DNA of 46,893 bases from Acidobacteriaceae bacterium (GTDB lineage Bacteria; Acidobacteriota; Terriglobia; Terriglobales; Acidobacteriaceae): NCBI GenBank assembly GCA_003132405.1, contig PKXQ01000056.1, forward strand, positions 1 to 46,893, given 5' to 3'. This document shows positions 1 through 46,893 of this stretch, piece after piece. The notes below the pieces were generated by a model. The model saw only the letters and a program-made list of their open reading frames with translations. It ran no database searches and had not been told where the DNA came from. The position numbers and the translations under genes were made by a program. The number at the start of each line of letters is the position of its first letter. Position 1 is the first letter of the stretch.

Positions 1-596
1 CGAGTCCTACCGCCGCCACCAGTACTTTCAAGCACTTGCAGAATATCCGGCGGATCCTCCATTTCGGTTTGTTGCGCGGGGGTTGCGGATTTTTGCTTGG
101 TCGTTTCTGTCGCCTCTACCGGGCCTCGTCAAGCGTGTCTACGAAGCGAACATGGGCACGGGGAATCAGGTGGCCGTAAATGTCGACTGTGACCTGAATG
201 GAACTGTGCCCCATTTGCTCCTCTCACGTAGACAATCGAGGCTCCGTTTTGGAGGAGTAGCGATCCGAAAGTGTGACGGAGATCGTGCAGGCGAATCTTG
301 CGGATGCAGCCTTGGCCAAAAAAGGGGAGGAATACGCGACGGTAGAGGTTATCGGGGTCGAGGATTGCCCCTTCCGGTGACCGAAAGACGAGTTCGTCGG
401 AGATGTCGTTCTTGCCTTTCAGGTAAGCCTCCAACAGACGCTTGTCTCGAAGTTCGAAGAGCACCCATCGCAGCTCGGCTGCCGTGGATTTGCTGAAGAA
501 GGTCGGCGTTGCAGAAACGCTCGAACCGGCACGGCTCGTGAGCATCGCCAAACTGCAATACTTGTTGTCTCGACTTCCACACACGACGCACGACAT
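1..596 (-). pseudogene. Tyrosine recombinase (phage integrase) C-terminal remnant, frameshifted
   Basis: The minus strand encodes the C-terminal half of a tyrosine recombinase. The segment up to about position 230 carries the HxLRHTF box (LHDLRHTFGSLLLQNGAS), which holds the catalytic His and Arg. One base too many near 228-232 (TACGTGAGAGGAGCAAATGG) then shifts the frame. The next frame gives EQMGHSSIQVTVDIYGHLIP, the second His box and the nucleophile Tyr. A second frame change near 115-122 leads into a tail still open at position 1. The N-terminal SAM-like domain and the first catalytic Arg are missing, and homology fades above about 500. This is a dead or degraded integrase. The frame breaks could be sequence errors, but the missing 5' half argues for a true remnant. 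Confidence 0.8.
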
Positions 597-759
597 GGAA
601 GTTAGTGTTTTCGTAGTCGGCCCGGGTCGGGCGGGTACAAAATGGAGGTTTCGGATTCAGAAAATCCGCTGCTGTCAGACGATGAAGACATCAACGATGA
701 TGCCTCGCTGGAAACGAAGGTTACGTTTACGGCGAGCCTGGATCGCCTAACATGTGGTG
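597..759. other. Intergenic spacer, no gene seen
   Basis: This stretch lies between the integrase remnant and the end of the histidine kinase gene. I see no convincing ORF or strong hairpin in it. Confidence 0.5.
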
Positions 760-2214
760 TCAGGTTTGCGTTTCTTTCGCCGGAACAACCGATTCCGCAC
801 GTATATCCACAGTTCCCGAGTTCGTTTGCAGTGGGACAGAGACAATAAATGACGATCCGTTGTCGATCGAGCTTTGAACGGCAATCGATCCGCGATGCTG
901 CTGCACGATCCATTCGGCAATGGCGAGGCCAATGCCAGATCCGCCAAGCTCACGGCTTCTTGCCTTATCTACACGGTAAAAGCGCTCGAAGATCTTGCTC
1001 TGATCTTCCTCCGCAATCCCGATTCCCGAATCGCGCACGGTAAGGACGGCCGTTTCGCTTCGGACTTGCAGGAGTAACTCAACGACTCCTGGGGGCGGCG
1101 TGTACTTGACAGCGTTGTCGAGCAGGATGGCGAGCAATTGTTGCACGGCCCTGCGGTCCGCCAAAACCGGCATGTCGTAATCCGCGATTGTTTGTTTGAA
1201 TTGCAGATTACGGGAGTGCACCAGTCGATGCCATTCATCCGCGGTTTCGGCAATCACTGAACGCAGGTCAAGAAGCCTGAGGCACAAGTTCTCACGCCCA
1301 GAATCGGCGCGGGCGAGCGACAGCAACTCTTCGACCAGCGACGACGTCCTCTCCGCCTCAAGCAGGACGTGACGAAGCGCTTCGCGATATTCCTCAGTGC
1401 CTCTCGGCTTGCGGAGCGCAATTTCCGCTTCGGTGCGAATCAGCGAGATGGGCGTTCGTAACTCGTGCGAAGCGTCTGCGGTGAACTGGGTGACGCGAAG
1501 AAAAGCGCTTTCAATGCGCCCCAACATCTCATTCAGGGTGTCTGACAATCGCTGGAGTTCGTCTCCCGTGGTTAGTTTTTCCAAACGGTTGCTTAGGTTG
1601 TTGCCGCTGATGTTTCTAGCGGTCCGTGTAAGCGCATCCACCGGAGATAAAGCCTTGCGGCTAAGCCAGTGTCCTCCGGTGGCGGCGGCCAAACATAGCA
1701 GCGGAGCCAGCATCAGGAGATAACGTCGAAACAGAGATAGCGTCGCGATCAGCTGATCGATCGGAATTCCCGTCTGCACGAAGTAGGCGTGGCTGTTCGC
1801 GTAAATCTTGTCGGTGATGAAGCGAAAAGGCTCGTTTCCGATCTGGCTGTTGTGAAACAAACGACCTTTGAAGGCTGCGGGCGTCAGCGGTGGAAATTTA
1901 ATTTGTTCGAGCGTGGGCGCACGGAAGATCCAGTCGCCGTTCTCGTCGAAGATTTGCAAAAAGTCGCCGGAGTGCTCCAGAGCATAGGATTCGGAGGCTT
2001 CTTCGCGAAGCTTGATCACGGTCAAATTTTTTTTCTTTTGCGATTTCAGGAAATTGGTCAGGTCCTCGACCTGGGCGGTCAAAGTGTCATCGGCGATATG
2101 GTAGAGGTGCCGGCGAAGCAGCAGCCACATGCCTACGCCAAAACATAGCTGGGCAACCGCAAAAATTATCAGATACCACAAAGTAAGGCGCGCGCCAATG
2201 GAGAGTTTTCTCAT
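760..2214 (-). CDS. Sensor histidine kinase, CusS/heavy-metal-sensor type
   Basis: Membrane-bound sensor kinase of 484 residues that would phosphorylate the regulator encoded just upstream. It has a transmembrane helix at about 12-33, a periplasmic sensor domain to about 158, a second helix at about 162-182 and a HAMP linker to about 236. The HisKA H-box is ASHELRTP with phospho-acceptor His250. The ATPase core has the N-box Asn367, the G1 box DSGIGI (395-400) and the G2 box GGSGIGL (424-430). All catalytic boxes are present, so it should be active. The start codon overlaps the stop of the response regulator gene by 4 bases (ATGA), so the two are translationally coupled. The architecture resembles heavy-metal sensor kinases, but the ligand cannot be read from sequence. 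Confidence 0.93.
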   Translation of the reverse strand: MRKLSIGARLTLWYLIIFAVAQLCFGVGMWLLLRRHLYHIADDTLTAQVEDLTNFLKSQKKKNLTVIKLREEASESYALEHSGDFLQIFDENGDWIFRAPTLEQIKFPPLTPAAFKGRLFHNSQIGNEPFRFITDKIYANSHAYFVQTGIPIDQLIATLSLFRRYLLMLAPLLCLAAATGGHWLSRKALSPVDALTRTARNISGNNLSNRLEKLTTGDELQRLSDTLNEMLGRIESAFLRVTQFTADASHELRTPISLIRTEAEIALRKPRGTEEYREALRHVLLEAERTSSLVEELLSLARADSGRENLCLRLLDLRSVIAETADEWHRLVHSRNLQFKQTIADYDMPVLADRRAVQQLLAILLDNAVKYTPPPGVVELLLQVRSETAVLTVRDSGIGIAEEDQSKIFERFYRVDKARSRELGGSGIGLAIAEWIVQQHRGSIAVQSSIDNGSSFIVSVPLQTNSGTVDIRAESVVPAKETQT

Positions 2215-2909
2215 GCCTGGTGATCCGAACGAACGACATACCCAACACCCCGCACGGTATGAATTAATTTTCGGCGCTCGCTGTGGTTGTCATCGTCAAT
2301 GTTGCTGTTGCAATCGACCTTGTGTCGCAGCAGGCGGACGAAAGCATCGAGTGTATTGCTCCCCATTTCGCGCCCGGATGATGCGATCAGGATTTCCCGC
2401 GAGACTACCTTTCCGGCATCGCGCATGAGCCGCTCCAGCAGACTATATTCGGTGCGCGTCAGGCTTATGCGCACTCCGCCGCGGCTCACCTTCCGGGTAG
2501 CAACGTCCAGCAACAAACCGCCCGCCCGGAGCTGCGTCGTCCGCGGAGCAATCGCAGCTCTGCGCACTGCGCGCAGCCGCAGCAGCAACTCCTCGAATGA
2601 AAACGGTTTGGTCATGTAGTCATCGGCGCCAAGGTCCAGGCCATTCACGATGTCGGGAACCGAGTCTTTCGCGGTGAGCATCAACAGGGGCGTAACATTA
2701 TTTTCACTACGCATTTGTCGAGCGAGTTCAAATCCGTCCATCTTGGGCATCATCACATCGAGAATCACAACATCGAAATTGTTGTTTCGAACCATCTGTA
2801 ACCCGGCGCTGCCATCAACTGCGCAAGCAACGCTGTGACCATCTTCACTCAGACCCCTGTGAAGGAGCTCCAGCATTCGCCGTTCATCTTCGACAACCAG
2901 CAATTTCAT
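2211..2909 (-). CDS. OmpR/PhoB-family response regulator
   Basis: Two-domain DNA-binding response regulator of 232 residues from the chosen start (MKLLVVEDERRM). The receiver domain has the acidic pocket at E7-D8, phospho-acceptor Asp51 (VVILDVMMPKMDG), Thr79 and Lys101. A winged-helix trans_reg_C domain follows from about 130 to 225 and ends with the typical HTVRGVGYVVR. An alternative in-frame start at 2969 would add 20 basic residues that lie outside the receiver fold, so 2909 is preferred. The gene is divergent from the TonB-dependent transporter gene and shares its upstream region, which contains TTAAC-like repeats. I infer that it regulates that transporter operon and possibly itself. 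Confidence 0.93.
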   Translation of the reverse strand: MKLLVVEDERRMLELLHRGLSEDGHSVACAVDGSAGLQMVRNNNFDVVILDVMMPKMDGFELARQMRSENNVTPLLMLTAKDSVPDIVNGLDLGADDYMTKPFSFEELLLRLRAVRRAAIAPRTTQLRAGGLLLDVATRKVSRGGVRISLTRTEYSLLERLMRDAGKVVSREILIASSGREMGSNTLDAFVRLLRHKVDCNSNIDDDNHSERRKLIHTVRGVGYVVRSDHQA

Positions 2910-2997
2910 AGAACGAGCCTGTCGTTTGCGCTTTTGGTAAGCGCGCCGAAGATAGAGTAAACGGGACATCTCCCGGAGAATACTGTCTGAAAAAGTA

Positions 2998-3025
2998 TTA
3001 ACCGTCCTTTAATAACACCGTTACA
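2998..3025. promoter_or_regulatory. Candidate OmpR-type operator, tandem TTAAC-like repeats
   Basis: Three related pentamers, TTAAC (2998), TTAAT (3009) and TTACA (3021), are spaced 11 and 12 bases apart. That is about one helical turn, the geometry used by OmpR/PhoB/PhoP-type regulators. They lie between the divergent response regulator and transporter genes. The regulatory role is inferred. Confidence 0.35.
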
Positions 3026-3167
3026 GCACCTTCTTAGAATCGGTAGTCAATTTAACCGGCTGCAATTTCTGTTTCGTAAACGCCGCAGTTTGTTGCGCGG
3101 GTTGCGTTCTTGCGGGCACATTCTCAGGCCTCACGGTCTTGAGGTGATCACTAAGGAGCTGAATTTT

Positions 3168-6100
3168 ATGAAGGCAAAGCCCTCCCTCTCAACTCTCTCT
3201 CTTTTTACAAAAAGTGCTGTTGCGGTCATCTTCGCGCTCATCTTCGGGGCAGCGGCGTTTGCGCAAATCGATCGCGCAGAGCTTGAAGGCACGGTGACCG
3301 ATCCGTCGGGAGCCGCGGTTGCCGGGGCGAGTGTGAAGATCGTAACCGCCGACACCGGCCTCACCGCCACCCAGTCGTCAAATACTGTCGGCTACTACCG
3401 CTTCCCAGGCCTCGCCATCGGCCGCTACTCGGTGACAGTTTCGAGCAGCGGCTTTAAGACTACCGTGATTCAGAATGTCATTCTGGAAGTGGGAGAGACG
3501 CACACCCAGGACATCAAGCTTCCGGTTGGAGCGGTGACTGAAAAGGTTGAGGTCAACGCTTCCAATGAACTGACCAACCGCACTTCGGCCGAGGCAGGCA
3601 CCGTGATTCGGCCGGATCAACTTGAAGATCTTGCGAACAATGGACGCGACTGGACCACCTTATCGTTGCTGGCGCCGTTTGCCCAGGACGACGGCGGTGG
3701 CGACCAGAGGACAATCCGTTTTGCGGGGCGGGCGCGCGATGACAACAACTTCTCGATCGACGGTGTCGATGCGGGCGGCATTCAGGAACAGGCACAGAAG
3801 TCGACGACGCGTCTGCAGATCTCAGAGGACGCTATCGAAGAGTATCGGGTCGACAGCGCGCTGTATGACGTGGAGTATGGAACGCAAGCGGGCGGCCAGA
3901 TCGACGCCGAAACCAAGTCCGGCACGAACAATCTCCACGGCACGGTCTATGGTTATCTCAGAAATTCCTATTTCGACGCGCGCAGTTTCCTGGATTTCGA
4001 CATAAACGGCAACGCCGCAATCTCCCCATTCCGGATGGGGCAATATGGGATGTCGCTCGGCGGGCCGATTGTAAAGAACAAGACATTTTTCTTCATTAAC
4101 TATGAAGGAATTCGCCAATTGCAGTTCAATGGCCAGCAAATGATTGTGCCCGCCGGAATCTGCTGCGCCAATTTTTCCGAACTGCTACCTCAGAACGAGC
4201 CCACCGAGCCTTACCAAAAGTACGTTCTGGATCAGGCGCAGAGCCTTGGCATCGGACCCACGATGTGCCAGATCATGGGGGCATTTCCCTGGCGCGCCTC
4301 GGTCGGTTCGATCGATGGCTGCACGCCACGCTTCGTCATTCCCGATGGGAGTTTCCAGTGGCAAGGCAATGTCGCCACAAATCCGAATCCGAACGAGGAT
4401 TTGCTCACCGTCGGCAGGCAAACGACTATCCACGAAGATACCTGGCTCGTACGGATTGACCAGAAGATCAGCGACAAAACCCTGCTTTATGGCCGCGCCC
4501 AGCGCGACATCAGCATTTGGCATGCGCCGGCTACGAACCCAACGGTACCCGGGGATAACCAGTCAACCATCAATCATCCGGCAAATTACATGCTGGCGTT
4601 GCAGCACACATTCAGTCCCACCGTATTCAACGAAGCGAAGCTCTATATCAATCGATCGCCATTTCACAACCCCGGGGGAAGCGCATTACCGTTTAATGTC
4701 ACCACTAACGATTTCGTCACGCTCAACAACACCAGCGCCGATGTCGAGGTCGGCACAACCTACGGCGGAATTGACAATCTGACCTGGGTTCATGGGCGGC
4801 ACGCGTTCAAGGCGGGTATGGAAATCCGCCGCGTCCGCCTCAATCAGGGGCAAACTTCGAACAACGTGCTCACCTTCGGCGACGACTACTCGCTCGCGAC
4901 AGCAGCTTTGAGCAGCATCGATTACATCGCCCCGTGGTGCTGTCACCGGCTGCGCCGGACTTTCTACATGCCGTATTTTCAGGACGAATTTAAGGTCACG
5001 CCAACGTTCACATTCACGGCTGGCGTTCGCTGGGATTATTACGGCGTTGCCACGGAGGCGACGAATCGAACTACAGTGTTCGACCTGAATGAGTTTCATG
5101 GTGTCTGTCTGGGATCGGGTTCCTACAACGTGGCACCTAGTCCAGGCCCGATCAACACCGCACCGTGTCCCAAAAATCCGGCTTTATATAACGCAAGCCA
5201 CCGCAACTTTGATCCGAGGCTTTCTCTCGCCTGGGCGCCTGAAAAGTATCACGGGAAGACCGTGTTTCGAGCGGGATATGGCATCTATCACGGCGCAGCG
5301 CAAAATGACGACTTGAACGCGGGGCTGGAGAGTGACACGTTTCGCATCCTCGTGAATTCTTTTAATAACGAAACCTTGCAACCCGCCTGGGCGCAACAGG
5401 ACCCGGATCTCTCCGGTATTCCTAGTACATCGAAACAAGCGAACCACCCGCGGGCGTTACAGCGAGAGGGCCGCCGCGATCTGTATGTGGAAACATGGGG
5501 GCTGACGGTGGAGCATCAACTGCCGGCCAATTTCCTGTTCTCGTTGCAATATATCGGCAGCCGCGGCGTGCATCTCTTCTCGCGCGGGGCTGTGAATTTG
5601 TGCACCGAGCCGGTCACGTACAACCCAGTGGACACCGATTGCTTTCGAACTTTAGACCCGTACTATCCGAACGGCAATCCCTTCGGCTCGGTCGACTACA
5701 AAAGCGATATTGGAGCCAGCACCTATCACGCGCTGGGAGTATCTCTTGAACGGCGTCTCACAAACGGCTTGTCCTTCCAGTCACGCTATACCTGGTCGCA
5801 TTCCATTAACGACGGATCGGTTGGCGGAGGCGAATCCACCGGTCCAGAAAATGTGAATTGCCTTGAATGCGATAAGGGTCCCAGCGTCTATGACGTTCGG
5901 AACAATATTGCAGTTAACACTGAATACGAGCTTCCATTCGGGCCGGGCAAACCGTATGCGAACTATACCGGTGCACTCGGCAAAATCATCGGCGGATGGA
6001 GCCTGAGCAGCATTGGCCTGTGGCATACCGGGCACCCGTTGACGGTGCAGATGGATCTGAGCGGCACAATCGATCCCACCATATTCCCGAATTCTCCGTT

Positions 6101-6635
6101 CGCGCAAAACGGGCTTACGTACAATTATTTCCTTCCAGACGGCAACGACCAGACCAACCAGCGACCCGACATAATTCCGGGTGTACCGGTGATGTTGTCC
6201 CACCCTCACCCAGCCGGTCCAAACGGTGGTGGCTCACCGCTGGTCAACGCGGCCGCGTTTCAAGCGCCGCCTCTCGATGCGAACGGGAATTTCACGCGAT
6301 TCGGGAACGAGCCAAACGGCGTCATTCGCGCTCCGAATACCTGGCAGATCGACCTGGCGCTTACGAAAAGGACAAAACTCACAGAACGATTGTCGATGGA
6401 GTTCGCGGTGCAGGCATTCAATATCTTTAATCACGTGCAGCTAGCCGACCCCTTGGATCTGACGTTGGCATATGCTCCTACCCAAACGAATCTGCAGAAC
6501 TTAACAGCTAAAGGGGATTTCGGCCTCATCGATTCGTCGGTAAACTTCAACAGCAACAATGACAATGCCGCCCCCGGGAACACGGGAACCGGCACGCCGC
6601 GGCAACTGCAGTTCATGTTTCGGCTTACGTTCTAG
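3168..6635 (+). CDS. TonB-dependent transporter, Oar-like with carboxypeptidase-regulatory domain
   Basis: Large outer-membrane protein of 1155 residues. The start at 3168 follows a good ribosome site (AAGGAG, 9 bases upstream); an upstream in-frame start at 3090 has no such site. A signal peptide ends near ALIFGAAAFAQ. Next is a carboxypeptidase-regulatory-like (SusC/Oar-type) domain at about 35-120 (ELEGTVTDPSGAAVAGASV). A plug region follows (RFAGRARDDNNFSIDGVDAG), then a long beta-barrel with many aromatic strand ends and the terminal motif QLQFMFRLTF, whose final Phe is typical of outer-membrane insertion. Proteins of this kind are strongly expanded in Acidobacteriota and are thought to take up oligosaccharides, peptides or siderophore-like compounds. 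The substrate is unknown. The divergent two-component system is a plausible regulator. Confidence 0.93.
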   Translation: MKAKPSLSTLSLFTKSAVAVIFALIFGAAAFAQIDRAELEGTVTDPSGAAVAGASVKIVTADTGLTATQSSNTVGYYRFPGLAIGRYSVTVSSSGFKTTVIQNVILEVGETHTQDIKLPVGAVTEKVEVNASNELTNRTSAEAGTVIRPDQLEDLANNGRDWTTLSLLAPFAQDDGGGDQRTIRFAGRARDDNNFSIDGVDAGGIQEQAQKSTTRLQISEDAIEEYRVDSALYDVEYGTQAGGQIDAETKSGTNNLHGTVYGYLRNSYFDARSFLDFDINGNAAISPFRMGQYGMSLGGPIVKNKTFFFINYEGIRQLQFNGQQMIVPAGICCANFSELLPQNEPTEPYQKYVLDQAQSLGIGPTMCQIMGAFPWRASVGSIDGCTPRFVIPDGSFQWQGNVATNPNPNEDLLTVGRQTTIHEDTWLVRIDQKISDKTLLYGRAQRDISIWHAPATNPTVPGDNQSTINHPANYMLALQHTFSPTVFNEAKLYINRSPFHNPGGSALPFNVTTNDFVTLNNTSADVEVGTTYGGIDNLTWVHGRHAFKAGMEIRRVRLNQGQTSNNVLTFGDDYSLATAALSSIDYIAPWCCHRLRRTFYMPYFQDEFKVTPTFTFTAGVRWDYYGVATEATNRTTVFDLNEFHGVCLGSGSYNVAPSPGPINTAPCPKNPALYNASHRNFDPRLSLAWAPEKYHGKTVFRAGYGIYHGAAQNDDLNAGLESDTFRILVNSFNNETLQPAWAQQDPDLSGIPSTSKQANHPRALQREGRRDLYVETWGLTVEHQLPANFLFSLQYIGSRGVHLFSRGAVNLCTEPVTYNPVDTDCFRTLDPYYPNGNPFGSVDYKSDIGASTYHALGVSLERRLTNGLSFQSRYTWSHSINDGSVGGGESTGPENVNCLECDKGPSVYDVRNNIAVNTEYELPFGPGKPYANYTGALGKIIGGWSLSSIGLWHTGHPLTVQMDLSGTIDPTIFPNSPFAQNGLTYNYFLPDGNDQTNQRPDIIPGVPVMLSHPHPAGPNGGGSPLVNAAAFQAPPLDANGNFTRFGNEPNGVIRAPNTWQIDLALTKRTKLTERLSMEFAVQAFNIFNHVQLADPLDLTLAYAPTQTNLQNLTAKGDFGLIDSSVNFNSNNDNAAPGNTGTGTPRQLQFMFRLTF

Positions 6636-6641
6636 TTCGCA

Positions 6642-6670
6642 ATGAGGCGGGCTCACGCGGCCCGCCTCAT
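6642..6670 (+). terminator. Strong hairpin after the TonB-dependent transporter gene
   Basis: A perfect 11-base inverted repeat (ATGAGGCGGGC / GCCCGCCTCAT) with a 7-base loop lies just after the transporter stop codon. There is no clear T-run, so it may act as a 3' stabiliser or attenuator between this gene and the next rather than as a classical intrinsic terminator. Confidence 0.6.
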
Positions 6671-6728
6671 GCGGCCTCTTGTCACTAATGAAGTCTGAAT
6701 ATTTGAAGCCATATTTCTGGAGGAGCCC

Positions 6729-7688
6729 TTGAGAACCCTAGCAAGTGTTGTCCTGTTATTGAGCTTTCTCGCCACTTCCGCACAGGCGGCCGACAGCTAT
6801 CACATCACCAAGAAAATTCCGGTGCCCGGCCAAGGCAGTTGGGACTACCTCGCCGTCGATGAAGGCGCGCGGCGCTTGTACGTTTCTCACGGAACTCAGG
6901 TAGAAGTGCTCGATGTCGATTCGGGAGCGATCGTCGGAAAGATCGCGAATACTCCCGGTGTGCACGGAATCGCCATTGCTCCAGAGTTAGGACGCGGATT
7001 CGTGAGTGATGGGCAGTCATCCGCGGTCACGATTTTTGACTTAAAAACACTGAAGACGATCGCCGAAGTCGCGGTTGGCAAGAAACCCGACGCCATTATT
7101 TATGACCCTGCTACGTCGAGAGTTTTCGCATTCAATGGCGACAGCGACAGTGCTACGGCAATTCAGGCAACGGACGGAAAGGTCGCGGGAACAGTTGATC
7201 TCGGCGGGGGGCCGGAGTATGCCGTGGCTGACGGTTCCGGGTATGTCTACAATAATCTGGAAGACGCGAGCGTCGTCCTTAAGATTAATGCGCGCACGTT
7301 GAAAGTTGAGCAGCGCTGGCAGACTGCTCCTTGCACTTCGCCATCGAGCATAGCGATGGATCGGGCGAATCGCAGGTTGTTCATCGGATGCCGCAGCAAG
7401 GTTATGGCGGTAATGAATGCCGATACAGGACAGGTGATCACGACGCTTGCTATTGGCGACCATGTGGATGCGACCGCGTTCGATCCTTCGTCCCGGCTGA
7501 TTTTCAATTCCAATGGGGAAGGCACGATCACGGTGATTCATCAGGACAGTCCAGACAAATATTCGGTCGTCGAAAATGTGAAGACTCTGCCCAAAGCGAA
7601 AACTATGGCGCTCGATCCAAAGACGCATCAACTCTTTTTATCCACCGCGGAAGCGGGGCAATTTGAAGTGCTGGTGGTGGGCAACTAG
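6729..7688 (+). CDS. Secreted YncE-like (YVTN) beta-propeller protein
   Basis: Protein of 319 residues with a signal peptide (LLLSFLATSAQAAD). The rest is built of repeated four-stranded blades, such as RRLYVSHGTQVEVLDVDSG and GRGFVSDGQSSAVTIFDL. This is the pattern of YVTN/YncE-type seven-bladed propellers, which are usually periplasmic or extracellular binding modules. It starts with TTG behind a purine-rich ribosome site (GGAGGAG). No catalytic residues are recognisable. It lies 93 bases after the transporter gene and abuts the following phosphoesterase gene, so an accessory role to that transport system is plausible but not shown. Confidence 0.85.
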   Translation: MRTLASVVLLLSFLATSAQAADSYHITKKIPVPGQGSWDYLAVDEGARRLYVSHGTQVEVLDVDSGAIVGKIANTPGVHGIAIAPELGRGFVSDGQSSAVTIFDLKTLKTIAEVAVGKKPDAIIYDPATSRVFAFNGDSDSATAIQATDGKVAGTVDLGGGPEYAVADGSGYVYNNLEDASVVLKINARTLKVEQRWQTAPCTSPSSIAMDRANRRLFIGCRSKVMAVMNADTGQVITTLAIGDHVDATAFDPSSRLIFNSNGEGTITVIHQDSPDKYSVVENVKTLPKAKTMALDPKTHQLFLSTAEAGQFEVLVVGN

Positions 7689-8684
7689 ATGAGACAACTA
7701 CAAAGATTGCCGGTCGTGATTCTTTTTCTAGCTTGCGTTGCATGCTCGCGTTCACACTCGCAAGCGCAGCTGCAAAACCAGCCAGTAGAGCTGCAATTGC
7801 AGGTAAGCGCCTCCTTCCACTTCGTCGTCTATGGAGATTCGCGCTTCCATGATCCCAAAGATACGGAGGCGGCGAATCCGCTGGTGCGCCGCGAATTGGT
7901 GCAGGCCATTGCCGAAACCAATCCTTCGTTCGTAGCCCTCACTGGGGACATCGTCTACAACGGCTATGACAAGGACGATTGGAAGATCTGGGACAGTGAG
8001 ACAGCGGTGTGGCGCGCGAACAAGCTCCCGGTTTACCCTGCGCTTGGCAACCACGATCTCCATGGCGACGAAAAAGTTGCGTTGGCTAATTATTTTGAAC
8101 GCTTCCCTGATCTGAAGGACAGCCGCTACTATTCTGTTCGAGCTGCCAATACGCTGCTGCTGGTGCTGGACAGTGCGGAGGACGAAATCTCGGGGCCGCA
8201 AGGGCAATGGCTCACGCAGAAATTGGATCATCTCCCCGCCGATGTTGATTTTGTTTTCATGGTTTTTCACCATCCTCCCTACACTAGTTCGTCGGACGCG
8301 AAGATGTTTGGTGGCGGACACTCGGCGCGCACGCAGGAGCAGGCGTTAGCCAAGATTATTGAAGCGCGGCAGCAAAACCTTCGCGCACGCATTGTGGTTT
8401 TTTCCGGACACGTCCACAACTACGAACGCCACGAGCACGGTGGCGTTACCTACTTCGTGAGCGGCGGCGCGGGGGCGCACGCGTACCCGATTGAACGAGC
8501 TAAGGGCGATCCGTTCCAGAGCAAGGAAGTGAATTACCACTACGTGGTGGTCGAGGTCGATCACGGCAGCCTGAAGATCACCATGCACCGCATCGACCTG
8601 ACCAGCGGAAGCCCCGTCTGGACGGAACCTGACTCGGTCACGATTTCGGTGCCAGCGGCAAAGGCCGCGGCACAGGGAAATTAG
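7689..8684 (+). CDS. Secreted calcineurin-like metallophosphoesterase
   Basis: Protein of 331 residues with an N-terminal export signal (VVILFLACVACS) that may be a lipoprotein signal. Metal-binding motifs of the calcineurin-like family appear in order: GDSRFHD (about 50-56), LTGDIV (about 79-84), GNHDLHG (about 115-121), FHHPP (about 195-199) and SGHVHNYER (about 237-245). This layout matches purple-acid-phosphatase-like and 3',5'-cyclic-nucleotide phosphodiesterase-like enzymes. It would hydrolyse phosphate esters outside the cytoplasm; the substrate is unknown. The ATG follows the previous stop codon with no gap, so the two genes are probably co-translated. Confidence 0.9.
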   Translation: MRQLQRLPVVILFLACVACSRSHSQAQLQNQPVELQLQVSASFHFVVYGDSRFHDPKDTEAANPLVRRELVQAIAETNPSFVALTGDIVYNGYDKDDWKIWDSETAVWRANKLPVYPALGNHDLHGDEKVALANYFERFPDLKDSRYYSVRAANTLLLVLDSAEDEISGPQGQWLTQKLDHLPADVDFVFMVFHHPPYTSSSDAKMFGGGHSARTQEQALAKIIEARQQNLRARIVVFSGHVHNYERHEHGGVTYFVSGGAGAHAYPIERAKGDPFQSKEVNYHYVVVEVDHGSLKITMHRIDLTSGSPVWTEPDSVTISVPAAKAAAQGN

Positions 8685-8718
8685 AGTTTCAGCGGGAGAT
8701 CGTCCCATACTCCGACCA

Positions 8719-8943
8719 TGATCTTTACTCGTCTTCGTAGGCGAGGCGCCTCACAGCGGCCAAGGTCACATTGATCGTGGATGGTGCGGGGTTTTTCTGT
8801 TCGAGAAAGAACCGGTAGCGAAAGACAAAAGTTCGGTTGAATGCAAAGAGGCGGTTCGGAGCAATACCGTCGATGGCACGACCTATGATTGTTCCGAGTT
8901 CGCTGCGCAGAGCGAGCGGAGACAAGAACCTGATGGCCGGCAA
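8719..8943 (-). pseudogene. Tyrosine recombinase N-terminal remnant
   Basis: The minus strand encodes a fragment with the core-binding (SAM-like) domain pattern of tyrosine recombinases: FNRTFVFRYRFFLEQ, then STINVTLAAVRRLAYE. It stops directly after that helix (YEDE then TAA). The catalytic domain is missing, and upstream sequence shows no continuation. It differs from the fragment at 1-596 and does not seem to be its missing half. A relic of another mobile element is the simplest reading. Confidence 0.7.
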
Positions 8944-9144
8944 TGTGGAAGTAATCCCGTTTTACGCGAGCCCTGAGAAAATGATTTCGCTAGCGCAAGG
9001 TTGTAGGCGGCGCCTGAAAACTTTAATGAGCGAAATCGCGATTCTTCGCCAACTATCAATCCTTACTGCACTACTTCACGAAGGCGGCTCTTCTACATTT
9101 GGCTGGGAAGGCACTACCGAAAATACCTCGAACTGAAAAACCAC
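8944..9144. other. Intergenic spacer between integrase remnant and protease
   Basis: No gene, tRNA or strong repeat seen. It lies downstream of the S53 protease and upstream of the integrase fragment, both on the minus strand. Confidence 0.4.
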
Positions 9145-12100
9145 CTACTGAATGGTGACATTCACGACGAACACCTGTGGCGCAGAATAATAGAATGGCT
9201 GAGTTGTACCGACGTTTGGAGTGTAGGAGCCGTAGACCATGAATTTATAGTTGCCGGGTGTGGTTCCGGGAACGGGTTTGCCGCCTCCGCCATTGTTACC
9301 GCCGCCACCAGCGCAACTCATTGCGACCATGCTCCCCACAAACACAATCAGCAAGAGCAGAGCGGTTCCGCGGGGGCGAATGCGTCTCCGTAGCGGCAAT
9401 CCAACCACGAAAATTCCCGCGAAGAACGTGAGGAACTGCGCCGCAAGCCAATGCGGACCCTGAATCCGTTGAGCACGCGAGACTGTGGTCGGTCCCGTCG
9501 AGCTGATGGTCATTGCGGCGGTCACTGCACTTGCGCTCGCCACATTCACCGAGGGCGGAGCCGAACAATCGGGCAGATGCTGCGCTCCCGGCGGATAATA
9601 TGCAATCGTGCACGCAAAATAGATCAGGCCAGTAAATCCGTTGGCCGGGGTTACGGTAAGCGTCGAAGTGTTGCCCGAGGTCGCGCCCGCTGCGAACGAT
9701 ACAGAACTCGCGGCCGTCATCGTGAACACATTCAGCATGGTCACCGGAACGACGACACTGTTGGCCGCGTATGTGGAATCTCCGCTGTAGCCCACCTGCA
9801 CAGTGACGGTTCCGGGACTCCAATAGGGACCGCTGAATGTGTAGCTGTAAGAACCGTTCACCAAGCTGCCGCCGGCACTCCAACTTCCTCCCGGGCCGTC
9901 GGCATACAAGAAGATGGATCCGGTCGGAGCCGGCTGCCCACTCACTCCAGCAACATTGGCCGTCACTGTCAGGTTCTGCGTCGGAAGCATCGAGGACGCG
10001 TTCGCGCTGGCAGTCAGAATGCCAGCTCTGCTGGCTCACCGTGACTTGTACCGGATTGGAGGTTGCGGCTTCGTAATTCGTATCGCCGGCATACTGCGCG
10101 GTCACGTTGTCTGTTCCGGGAGGAAGATTACTTATCGTCAAGGAAGCCGCCGCAACGCTGGGGTTGTAGTAAGGCGGCGGGCCAAGCGTGGCGGTTCCCA
10201 GCACCTTACCGCCGAGGTAGAACGTCGCAGTGCCCGTGGGCGGGGCAGCTAGAGCTGTGATCCCGACGATGAGCGTGAGAGTCACGGAGCTTCCACTCGC
10301 AATCGTCCCATTGTTCGTGCAGCTAACAAGAGGATTGCCGAGGCACAGATTGATCCCAGGCGCGATCTTTGTAATCGTAAAAGTGAGCGCCGTGGCGCTG
10401 GAGGACGGGTCAAAGCTGACATCGCCCGAGTAGCTTGCGGCGACATCGTGCATTCCCACTGCGAATCCGCTCGTTGGAACCCACTCCGCCGTGCCGGAAG
10501 CATTAAGCGCAAGAGCACCCGAACTCGATGTGCCCGCGCTCGCCTTATCTGTGAAGCTTATCGTCCCCGTTGCAACCCCGTCATTTGTACCTGGCGCCGC
10601 ATTGACCCCGTGGGGCTGCGCATCGATAGCGATGTAGGTCCCATACGGGTAGCTGCCACCGTTCGTCAGAGGAACGAACGAAGTGGAACCATACGGATAG
10701 GTGTTCCCAAACAGTAAGACAGTACTACTCTCGGGCGTGACATTAACAGATACCGGATTGGAAGTGCTGGAATCGAAAACGCTGTCTCCGCCGTAGCGCG
10801 CGCTCACCTTAGTATTGGCCTCCGGGAAGGCTGTTCACGCTCGCGCTTGCCGCACCGCTCTGAAGCGTTAAGAGCTGCAGGCCCGGATTATTCTCCGGGG
10901 CGGATGTTGTTACCAGCTCAACACCTCCCGTCGGCGTGCCACCGCTCCCCTTCACGCCAACACTCACCATGACCGGAGTGCCGTGGGTAAAGCTGGTCTG
11001 GCTCAAGCTAAGATCGGTCGAGGTCGACTTAAAGCTAAGCGAATTCCAGTTGTTGAACAGTTGAGCTGCATCCACGCTGCCCAATCCGGTTGCCAAGTCA
11101 TATCCGGGACCGGCGTAATAGCCGAAGGTGTAATAACCCTTGGTATTGTCATTGGCAGTGCTGAGAGTGCAATTCGGAGAGCCCTGCTGACAGGGAACGA
11201 TGTTGCTTCCAACCGCGACATCGTGAAAAGCCGAAGGGTGTTGTGCCGCGAGCGGATACAAAATAAAGTTCGCCTGCCCTTGCGGCCCGTATTTCTGGTT
11301 GATTAACGCCATGATTCCGGCCATCGCTGGAGACGAAGCCGAGGTGCCTCCGACGATGCCGATGGTGAGGTCGCCGTCGGAAACAACGCAGTCCCCCGGT
11401 TCGGCGCAGATTGGGTAAAAGCTGTCGTTTTCGCCAGCTGCGGCATACAGTGACACGTCAGGCAGATCACGCACACCGTCACTGGGCACGCCCTTTCCAC
11501 TCTGCCAGGCAGGCTTCGGATATCCTGCCGTGCAGGATGCATACGTGCCGTCGGGAGCATCAATGCCAGTCGCGCAAGTACTCGGTCCGCCGCTGCCGGC
11601 GACAATATTCGGATTGCCGGGCTGGTATACGCCACCGTTGGCAAGATTCAGTCCGAAAGGATCGTTCCACGGTTGCTCCGGAATCGGCTGCAGTAGCGAG
11701 GTCGTGGGAAAAATGGTCTGCACAGTGTCCCAATAGGTATCGAGTTGGCTCTGCTGAGCTGCCGAACCTTGGTTGTAACTGCTGTAGTAGAAATCCGTTC
11801 CTCCAACCGAAACGTTCCAGGGAGTGGAACTGAAACCGTTCATTGCGATTCCAAGTTGTGCGGGCTGGGGGGTGTTGAAGTTGTCGCAACCCGCCGGGCC
11901 GCCATCTCCGGCCGAGACGAACGAAGTCTGTCCCTGCGCCGCCGCTTGTTCCCAGAGCGCATTCCAGAACACGTTGCCCGTCGAGCCGAGGTATTGTTCG
12001 CAAGTGCCATAGCTGGTGCTTAGCACCGAGGCCACATCGTCGTCGACGGCTCGCATCGCCGCAAGATACAAACCATTTTGTACGGAGGTACCGGCCGACG

Positions 12101-13079
12101 TGTACAGAGTAATGGCAGCTCCGGGCGCAACGGCTCCCGCTTCCTCGACATCGAGATAGGATTCGATGACGGCATAGTTTTCTCCAGGATCCAGCCCATC
12201 GATCACCACATTCAGCGGACTGGCGGGCAGCCCAAAGAACGACCGATACGTCGCGACCACTGAGGGATCAACGTTGGAGGCGCCGATCAGGCCGATAGTG
12301 ACGCCGATGCCGGTGACTCCCGCGGTGTAGAGCGGATTCAAATCGTACTGCAGGGCAAAATCTCCGGGAGCAAATTCGAATGCATCGTTGTGTTCCGGAA
12401 AAGTCCACTGCGGAACAAACTTGTGGGTCGCGCGGTCATAGGCAGCTTGGCCCAGGACCTTCACATAGGACGTGGGCGGAAAATCGTTGATCGGAGTTAT
12501 GCCGGCAATCACTGGCGCCAGCGCGGCGGGCACTTGCGGATCAAGATTGTTGGCGTAGTGCCGCTCGCCGTTGATCGCATACAAGTGAATTTCGGTGTGG
12601 AAGGCGGCACGAACCTGCCCGGCGGACCCGGAAAATTCAATCGCGGTTCTCCCTCGCGTGACTCGCGCCACCGAAAACCCTTGCTGCTCTAGCCATCCGC
12701 GAACGGCTGCGATCTCGGAATCGGCCGGCCCATAGTTTGCTGCGAACTGCTCTGGTGTCAGCCAGCGATGATAGCTGGGACTTCCCGGCCGGTGCGCCTC
12801 CCGCAAGAACTGCTGCAGCGCCAACTCGCGATCTGGGGACCGCTGCAGCAGCAACAACATCCGCTCCGCCGGAAAAGAATTCGCCACGGGGCCTTGATCA
12901 TAGCGAGCCTGCGCCAGTGGATGCACACTCCCTTTCAAGGTAACCCGCACCCGATTGTCGATCGGCTGCGTAACACGCGACGCGGGCTGGCTCTGCGCCC
13001 CGGTAATGGTGGAAATGGCGCCGATCAACGTGGAAAAGATTAAGCACCGAACCGACTGGCGGAAGGAGGCCGTAGGCAC
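9145..13079 (-). pseudogene. S53 (sedolisin) protease with Ig-like repeats, two frame breaks
   Basis: Read through two frame changes, this is one secreted protease of about 1310 residues. It starts with GTG behind GAGGTGAAAC and has a signal peptide. The pro-kumamolisin activation domain spans about 60-200. The sedolisin catalytic domain contains the Glu/Asp helix (ESYLDVEEAG, near 306), SYGTC, and the Ser motif GGTSASSP near 578. The C-terminal calcium site lies near GYDLATGLGSVDA. Several Ig-like repeats follow (YGGDSVFDSS, YSGDVSFDPS, YAGDTNYEAA), then a hydrophobic C-terminal part. The first break is at 10806-10809: an extra base turns GQYKVSARY into GQY-stop. The second is near 10020-10027. 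The protease domain lies entirely before the first break, so a 756-residue product could still be active. Sequence error is an alternative. Confidence 0.85.
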
Positions 13080-13433
13080 GTTTCACCTCGTGATCGATCT
13101 GCAAACAACCGGGGAATCTGTAGCTGACGGAATACGCCGTTGACGAAATCCCGCCGGAACGGGAACCAATTACTTGCGCTAGAGTAATGACGGGTAAGCA
13201 AGACCCGCAAGAGAATTGAACGTGTGGGCCGGAGCAGAGACGAAGCGACTGCTTTCAAGGGTTCCTCCGGCCTAAGGTGTGCAGTATCGAACGACTAGTT
13301 ATCGGGCTTTGCCCACTCTCGTCCTCGATCAGACAGCCGACCTACGGATGCGTTTGCGCATTGCCCGCATCATACGCCGGTCCACGTGAAGAGATGTATG
13401 ACTTTCGTAGGTCCCAAAACTAACAAGAAGAGG
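13080..13433. other. Upstream region of the S53 protease, no gene seen
   Basis: About 350 bases between the protease start and the next minus-strand gene. No convincing ORF. I compared it by eye with a c-di-GMP riboswitch and the core did not match. Confidence 0.4.
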
Positions 13434-14285
13434 TTATTGGTGGCCGCTGCCGGCAGACGGCGTCCAGGTGGGAGCTGTGAGTTCCATTTGCCAGACTGGT
13501 CCGCCCTCGAAAAGCTGCCCTTCGAATTTAACCACTAGAGGAGGTCTCCCCTCGAGGATCCAAACCTGGCTGTCAGGAGGTTGCTTTCCTACCAGAGGAG
13601 CCACCTTTCCGGCGATTCCCCCAATCTCAATTTTCATGACATAGTGGACTGCATCGTACTTGGAGTTGCCAATCCAGAAGGGATCTTTGGTGCCAGTTGG
13701 GCTAAGGTTCACTCGAACTATTCGCGGCTTCGGAGTCGTCACGAGCAGAGACACGGTGGTCTTGGACGTGCCAGGTTGCAAGTTTTCGAAGAGAGTGAAG
13801 AGAAGGCCGTTGCCGAGATCGGTGGGTAAATCCATGTGCTGCTTGATTACTTTGTCATGCCCCTTGTCATCGTGAGAGCGGACCTCCTGGGAGCGAACCT
13901 CGACCTGCCCGCGCAGGCAGTCTATGAACACCTCTATGGGATTGGGGAACGAAGGGCCGCGTTGAATCAAGTGATAGTTCTGCAACCGAAAGTTCTTCGA
14001 CTGAGAAAAGATAGCCGTCTCGTCGTAAGTCGAACCGTCTTTGAAGTGAAATTGAGTTTTACTGGTGACACGACTGCCACTCACCACCTGTGAGGCCTCC
14101 CCGTCTGCAATCGTGGCTCCGTCTGGGGTTCGCAATACGAGAAAACCGCGAAGAGCACCTTGGCGGTGTCGGACGAGCACGTCGTCCGCGCGCAGGATTG
14201 AAGGGGCGAGCAGGCTGACTATGGCCAAGCCAGCGTACAGTGCGAGGCTTTTGCTTGCCGCCGGCGGATGATTTTTTTGGCTCAA
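13434..14285 (-). CDS. Secreted protein of unknown function
   Basis: Protein of 283 residues with an N-terminal hydrophobic segment at about 13-31 (LALYAGLAIVSLLAPSILRA), likely a signal peptide cleaved after ADD. The mature part alternates short polar and aliphatic stretches typical of a beta-rich fold (VTSKTQFHFKDGSTYDETA, PPLVVKFEGQLFEGG). It has two cysteines at most and no catalytic signature I recognise. The tail is Gly/Ser/Pro-rich. I do not recognise the family. It is a stand-alone gene between the protease and a gene-poor stretch. Confidence 0.7.
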   Translation of the reverse strand: MSQKNHPPAASKSLALYAGLAIVSLLAPSILRADDVLVRHRQGALRGFLVLRTPDGATIADGEASQVVSGSRVTSKTQFHFKDGSTYDETAIFSQSKNFRLQNYHLIQRGPSFPNPIEVFIDCLRGQVEVRSQEVRSHDDKGHDKVIKQHMDLPTDLGNGLLFTLFENLQPGTSKTTVSLLVTTPKPRIVRVNLSPTGTKDPFWIGNSKYDAVHYVMKIEIGGIAGKVAPLVGKQPPDSQVWILEGRPPLVVKFEGQLFEGGPVWQMELTAPTWTPSAGSGHQ

Positions 14286-14740
14286 TTAGTTTCTTCCCTA
14301 AACTCATGCTGATTCACGCGGTTCGAACGCGCCCGCGCGATTGGGGTAGGTTTGGTTAGAGTATCTATAGGGCGTAACGGTTGTAGGCGGGCGCGGGTGT
14401 CTTCGGGGATGAAGGAACAGCCTTGTTCCGTTTTCACGGTTAAGATTGTATTCTCAACCGGTTTCGCCCCAAATTCTTGTGTCGTTGATGAAATCAGTAT
14501 TAGCACCAATTGACTCCTGACGGGCTGGAGTTGGTGCGATGGGGGGATTGATCGTCACTTGAGACGATCGCCCGCCAGTTGGCAGCTGAGATTGCTTCCG
14601 GTTTGCGGAGGACTCGGGAACAACGTTCGTTCGGGACATCAACTTCCTCTGCCCACTTCTGGCACCGAAAGCTGAAGGTGTGCTAGATTCTTACTCGCGC
14701 CCCGTCCGTTTTTTGTCTTGGTTGCACCGAGGAGGAAAGA
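14286..14740. other. Gene-poor region with one hairpin
   Basis: No ORF here is convincing: two overlapping minus-strand frames of 62 and 75 codons lack family features. At 14503-14537 an imperfect palindrome (GCACCA...TGGTGC outside, ACTCC/GGAGT inside) could form an 11-pair stem with a 4-base bulge. It has no T-run. The 5' leader of the radical SAM gene occupies the right end. Confidence 0.4.
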
Positions 14741-16078
14741 TTGCCTCGCATTTTGCTGACCACGCGCGGCCGCGACTCCGGCCTCTACGATTATTTTCGC
14801 GAGAATGCTCCGCGAAATTTTCGCTGGCGCTTCGGAATGCCCCGGACGATCTCGTTTGGCCTGCGATTCCTGCGGCAGAACCTTCCCGATGTAAGCATTC
14901 TGGAATACCCTTCGCACGCTGAGTTTTCTGCTCATCTCAAGCGGGGATGGGACGCCGTCGGTTTTTCTTTTTATCTGGAAGAGACCAACGACATCCTGGA
15001 GATGGCTGCCGAAGCGCGGCGGGCGGGCGTCCGCGAACTGTGGGCGGGAAATTATGGCGCGTTGACTCCCTCTATTCATTCGCACTTTGACCATGTGTTC
15101 AACGGCTATAGTGAAAGCTCCCTGGCAGACAAGCTAGGGGTGAGTCTGGATGAAATCCAGCATCCACCGCTGATCACACGCTTCCGTCTGCCCGGGGGAT
15201 GGTCGTTCCCGCTAGGTATTTTATTTTCTTCGCGCGGATGCAGTTTTCGCTGCACCTTCTGCCAGACCACCACGTTTGCGCCCAAACCAAAAGAAATTTC
15301 TCTCGCGTCTTTGGATAGGGCGCTGCGTTTCTACGTCGAACACGGCGTTCGTTTTGTGCTGCTGCTGGACGAGAATTTCGGCAACCTGCCCTCGCACGCC
15401 GACGCGGTCATCGAACTATTGGCGCATCACGGCATCCGCTGGCTGGTGCAGTCGCGCGTCGACCTGCTTCTCAGAAACTTCGATGAATGGAAGCGCTGCG
15501 GCATGGAAGGCGCTCTATTTGGTATCGAGAGTTTCCATCAGGACATCCTGAAGCAGATGCACAAGAACGAAAGAGCGCACGCGGCATTTGAGCTCGTCGA
15601 CCGGCTGCACGGCGCGGGCCTCTACGCCCACGGCTATTACATCATCGGCCTGCCGCCAGAGACGCCGGCATCGATCAGCGAAGATCTGCGCACATTAGCG
15701 TCTTTGAAACTCGACGTCACGCAAATCACGATCGTCACGCCGCATCCGCAGACGGAAATGTGGCGTGAACTCGATACCGGTTACGGTATTTTTGAAAAGG
15801 ATTGGTCGAAATTCGACACCAAACATCTCGTCTGGAACCATCCTCATTGCGCGCCGGGCGTGCTGGAATCGCTCCTCGAACAAGGCTTCCGCGCCTGCTA
15901 TAGCGGCGATTGGGTTGCGCGGACGTCGAAGAAATTCCTCTCCATGAGAAGAGCTCAAAAAGATCTGTCCAGCGTATTACTGGGTCCGGTGCGCTCACGA
16001 TGGGCCTCCGCGGCGCGCTTGCCCTACCTTCCAGCGCGATTACCTGTTGAAGATCAGCGGGTCCGCAGCGTTGCGTGA
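14741..16078 (+). CDS. Radical SAM protein with N-terminal B12-binding-like domain
   Basis: Protein of 445 residues starting with TTG behind a strong ribosome site (GAGGAGGAAAG). The first 120 residues resemble a cobalamin-binding Rossmann-like domain (GWDAVGFSFYLEETNDILEM), although the classical DxHxxG motif is not evident. The radical SAM core follows with the cluster motif CxxxCxxC (CSFRCTFC, about 167-174), then FVLLLDENFG and FGIESFHQDILKQMHK, typical of the B12-binding radical SAM class. Such enzymes carry out methylations, rearrangements or ring formations on natural products and lipids, including hopanoid-type substrates. The specific substrate cannot be inferred. No biosynthetic partner gene is adjacent. 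Confidence 0.88.
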   Translation: MPRILLTTRGRDSGLYDYFRENAPRNFRWRFGMPRTISFGLRFLRQNLPDVSILEYPSHAEFSAHLKRGWDAVGFSFYLEETNDILEMAAEARRAGVRELWAGNYGALTPSIHSHFDHVFNGYSESSLADKLGVSLDEIQHPPLITRFRLPGGWSFPLGILFSSRGCSFRCTFCQTTTFAPKPKEISLASLDRALRFYVEHGVRFVLLLDENFGNLPSHADAVIELLAHHGIRWLVQSRVDLLLRNFDEWKRCGMEGALFGIESFHQDILKQMHKNERAHAAFELVDRLHGAGLYAHGYYIIGLPPETPASISEDLRTLASLKLDVTQITIVTPHPQTEMWRELDTGYGIFEKDWSKFDTKHLVWNHPHCAPGVLESLLEQGFRACYSGDWVARTSKKFLSMRRAQKDLSSVLLGPVRSRWASAARLPYLPARLPVEDQRVRSVA

Positions 16079-16184
16079 GCCAGTAGCCGCGGCACATGTC
16101 AGGCGGTATATGTCAGAATGAATCGCGCGGAGTCGCCGCCCAACCCATTTGCCATAAATACTTCTGTCCCAGGAGGACACATCG

Positions 16185-18683
16185 ATGAAACGCGTCTTGA
16201 TCGCGTTCCTGACAGTTCTGACCTTCGTTTCAGTCGCACCCGCTCAGAACCCCACTACCGACGCATCGCACAAAACGTCTTCGCCTGTTGAGCCGGCGAC
16301 GCGGAAAACGATCGAGCAGAAAACTTCGGGCATGCAAAAGATGCCTGGTTTTTTCACCTGTTACTGGGACGCGCGCGAAGGAAAACTCTGGCTGCAGATC
16401 GACAAATGGAATGCGCCATTCCTCTATTACGAATCGCTTCCGAACGGTGTGGGATCGAATGACGTTGGCCTCGACCGCGGCCAGCCGGGCAAAACGAACG
16501 TCGTCCATTTTGAACGCAGTGGTCCGCGAGTCCTTCTGGTTGCCGAGAATGAGCGATATCGCGCGGTAACAGACGATCTCGAGCAACAAACGGCGGTGCA
16601 ACAGGCCTTCGCTCAATCTGTTCTCTGGGGCTTCGAATCCGCCGCCGAAGACGACGAAGGCAAATTCGTTCTCGTCGACGCGACGCCGTTTTTCCTGAGC
16701 GATGCGCATGAAGTCGCGTCGAGACTTGCCACGCTCAAGCAGGGTGCCTATCACATCGATTCATCGCGCTCCGCTATTTACCTTCCGCGCACCAAGAATT
16801 TTCCCGAGAACACCGATGTCGAATCAACTTTGACTTTCGTTGGAGAAAATCCCGGCCATTGGGTCGAACAAGTCACGCCCGATCCTCGCGCTATCACCGT
16901 GCATGAGCACTTCTCATTCATCCAGGCTCCTCCCGTCGGATTCCACGAGCGCAACTATGATCCACGCTCCAGTTTCTTTGGCATCAGCTACATGGATTTC
17001 GCGACGCCGGTCGATCAACCTATCGTCAAACGATATATTGCGCACTATCGGCTCGCGAAGAAAGACCCGTCGGCTGCGGTTAGCGAGCCGGCGAAGCCTA
17101 TCGTTTATTACATCGACCGCGCCATCCCAGAACCGATTCGCTCCGCCGTTCTTGAAGGAACAAGTTGGTGGAATCAGGCTTTCACCGCCGCCGGATACAA
17201 GGACGCATTCCAGGTGAAGCTGCTGCCCGACGGTGTTGACGCGATGGATGTGCGCTACAACGTCATTGAATGGATTCCGCGCGCAACTCGTGGGTGGGCG
17301 TATGGGAGCGCTATCGCTGATCCGCGCACCGGCGAGATTATCAATGGCCACGTCAATCTCGACGCGCTGAGAATCCGCCAGGTGTTCTTGATCGCGCAAG
17401 GACTTCTTGATCCATTCGGAAACGATCCGGCGGCGCTCAAGCGAGCCAACGAAATGGCGCTTGCACGCATTCGACAACTCGCCGCACACGAAACTGGCCA
17501 CACTCTCGGCCTCATGCATAATTACGCCGCCAGCATCGTCAATCGCAGTTCCGTTATGGACTATCCGCCGCCGACGGTAACTCTAGGAGCGGATGGACGG
17601 CCCGATGTTTCCGACGCCTATGCGGTCGGCATCGGAGAGTGGGACAAGGTTTCAATTGCCTATGGCTACAGCGATTTTTCGCAGGAAAAAGACGAGACGC
17701 CGGCGCTCGACAAAATTCTCGCTGATGCATTTTCTCGAGGGCTTCTTTACCTTACCGATCAGGACGCGCGCCCGCTCGGCTCTGCTAGCCCCATCGCGCA
17801 CCTTTGGGATACGGGCAGCAATACTCTCGATGGCCTGACTCGTGTGATGGCCGTGCGCGCCTCCGCGCTAAAGAATCTCTCCGAGAGTGCGATTCCTGAG
17901 CATACTCCGATGGCGACTCTCGAAGATGTTCTCGTCCCGATGTATCTCTACCACCGTTATCAAGTGACGGCAGTGGCGAAATCGATCGGCGGGCTTGACT
18001 ACTCGTTCAATCTTCGAGGAGTTGAAGACCACGAAACGCCGCCGAAGATTGTTTCCGCCGCGCAGCAGCGAGCTTCCATTCGCGGGGTTCTCGACACACT
18101 CTCGCCGCAAGTACTCGCTCTGCCTGAGTCTCTGCTGAAGATGATTCCACCGCGTCCGCCGGAATATCCGACAGGACGCGAGAATTTCTCACGCCGCACT
18201 TCGCCCGCTTTCGATGCGCTCGCGCCTGCCGAAGCTGCCGCGGAAATTGTCGCCAACGTGCTGCTCCAGCCAGAACGCGCCCAGCGCATGATCGAGTATC
18301 ATGCGCTCGATGCCGACAATCCTGGTTTTGACGAATTAGTGGGTGACCTGTTTGCCGCCACGTGGAAGGCGCAACCCACCTCTGGATATCGCGGCGCCAT
18401 CCAGCGCACGGTTAACGCAGTCGTTTTGGATCACCTCATTTCGTTGGCCAGCGACGAGCACGCATCTGCGCAAGTCCGCGCTGTGGTCGCACTCAAGCTC
18501 AACGAATTGAAAAAATGGATCGCCACGCAGCCGCCGTCAGCGAAGAACGACGCCTCGCGCGCGCAATTCTTCTTTGCCGAGAGCCAAATCGATCACTTCC
18601 AAAAGAATCCAGCAGAGATGCATCTGACCTCGCCCGCCTCGCCGCCTGACGGCGATCCCATCGGCAGTGACGAATGGGAGTGA
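16185..18683 (+). CDS. Secreted zinc metalloprotease, DUF5117/DUF4953 type
   Basis: Protein of 832 residues with a signal peptide (VLIAFLTVLTFVSVAPAQN). The start follows an AGGAGG ribosome site. An N-terminal region typical of DUF5117 (KLWLQIDKWNAPFLYYESLP) is followed by a zincin domain with the extended zinc motif HETGHTLGLMHN (near 434), matching HExxHxxGxxH, and a following SVMDYPPP Met-turn. The C-terminal part fits DUF4953. All three zinc ligands and the catalytic Glu are present. It would degrade peptides outside the cytoplasm. The next gene starts 7 bases after its stop, so the two are probably co-transcribed. Confidence 0.9.
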   Translation: MKRVLIAFLTVLTFVSVAPAQNPTTDASHKTSSPVEPATRKTIEQKTSGMQKMPGFFTCYWDAREGKLWLQIDKWNAPFLYYESLPNGVGSNDVGLDRGQPGKTNVVHFERSGPRVLLVAENERYRAVTDDLEQQTAVQQAFAQSVLWGFESAAEDDEGKFVLVDATPFFLSDAHEVASRLATLKQGAYHIDSSRSAIYLPRTKNFPENTDVESTLTFVGENPGHWVEQVTPDPRAITVHEHFSFIQAPPVGFHERNYDPRSSFFGISYMDFATPVDQPIVKRYIAHYRLAKKDPSAAVSEPAKPIVYYIDRAIPEPIRSAVLEGTSWWNQAFTAAGYKDAFQVKLLPDGVDAMDVRYNVIEWIPRATRGWAYGSAIADPRTGEIINGHVNLDALRIRQVFLIAQGLLDPFGNDPAALKRANEMALARIRQLAAHETGHTLGLMHNYAASIVNRSSVMDYPPPTVTLGADGRPDVSDAYAVGIGEWDKVSIAYGYSDFSQEKDETPALDKILADAFSRGLLYLTDQDARPLGSASPIAHLWDTGSNTLDGLTRVMAVRASALKNLSESAIPEHTPMATLEDVLVPMYLYHRYQVTAVAKSIGGLDYSFNLRGVEDHETPPKIVSAAQQRASIRGVLDTLSPQVLALPESLLKMIPPRPPEYPTGRENFSRRTSPAFDALAPAEAAAEIVANVLLQPERAQRMIEYHALDADNPGFDELVGDLFAATWKAQPTSGYRGAIQRTVNAVVLDHLISLASDEHASAQVRAVVALKLNELKKWIATQPPSAKNDASRAQFFFAESQIDHFQKNPAEMHLTSPASPPDGDPIGSDEWE

Positions 18684-18690
18684 AGCGACG

Positions 18691-19280
18691 ATGACGCTGG
18701 AGCTTCACGATATAGAGGCGTGCGTGTTCGACGCCTATGGCACGCTGTTCGCTGGCTGCGCGGTCTGGCCGGGAACCATGCGGATTTCTGGCAGGTCACG
18801 GGCGATGCACTGGACTTCGCGCTGGCGACGTTGCACATCGAAGAAACTGCGCTGCGCGCCCGGCTCATGAACCTATACCTGGCTCTGGACGCCTATCCCG
18901 AAGTTCCTAGCGTACTAAAGCGGCTGAAGGCTGGCGGCATGAAGCTCGCCATTCTGTCGAACGGTTCGGCCGCCATGCTCGCGGCGGCGGCGGCCAACGC
19001 GGGCATCGGCGATCTGTTCGACGCGATATTGTCAGTTGAGGACGTGAAGGTCTACAAACCGCATCCGTCCGTTTATCAGCTTGCCTGCACGCGATTCAAC
19101 CTGCCTGCGCATCGCATCTGCTTTCTCTCTTCCAACGGGTGGGACGCCTACTCGGCGAAAGCATTTGGCTTCCGCGTGCTGTGGTGCAATCGCTTCGGTC
19201 AGGCTCCAGAGCGAATCCCCGAAACGCCTGACGCTCAAATCACGACGCTGGCCGAAGTGCCGGAGATCGTTCTCGCCTGA
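18691..19280 (+). pseudogene. L-2-haloacid dehalogenase-like HAD gene with internal deletion
   Basis: The first frame, from ATG 18691, gives the HAD motif I (ACVFDAYGTLF, nucleophile Asp). The rest lies in another frame, starting at GNHADFWQVTGDALDFAL. It carries motif II (LAILSNGS), motif III Lys (VEDVKVYKPHPSVY) and motif IV (FLSSNGWDAYSAKAFGF). Family members have roughly 40 residues between motif I and the HADFWQVT segment. Here only about a dozen codons remain and the frame changes near 18750-18780. This points to a deletion of roughly 120 bases that removed part of the cap, including the substrate-binding region. The gene is very probably non-functional. Confidence 0.8.
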
Positions 19281-19398
19281 TTCTCGTCTACGACCAAGTA
19301 AAGCCGCTGCCACTCGATCGAGCATGAATGGTGCCAACAAGGGAGGCTTACAACGGATTCCACCGGCTATAATGGCACCCTTCTAACAAAGGAGCTGC

Positions 19399-21687
19399 AT
19401 GCGACCGTTCTCTGCCATTGTGCTGATCTTCACCCTGATTCTTCCTTCCCTTTCTCTCGGCGCGGATCCAGCCTCGTCGAATCCGGCTGCGCTGGTCGGA
19501 TACTCGCCACGCGCCAGTCAAAGCGAACGCGATTGGGAGGCAAAGTTCCGCGCTATTCCCGATCCTGCGAATCTTCGCGAGTACATGCGACGGCTCAGCG
19601 CACGCCCGCATCATGTGGGCTCGCCTTACGATAAAGACAATGCAGAATGGATTCTTGCTCACTTCAAGGATTGGGGACTGGACGCGCACATCGAAAGATT
19701 CGATGTTTTATTTCCCACGCCTAAGGTGCGAGTGTTGGAAATGTTGGCGCCGACGAAATTCACCGCCAAACTTGAAGAGCCCGCGCTGGCTGTCGATCCA
19801 ACCTCTAATCAGAAGTCGGAACAGTTGCCCACGTACAACGCATACTCCATCGACGGCGACGTCACCGGGCCGCTCGTATTCGTAAATTACGGATTGCCCG
19901 AAGACTACGAAAAACTTGACCGGCTGGGCATTTCGGTGAAAGGCGCAATCGTGATCGCCAAGTATTTACACAGCTGGCGAGGAGTGAAACCGAAGGTCGC
20001 GGCCGAGCACGGAGCCATTGGCTGCCTGATTTACTCCGAGCCTCAGGACGATGGTTACACGCGTGACAATGTTTTTCCGCTTGGGCCAATGCGGCCTCCG
20101 GATGGTGTGCAGCGCGGCAGTGTCATGGATTTCGCTTCGGCCAGCCCGGGTGATCCGCTGACTCCTGGGGTCGGTGCGACTCCCGACGCCAAGCGCCTCG
20201 CGCTGAAGGATGCGAAGAGCCTCACGAAAATTCCGGTGCTGCCGATTTCTTACGGCGATGCACAGCCGCTGCTGGCCGCGCTGGCCGGCCCGATGGCGCC
20301 GGAAGAGTGGCGCGGCTCACTGCCGATTCCCTATCACGTGGGACCGGGACCGGCGCAGGTTCATTTGAAGCTCGCGTTTAACTGGGATATCAAACCGGTC
20401 TACGATGTGATCGCGAAAATTCCGGGCAGCGTCGCTCCCGACGAATGGATCATTCGCGGCAATCATCACGATGCGTGGGTGAACGGGGCCGAGGATCCAA
20501 CCGCTGGACAAGTTGCTTTACTCGAGGAAGCACGCGCGCTCAGTGTGCTTCTCAAGCAGGGCTGGAAGCCGCGGCGCACAATCATCTACACCGCTTGGGA
20601 TGGCGAAGAGCCCATGCTCTTGGGCTCGACCGAGTGGGCGGAAACTCATGCCGATGAACTGCGCGAACATGCCGCCGTCTACATCAATACCGACACGAAC
20701 GATCGCGGCATCCTGAATATGGGCGGCTCGCACAGCCTTGAGCAGTTCATCAACGGTATCGCGCGAGACATCGAAGATCCGGAAACCAAAATGACGGTGT
20801 GGCAGCGGGCGCAGTTGAGTGCGGTCGCTGCAGCAAAATCCGGCGATGATCGCAAGGAACTGCGGCAGCGCACCGATCTCCGCATCGAGGCGCTGGGCTC
20901 GGGCACGGATTTCACGGCCTACCTCGATCACCTCGGCATCGCCTGCCTGAATCTGGGATTCGGCGGCGAGGACGAGCAGGGAATATATCACTCCATCTAC
21001 GATGACTTCTACTGGTACACGCATTTTTCCGACACTGATTTCGTATATGGCAGGGCTATGTCGCAAACCATCGGGACGTCGGTGATGCGCCTGGCGGATG
21101 CGGAAGTGTTGCCATTTGATTTCGTGGATTTCGCCGATACGGTGGAAATGTATACAAGAGATCTCCAGAAACTGCTCACCAACAAACAGGATGAAATTCG
21201 CGAACGCAATCAGGAAATAGACGAAGGAATGTTCAAGGCGACGTTTGATCCCAGACGGCCGACAGTCGCTCCGGTGAAAGAAGAAATTCCACCACACTTG
21301 AATTTTGCGCCGATGCAAAATGCGGTTGACTCTCTAACGCGCAGCGCCAAACACTACCAGCAGGCGCTCTCGCAAAAGCAAGCAAGATTGGGAGAGGATA
21401 CGTTCGCAGCCAAACTAGTCACTCTGAATCACGATCTGATTGAAAGTGAGCGGCGCCTCACCAATGCCGACGGATTGCCACGGCGTCCGTGGTACAAGCA
21501 TCTGCTCTATGCGCCGGGCGTTTATTCGGGTTATGGAGTGAAGACGGTCCCAGGAGTGCGTGAGGGGATCGAGCAGAAGAATTATGCGGAGGCAGAGCAC
21601 GAGATCGTGCGCGTGGCCAAAGCGCTGGAGGACGAATCGGCGCTTATCGAGTCGGCGGCGCGAGAGTTAGATGGGGCGGGAAAATAA
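19399..21687 (+). CDS. M28 family metallopeptidase, glutamate carboxypeptidase II-like
   Basis: Secreted peptidase of 762 residues with a signal peptide (ILPSLSLGAD) behind an AAAGGAG ribosome site. A PA (protease-associated) domain is inserted at about 150-290. The M28 catalytic domain has di-zinc ligands in GNHHDAWVNGAEDPTAG (near 355), the catalytic Glu pair in WDGEEPMLLGS (near 399), an Asp in NTDTND (near 430) and the last His in GIYHSIYDD (near 529). A transferrin-receptor-like dimerisation domain ends the protein (about 640-750). The layout matches glutamate carboxypeptidase II/PSMA-type exopeptidases. It fits with the neighbouring secreted proteases as part of a peptide-scavenging set. 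Confidence 0.92.
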   Translation: MRPFSAIVLIFTLILPSLSLGADPASSNPAALVGYSPRASQSERDWEAKFRAIPDPANLREYMRRLSARPHHVGSPYDKDNAEWILAHFKDWGLDAHIERFDVLFPTPKVRVLEMLAPTKFTAKLEEPALAVDPTSNQKSEQLPTYNAYSIDGDVTGPLVFVNYGLPEDYEKLDRLGISVKGAIVIAKYLHSWRGVKPKVAAEHGAIGCLIYSEPQDDGYTRDNVFPLGPMRPPDGVQRGSVMDFASASPGDPLTPGVGATPDAKRLALKDAKSLTKIPVLPISYGDAQPLLAALAGPMAPEEWRGSLPIPYHVGPGPAQVHLKLAFNWDIKPVYDVIAKIPGSVAPDEWIIRGNHHDAWVNGAEDPTAGQVALLEEARALSVLLKQGWKPRRTIIYTAWDGEEPMLLGSTEWAETHADELREHAAVYINTDTNDRGILNMGGSHSLEQFINGIARDIEDPETKMTVWQRAQLSAVAAAKSGDDRKELRQRTDLRIEALGSGTDFTAYLDHLGIACLNLGFGGEDEQGIYHSIYDDFYWYTHFSDTDFVYGRAMSQTIGTSVMRLADAEVLPFDFVDFADTVEMYTRDLQKLLTNKQDEIRERNQEIDEGMFKATFDPRRPTVAPVKEEIPPHLNFAPMQNAVDSLTRSAKHYQQALSQKQARLGEDTFAAKLVTLNHDLIESERRLTNADGLPRRPWYKHLLYAPGVYSGYGVKTVPGVREGIEQKNYAEAEHEIVRVAKALEDESALIESAARELDGAGK

Positions 21688-21752
21688 GACGCAACTCTTT
21701 GGACTGACTGCTAGGAACACGGAAAAGCGCGCCTCTGGCGAGTGACGGGTAT

Positions 21753-23213
21753 TCAGGAAGCTATTGTTTGCTCTTTGGATGTCAGTTGAGTCGTAATCGG
21801 GATCACCTGCGCGCGCAAGTAAGCGTCGACGTTCGCGGCTGCCTTGCGCCCTTCGGCGATTGCCCACACAACTAACGACTGGCCGCGCCGCATATCGCCC
21901 GCAGCGAAAACTCCGGGGACCGATGACATGTAGTTCTGGTCGGTCGCGACATTGCCACGCGCATCTAGCTTTACGCCCAATTGCTCAATCATTCCGCTTC
22001 GAACTGGACCGACAAAGCCCATCGCAATTAAGACGAGATCCGCGTCCATCGCAAATTCAGTGCCTGGAATCGGCTCGAATCTTGGCGGCGGCCCAACTCG
22101 GACCGCATGCAGTTGCTGCACTTCGCCGGAACTAGAGACGGTGAACTTCGTCGTCGCGATGCTCCAGTCGCGCACGCCACCTTCTTCATGGGCGCCTTCG
22201 GTGCGCAGTTGCATTGGCCAAAGTGGCCAGGGCGTCAGCGGCGAGCGTTCGTCGGGAGGCTTGGGCATGATCTCGAATTGGTGCACGGAGAGCGGCTTTT
22301 GGCGATGGCAGGTGCCGAGGCAATCGGCGCCCGTGTCGCCACCACCGATGATGACGACATGCTTGCCCGTCGCCAGAATTTCTTTGTGCGGTTCAATGGT
22401 GTCGCCGAGAGAGCGACGATTCTGCTGCGGCAGAAATTCCATCGCAAAATGGATTCCCTTCAGTTCGCGTCCGGGGACATCGAGATCGCGAGGATGCTCC
22501 GCTCCTCCGGCGAGCACGATGGCATCGAAGTCGCGCCGCAAATCCTCGACCGCGACATTCTTACCCACCTCTGCGCCTGTAACAAATTTCACGCCCTCGG
22601 CGGACATCTGCTCAATGCGGCGATCAACGATGCGCTTCTCCATCTTGAATTGCGGAATGCCATAGACCAGCAGGCCACCGATGCGATCAGCTTTTTCGTA
22701 GACCACAACCGTATGTCCCGCACGGCATAACTGCTGCGCTGCGGCCAATCCCGCGGGCCCTGAGCCCACAATCGCAACTTTTTTGCCTGTAAGAATCTTC
22801 GGAGGCTGGGGATGGATCCAGCCCTCGGCAAACCCGCGCTCCACGATATTTTTTTCGACCTGCTTGATCGTGACCGCTGGCTGATTGATTCCGAGAACGC
22901 AGGATGCTTCGCACGGCGCGGGACAAATCCGGCCGGTGAATTCCGGGAAATTGTTGGTCGCGTGCAGTTGGCGAATGGCTTCTCTCCAACGCCCCCGATA
23001 GACGAGATCGTTCCAATCGGGAATCAGGTTGTTGACGGGGCATCCGGTCTGGCAAAAGGGCACGCCACAATCCATGCAGCGCGCGCCTTGGGTCCGAAGT
23101 CTCTCTTCCGGAAAATCGAGGTAGATCTCGAACCAATCATTGACCCGCTGCGTGACTGGCCGCCGCGGCGCAAGTTCGCGCCCATATTCCAGGAATCCCG
23201 TGTCCTTACCCAT
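21753..23213 (-). CDS. gltD: Glutamate synthase small (beta) subunit
   Basis: Protein of 486 residues from [13 protein letters not shown]. It passes NADPH electrons to the large subunit, which makes glutamate from glutamine and 2-oxoglutarate. Two 4Fe-4S cysteine clusters lie near the N-terminus ([14 protein letters not shown] and CPAPCEASC). Then come an FAD-binding [11 protein letters not shown], an NADPH-binding GGGDTGADC, and the C-terminal [19 protein letters not shown]. The chosen start overlaps the gltB stop by 8 bases, indicating translational coupling; a longer reading from 23255 would lie wholly inside gltB. The motifs I can see are intact. Confidence 0.95.
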
Positions 23214-26200
23214 GTTGCACCTGCACATCTGCGACTGGCACGCCCAGCGGGACACTTGGGATGTAGGGTTGACGGCGGCGGCTTACTCCGAGCACTCGTT
23301 TGTGTTCGTGCGGAAAAACTTTTATGAATCGCGACAACGCTTCTGACCAATTGTCGAGAATCCAAAGAGCGCGCGGACTCCCGGTAAGACCGAGATGGCG
23401 CGTGACGAGATCTTTGACAAGCTTAGCTTCGGTCACACAACTACCGTTGAACTGCGGATCATGCGATGCGAGAACCGGCTCGAGGTCAACCGAATCGAGA
23501 TTGCAGCGTTCTTTGGTGAAGTCTCCGCGCTCGTCAAAAACGTAGGCAACGCCACCGCTCATGCCGGCCGCAAAGTTTCTTCCGCAGGCTCCGAGCACCA
23601 GCACGAGGCCCTTGGTCATGTATTCGCAGCCGTGATCGCCGACGCCTTCGACAACCGCGGTCGCTCCGGAATTGCGAACGGCAAAGCGCTCTCCGGCAAC
23701 TCCATTGAAAAAAGCTTCGCCGCTGGTTGCGCCGTAGAGGGCAACGTTGCCGATCAGAATATTTTTTTCGGGAGCGAACCTCGACCGCCGTGGCGGATAC
23801 GCCACCAAACGCCCGCCAGACAGGCCTTTGCCCACATAGTCGTTGGCATCGCCTTCGAGTGTGAGAGTAACTCCCTGGGCGAGAAACGCTCCCATGCTTT
23901 GCCCGGCAGATCCGTCGAGATGAATTCGAATCGTGTCGTCGGGCAGCCCCGCCGAACCATGGCGGCGTGCAATTTCTCCGCTCAGCATGGTTCCGACAGA
24001 ACGATGAATGTTGCGCACGGGCAGTTTGATGACAACGGGCGCGCCGGTTTCGAGCGCAGCCTGCGATTTGGCAAGAAGCTGATGATCCAGCGCCTGCTCC
24101 AAGCCGTGTTCCTGCTTCTGCACGCAACGTCGCGCCACGCGAGATGGAGTCGGCGGCGCATAAAGAATCGCCGACAAATCCAGACCACTCGCCTTCCAGT
24201 GATCAACCGCCGGCTGCATTTCCAGCATGTCGACACGGCCAACCATTTCGTCCACGCGGCGAAAACCGAGCTCGGCCATGTATTGGCGGACTTGTTCCGC
24301 CAGAAAGAAGAAGAAATTGATGACATGCTCGGGCTGCCCTTGAAAACGCTTGCGCAGCACGGGATCTTGCGTGGCGATTCCGACCGAGCAGGTGTTGAGA
24401 TGGCACTTGCGCATCATGACGCAGCCCATGGCAATCAGCGGCGTGGTGGCGAATCCGAATTCTTCCGCACCCAGCAGCGCCGCGATCACCACGTCACGGC
24501 CGGTTTGCAGCTTGCCATCGGTCTGCACGCGGATTCGGCTGCGCAGATCATTTAGCAAAAGCACTTGCTGCGTTTCCGCAAGACCCAACTCCCACGGGAT
24601 GCCCGCGTGCTTGATCGAACTCAACGGGGACGCTCCGGTGCCTCCACTGTCGCCGCTGATCAGGACAACGTCGGCGTGTGCCTTGGCCACGCCCGCCGCC
24701 ACCGTGCCCACTCCGACTTCTGCCACTAACTTCACCGCAATGCGAGCCTGCGGATTTACATTCTTAAGATCGTAGATCAGCTGCGCCAGGTCTTCGATCG
24801 AATAGATATCGTGATGAGGCGGTGGCGAGATCAATCCTACGCCAGGAATGGAATGCCTGAGACGTGCGATAACTTCATCGACTTTGTGGCCGGGAAGCTG
24901 GCCGCCTTCGCCGGGTTTCGCGCCTTGCGCCATTTTGATCTGTAACTCGTCCGCGTTGACTAAGTAATTCGTGGTTACTCCAAAGCGTGCCGATGCTACT
25001 TGTTTAACGGCACTTCGGCGCAGATCTCCATTTTCATCCGGATTGAAGCGTTCTTCATCTTCGCCGCCTTCGCCGGTGTTTGACTTACCGCCAATGCGGT
25101 TCATGGCGATGGCCAAAGTCTCGTGTGCTTCTTTGCTGATCGAGCCAAATGACATGGCTCCCGTGGTGAAACGCTTCACGATTTCTTTGGCTGGCTCAAC
25201 TTCTTCGAGCGGAACCGGCTTGGTACTCTTCTTAAACTTCATCAAGCTGCGCAGTGTCGCCATGTTACTGCTCTGCTTGTCGATGAGGTCGGTATATTCC
25301 TGAAAAGTTTGAAAGCTTCCCTGCCGCACCGCTTGTTGCAATTTGCCGATGGTTAGCGGGTTCAGCAGGTGATACTCGCCATTCACGCGCTGGTGGTACG
25401 TTCCGCCGACCGCGAGTTCGGTCTCCGATTCGGTCAGCGGACGGAATGCATGCTCGTGCTTCATTTGCGCCTCGCGGGCCACAACTTCAAGCCCTATACC
25501 TTCCAGGCGCGACGCTGTTCCTGCGAAGTAGCCTTCCACTAACTCCTTGTTCAGGCCGATGGCTTCGAAAACCTGGGCTCCCTGATAACTCTGTAAAGTC
25601 GAGATACCCATCTTCGCGAAGGTCTTTAGCAAACCCTTATTTACCGACTTAATAAAATGTTTCACAGCTAACTCTGGAGTTATCCCCTCGGCTAGCTCGC
25701 CGCGCCGAGCCATATTTTCTACAGTTTCGAACGCCAGGTAAGGATTGATTGCGCTCGCGCCATAGCCACTCAGTAGCGCAAAGTGCATCACCTCACGCGG
25801 TTCGCCCGATTCCGTAATCAAAGCTACCTGCGACCGCGTCTCTTCTTTCAGGAGCAGGTTATGCACAGCGGCGAGCGCCAGGAGACTGGGTATGGGCGCG
25901 AGTTCTTTGTTTACCCCGCGGTCGGAAAGAATCAGAAGCGTGTAGCCTGCCCGGCCTGCGAGCGACGCCCGTTGACACAACTCTTCGAGCGCGCGCTTCA
26001 GCCCGGCTTCTCCTTCACTGGCTCGGAATAGAGCGGGCAGCGTGATCGCCAGTAAGTCGCCTGTCGAGACGCGGCGCAGCTTTTCCAAATCGAGGTTGGT
26101 CAGCAGCGGATGCGCCAGCTTCAGCATGTGGCAGTTCTCGGGCTCTTCCGAGAGGATGTTGCGCTCACTTCCGATATAACTACTCAGCGACATCACAATC

Positions 26201-27828
26201 TCTTCGCGAATCGAGTCAATAGGAGGATTCGTAACTTGCGCGAAGAGCTGCTTGAAGTAGTTAAAGAGCGACTGTGGCCGGTCAGAGAGGCAGGCCAATG
26301 GCGTATCTGTGCCCATGGAGCCAACTGGCTCTTCGCCCTTCGAAGCCATGGGAGCGAGGATCATGCGCAAGTCTTCGTCGCTATAGCCAAACGCACGCTG
26401 GCGGCGAAGCAAAGTTTCGGCTGGCGGATGATGCATGCGCGAAGGCGCAGGCAATTGATCGATCGTAATCTGATTATCTTTGATCCACTCCGCATAGGGC
26501 TGCCGCGAAGCCAACCGTTGCTTGATTTCTTTATCGGGGACGATGCGGCCTTCGACGGTATCCACCAGGAACATTTTTCCTGGCTGCAATCGGCCCTTCA
26601 TCTTTACTTGTTCCGGTTCGATGTCGAGCGCACCCGTCTCCGAAGCCATGATGACGAGATCGTCGTTCGTCACTACATAGCGTCCTGGCCGCAAGCCATT
26701 GCGGTCCAGGATGGCGCCAATCACCTTGCCGTCGGTGAAAGCAATTGCCGCTGGCCCATCCCAAGGCTCCATCAGGCACGCGTGATATTCGTAGAACGCG
26801 CGCTTCTCCGGCTTCATGTGCGGATTGCCGGCCCACGCTTCCGGAATCAGCATAGCCATTGCATGCGGCAGACTCCGGCCCGCTTGCACCAGCAACTCGA
26901 CGGCGTTGTCGAAGTTCGCGGAATCGCTGCCGTCGGGAGCGATGATCGGGAAGAGCTTCTGGATATCTTCGCCAAACAGCAGCGACTGCAGCAGCGATTG
27001 CCGGGCGTGCATCCAGTTGACATTGCCCTTGAGCGTGTTGATTTCGCCATTGTGCGCGATGTAGTGATAGGGATGAGCGCGTTGCCAACTCGGAAAAGTG
27101 TTGGTCGAAAAACGCTGATGCACCAGGCACAACGCGCTGGTCACGTCAGGGTCGGATAGCTCTTTGTAGAAATTAGTGATCTGCGGCGCCAGCAGCAGAC
27201 CTTTATAGACAATGGTGCGGCAGGAGAGCGAAGGAATGTGAAACGTGCTCGCGTCTTCGATACCGGACGCGGCAATCTCATTCTCAGCGCGCTTGCGCAC
27301 GACATACAGCTTTCGTTCGAAGGCGTCTTGGTCGGTAAATGCGCCGCATCCTATAAAAATTTGCTGGATGTAAGGTTGCGAGCCGCGCGCCACGCGGCCG
27401 ATGGCATTGGCGAAACACGGCGTATCGCGCCAGCCGAGTACGATTAAACCTTCTTCGCGAATAATGCGCTCGAGAACGCCCTCGCATTGCAGGCGCGGAT
27501 GTTTCTCCACCGGCAAGAATGTCATGCCGACGCCGTAAGCGCCGGGCTGAGGCAGTTCAAACCCCAACTTGCCGCACTCGCGCACAAAAAATTGATGCGG
27601 AATCTGGAGGAGAATGCCGGCTCCGTCGCCGGTCTCAGGATCGCATCCGCAAGCCCCGCGATGCGTCAGGTTGAGCAGCACCTCGATGCCCTTCTTTACG
27701 ATGTCATGGCTTTTGTGGCCGCGAACATTGGCTACGAAGCCAATTCCACAGGCATCGTGCTCTTGCGCGGGGTGGTACAAACCCTGGGCGGGCGGAGGAG
27801 CATTCGATTTGTCGCGACGCGTCGTCAT
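23206..27828 (-). CDS. gltB: Glutamate synthase large (alpha) subunit
   Basis: Protein of about 1540 residues. The N-terminal class II amidotransferase domain has its nucleophile at Cys27 (EHDACGIGF), normally exposed by propeptide cleavage. The FMN-binding synthase domain follows ([39 protein letters not shown]). The 3Fe-4S cysteines are in [14 protein letters not shown]-terminal beta-helix domain ends the protein ([24 protein letters not shown]). An upstream in-frame start at 27987 would add 53 unusual residues, so 27828 (MTTRRDKSN) is preferred, although no strong ribosome site is visible there. It forms an operon with gltD and diverges from a LysR-type regulator. Confidence 0.95.
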
Positions 27829-28109
27829 GGGCACGTTTGGAGGATCGGCATCGTCAGCGGCACCAGCCGCTTCTAAAAAATGAGTTGTTCTTGAGTGGGA
27901 GCTTTCTCCGCCTAGGCTGCCACGGCGGGCACTTCGGCTCAGGAACGCACTACTACAAGCTATTATTAAGAGGCCTTGGCGGGGCAAAGTACAATTCAGA
28001 ATTTCGATGCGAAGGATGCGAATTTTTGAATGTTACCGCCGCATGACACATCCTGCTTCCTAATTTCACGCTAGACTTGGCAAGAGTCCGCTATAATCCC
28101 GGCATCGCA
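27829..28109. promoter_or_regulatory. Divergent gltB / lysR-type regulator intergenic region
   Basis: About 280 bases between two divergent starts. A consensus TATAAT lies at 28092-28097, only 12 bases before the regulator ATG, with no ribosome site between. The regulator mRNA may therefore be leaderless or nearly so. LysR-type regulators often control a divergent neighbour from such a spacer. Confidence 0.45.
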
Positions 28110-29021
28110 ATGGATTTCGATCAGCTCATCACGTTTCTCGAAGTGGCCAAGCAGGGCAGCTTTTCGCGGGCGGGCGAGAAAGTTTTTCGCTCCCAATCCG
28201 CCGTCAGTGCCCAAATCCGCCAACTGGAGCAGGAATATGGCGATCGCCTGCTCGACCGCTCCGGCAAAACGGTCAAGCTGACTCCGGCCGGGCAAGTGCT
28301 CTTTGACTATGCCGAGCGCCTGAAATTGCTCCGCGAAGAATCGCTGATTGCCGTCGCCGACCATAGCAGTACGCCCCGCGGCACGCTTCGCGTCGGCGCC
28401 AACGAGGCAACTTGCCTCTACGTTCTGCCCGAGGTTTTTGCCGAGTACTGCCGCCGCTACCCGCCAGTTCAAATCAACATTTATCGGAATTTCAGTTACA
28501 AGGTTACGGAGAAACTGGAGAACGGCGCCATCGAAGTCGGGTTTTTGACTTTGCCGATTCAGTCTCCCAGCCTCGAGATTCAAACCATCTTTCGTGACAA
28601 GCTGGTGTTGATGGTGAGCCCAAAGAATCCTCTGGCTAAACAGAAGAGCGCGGCGGTTCGCGATATCGTCAAGCATCCGCTGCTTCTCCCGAAGACGGGC
28701 CACACGCGAAGGCTTCTCGACAAACTGTTTCGTCCTCATCGGGATGAACTGCAAGTTCGTATGGAGTTGCCCAGCATCGGCATGATCAAAAGTTTTGTCG
28801 CGGCTGACCTCGGAGTTTCCATCATCAGCGCGTTGTTCGCGCGCGATGAGGTCGCGGCGGGCAGAGTCAAACTGGTCGAACTGGAAGATGTTGAACTTTT
28901 TCGCGAGTTGGGCTTGGCCTACCGACGCGACCGGACACTTTCCTGCGCCTCCACCGCATTTATCGAAGTTCTGCGGCAATTGACAACGGCTAACAAAATA
29001 CATGCTCCAATTCGGGCGTAA
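28110..29021 (+). CDS. LysR-family transcriptional regulator (possibly of gltBD)
   Basis: Protein of 303 residues. The N-terminal winged helix-turn-helix spans about 1-60 (MDFDQLITFLEVAKQGSFSR, SQSAVSAQIRQLEQEYGDRL). A linker helix and a two-lobed effector-binding domain follow (RGTLRVGANEATCLYVLPEV, KSFVAADLGVSIISALFARD). The domain order and length are standard for the family. The 28110 ATG matches the usual LysR N-terminus; the open frame extends 11 codons upstream without family similarity. Its position divergent from gltBD suggests a role like GltC, activation of glutamate synthase. This is inferred from position only; sulfur or carbon control genes look similar. Confidence 0.9.
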   Translation: MDFDQLITFLEVAKQGSFSRAGEKVFRSQSAVSAQIRQLEQEYGDRLLDRSGKTVKLTPAGQVLFDYAERLKLLREESLIAVADHSSTPRGTLRVGANEATCLYVLPEVFAEYCRRYPPVQINIYRNFSYKVTEKLENGAIEVGFLTLPIQSPSLEIQTIFRDKLVLMVSPKNPLAKQKSAAVRDIVKHPLLLPKTGHTRRLLDKLFRPHRDELQVRMELPSIGMIKSFVAADLGVSIISALFARDEVAAGRVKLVELEDVELFRELGLAYRRDRTLSCASTAFIEVLRQLTTANKIHAPIRA

Positions 29022-29165
29022 GTACCCATATCCCCCGCGCCGTTCGCTCAACCTCACTCGGGTAAAGCCGAAAGGCGGTCATTAAGATTTACATTCCGTT
29101 CACACTTCCCCTTTATGCTAATTTCGTTACAGTCGAAAGATCGTCTGAGGTTGCGCGAGTATTCC

Positions 29166-29921
29166 ATGGCCCGAAAACCACCTACGGCACCGCGAGTGAA
29201 ACGCCGTTTAACTTCCACGCGACCCCGAGTTGCGGAAGCTCACGCGCGCCCAGCCGCGTCGCGCAATAATAATGACGAAAGCGCCGAAGATGAATTATCA
29301 GCTCAGGTAGTCCGCGGCTGTCTCATCGCCCGCGACGCGGTCTTCAATGTGAGGGACTTTCTCGCCGAAGGCTCGCGGCTCGCCTTTCTCGCCATCAAGG
29401 ATTGCGAAAAAGAACTCGACCAGATCGAGCGCAAGATCGATGAACAACTCCCGGAAGCTATCACCCGGGTCGGCGAAGCCAAGGCCCGCGAGTTACTCGC
29501 CTGCCTCAAGTTCATCACCGACCTTGAGCGCATCGGCGATCTCGCCTACAGCGCGGTCATGCAACTGCAATCGCGTCGCGAGAAATTGCCGGCTGCCGAC
29601 ACTCGTCAACTCGTCGAAATGGCGTCTTTACTTTGCACCATGCTCGATCACGTTCATCAGGGTTTTACCACGCGGGATGTGGCGCACGCGCAAAGCGTTC
29701 TGCAATCCGATCCAGAGGTGGACCGGATTTGTCATTCCCTCTTTCACCGCCATTTGGCTGAGCCCAACACGCCCAGCGGCCAAAAGAATTTTGACATTCT
29801 GCTCGCGGCCCAAGCCCTGGAACGCGTCGGCGACCACGCCAAGAATTTAGCGGAAGAAATCTTCGCGTTATCCGAAGGCCGCTCGCTGCGTCACAACGCA
29901 CGAAAGCTTTCGACTGCCTAG
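29166..29921 (+). CDS. PhoU-domain protein
   Basis: Protein of 251 residues with a basic, low-complexity N-terminal extension of about 45 residues. Two PhoU three-helix repeats follow. Signature helices are CEKELDQIERKID and LKFITDLERIGDLAYSAV in the first repeat, and SDPEVDRICHSLFHR and AAQALERVGDHAKNLAEEI in the second. The E/DxxxD metal-binding patterns are present. PhoU proteins usually link phosphate transport (Pst) to the PhoR/PhoB system, but no pst or pho genes lie in the window, so this could be a stand-alone PhoU-like regulator. The start is chosen at MARKPP; an upstream Met at 29115 is possible. Confidence 0.88.
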   Translation: MARKPPTAPRVKRRLTSTRPRVAEAHARPAASRNNNDESAEDELSAQVVRGCLIARDAVFNVRDFLAEGSRLAFLAIKDCEKELDQIERKIDEQLPEAITRVGEAKARELLACLKFITDLERIGDLAYSAVMQLQSRREKLPAADTRQLVEMASLLCTMLDHVHQGFTTRDVAHAQSVLQSDPEVDRICHSLFHRHLAEPNTPSGQKNFDILLAAQALERVGDHAKNLAEEIFALSEGRSLRHNARKLSTA

Positions 29922-29983
29922 TGGTTACTTCTTGGCGAACGCGGCCTTTTGCAGCGCCATTCAATAATCATCCTCAAGAAACG

Positions 29984-31246
29984 CTAGTAAGCCCAGTATG
30001 GCCCTGTCCCGCCCGGTGTGCTCGTACCCTGAATCGCCGTATAGACATTCCGTCCGTAAAAAAACGGCAATCCCCAATCGAAACCATCGATCGTGTTCGG
30101 ACCGGCCAGTTGCCCGAGCACAGCATCGTTCGGAAGGTTGTCGGCATTAGCCACGCTGAAGTTGACCGTGCCCGTGGGCGTTCCGGTGTATCCGGCGTTT
30201 GTAGCCGAGAGATTCAAGGTGGAGTTCGGGCAGTAGAACGCGCTATTGGGATTTTGGCAAGGTGGTATGGAGGCATCCGGGAAAAAGAATGCGTTCGATC
30301 CGCTGTCGAGGAAGCTCTGACTGTACTGCGCGTTATTGAAATTGGTGATGAAGTTGCCATTGTCGTCCACCGGATAGACGGTTGCTCCATTCAATCCGTT
30401 GTTCGACTCGGTCCCAATGCCAAACACGAGCCATCCAGTCAAACTCGTTTCAGGTCCGCTGACCGCGGGCAGTTCGATGATCACTCCGTTATTATCCGCG
30501 GAGAAAAGCGATACGGGGTTGGCCACCTGCTGCGTCAAACTCTCCGCGATCGCGGTGCAGCCGGCGGCGGGACACTCGTAATAGAGATCGGGATTCTGGC
30601 CGGACGAAGGCGGCAGCGCGCACGCGCCGCCGCAATCTTGCGCAAAACTTCCCACACCGATGATGCCGTTCGCGCCTAAATTAGGAACTGTGTCGGCCGG
30701 CCCTCCAGGATTGTTTGCGCACAGAGAGGTTGAGGGCAGCGGATAGGCCGTCTCATTAATCACCTGAACCGGCACGGAACTCGCCTTCTCACTCGCAATC
30801 TCGACATCGGCGGTCTGAACCGGTCCCCATGTGTAGCCGATCACGAAGGGAAGGCACTCCGCCACGGGGTTGCCATCGGTATAATTTTGCTGCGGGAGCG
30901 AAACTGTCAGTTGGGAAGAGAGAATTCTTAGCCCGGAGGACCCGGTATCCACCAGAATACCGTCGATCGTCTGGCAAGTCGAAGTGCCCGGAGTGCACAC
31001 CGTCACGCTGGTAAACGCGCCGTTGGCATAGTTCCCCGCAGGGCCGGTATTCACGGTCAGGGTCGCTACATTCGATCCCGTGGGCGGCGGCGTTTGCTTC
31101 GTAGTCGGTGATGATCCGCCTCCGCAAGCGCCCGCAAACAGTAAGGCTCCGCAAACCGCCGCGGTCGTGATTCCATTCTTGATCGTTATCATTATCATTC
31201 GGTTTTGGTCGGTCACCTTCCGCACCTTATCGCGCGCGCCTGTCAT
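29984..31246 (-). CDS. DUF3443-family lipoprotein with pepsin-like DTGS motif
   Basis: Protein of 420 residues with an export signal and lipobox-like segment (ALLFAGACGGG). The body contains ILVDTGSSGLRI at about 95-106 and a second FLDSGSNAFFF near 313-323. Both resemble the two Asp-Ser/Thr-Gly active-site loops of aspartic proteases, spaced as in a two-lobed enzyme. This is known of the DUF3443 family as a sequence resemblance; activity is not established. The start overlaps the stop of the DUF2844 gene (ATGA), so the pair is translationally coupled. The two families are recurrent partners in Burkholderia- and Acidobacteria-like genomes. Confidence 0.8.
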   Translation of the reverse strand: MTGARDKVRKVTDQNRMIMITIKNGITTAAVCGALLFAGACGGGSSPTTKQTPPPTGSNVATLTVNTGPAGNYANGAFTSVTVCTPGTSTCQTIDGILVDTGSSGLRILSSQLTVSLPQQNYTDGNPVAECLPFVIGYTWGPVQTADVEIASEKASSVPVQVINETAYPLPSTSLCANNPGGPADTVPNLGANGIIGVGSFAQDCGGACALPPSSGQNPDLYYECPAAGCTAIAESLTQQVANPVSLFSADNNGVIIELPAVSGPETSLTGWLVFGIGTESNNGLNGATVYPVDDNGNFITNFNNAQYSQSFLDSGSNAFFFPDASIPPCQNPNSAFYCPNSTLNLSATNAGYTGTPTGTVNFSVANADNLPNDAVLGQLAGPNTIDGFDWGLPFFYGRNVYTAIQGTSTPGGTGPYWAY

Positions 31247-31764
31247 CGGATCGCCTCCGCTTTGACGCTCCCTGGCAGCATGTCAGGAATGTAAGCTCTG
31301 CCCGTGAACGACCGCATATGCCCACCTGACTCCACCACGAGCCCGGGTTGGTGAATCACCAGCGGCCGTCGCCCCGCATGCAAATTCGCCTGCGTCTGCG
31401 CGGCTTGCTGGTACTGCGCAAAGTAGCTAGCCAAGACCTGCCGCATGTCAGGCGGCCATGCCCCCTGCCACGCCACCGCGAACACCTTACCTGTGGCTGC
31501 CGAAACGTATTCGCGCACGACCACTCCGCTCGCAGCTGTGATCTCATGGAGGGTATAGCTTTCGGATTGCGTACTACGTAGACTGCCCTGCATGTGCGCC
31601 TGATCGGCTTGCACCGAACTCACGTTCTCGCCAAGTCCTGCGAAAGCAGGCAAGGCGATCATCAGCATCATTGCCGAAATTATCGCTGTCCTTACGACCC
31701 ACGTCGTCTTGGCGACCCACGTCGCACCAAGGCGATGGCGTGGAAGAATCTGTTTTTCAATCAT
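31243..31764 (-). CDS. DUF2844-family secreted protein
   Basis: Protein of 173 residues starting at MIEKQILPRHR behind an AAAGGAG site. A longer frame from 31845 lacks such a site. A hydrophobic signal segment (TAIISAMMLMIALPAFAGLG) is followed by a domain with the DUF2844 pattern: short beta-rich stretches (SYTLHEITAASGVVVREYV, KVFAVAWQGAWPPDMRQVL). It precedes and overlaps the DUF3443 gene by 4 bases, so it is probably a partner or chaperone of that lipoprotein. The function is unknown. Confidence 0.78.
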   Translation of the reverse strand: MIEKQILPRHRLGATWVAKTTWVVRTAIISAMMLMIALPAFAGLGENVSSVQADQAHMQGSLRSTQSESYTLHEITAASGVVVREYVSAATGKVFAVAWQGAWPPDMRQVLASYFAQYQQAAQTQANLHAGRRPLVIHQPGLVVESGGHMRSFTGRAYIPDMLPGSVKAEAIR

Positions 31765-32034
31765 GAAGAGGCACTCCTTTGGCCAGAACGCAACGCGTTG
31801 GAAGCGAAACAAACTAAAAGAGAAGCTACCAGCGATGTCAGTCACTCAGTCAAGACACAGGTTTGGCCCCGGAGGTCGTCTACGGCCCGAGGTTTGCAGA
31901 TTACAACGCAGCTGCGGCCACATAGCTTCCAGTTAGTTTTTTAGAGTGGCGATTCGCTTGGCGGGTTGCCGTGTGCAACGTAAGAGTTTGTAAAGAAAAT
32001 GTCGCCAGTCGATGCCCTTCAGCGCTGGTTGGTC
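31765..32034. other. Spacer between dnaE2 and DUF2844 gene
   Basis: Both flanking genes run on the minus strand. The region upstream of the DUF2844 gene contains GC-rich inverted segments but no pattern I recognise as a known riboswitch. No gene seen. Confidence 0.35.
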
Positions 32035-35000
32035 TCAATGAAAATCGTGCGACACCGTCTCTGCCTTCGTAACTCGAAGCGGCGAAACTTTTTCTGCCCG
32101 TATATGAATAACGTTGTCTTGGTTCTGCAAAATCCCTTCGATCATCACGAAGCGCTCGGAGATCAGCAACACGCGATTTTTCTGCAGCAGGTCAGGGCTG
32201 AAAATCGCATTGGCGATGCCCGTTTCATCTTCCAGGCTCATGAACATCATTCCCTTGGCTGTACCGGGCCGCTGGCGGGCAATCACGCATCCGCCAATGC
32301 GCAAGCGCCGTCCATTCGGAAGATGTGCCAGATCGCAAGCGCGAATAATCCCCATCTTTTTCATTTCTGCTCGCCGATACTGCATGGGATGCGGCCCCAC
32401 GGTCAGCCCGGTTGCGCGAAAGTCGGCCACCAACCGTTCTTCGTCCGTCATCGCCGCAAGTGGTGATCCCTCCCCAATTTCCGGCAACTCATCTTCCGGT
32501 AGCTCATCGAGCAACGGCCCCGACCAGCGGACCGCCCGCTCCACCTGCCAAAGCGCATCGCGCCGATGAAGTTTAAGGTTTTGTCTTTCACTGGCAACTG
32601 ACGACTGGCCACTGGCCACTGAATTAAGCGCGCCAATTTCCGCCAGCGTCGTCAATTCATCCTTGCGCAACTCGGGCACGCGGCGGGCCAAATCCTGAAT
32701 CGAAGCAAACGGAGCCAAACTGCGCTCACGAACCAATGCCTGCCCTCCCGGCTCGCGCAACCCGCGCGCGTATTTCAGGCCCAGACGTACTGCAATATTC
32801 TTACCGGCAAAATCATTGCCTTTACTGGCCACTAGCAACTGGCCGCTGGCAACTGCTTCCAAACTGCACTTCCAATCCGAACGGGTCACATCCATGGGCA
32901 ACATTTTCAATCCGTGCCGCTGCGCATCTTTCACAATTGTCGCAGGATGATAAAAACCCATCGGCTGATTATTGAGCAGCGCTGCCGTAAAAGCCGCCAG
33001 GTAATGACATTTCAAATAAGCGCTGGCATAAGCAATCAAGGCAAAGCTCGCGGCATGCGATTCGGGAAATCCATAAAGCGCAAACGAAGTGATCGCCTGG
33101 ATAATCTGCTCCTGCGTCTCGCCGAGAATTCCATTGCGTGTCATGCCGGCGCGCAACTTCTCTTCGATCACTTTCATTCGCGCTTCCGAACGCTTGAATC
33201 CCATGGCGCGGCGCAACTCTTCCGCCTCGCCGCCGGTGAAGTTGGCCGTGATCATGGCCATGCGCAGCAACTGCTCCTGAAACAGCGGCACGCCCAGGGT
33301 GCGGCCGAGCACCGTCTCGAGCGACGGATGCGGGTATGTGACATCTTCTCTGCCTTGCCGCCGCTTGAGAAATGGATTGACCATATTCCCCACGATCGGC
33401 CCCGGCCTGATGATCGCCACCTGCACGACGATGTCGTAAAACTTTTTTGGCATGAGCCGCGGCAGGCACGCCATCTGCGCCCGGCTCTCCACCTGGAACA
33501 TTCCCACCGTGTCGGCTTTTTGCAGTGTCGAATAAACGACGGGATCCTCCGCCGGAAGATGCGCCAGATCTACGTCTTCGTGATAGTGATCGCGAATCAG
33601 TTCGAGAGAATCTTTGAGCGCGGCCATCATGCCGAGGCCCAGCAGATCGACTTTGATGATGCCCATGTCGGCGCAATCTTCTTTATCCCACTGCACGACC
33701 ACGCGGCCCGGCATGGACGCGGGCTCCAGTGGCACGACAGAATCAAGCCGGCCTTCACAGATAACCATTCCTCCAGAATGCTGGCCCAGATGGCGCGGCA
33801 AATCCCGCGCCGCGAGACACAACTCGAAATATTTGCGAATCCGCGGATGCTTAAGATCGAGGCCGGCATCACATAGGCGGCGATCCAGCGCATCATGCTC
33901 GTCTTTGAATTCCCAGGTTGCGACCGCCGCTGAAATTCTTTTCAGCGTATCGTCGTCGAAGCCCATCGCCTTGCCCATCTCGCGCGCCGCCATGCGATTG
34001 CGATAGGTGATCACGTTGGCGGTCATCGCCGCGCCGCGCTGTCCGTAGCGTTGATAGACATGCTGGATAACGCGTTCGCGTTCGCCGCCACTCGGCAAAT
34101 CAAGATCGATGTCAGGCCATTCGCCGCGTTCCTCGGAAAGAAAACGCTCAAACAACAATTCCATCCCGATAGGATCAACTGCTGTAATACCGAGCGAGTA
34201 GCAAACTGCGCTATTGGCGGCCGATCCGCGGCCCTGCACCAGAATTTTCTGCTCGCGGCAGTAGCGCACTATGTCCCAGACGATCAAAAAATAGCCGGCC
34301 AGTTTCAGATGGTCGATCAAATTTAATTCGCGTTCGATTTGCCGGCGCGCGCGCTTTTTCAACTCCGCGTCCGCCCGGCCGTACCGGCTCTGCCATCCTT
34401 CCCGCGTGCGTTCGCGCAGAAACGACATCATCGTTTCTCCCTCCGGCACGGGATAACGTGGAAACTCATATCCCAAATCATTGAGCGCGAATTCCAGCCG
34501 CGAAGAGAGTTCGAGAGTGTTGGTGATGGCCTGCGGAACATCCGCAAAGAGCGCTCGCATTCCCGCGGGAGATTTGAGAGAGCGTTCGGCATTGCGCGCC
34601 AGCAGGCGGCCGGCAGTAGCCAGCGTGCGATGATGGCGCAACGCGGTGAATGCATCTGCCAGTTCGCGCTCCCGAGGCGACGCATAATTCACGCCATTGG
34701 TCGCGAGCAGCGGCAGCTGCAAAGCCTCTGCAATTTGAATCGCAACCCGATTGCGATATTCCTCATCGCGATGATAATGCCGTTGCAATTCGACGTAAAC
34801 ATTTGCTCGCCCAAATATTTCCGTCAATCGCCGGACTGCTTCGCACGCCGCCTGCGGCCCAGCTTGTCTGAGCGCTGCAGCCAGCGGCCCCTCTTCTCCG
34901 CCGGTCAAACAAATCAAGCCGTCGGCATGCTCGATAAAATCCGCATCCTCCGCAGAGGCTCCTTCCTTGCGGCCAACCCACAATTTCATTTTTGTTATCA

Positions 35001-35289
35001 GGCGGCAAAGGTTTTGATAGCCCGCGCGCGAAGCAACCAGCAGCGGGAGCCGAAATTGACCACTGAGAGAGGGCGGAAGAGCAGCGCATGTGATTTCCGC
35101 CCCAATATGCGCCTTGATCTTCGCTTTTTTTGCGGCGAGATGAAAACGCGGCGAGCTGTAGAGCCCATCGCGATCAAGCATGGCCATCGCCGGCATCGCA
35201 AGGTTTGCGCACACCGCAACTAATTCCTCGGGAAGCGAAGCACCTTCGAGAAAGCTGAATGCGGAGCGGGAGTGGAGTTCAATGTACAT
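32035..35289 (-). CDS. dnaE2: Error-prone DNA polymerase DnaE2 (ImuC)
   Basis: Alpha-subunit-type C-family polymerase of 1084 residues that performs damage-tolerant DNA synthesis with ImuA and ImuB. An N-terminal PHP domain starts with HSRSAFSFLEGASLP. The polymerase active site includes GRGSAANSAVCYSLGI and the catalytic acidic loop PDIDLDLPSG (near 393). Other landmarks are QHSGGMVICEG and GFPESHAASFALIAYASAYL. A C-terminal OB-fold spans about 990-1075. Two stretches near 811-822 (VASGQLLVAS) and 886-899 (VASGQSSVAS) are translated copies of a short dispersed DNA repeat and are not part of the normal family sequence. They sit at loops flanking a conserved GLKYARGL helix, and the frame is kept. 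Confidence 0.95.
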   Translation of the reverse strand: MYIELHSRSAFSFLEGASLPEELVAVCANLAMPAMAMLDRDGLYSSPRFHLAAKKAKIKAHIGAEITCAALPPSLSGQFRLPLLVASRAGYQNLCRLITKMKLWVGRKEGASAEDADFIEHADGLICLTGGEEGPLAAALRQAGPQAACEAVRRLTEIFGRANVYVELQRHYHRDEEYRNRVAIQIAEALQLPLLATNGVNYASPRERELADAFTALRHHRTLATAGRLLARNAERSLKSPAGMRALFADVPQAITNTLELSSRLEFALNDLGYEFPRYPVPEGETMMSFLRERTREGWQSRYGRADAELKKRARRQIERELNLIDHLKLAGYFLIVWDIVRYCREQKILVQGRGSAANSAVCYSLGITAVDPIGMELLFERFLSEERGEWPDIDLDLPSGGERERVIQHVYQRYGQRGAAMTANVITYRNRMAAREMGKAMGFDDDTLKRISAAVATWEFKDEHDALDRRLCDAGLDLKHPRIRKYFELCLAARDLPRHLGQHSGGMVICEGRLDSVVPLEPASMPGRVVVQWDKEDCADMGIIKVDLLGLGMMAALKDSLELIRDHYHEDVDLAHLPAEDPVVYSTLQKADTVGMFQVESRAQMACLPRLMPKKFYDIVVQVAIIRPGPIVGNMVNPFLKRRQGREDVTYPHPSLETVLGRTLGVPLFQEQLLRMAMITANFTGGEAEELRRAMGFKRSEARMKVIEEKLRAGMTRNGILGETQEQIIQAITSFALYGFPESHAASFALIAYASAYLKCHYLAAFTAALLNNQPMGFYHPATIVKDAQRHGLKMLPMDVTRSDWKCSLEAVASGQLLVASKGNDFAGKNIAVRLGLKYARGLREPGGQALVRERSLAPFASIQDLARRVPELRKDELTTLAEIGALNSVASGQSSVASERQNLKLHRRDALWQVERAVRWSGPLLDELPEDELPEIGEGSPLAAMTDEERLVADFRATGLTVGPHPMQYRRAEMKKMGIIRACDLAHLPNGRRLRIGGCVIARQRPGTAKGMMFMSLEDETGIANAIFSPDLLQKNRVLLISERFVMIEGILQNQDNVIHIRAEKVSPLRVTKAETVSHDFH
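32590..32631. repeat. Dispersed short repeat inside dnaE2 (copy 1)
   Basis: Made of tandem variants of ACTGGCCACTGGC / CAACTGACGACTGGCC. The minus-strand reading gives SVASGQSSVAS in frame in DnaE2. The same type of sequence recurs at 32824, 35290, 37092 and 37376. Confidence 0.75.
32824..32857. repeat. Dispersed short repeat inside dnaE2 (copy 2)
   Basis: ACTGGCCACTAGCAACTGGC followed by CGCTGGCAACTG. In frame it encodes AVASGQLLVAS in DnaE2. Closely similar to the copy 200 bases away. Confidence 0.75.
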
Positions 35290-35333
35290 CAGCTTTCCAG
35301 CTCTCAGCCGTCAGCTATCAGTTAGCTCTCGCC
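35290..35333. repeat. Dispersed short repeat between imuB and dnaE2
   Basis: AGCTCTCAGCCGTCAGCTAT followed by CAGTTAGCTCTC. Variant of the CAGCTATCAG / CAGCTCTCAG family, in the 68-base gap between imuB and dnaE2. Confidence 0.7.
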
Positions 35334-35357
35334 ACTGAGAAACCGAGAATTGTCTTC

Positions 35358-37088
35358 CTAGTCATACATTCCTTCCACAAACCACTTTCCACTTAGCCTG
35401 TCCTGCACCAGGCGATAGAGAACGAGTTGTTCATTATCCGAAGACACGGCAATGTCCCACTCCTCGCGCGACCAACCTTCCTGTTCGGACCAATCGCCGG
35501 AAGAGCGCCAAGGGCCGGCTGTCCAGACAATTTCACCGGCAATATCTTCGCGATCAAGGCAGCACAGTTGCACCGGCTTCGCTTCGCGCACGGTAACGCT
35601 CGCGACCAGCGGCGGACGAAACAGGCGCAGCGCAATCACCGCGCTCATTTTTTCTTCGCCATTTATTTTTATATTTTCTGCATGACTTTCTGCGAGTTCG
35701 CATGTCTTTTCGTTCCCTTGCATGGACATATTTTCTTCATCTTTCTTTCGATTTCCCGACGACTTGACTTTCGTTCTTAATTTGAGCGCAGGTTCCACCG
35801 GCGCGAAGTGCCGCATCGCAAACCCGCCTTCACGATGCGTATCCAGCAACTCCACCGACCCCACTCTTCCCTCCCCCACAATTCCCGCGATGCGTGCCAG
35901 CGTCAGCTCCAGCTTTTCCGGCTCGGGAAAAACCGGCTGAAACAATCCACTCTGCAGGGCTCGCGGACGCGCAGGCTGCGCCGACAAATCAATTTTCACG
36001 ATGGGCGCTCCCGGCAGATGCGCCTGTAAATCAAGCTGCAATAATTTCAGAAATACTCTCGCGTCGAGCATGGGCGTCGGCAGGCTTAAAGTGCGAGTGA
36101 ACTTTTGGTCGATTTTTCCGGCAAGTTTGTAAGTTGGCGTCTCCGCAAACGACGCGTCATCGTTCACCTGCGATGCAGAGAGTTTCAATTCCAGACGCAA
36201 CTCCTGCGCCGCCAGCGCTCGCGCGCTCAAGCGTGCACACAATTGTTCCAGCATGCGATTGAGCAAAAATGCCAGCGGCTCCAGCAACACGATGGGATGT
36301 TCCAGTTCCACGCTCTCGGCAAAAATCAACTGCGGTTCCCACACGCGCAAATTGCGCTGCACGGCGCCCCGCGCTAACTGTTGCAGACGGATTCCCTGCT
36401 GCCCCAATCGCTCGCTGACCGGAACTTCGGGCAGAGCCGCCAGCGCCCGCAATTTGCGAATGCCCCAGCGGTCCAACGTTTCCGACCAGCGGGCAGCCTG
36501 CTCAACATCGGAAGGAAAGCTGGAAAAGCCAGAAGAAAAAGTGGAAGAAAAACTTTCCAGCAGCACATCCACCGGCAGATTTCCGAGACGTTCGGCTTCA
36601 CGACCTTCAGGAATCAAAGTCACGCCGGGGAGCCCACGAGCCGCGAGCAGGGCGGCGTCCGGGTTTGCCGCCATGGCTATGTATGCTTCCAGTCCCAACT
36701 GAGAAACATGTTGCGACAAATTGCTCGCAATCTTCGGCAAGGGACCGAGCAGCGGCTCGAGGCCGGCAAGGTTCAACAGCACGATGCCGGGCGAGGTATC
36801 TTCCACTTCCGGAGAAAACGACTGCACACAATCGAGGAGAGCAGCGTGCGCTGACGACTCCTGCGACTCCGAGCGTGCACGCAGAACGAGGTTTTCCCAT
36901 GCTTCGAGTTGCGACTTAGTCGCGCCTACCTCTACTCCTGATTGCCGCGCTCTTTCGTTGAGAGCCACGACTTTTTCCAGCGGAGGCCGGCCGCCGCCCA
37001 GCACCGCGACCGAGCGCCCGCGCAACTCAGGCTCAAAGCGAACGATCGCTTGCACGGAAAAATCGGGAATGAAAATACAGGCAAACAT
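35358..37088 (-). CDS. imuB: ImuB, Y-family polymerase-like subunit
   Basis: Protein of 576 residues, inactive Y-family polymerase relative that bridges DnaE2 to the sliding clamp. The palm and finger region starts at MFACIFIPDFSVQAIVRFEP. The acidic residues of active Y-family polymerases are not all conserved, which is usual for ImuB. The thumb/HhH part includes ETLDRWGIRKLRALAALPEV (near 206-225), and a little-finger domain follows. A linker around 450-485 is rich in Lys/Glu/Ser. The last part (RLFRPPLVASVTVREAKPVQ, then SGDWSEQEGWSREEWDIAV) fits the ImuB C-terminal domain. It lies between imuA and dnaE2 on the same strand, as in canonical cassettes. Confidence 0.92.
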   Translation of the reverse strand: MFACIFIPDFSVQAIVRFEPELRGRSVAVLGGGRPPLEKVVALNERARQSGVEVGATKSQLEAWENLVLRARSESQESSAHAALLDCVQSFSPEVEDTSPGIVLLNLAGLEPLLGPLPKIASNLSQHVSQLGLEAYIAMAANPDAALLAARGLPGVTLIPEGREAERLGNLPVDVLLESFSSTFSSGFSSFPSDVEQAARWSETLDRWGIRKLRALAALPEVPVSERLGQQGIRLQQLARGAVQRNLRVWEPQLIFAESVELEHPIVLLEPLAFLLNRMLEQLCARLSARALAAQELRLELKLSASQVNDDASFAETPTYKLAGKIDQKFTRTLSLPTPMLDARVFLKLLQLDLQAHLPGAPIVKIDLSAQPARPRALQSGLFQPVFPEPEKLELTLARIAGIVGEGRVGSVELLDTHREGGFAMRHFAPVEPALKLRTKVKSSGNRKKDEENMSMQGNEKTCELAESHAENIKINGEEKMSAVIALRLFRPPLVASVTVREAKPVQLCCLDREDIAGEIVWTAGPWRSSGDWSEQEGWSREEWDIAVSSDNEQLVLYRLVQDRLSGKWFVEGMYD

Positions 37089-37091
37089 GGG

Positions 37092-37120
37092 GGATCAGCT
37101 ATCAGTTGTCAGCTCTCAGT
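37092..37120. repeat. Dispersed short repeat between imuA and imuB
   Basis: GATCAGCTATCAGTTGTCAG followed by CTCTCAGT. Same family as the copies in dnaE2 and imuA. It lies in the 125-base gap between imuA and imuB. Confidence 0.75.
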
Positions 37121-37213
37121 AAAGACTCATGCTTCAAATAACAATGACGAATGATGGCGATAAGAATTCTGAGTCTGTAACTGGAACCAGTGATTTCGAA
37201 CTTATGAAATAAA

Positions 37214-38197
37214 CTATCCCGCCCATGCGGCTCGACTCTGGAAACTTGCTCTGGTTGATTGCACTGGCTTGCGCTCCAACTTGCGTTCCAGGCGCGAACA
37301 CATCAACTCGACGGTGATTTCAAATTGATCTAACAATTCCGCATGCGATAACTCCGCATGCATGGGCGGTTTTCCTGATAGCTGACATCTGATCGCTGAC
37401 AGCTTTTTCGCGCCTGACACCTTCAGCAGCATCGACGAGCAACTCCCGGCAATGGGCTGCCGTTCCAATACCAGCAGCACGGTCGGCGTATGCTCAACCG
37501 CGCGTCGAAAGCGGAACCACGATGCCAGAGGAATTCGCCGCGCACTCGCCATCGGAACATCGCCGAGATCGAGGGCGATCATTCCGAAACCATTGCTCTG
37601 CAGCAGCAAGTCGGTGACTTTCAGAACTTGCCCCAACCGCGATTCCCAACGCTGGCCTTCCGGATGGAGCCCCGGACTCCTCTTCCCCGGCAATTCCTCA
37701 GATCGAGAGTTTGTTCTACGCCCGGCCGATGGAGGTTTACGTGAGGGATATTTTTCTCCGCATCGCACCCACAGCAAACGGCTCATCTCCATACCCGCCG
37801 CTGCGGCAGATGCGGGATCGAACGCATCGCCCGTATCCACCAGCGCGCAAACTTCTCCGCGCTCGGTGGCGCGGGCCAGCGCGAAAAGCAATATGCTGGT
37901 CCTCCCCGAAGAGGCCGTGCCGCAGATTTCCGTGAGGCAACCGCGAGCCAGGCCGCCCGTCAGTGAATCCAGTTGCGCGAGGCCGCTTGAAACCATTTCC
38001 GGCGTCGCGCGCACCTCCAGGCGCGAAGCAGGAACGACCGCTGCCAACTTGGGGCTTGCGCCCATAAGGGCTGAAATCTCCGCAGCATTCCTAATGATCT
38101 TCGCGGCCGTGGGGCGCGGAGAAACTGAAGGAGCCGCCGAAGAGAAAATAAAATGGCGGCCAGTGGCCGCCGATGAAAAAACCGGAGAGGCAGACAT
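37214..38197 (-). CDS. imuA: ImuA, RecA-like protein of the translesion cassette
   Basis: Protein of 327 residues with a divergent RecA-like core: LDSLTGGLARGCLTEICGTA, then SSGRTSILLFALARA (Walker A-like, near 118-126), CALVDTGDAF (Walker B-like) and MIALDLGDVP. ImuA proteins support mutagenic repair by ImuB and DnaE2. Residues about 264-274 (KLSAIRCQLSGK) are encoded by an in-frame copy of the dispersed repeat. It is the first gene of the imuA-imuB-dnaE2 operon. A promoter with TTGACA and GATACT at 17-base spacing, plus a candidate LexA site, lies 56-108 bases upstream, consistent with SOS control. Confidence 0.88.
   Translation of the reverse strand: MSASPVFSSAATGRHFIFSSAAPSVSPRPTAAKIIRNAAEISALMGASPKLAAVVPASRLEVRATPEMVSSGLAQLDSLTGGLARGCLTEICGTASSGRTSILLFALARATERGEVCALVDTGDAFDPASAAAAGMEMSRLLWVRCGEKYPSRKPPSAGRRTNSRSEELPGKRSPGLHPEGQRWESRLGQVLKVTDLLLQSNGFGMIALDLGDVPMASARRIPLASWFRFRRAVEHTPTVLLVLERQPIAGSCSSMLLKVSGAKKLSAIRCQLSGKPPMHAELSHAELLDQFEITVELMCSRLERKLERKPVQSTRASFQSRAAWAG
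37376..37404. repeat. Dispersed short repeat inside imuA
   Basis: TGATAGCTGACATCTGATCG followed by CTGACAGCT. It is translated in frame within ImuA and is absent from the family pattern as I know it. Confidence 0.7.
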
Positions 38198-38252
38198 ACT
38201 TTCTCACAATTGTCAGGGAACGTAGAGGGCTTGTGCCCCCCCCCGAGGACGT

Positions 38253-38305
38253 ATTCGTTTTTTGTTCGCCTATAAAAGTATCTCTCTTTGGCTGGCCATT
38301 GTCAA
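38253..38305 (-). promoter_or_regulatory. imuA promoter with candidate LexA box
   Basis: On the minus strand TTGACA (38305-38300) and GATACT (38282-38277) are separated by exactly 17 bases. Just downstream of the expected transcription start, at 38267-38253, is GAAC-N7-GAAT. This is one mismatch from the direct-repeat LexA box GAAC-N7-GAAC (GTTC-N7-GTTC) known in Alphaproteobacteria. The site is 56 bases before the imuA start. Whether the LexA of this organism reads this motif is not known. Confidence 0.5.
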
Positions 38306-38467
38306 GTTAGTTCTGTCAAAATCCTTGGAGCAAAGCGCAACTTGCAGATTTATAAAGCTTTTCCATGAAATTTCTATGGGTTGCTTTTTGATCGTTCGAA
38401 GTCTCGCTTTCACAGAACGACCGAGACAATGCACGCTGCGACCCCTATGTCTGCAATCCACTTTTGT

Positions 38468-38473
38468 TATAAT
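38468..38473 (+). promoter_or_regulatory. -10 box of the tRNA-Glu promoter
   Basis: A perfect TATAAT lies 20 bases before the tRNA 5' end. No convincing -35 box is seen at the usual distance. Confidence 0.5.
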
Positions 38474-38493
38474 CGGATTTTCGTCGCACCTGC

Positions 38494-38568
38494 GGCGCTA
38501 TCGTCTAGGGGTTAGGACGGAAGATTCTCAATCTTCAAACCCGGGTTCGATTCCCGGTAGCGCTACCA
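38494..38568 (+). tRNA. tRNA-Glu (anticodon CTC)
   Basis: The acceptor stem GGCGCTA pairs with TAGCGCT (one G-T at the end). The anticodon stem GAAGA/TCTTC holds the loop TTCTCAA with anticodon CTC (Glu, GAG codon). The T arm is CCGGG-TTCGATT-CCCGG, and the CCA end is encoded. The D arm contains the usual GGGGTTAGG. The integrase gene starts 57 bases after its 3' end, so this gene is the probable attachment site of the island. No second copy of its 3' end was seen in the window. Confidence 0.95.
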
Positions 38569-38624
38569 ACCTTCCTTAAGCCATTTTCTTGCAATAGGTT
38601 GTAGCCTGCCAAAATTTTGTCACG

Positions 38625-39971
38625 GTGCATGTCCCTGTAATTCCGCCGGATTTTCCCAGAAAGTCGGTATTGCTGGATATGTCGAACCGAAGAGTCAGCA
38701 TCATTGAACGAGTCAAACGAGATGGGAAATGGATGTGGGGCGAGAAGTGGGAGCTTCCGGTCAAGTTCACCTTGAAGCAAGGTTCCCGCCAAGGGAAGTT
38801 TTACGTGCTCTGGTATCGCGGTGCCAACAAGGTCTTGACCCCCGTGCCTCAAAACAACGGCGAATCGCTTCCCAACCTCAGCGGAGCCTTGCGCCTAGCG
38901 AAAATCAAGCAGCGGCATCTGGAGGACGAAGCGGACGGCTTGCAACGCCCTGATCCCATCAAGCCAGTGAACCGCATCACCATCCAGGAGGCCGTGCACA
39001 AGTTCGTCACTCAAATCGAGCTCACCAAGAACCCGCTTACCTACAAGATTTATGAGCAGAACCTCCGTGAATATTCAGAATGGACGAAGCTGACCTACGT
39101 CGATGAGATCGACAAGGACCATCTGTTTGAATACCGCAAACACGTCATGGACGGCGGGAACGAGCGTCTCACGGCGGATTGGAAACTGCTGCGGATAAAC
39201 AAAATGGTCAAGACCGTCCTGAAATTGGATCACGGCAAAGGGCCGATCAAGAAATCAGACCTCGGCAAGATGAAGCCAAACGGCGATCCTGATATCTATA
39301 CGCCGTAGGAGTTGCAGGCGTTTTTTGGGGCATGCAGGCCGGACGAGCATCTGCGTTACTCGGCGCTGCGTGAGGCAGCGTTTCGCAAGAAAGAGTTGAT
39401 GTACCTTGAGAAGGACGATGTTCTGGTCTCGCAGCAGATGCTCCAAGTCAAGTCTAAGGAGCGTCGCGACAACGACGGAAATCTGCTTTACAAGTATGCG
39501 GCTAAAGCCGACAGCGAGCGGGCCGTGCCGATCAGCCGCGAGTTGATGGAGAGGATCGTTCAGCACATGGCCTCGCACCGGCATCGGCTTGTCTTCTGCA
39601 CGCGCTCAGGGAAGCCGGACACGCACCTGTGGGACAAGATCAAGTCCGTAGCGAAGCGCGCGGGTCTTGACCCCGCCCGCTTCAACCTGAAGAAGTTTCG
39701 TGCCACGCAGGCGACGCAATGGCTCCGGCCCAAGTGGCTTGGCGGTTTTGGCTACGACATGCCAACCGTAAAGCGACTGCTCGGGCACGAGAAGGACAGC
39801 GACTCGGTCTGGTCTTATGTGCGGCGCGTGGAGAACGAAAACTTGGTCGCGGAAATGAACAGGCAAAAAGAAAAAGGCTCTCCGCTGGACGGGACGAGCA
39901 GACAGCTCAAGGGCCCTGTGGTTGTAACTCAAAAAGGTGCAGTCGCGGTGACGGGTGTCCAAGCTTTCTGA
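38625..39971 (+). pseudogene. Tyrosine-type integrase with in-frame amber stop
   Basis: One continuous reading frame of 448 codons interrupted only by TAG at 39306-39308 (DIYTP-stop-ELQAFFGAC). The family pattern at this point is YTPEEL, so a Glu or Gln codon mutated to TAG is likely. The first part has an arm-like and SAM-like DNA-binding region (PLTYKIYEQNLREYSEW). The second has the catalytic domain: Arg in AAFRKKELMYLEKDDV, a beta-hairpin Lys (LQVKSKERRD), the second box LKKFRATQATQWL, LLGHEKDSDS and the nucleophile Tyr in VWSYVRRV. Without suppression two fragments would be made. A start at 38679 is also possible. Its position next to tRNA-Glu indicates that it inserted the island. Confidence 0.85.
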
Positions 39972-40105
39972 GCCTGATGGATGGTCCATACGGGGAGCGC
40001 AGCAGTTGAAGCCCCCGTTGAGAACCAGAGGACATTCGGCAAAGACGGCCGGGAGCGGGTGCGAAAGGTCCCGCGAAAAGGCGTGGGGGGCCCGTCCTTG
40101 TGTTC

Positions 40106-40411
40106 TCAATGTGTCCGGACGCTGCCTACGCGGGAGAGCCGCCTGAACTCGTCCGCCGTTTCCTCACTCACTACCTCAACGAAGGTAGCGTTCTTGCCTT
40201 CAACGACCGTGATGCCTTTCACCTTCGGCATGTCGCTCCTGCGGCCGCAGTCCGGGCACTGATTGGTGCGGCCCGGCCTGTAGCAGCCCGGCGTTCATGG
40301 GAAGAACCCGTCTCCGCAATCAACGCATATCATCAGGCCGCATTTCACGCACCGCTCGCAGCCGGATCGTGTCAACTCAAAGCTCGTGCCGCCGCTGGTC
40401 TGATCGCCGAT
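40106..40411 (-). pseudogene. Zinc-ribbon protein remnant
   Basis: An open minus-strand frame of 102 codons encodes a cysteine-rich domain with CERCVKCG, CVDCG, PGCY and CPDCGRR, then a short alpha/beta tail (VKGITVVEGKNATFVEVV). It is interrupted by TGA at 40295-40297 between GFFP and TPGC, where a Trp codon (TGG) would be expected. The 5' end has no start codon and abuts the Nmad2 fragment, which reads in the other direction. The four CxxC-type pairs are too ordered for chance. This is a broken, 5'-truncated small gene of unknown role. Confidence 0.55.
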
Positions 40412-40818
40412 TCAGGGCAAAGAAGCCGACCTATACTGGCGGACTCCGCAAGAAGTGTGGCGACAACATCTACGAGCCTCAGGCTTCAGGAGGAGGCTAC
40501 CGTCAACTCCGCTCTATGCATTCGAACGGAGATTCGGAGGACGAAGAAAACAAGGCGCACGACCTTGGCGGCAAACGCATTCTGGTCTCTGAGACCTTCG
40601 CATATTTCGGCTCCAAGGCGTTGCCGCTGCCCACCCGATTCCAGTCTCTCATCGTTCAGCGCGGTCATCGCTCTCGATTTTCCGACGACTTAAAAGCCGA
40701 GTTCATCCGTCTTGCCGGAAGTGTCAGATTCGGTGTCCATGGAGCACCTCGGCGATGGCCGGACGGCGATAATTCATGGATGAAGGGTTGCGGCTGCACG
40801 CCGCGAAAGAAGAAATGA
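40396..40818 (+). pseudogene. Nmad2-like nucleotide-modification protein, C-terminal half
   Basis: From about 40396 the frame shows the C-terminal pattern of the family I recognise as nucleotide modification-associated domain 2: WSDRRFRAKKP, CGDNIYEP, HSNGDSEDEENKAHDLGGKR, ILVSETFAYFGSKALPLP, GHRSRF and GVHGAPRRWPDGD. The N-terminal half (normally containing the FAPNPF and CKPxIR segments) is missing. The sequence upstream instead belongs to the antisense zinc-ribbon remnant, so a deletion joined the two. An ATG at 40297 could still start a 173-residue chimera. The stop overlaps the Nmad3 start by 4 bases (ATGA), indicating a former operon. The family name is from memory and should be confirmed by a profile search. 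Confidence 0.7.
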
Positions 40819-41679
40819 GAATCATTTTTAGCCGCAAGGGTTTCGACTCGTCTTCGGGAGGCGTGCCGAGTCCTATCTTCCCGGACGGCAGAATGTTATC
40901 GCTGCCTATCCCCGACAGGCTGTCGAGGATCGCTTACGCGGACATTTCCGGCAATAACTGGGCGACCAGTGGGAGAAGCTGTATCGCAGTTGGCAGGCAT
41001 TCCCCCGACGCATCGCGCTCATTTAGACCCTGATCTTGTCTGCGACTGCTTTCCGAGAGGCGAAGGTTGGCGACCGATTTTTGGGCAGGTCGGCTCGGCA
41101 GAAGGCCACCTGAGAAAGCAAGGAGTTTGTAAAGGCGACATCTTTCTGTTCTTTGGGTTATTTCGGAAGGTTGAGCAATCGATCTCAGGGTGGCGATACG
41201 TGAGAGATAGCAAGCCCGTGCACGTATTGTTCGGCTGGCTTCAAATAGCCGAGCGAGTCCCCGTTTCGGCGTGGCCTGTTACCGACCACTGGGCGCTGTA
41301 CCATCCTCACCTCGCACGAGAGCCACACAAAAGCAATGTGATCTACGTCTCCAATGAACGCCTGACACTAGCGCAAAGGGAATGTCAGGGAATTGCTGGC
41401 GCTGGGGTGTTCTCGTTCTTCTCGCCCCTATTGCGATTGACAGCGCCGAAGTCCGACCGCCCCGGTCTTTGGCTGTTGCCCAAGTGGTTCTATCCGAAGC
41501 ATCGTAAATCTGCGCTGAGTTTCCACGGCGACGTATCTCGCTGGAAGAAGTCGAGTAGCGGCACGATGCTGTCCTCGGTATCTCGTGGACAGGAATTTGT
41601 TCTCGACTGCGACGACTATCCAGAAGCGGTAGACTGGCTCGGCGATCTCTTCGATTCCCCTGCCGCTTCGTGTGCTTAG
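40815..41679 (+). pseudogene. Nmad3-like nucleotide-modification protein, frameshifted
   Basis: The start at 40815 gives the typical N-terminus MRIIFSRKGFDSSSGGVPSP of the family I recognise as nucleotide modification-associated domain 3. After about 50 codons the frame changes near 40960-40970. It resumes as GEAVSQLAGIPP, HLDPDL, GWRPIFGQVGSAEGHLRKQG and GDIFLFFGLFRKVE, then NVIYVSNERLTL, LWLLPKWFYP and LSFHGDVSRW at the end. Both parts belong to one protein of about 288 residues. The enzymatic role of the family is unknown; it is predicted to act with DNA-base-modifying enzymes. It overlaps the Nmad2 fragment by 4 bases, so the two were co-translated. Single-base sequence error is an alternative to decay. 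Confidence 0.7.
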
Positions 41680-41689
41680 TTTCAATGCC

Positions 41690-41840
41690 GAAGAAAAACG
41701 ATCCGCAAGACCGCCTCGTCCGCTACCGCCAGATCAAGATTCAGCGCGGTCGGCAGGAAGTCCGGGTAGCACCATTCTCGATCCGGTCTCCTGATCTGCC
41801 GCAAGACAGTCGCAAGTCGCCGAGTTGTCGAAGCTAGGTG
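41690..41840 (+). pseudogene. Decayed partial copy of the 43214 gene
   Basis: The stretch AAGAAAAACGATCCGCAAGA at 41695, continuing CGCTACCGCCAGATCAAGAT, matches the part of the downstream reductase-like gene around 43500-43600 (coding for RYRQIKISVIGRKSGK). Similarity runs for roughly 100 bases with several small gaps and then fades. It has no open frame of its own. It shows that a second copy of that gene existed here, before the HhH gene. Confidence 0.7.
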
Positions 41841-41911
41841 ATGCCCGTCACAGCAGCACATGATCAGTTCTGACACAGTGTTTGCAAACTAAACAGGCAG
41901 GGAGATCAAAC

Positions 41912-42448
41912 GTGGACATCTTCGCTTTCGTGCTCCAGTTCGACCCGTCTGAAATAACCGGACTTGCCGCTCGATACGGTTCCGAACAGGACGAGGAGGT
42001 ATTCAAGGCTGGGAGCTACATCAGGGACGGGAATTACAGCCGCGAAAACCTGAAGGTGATTGTTCGCTGGAAGTCGGCCCGTAAGATTGCCTTCATAGAC
42101 GACAACACAGACTCGGAGATTGCCCGCGCTCTGCGATTCGCCGCTGACACCCGCACCAGCGAGAAATTAGCGGTAGAAATCCTTGACCGCCTGCATGGAG
42201 TAGGCTTACCCATGGCGTCTGCCATCCTTACTGCAATCCACCCGGACAAGTACACAGTCATTGATTTTCGCGCTCTGGAATCCCTTGGCGTAAGCAAATG
42301 GCCGACTGACTCGATTGACTACTACGTCAGTTATTTGCAGAAATGCCGCGAATTAGCTCATAAGCACCATGTGGATTTGAGAACGCTTGACCGTGCACTC
42401 TGGCAATGGTCGAAAGAACACGGCAAGCAGAAAACGGCGTGCGCCTAA
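41912..42448 (+). CDS. Helix-hairpin-helix (DNA glycosylase-like) protein
   Basis: Protein of 178 residues. GTG 41912 is chosen because GGGAG lies 8 bases upstream; a TTG at 41882 is possible. The central segment LDRLHGVGLPMASAILTAI is a helix-hairpin-helix with the GVGxxxA turn that binds DNA backbone. It is followed by HPDKYTVIDFRALESLGV, where the Asp lies at the position of the catalytic Asp of HhH-GPD base-excision glycosylases. The rest is alpha-helical and ends in a basic tail. Length and layout resemble small OGG/HhH-GPD-like proteins, but the family is not one I can name. It lies 17 bases before a nuclease-like gene and probably forms an operon with it. Confidence 0.65.
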   Translation: MDIFAFVLQFDPSEITGLAARYGSEQDEEVFKAGSYIRDGNYSRENLKVIVRWKSARKIAFIDDNTDSEIARALRFAADTRTSEKLAVEILDRLHGVGLPMASAILTAIHPDKYTVIDFRALESLGVSKWPTDSIDYYVSYLQKCRELAHKHHVDLRTLDRALWQWSKEHGKQKTACA

Positions 42449-42465
42449 AGTAAAGAGTTCTGCCA

Positions 42466-43203
42466 ATGAGAAAACCAGAACAAGATCAGCATAGCGGTCG
42501 CACCAGAGTCAGCCCAGTTTTTAAATGGCTCAGCGAACACGGTGGCACAGGTTGGATGACAGAACTGTTGCGCCTCGCGGACGGAATTGAGCTATCCGAT
42601 GGTGTTGGAGAGGTCATCTCTTTGTGGGTTGGGAAAGAGCGAACAGTTGCACCAAGCGCAGGAAGACTAGCGTGGATGATCCGCAACGCACACAAGCTGG
42701 CTCCCGTCGATGGTCGCCAATGGAGGGAGTATCGGCGACGGGTTATCGACAACCCGAAAAAAGAAGAGGCTCTACGCAAGCTTGATGCGGGAGACTTGAA
42801 GCGCATCCCGGCGAAATTGAAGCTCGAAGGTTGTACGCATGCAGATTGCCTCATTGAATGCGAAAAAGCATTTGTCTGGGTCGAAGGGAAACGCAATGAT
42901 TGGCTGTCACCCAACATCAAGTGGGACGTGACCCGCGACCAACTCGCAAGAAACCTCGAAGCTTTGTGGCTATTGGCTAGAAAAGCCGAAAAGGATTTTT
43001 GGTTGTTGATTTGCCATGAGTACGATCTGAAGCACCATGAACAGGAACTCATCAGCGGCTATCGAGCGGGGACGTGGAAAGCCGGGTTTCCACATCTACC
43101 AATGGATGTTAGGACAATCTTTCAGCGGAAAATTGGCACTGTGAGATGGAGCACGATCTTTGATCACTGGCATGATCTAGCAGCAACGTTTGATGAGCAG
43201 TAA
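42466..43203 (+). CDS. PD-(D/E)XK nuclease-like protein
   Basis: Protein of 245 residues. The segment CTHADCLIECEKAFVWVEGK (about 124-143) fits the PD-(D/E)XK core: Asp in ADCLIE, then Glu-x-Lys in VEGK, followed by an amphipathic helix (DVTRDQLARNLEALWLLARK) with the Arg/Gln often found in such nucleases. The N-terminal 110 residues are mainly helical, and the C-terminal part has FDHWHDLAATF. I do not recognise a named family. The codons are intact and the gene follows the HhH gene on the same strand, 17 bases later. Together they could recognise and cut DNA carrying a particular base or lesion. That is inference. Confidence 0.6.
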   Translation: MRKPEQDQHSGRTRVSPVFKWLSEHGGTGWMTELLRLADGIELSDGVGEVISLWVGKERTVAPSAGRLAWMIRNAHKLAPVDGRQWREYRRRVIDNPKKEEALRKLDAGDLKRIPAKLKLEGCTHADCLIECEKAFVWVEGKRNDWLSPNIKWDVTRDQLARNLEALWLLARKAEKDFWLLICHEYDLKHHEQELISGYRAGTWKAGFPHLPMDVRTIFQRKIGTVRWSTIFDHWHDLAATFDEQ

Positions 43204-43213
43204 GGAAGACGTG

Positions 43214-43849
43214 ATGGAAACATGTTTCCGAAGAAATGAGGAGTTGAGACGCATGCCAAACTACCCTGCAAGAGGCGGTGAACTCAGAACGTTCGAGGAT
43301 AATGGCAAATGGACGTATGTGGTGATCTTTAAAGACAAAGAGCACAGACCCGGCATGTTGCCGTTTAGGAAAAAGTACTTCAACAAAGAGCCAGAAGCAT
43401 ATAGGGCGGCGCTTGAGATGTATAAGTATGTAGATGTGCCACCGCAATCTCCCGTCCGTTTCGTAAAAAAGAAAGCTCCCCGACGCGTGCCAACTCCGCA
43501 GGACAACCTCAAAGAACGCCTCTCCCGCTACCGCCAGATCAAGATCAGCGTGATCGGCAGGAAGTCCGGGAAGACAATCTCGATTCCGGTCTGGTTCGTG
43601 CTGGAAGACGAAATGCTGTACCTCCTCCCCGTGCAGGGTTCTGACACACAGTGGTACCGGAACGTGCTGGAGAACCCATCCATTCGAATTGATGCGCGTG
43701 ACGCTGAGGCAGAGTTTCAGGCCGTTACGATCACTGATGCCAAGACAGTGAAATCTGTGGTCGAGAAATTTCGGGAGAAGTACGGGTCAGGAGATGTAAG
43801 AAAGTATTATTCGAAATTCGATGTGGCGGTTGGGGTTGAGACGGGCTGA
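43214..43849 (+). CDS. Deazaflavin-dependent reductase-like (DDN) protein with N-terminal extension
   Basis: Protein of about 211 residues, start at METCFRR behind AAGGA. From about residue 105 it matches the split-barrel fold of F420/deazaflavin-dependent nitroreductases and pyridoxamine-phosphate-oxidase relatives: KISVIGRKSGKTISIPVWFV, LYLLPVQGSDTQWYRNVLEN, then a C-terminal helix with FREKYGSGDVRKYYSKFD. The first 95 residues (MPNYPARGGELRTFEDNGKW, PGMLPFRKKYFNKEPEAYRA) do not belong to that family and look like a separate small domain. The gene may therefore be a fusion made when the island formed. A partial copy of its second half lies at 41690. Cofactor and substrate are unknown. Confidence 0.65.
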   Translation: METCFRRNEELRRMPNYPARGGELRTFEDNGKWTYVVIFKDKEHRPGMLPFRKKYFNKEPEAYRAALEMYKYVDVPPQSPVRFVKKKAPRRVPTPQDNLKERLSRYRQIKISVIGRKSGKTISIPVWFVLEDEMLYLLPVQGSDTQWYRNVLENPSIRIDARDAEAEFQAVTITDAKTVKSVVEKFREKYGSGDVRKYYSKFDVAVGVETG

Positions 43850-43963
43850 CACTTCTCGTTCCACTCGCCTTCGTCGGCTGCACTGCGAGGGGCACTGAGG
43901 CCGCGCCTATATTCCGCTCTAGAGGAGCGACTCGACTGCGCACAGTAGGGAAATCAAACTTCT

Positions 43964-44596
43964 ATGGTGTCCTCGACTCGTGCATCAACGGATAGCAAAG
44001 CGAGATACGAACTGCATCGACCGCCCTTGCTCTTCGAGGTGTTTTTCCAGTTCGCTAAAGTCACTGCTAGCGCGTCGTTTGGCTCTCTTCTCGTTCTCAA
44101 ATTGTGGACGCTTTTGGGCTTCACGGGAAACCACAAAGTATTGTGGACGTTTGGATGCGGGCTGGGTGCTCTTGGAGCGCCTTTTCTAAGCTTTACGCGT
44201 GAAGAGCTGGGGTTATGGAGAATCCAAGCCGACGGACCGTGCAAAACCATCCACATGCATGTGATTCGGCCAAAACGTGTAAGCGTGACCACTAGCAGAT
44301 CATCTCTCCACGATTTTCTGGCTTACAGTCCGACGCAGATAGCAGCGTTGTGCATATTGTTGCTTGGGCCGGGGACTTGCTGTTGGCTGAGTATCAGTGC
44401 GCTCTCGTTGGCACTAAGTCCGTGGGCTGCCGATCTCCACATTTCTCCGTTTTGGGCAGCGAAAGCGATGCTCTTCGCGCCTTTAATTGGGCTGGTGCTA
44501 GGACTGCTCTTTGCTTTGATAGCGACCCCTTTCGTGCTGGTTGTAAGAAGAATCATGCGCCGACACCAAAATGAGCCCTCGGGAGCGGACAAATGA
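43964..44596 (+). CDS. Four-helix membrane protein coupled to patatin
   Basis: Protein of 210 residues with four predicted membrane segments at about 27-52, 58-78, 126-153 and 165-193. A polar loop at about 80-122 lies between the two pairs. It ends in a basic tail (VVRRIMRRHQNEP). I do not recognise a family. The last codons overlap the next ATG by 4 bases, so it was co-translated with the patatin gene. A membrane anchor or effector partner for the patatin is one possibility; nothing in the sequence proves it. Confidence 0.6.
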   Translation: MVSSTRASTDSKARYELHRPPLLFEVFFQFAKVTASASFGSLLVLKLWTLLGFTGNHKVLWTFGCGLGALGAPFLSFTREELGLWRIQADGPCKTIHMHVIRPKRVSVTTSRSSLHDFLAYSPTQIAALCILLLGPGTCCWLSISALSLALSPWAADLHISPFWAAKAMLFAPLIGLVLGLLFALIATPFVLVVRRIMRRHQNEPSGADK

Positions 44597-44781
44597 CCAT
44601 TGATGATCTTCGGAAAGCTCGTATTGGCCTAGTACTGGGCGGAGGCGGGGGCAAAGGTGCGTACGAAATCGGAGTGTGGAATACGCTCAGGAATGTCTAT
44701 GGCATCAAGATCGCCGCCGTTTCTGGGACATCAGTCGGAGCATTGAACGCTCGAGTACCTCGCTCACGTACTCGGTGGTGA
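44593..44781 (+). pseudogene. Patatin-like phospholipase, N-terminal fragment
   Basis: The first 52 residues match the patatin start: the glycine-rich oxyanion loop GLVLGGGGGKGAYEIGVWNT and the nucleophile elbow GTSVGAL (GxSxG). The frame then leaves the family after LNAR and stops within 10 codons. The rest of the domain, including the catalytic Asp (DGG), is missing, so this is a truncated gene. Patatins with this N-terminal pattern serve as lipid-degrading effectors in some phage-defence systems (CapV-type), which fits the island, but other roles are equally possible. Confidence 0.8.
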
Positions 44782-45153
44782 CTGTCCGGATCGCAGTCAC
44801 CATGCCTCTCATCATGCCCGATTCGCAGCCGTGAGGTCGCTTGCGCTCAGCGGTTTCGTGTCGGGCACCGCGAAGATGCGCTCCAGCCACTTGATTTCAG
44901 CGATAGTTTGCTCAGCTTCCATTTCATCTCAATCATCTAGCCACAAGAGGCAAACGGTCAAACTGAAGCGGTCGCCGCGATATCGAAGCCGCTGTGGAGT
45001 GTGCCGCGTTGGTGTGATGGGAAAGAAAACAGTTCGACGAGGAAATTTGGAAGGCATGGAGGCCGTCTTTCGCAGGCTCAATTGACGCAATGTGCTCCCC
45101 GTTTTCGCTTTGTATGCGGCGGCCTGACCCACTACACTTGAACGCATAAAGCC
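44782..45153. other. Decayed right part of the island
   Basis: Apart from the 36-residue minus-strand ORF, this stretch shows no intact gene. Short frames of both strands (up to about 80 codons) have no family features I recognise. It probably marks the end of the accessory region. No copy of the tRNA-Glu 3' end was seen here. Confidence 0.45.
44812..44922 (-). CDS. Small ORF of 36 residues (WLERIFAVPDTKPLS type)
   Basis: Starts at ATG 44922, reads MEAEQTIAEIKWLERIFAVP then DTKPLSASDLTAAN and stops at 44812. The pattern WLExIFxxPDxxPLxxxDxxAAN belongs to small hypothetical proteins that I recall from soil bacteria; those usually continue with HDE-type residues and a PWFRLW end. This copy stops early after NRA, so it may be a truncated member. 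The function is unknown. It lies antisense to the decayed patatin end. Confidence 0.45.
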   Translation of the reverse strand: MEAEQTIAEIKWLERIFAVPDTKPLSASDLTAANRA

Positions 45154-46497
45154 GTGAGCAAGAGCCTACCGCTGATACTTCGCCACGCTATGTATAACTT
45201 GCGTGGCGGCTTTCTGATTCGTCCGCTCACCATCGCGCTGGCGCTGGGCGGCGCAGGCGCATTCTTTTCGTGGTTGGAAGAGGAGTATCCAGCCACTAGC
45301 ACCTGGGTGCCGACAGTCCTATTCCCCTCGCACGCCGACCCGCAGGTCGCCCAGGTTATTCTGGCGGGCATCGCCGCCTCCATTATGACGGTAGTTTCCA
45401 TCGTGTTCGCCATTCTGTTGATGACGCTCACCCTGGCATCGATGCAGTTCTCCCCGCGCATCATCGTCAGCTTTTCCAGAGATCGCGTGACGCAATGGAC
45501 GCTCGGTATCTTCCTCGGCACTTTTTCGTACTGCATGGCCGCGCTGCCGGCGGCGCACTCGCTTCCTCAGCCCTTCGCACCAGTGGCTACCGTCCTGGGC
45601 GCTATGGTGCTGGCCCTGGTCTGCGTCGGTTTATTGCTCTTCTTTATTCACCATATCTCCCAGGCAATCAGTGTCAATCACATCGTTGACAGAATCGCTG
45701 CAGAAACGGAAGCGATGATCGATGAGATCATGCCCTGGCCGCACCGGCTGAACCGCCACCTGAAGGATGCTGAACCGCTCAGACCCAACCCGAGCGAGGT
45801 AGCCGTCTTGAGTGTTGATTCCGGCTATATTCGCTTTGTCGATACGCAACGCCTCGTCGCGCTTGCGAAGCACTATCACGTTACCATCCGCGTTCTGCGC
45901 CGGGTTGGCCACTTCGTTCCGGCGGGAATCCCGCTGATGATGGTCTCGAAGGGGACGCGTCTTCTGCCCGAAGGAGTTGCCGAGCTGGTTGCGGCGCTCG
46001 ACTTGGGCCCGACCAGAACCTTACAGCAGGACGTGGAGTTTGGCGTCTTGCAGATTGTCGACGTTGCGTTAAAGGCGATCTCGCCCGCCGTCAACGACCC
46101 CACAACTGCCATCAATTGCGTCGATCAGTTGAGTCGCATCCTGATCGGCTTCGCGTCCCGCGAGCCGCCCGAGGACCTGCTCTACGATCCGCCCGGCATC
46201 GTTCGCGCCAGCATCGGATGGATCCACTTCGAGCGCCTGCTGGAGGCAGCCTTTGAGCAGATCCGCATGTATTCGAAGACGGACGTGGCCGTTAGCTTGC
46301 GGTTACTGCGAGCCCTCGGTGACATCGCTGCCTCGACACCCGATCTGGAGTTCCGCCGGATACTCGTCGAGCGTGGAATGCGGACAGTGGCGGGCTGCAC
46401 CGAAAAACTGGGCGAAGATGAACTAAGAGAACTCCGCGCCCGCCAGGCTGCTTTGGAGCAACTTTACCTCGATCGCTCTGCCGTAGCTTTAGAATAG
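45154..46497 (+). CDS. DUF2254 family membrane protein
   Basis: Protein of 447 residues with four membrane segments in the first 200 residues (PLTIALALGGAGAFFSWLEE; VAQVILAGIAASIMTVVSIV; LGIFLGTFSYCMAALPAAHS; LGAMVLALVCVGLLLFFIHH). A soluble C-terminal domain follows with the conserved LDLGPTRTLQQDVEFG and ALKAISPAVNDPTTA segments typical of DUF2254. Role unknown. The start is GTG 45154 (VSKSLPLIL); an ATG at 45190 would shorten it by 12 residues. It converges with kdpC. Confidence 0.88.
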   Translation: MSKSLPLILRHAMYNLRGGFLIRPLTIALALGGAGAFFSWLEEEYPATSTWVPTVLFPSHADPQVAQVILAGIAASIMTVVSIVFAILLMTLTLASMQFSPRIIVSFSRDRVTQWTLGIFLGTFSYCMAALPAAHSLPQPFAPVATVLGAMVLALVCVGLLLFFIHHISQAISVNHIVDRIAAETEAMIDEIMPWPHRLNRHLKDAEPLRPNPSEVAVLSVDSGYIRFVDTQRLVALAKHYHVTIRVLRRVGHFVPAGIPLMMVSKGTRLLPEGVAELVAALDLGPTRTLQQDVEFGVLQIVDVALKAISPAVNDPTTAINCVDQLSRILIGFASREPPEDLLYDPPGIVRASIGWIHFERLLEAAFEQIRMYSKTDVAVSLRLLRALGDIAASTPDLEFRRILVERGMRTVAGCTEKLGEDELRELRARQAALEQLYLDRSAVALE

Positions 46498-46504
46498 CTG
46501 GCGC

Positions 46505-46893
46505 TTATTCTCCCCTCGACTGCTTGGACTCGGGGAATTGCCTATCCAGTTCGAGGTTCAATTCCAGGACATTAACTCGCGGCTCGCCCAGGAATCCCAG
46601 TTGGCGACCTGCGGTATGCTTGGCGACCAACTGGCGCAACGCTTCTTCGTTGATCCCGCGCGCCTTAGCCACGCGCGGTAGTTGGAAGGCAGCCGCATCC
46701 GGCGTGATGTCAGAATCAAGGCCGGAAGCAGAGGTTGTCACGAGGTCGATGGGTACCGGTGTGCCTGGATTCTCCGCTCGCGCAGTGGTTACATCGCCCT
46801 TCACTCGGTCAACAAGCTTCTGATTTGTTGGTCCCAACTGCGATCCGTTGGAGTTTGTAGGGTCGTAGGCGACGGCCGACGGACGAGGGTGGA
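46505..46893 (-). CDS. kdpC: K+-transporting ATPase subunit KdpC, C-terminal part
   Basis: The open frame reaches the right edge of the window, so the 5' end lies outside. It shows the KdpC C-terminal half: [20 protein letters not shown], then [29 protein letters not shown] and [20 protein letters not shown]. KdpC is the small subunit that stabilises KdpA-KdpB in the high-affinity, osmotically induced potassium pump. kdpB and kdpA would be expected further to the right, since this gene reads leftward and is usually last. The motifs I can see are intact. Confidence 0.95.

Follow-up and report, generated by a model that had tools for sequence, protein, structure and literature searches.

Two intact genes, here called A and B, lie side by side in a tRNA-Glu insertion hotspot of the window (the whole stretch of DNA analyzed, 46,893 nucleotides). 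We put at roughly two in three the probability that they are independent, stand-alone genes, A for a predicted HhH-GPD glycosylase without the catalytic lysine and B for a predicted PD-(D/E)XK nuclease. The genes and the features around them, all on the + strand, are as follows.

38494..38568, +, tRNA-Glu(CUC), beside an imuA-like gene; in other genomes of the genus the tRNA is kept and the downstream genes differ
38625..39971, +, tyrosine integrase split by an in-frame stop into pieces 38625-39308 and 39312-39971, both in one frame
40776..41679, +, Nmad3 (PF18754) gene in two frames (profile positions 1-47 in 40776-41033, positions 52-247 in 40969-41679)
41656..41905, +, decayed partial copy of a DUF2255/F420H2_quin_red-like gene (local score of 132 versus at most 46 in 20 shuffles)
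41912..42448, +, gene A, 178 amino acids, GTG start; predicted HhH-GPD (Ogg2-like) protein without catalytic lysine
42191..42226, +, helix-hairpin-helix hairpin of A, LHGVGLPMASAI (profile alignment and residue counts in the listed relatives)
42263..42265, +, Asp118 of A, predicted catalytic aspartate (profile alignment and residue counts)
42466..43203, +, gene B, 245 amino acids, ATG start; predicted PD-(D/E)XK nuclease
42844..42891, +, core of B: Asp127 (42844-42846) and Glu140-x-Lys142 (42883-42891), predicted to be metal binding and catalytic, with predicted strands at residues 124-132 and 135-141
43190..43849, +, open DUF2255/F420H2_quin_red-like gene (Pfam match to residues 110-207, none for the first 109)

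The open reading frame listing of the window confirmed what had been read from the sequence alone: A and B are intact and adjacent, with open frames on a common strand and a gap of 17 bases. The sequence GGGAG at 41900-41904 is 7 bases ahead of the GTG at 41912, and because of this distance the GTG was preferred over the TTG at 41882, an alternative start that gives a longer A. A scan of 41600-43300 turned up neither promoter-like nor terminator-like sites.

The sequence-only reading had described the surroundings as a decaying island, and the interrupted integrase and the frame change in Nmad3 agree with that description. It had also placed several Nmad-type genes beside the pair; Nmad3 is present, although it is the only such gene found and is itself frame-broken, being either a broken gene or a mis-assembly. 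Of six fetched loci, three have an identical tRNA-Glu and one has a copy that is 77% identical; at one locus the contig end truncates it, and at one it was not found. At all five loci that reach beyond the tRNA, the genes there, as read by eye, are not those of the window, and an imuA-like match (several of them weak) was present in 20 of the 21 genus genomes. The tRNA-Glu gene is thus an insertion hotspot, with A and B inside it. A search for an attachment-site repeat was negative: none of the 11-mers of 38494-38600 occurs again downstream on that strand. Adjacency of A and B without joint function would be explained, because insertion hotspots bring unrelated genes together.

Other features of the region were observed. 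A and B lie between the decayed (41656-41905) and open (43477-43673) DUF2255/F420H2_quin_red-like copies, as if inserted at a duplication. A mutagenesis cassette at 32035-38197 borders the hotspot; by Pfam it encodes DnaE-type polymerase, IMS-domain, and RecA-domain proteins, whose genes we take to be those of DnaE2, ImuB, and ImuA. At 44593-44781, a 62-residue frame matches only the first 41 positions of the patatin domain and is a fragment.

Gene A: fold, relatives, and neighborhoods

The structure prediction for A consists entirely of helices, with no strand, as expected of the HhH-GPD fold, and its best structural match among the matches listed was the Ogg2 8-oxoguanine DNA glycosylase/AP lyase; a family absent from such a list, for A or for B, is not thereby excluded. 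Profile searches at E ≤ 0.001 returned 360 relatives of A and 196 of B, and residues were counted in the best 120 of each, including the window's own protein. As had been noted from the sequence, A has a hairpin (LHGVG) followed downstream by an aspartate at the glycosylase catalytic position: Asp118 aligns with the corresponding residue of an 8-oxoguanine glycosylase/AP lyase, and all 120 listed proteins have both it and the hairpin residue Gly96. The position of the lysine in the aligned enzyme is occupied by Pro100 (42209-42211) in A; among the 120 listed proteins it is Pro in 118, Thr in one, and Arg in one, so that the Schiff-base lysine of the Ogg2 family is missing. Both folds proposed earlier were upheld, HhH-GPD for A and, more weakly, PD-(D/E)XK for B; the catalytic lysine of the closest glycosylases proved absent from A. 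The predicted assignment of A to HhH-GPD holds in the model, and its residues suggest a lysine-less Ogg2-like variant. The uracil-DNA glycosylase fold is alpha/beta, and the all-helical model separates A from this fold of the Brig-type glycosylases.

Database searches gave little else. A had no match in Pfam, and its score against NCBIfam PRK01229 (N-glycosylase/DNA lyase) was 14.3 bits, versus a cutoff of 183 for this curated Ogg2 family. PADLOC returned TnsB at 0.025, a chance level, and PHROG returned one family of unknown function (5e-12). A PDB sequence search with the single protein gave weak matches only (TnsB). Six relatives (P0096, P0101, P0105, P0110, P0111, and P0120) are 315 to 329 residues long and have an N-terminal extension in common; P0101, the one scanned, had no Pfam match. 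For A and B alike, the residue conservation and match numbers are more than chance would produce. By its fold and residues, A would bind DNA through the hairpin with a base flipped out, and Asp118 would activate a water molecule to hydrolyze the bond between base and sugar and so create an abasic site.

Whether A has any part in immunity is a separate matter. It may be repair-type or DNA-binding cargo without immune function, with only B in defense; this view is compatible with the stand-alone reading, which it narrows, and we give it a little less than an even chance. In its favor, four of the five g2 genomes that were found have pyrG and/or a kdsA-like gene next to A (the fifth, L047, has neither there), two of these neighbors being supported by Pfam and the others read by eye. 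In another genus (g11), the genes around A include those for a conjugative coupling protein, SSB, Rad52, and a TOTE-type primase, and on two of the three haloarchaeal plasmids opened (L035 and L036), fdhF (formate dehydrogenase) is beside the A relative on the opposite strand. PADLOC matches among 78 ORFs around 12 A relatives were generic only: an RtcR-like regulator, PrimPol-type primases, a coupling-protein ATPase that also scored as mad8, and a GTPase that scored as Leo. No recurring nuclease partner was seen beside A relatives, and neighbors do recur within lineages.

The distribution of A argues against simple cargo. A is patchy (12 of 396 phylum genomes), and its distant relatives include genes of Haloarcula hispanica pleomorphic viruses 3 and 4 as well as plasmid-borne ones, on haloarchaeal plasmids and one Deinococcus plasmid. 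The plasmid search returned five distant relatives, the phage search four records of these two haloarchaeal pleolipoviruses, and the viral contig search one distant relative (33% identity over part of its length). In virus 4, the A relative (L037, 4001-4435) starts ahead of the annotated ORF8 start; virus 3 was also matched. Finally, 5 of 15 nonweak A places, the window's own included in the count, have an in-frame stop or split frame (L007, L013, L014, L039, and L041 with L045). For a core repair gene we would expect less turnover, and the pattern may reflect rapid turnover of A.

Gene B: fold, relatives, and neighborhoods

The Asp...Glu-x-Lys core that had been read in B was upheld, with Asp127, Glu140, and Lys142 invariant across all 120 listed proteins and retained in two distant relatives; Glu58 is also invariant. 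In the model and alignment, B has a central sheet that carries the motif, with Asp and Glu-x-Lys on successive strands, as in PD-(D/E)XK proteins. Fold scores against PD-(D/E)XK structures were moderate only, and the assignment is supported more weakly than that of A. Pfam, NCBIfam, PADLOC, and PHROGs gave no match to B at E ≤ 1. The PDB sequence search gave no real match (with the single protein, only a weak one to a cilia protein), and a wider profile collected 534 proteins, with no Pfam domain in the 120 listed.

Genes of known defense systems were found near B relatives in four of six loci, as follows.

L002, B relative: type III methyltransferase and restriction subunits and a HEPN/RES protein
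L003, B relative: just upstream of BrxA, BrxB, and BrxC
L004, B relative: HmaC/DUF499, Aga nuclease, and short Argonaute
L031, distant B relative: type IV-like restriction helicase, PLD protein, HNH protein, and Helicase_II-like piece

In L002, only the gene of the HEPN/RES-domain protein (4388-5770) separates the B relative from a type III restriction gene. No defense gene was seen in L005, whose B is missing an internal stretch, or in L032 (a distant relative). The 32 B-neighbor ORFs matched 49 PADLOC families, 48 of which were explained on recount by singly scanned ORFs; the one match without an assigned ORF could belong to L005, L032, or another ORF, so that four of six may be an undercount. 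Left out of the six were the weak B matches L068 and L070 (surroundings L071 and L072), one with a stop and the other matching 88 positions at an E value of 1.7e-4, and L033, a partial match of 66 positions. The neighbor sets of both B and A are small, and the A loci serve as a rough control only. No B relatives were found in viral contigs, plasmids, or phages.

A defense role thus stays likely for B alone, and B is likely a candidate new family of defense nucleases, of a kind not yet catalogued. To judge from its motif, B would bind a divalent metal via Asp127 and Glu140, probably with Glu58, and with Lys142 would cut phosphodiester bonds in phage or plasmid DNA that enters the cell; the neighborhoods suggest that it could act as a single-gene accessory to a nearby restriction or BREX-type system. 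Alternatively, B could be an inactive or regulatory protein of the PD-(D/E)XK fold and no nuclease. The moderate fold scores would allow this, and we know of no experimentally studied member of the family. The invariance of the core residues in the listed proteins and their retention in the two distant ones make an inactive B unlikely. Should B prove to be a nuclease, the PADLOC library used lacks a component that occurs in several known kinds of defense islands, and B is small enough for testing alone.

Occurrence of A and B together

The sequence-only reading had proposed that A and B form a two-gene system that attacks unusual bases, or a modification-dependent restriction unit, for which adjacency should be conserved. 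Among 396 phylum genomes (metagenome contigs not included), 12 had A (3 of them as weak matches that cover 67 positions) and 4 had B (3 of them as distant relatives), and only the window's own genome had both. The same was true of 200 family genomes, with A in 11 and B in 1. No A relative was found in four further genomes bearing B (56 to 71% identity); these searches had no positive control within them, and the A profile used does detect A in other genomes. When longest contigs were compared for 119 A proteins and 120 B proteins, no length was common to the two sets, a weak test, as clusters show the longest contig only (best 120 of 360 for A and best 120 of 196 for B, with P0077 lacking a length). 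The cluster of the window's own A comprises 36 contigs and that of its own B 1 contig, an imbalance suggesting that A moves independently of B as well. A conserved A-B system is therefore not supported; conserved adjacency was not seen in the genomes searched, and this was the outcome that the proposal itself had named as refuting it.

The same results bear on a two-step defense unit in which A would strip unusual bases from phage DNA and B would cut at the abasic sites. The 17-base gap, the single strand, and the clean frames amid a decaying region fit such a unit, as does the absence from A of the strand-cutting lysine of its relatives, and a base-excising defense protein with an operon partner is described in Brig3-BapA (PMC13160076). 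However, BREX, restriction, and Argonaute genes accompany B where A is absent, A is found on mobile elements and in chromosomes that lack B, and no second genome searched has both. We regard the two-step unit as very unlikely and cooperation of A and B at abasic sites as possible but unsupported. It is more doubtful still that B, as a new single-gene antiphage nuclease family of BREX, restriction, and Argonaute islands, has here captured the lysine-less HhH glycosylase A to make abasic sites at unusual phage bases where B cuts; base-excision immunity would then rest on the HhH fold instead of the uracil-glycosylase or HALFPIPE folds. Under the preferred reading of two stand-alone genes, the negative result is itself informative: two clean adjacent genes in one decaying island are not evidence of a system. 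A would add to the Ogg2-like glycosylases a lysine-less branch with relatives in archaeal viruses and plasmids.

Comparison with known systems

Among the literature titles and abstract openings listed as matches, none paired an HhH glycosylase with a PD-(D/E)XK nuclease. The PD-(D/E)XK nucleases of defense and restriction (Can2, Cdn1, McrC, LmuA, HamA, Cap4, and N.BspD6I) differ from B, which has 245 residues, no recognized extra domain, and no match among PDB sequences or in the four profile libraries searched. Brig1 and Brig3 are described as antiphage DNA glycosylases that act as immune proteins and are grouped with the uracil-DNA glycosylases (PMC11078745; PMC13160076), whereas A is all-helical HhH. 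Brig3 is reported from a two-gene operon in a defense island, with BapA as its partner (PMC13160076); BapA is a glucosyl hydrolase and not a nuclease. R.PabI and R.CcoLI are described as restriction DNA glycosylases of base-excision restriction, with HALFPIPE as a separate superfamily (PMC7229829, PMC7806768), and they are set apart from A by this description only. Predicted systems that contain a nucleotide-modification-associated domain are highlighted in the DefensePredictor report, where a figure legend names UDG (PMC13092281).

Ogg2 (MjOgg, TmOgg, and SsOgg; PRK01229) resembles A in its all-helical HhH-GPD fold. The aligned 8-oxoguanine glycosylase/AP lyase chain, which we read as being of the Ogg2 type, lines up with A at the hairpin, at the Asp, and along a C-terminal Asp...Trp stretch; A differs in the replacement of lysine by proline and in scoring far below the PRK01229 cutoff. 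Sis-HhH-GPD and Mja-UDG are described as HhH-GPD glycosylases without the catalytic lysine, with Glu in its place, and Sis-HhH-GPD as having Ser in place of Asp (PMC11754123). The lysine is thus absent from all three proteins, with A carrying Pro at that position and retaining the Asp.
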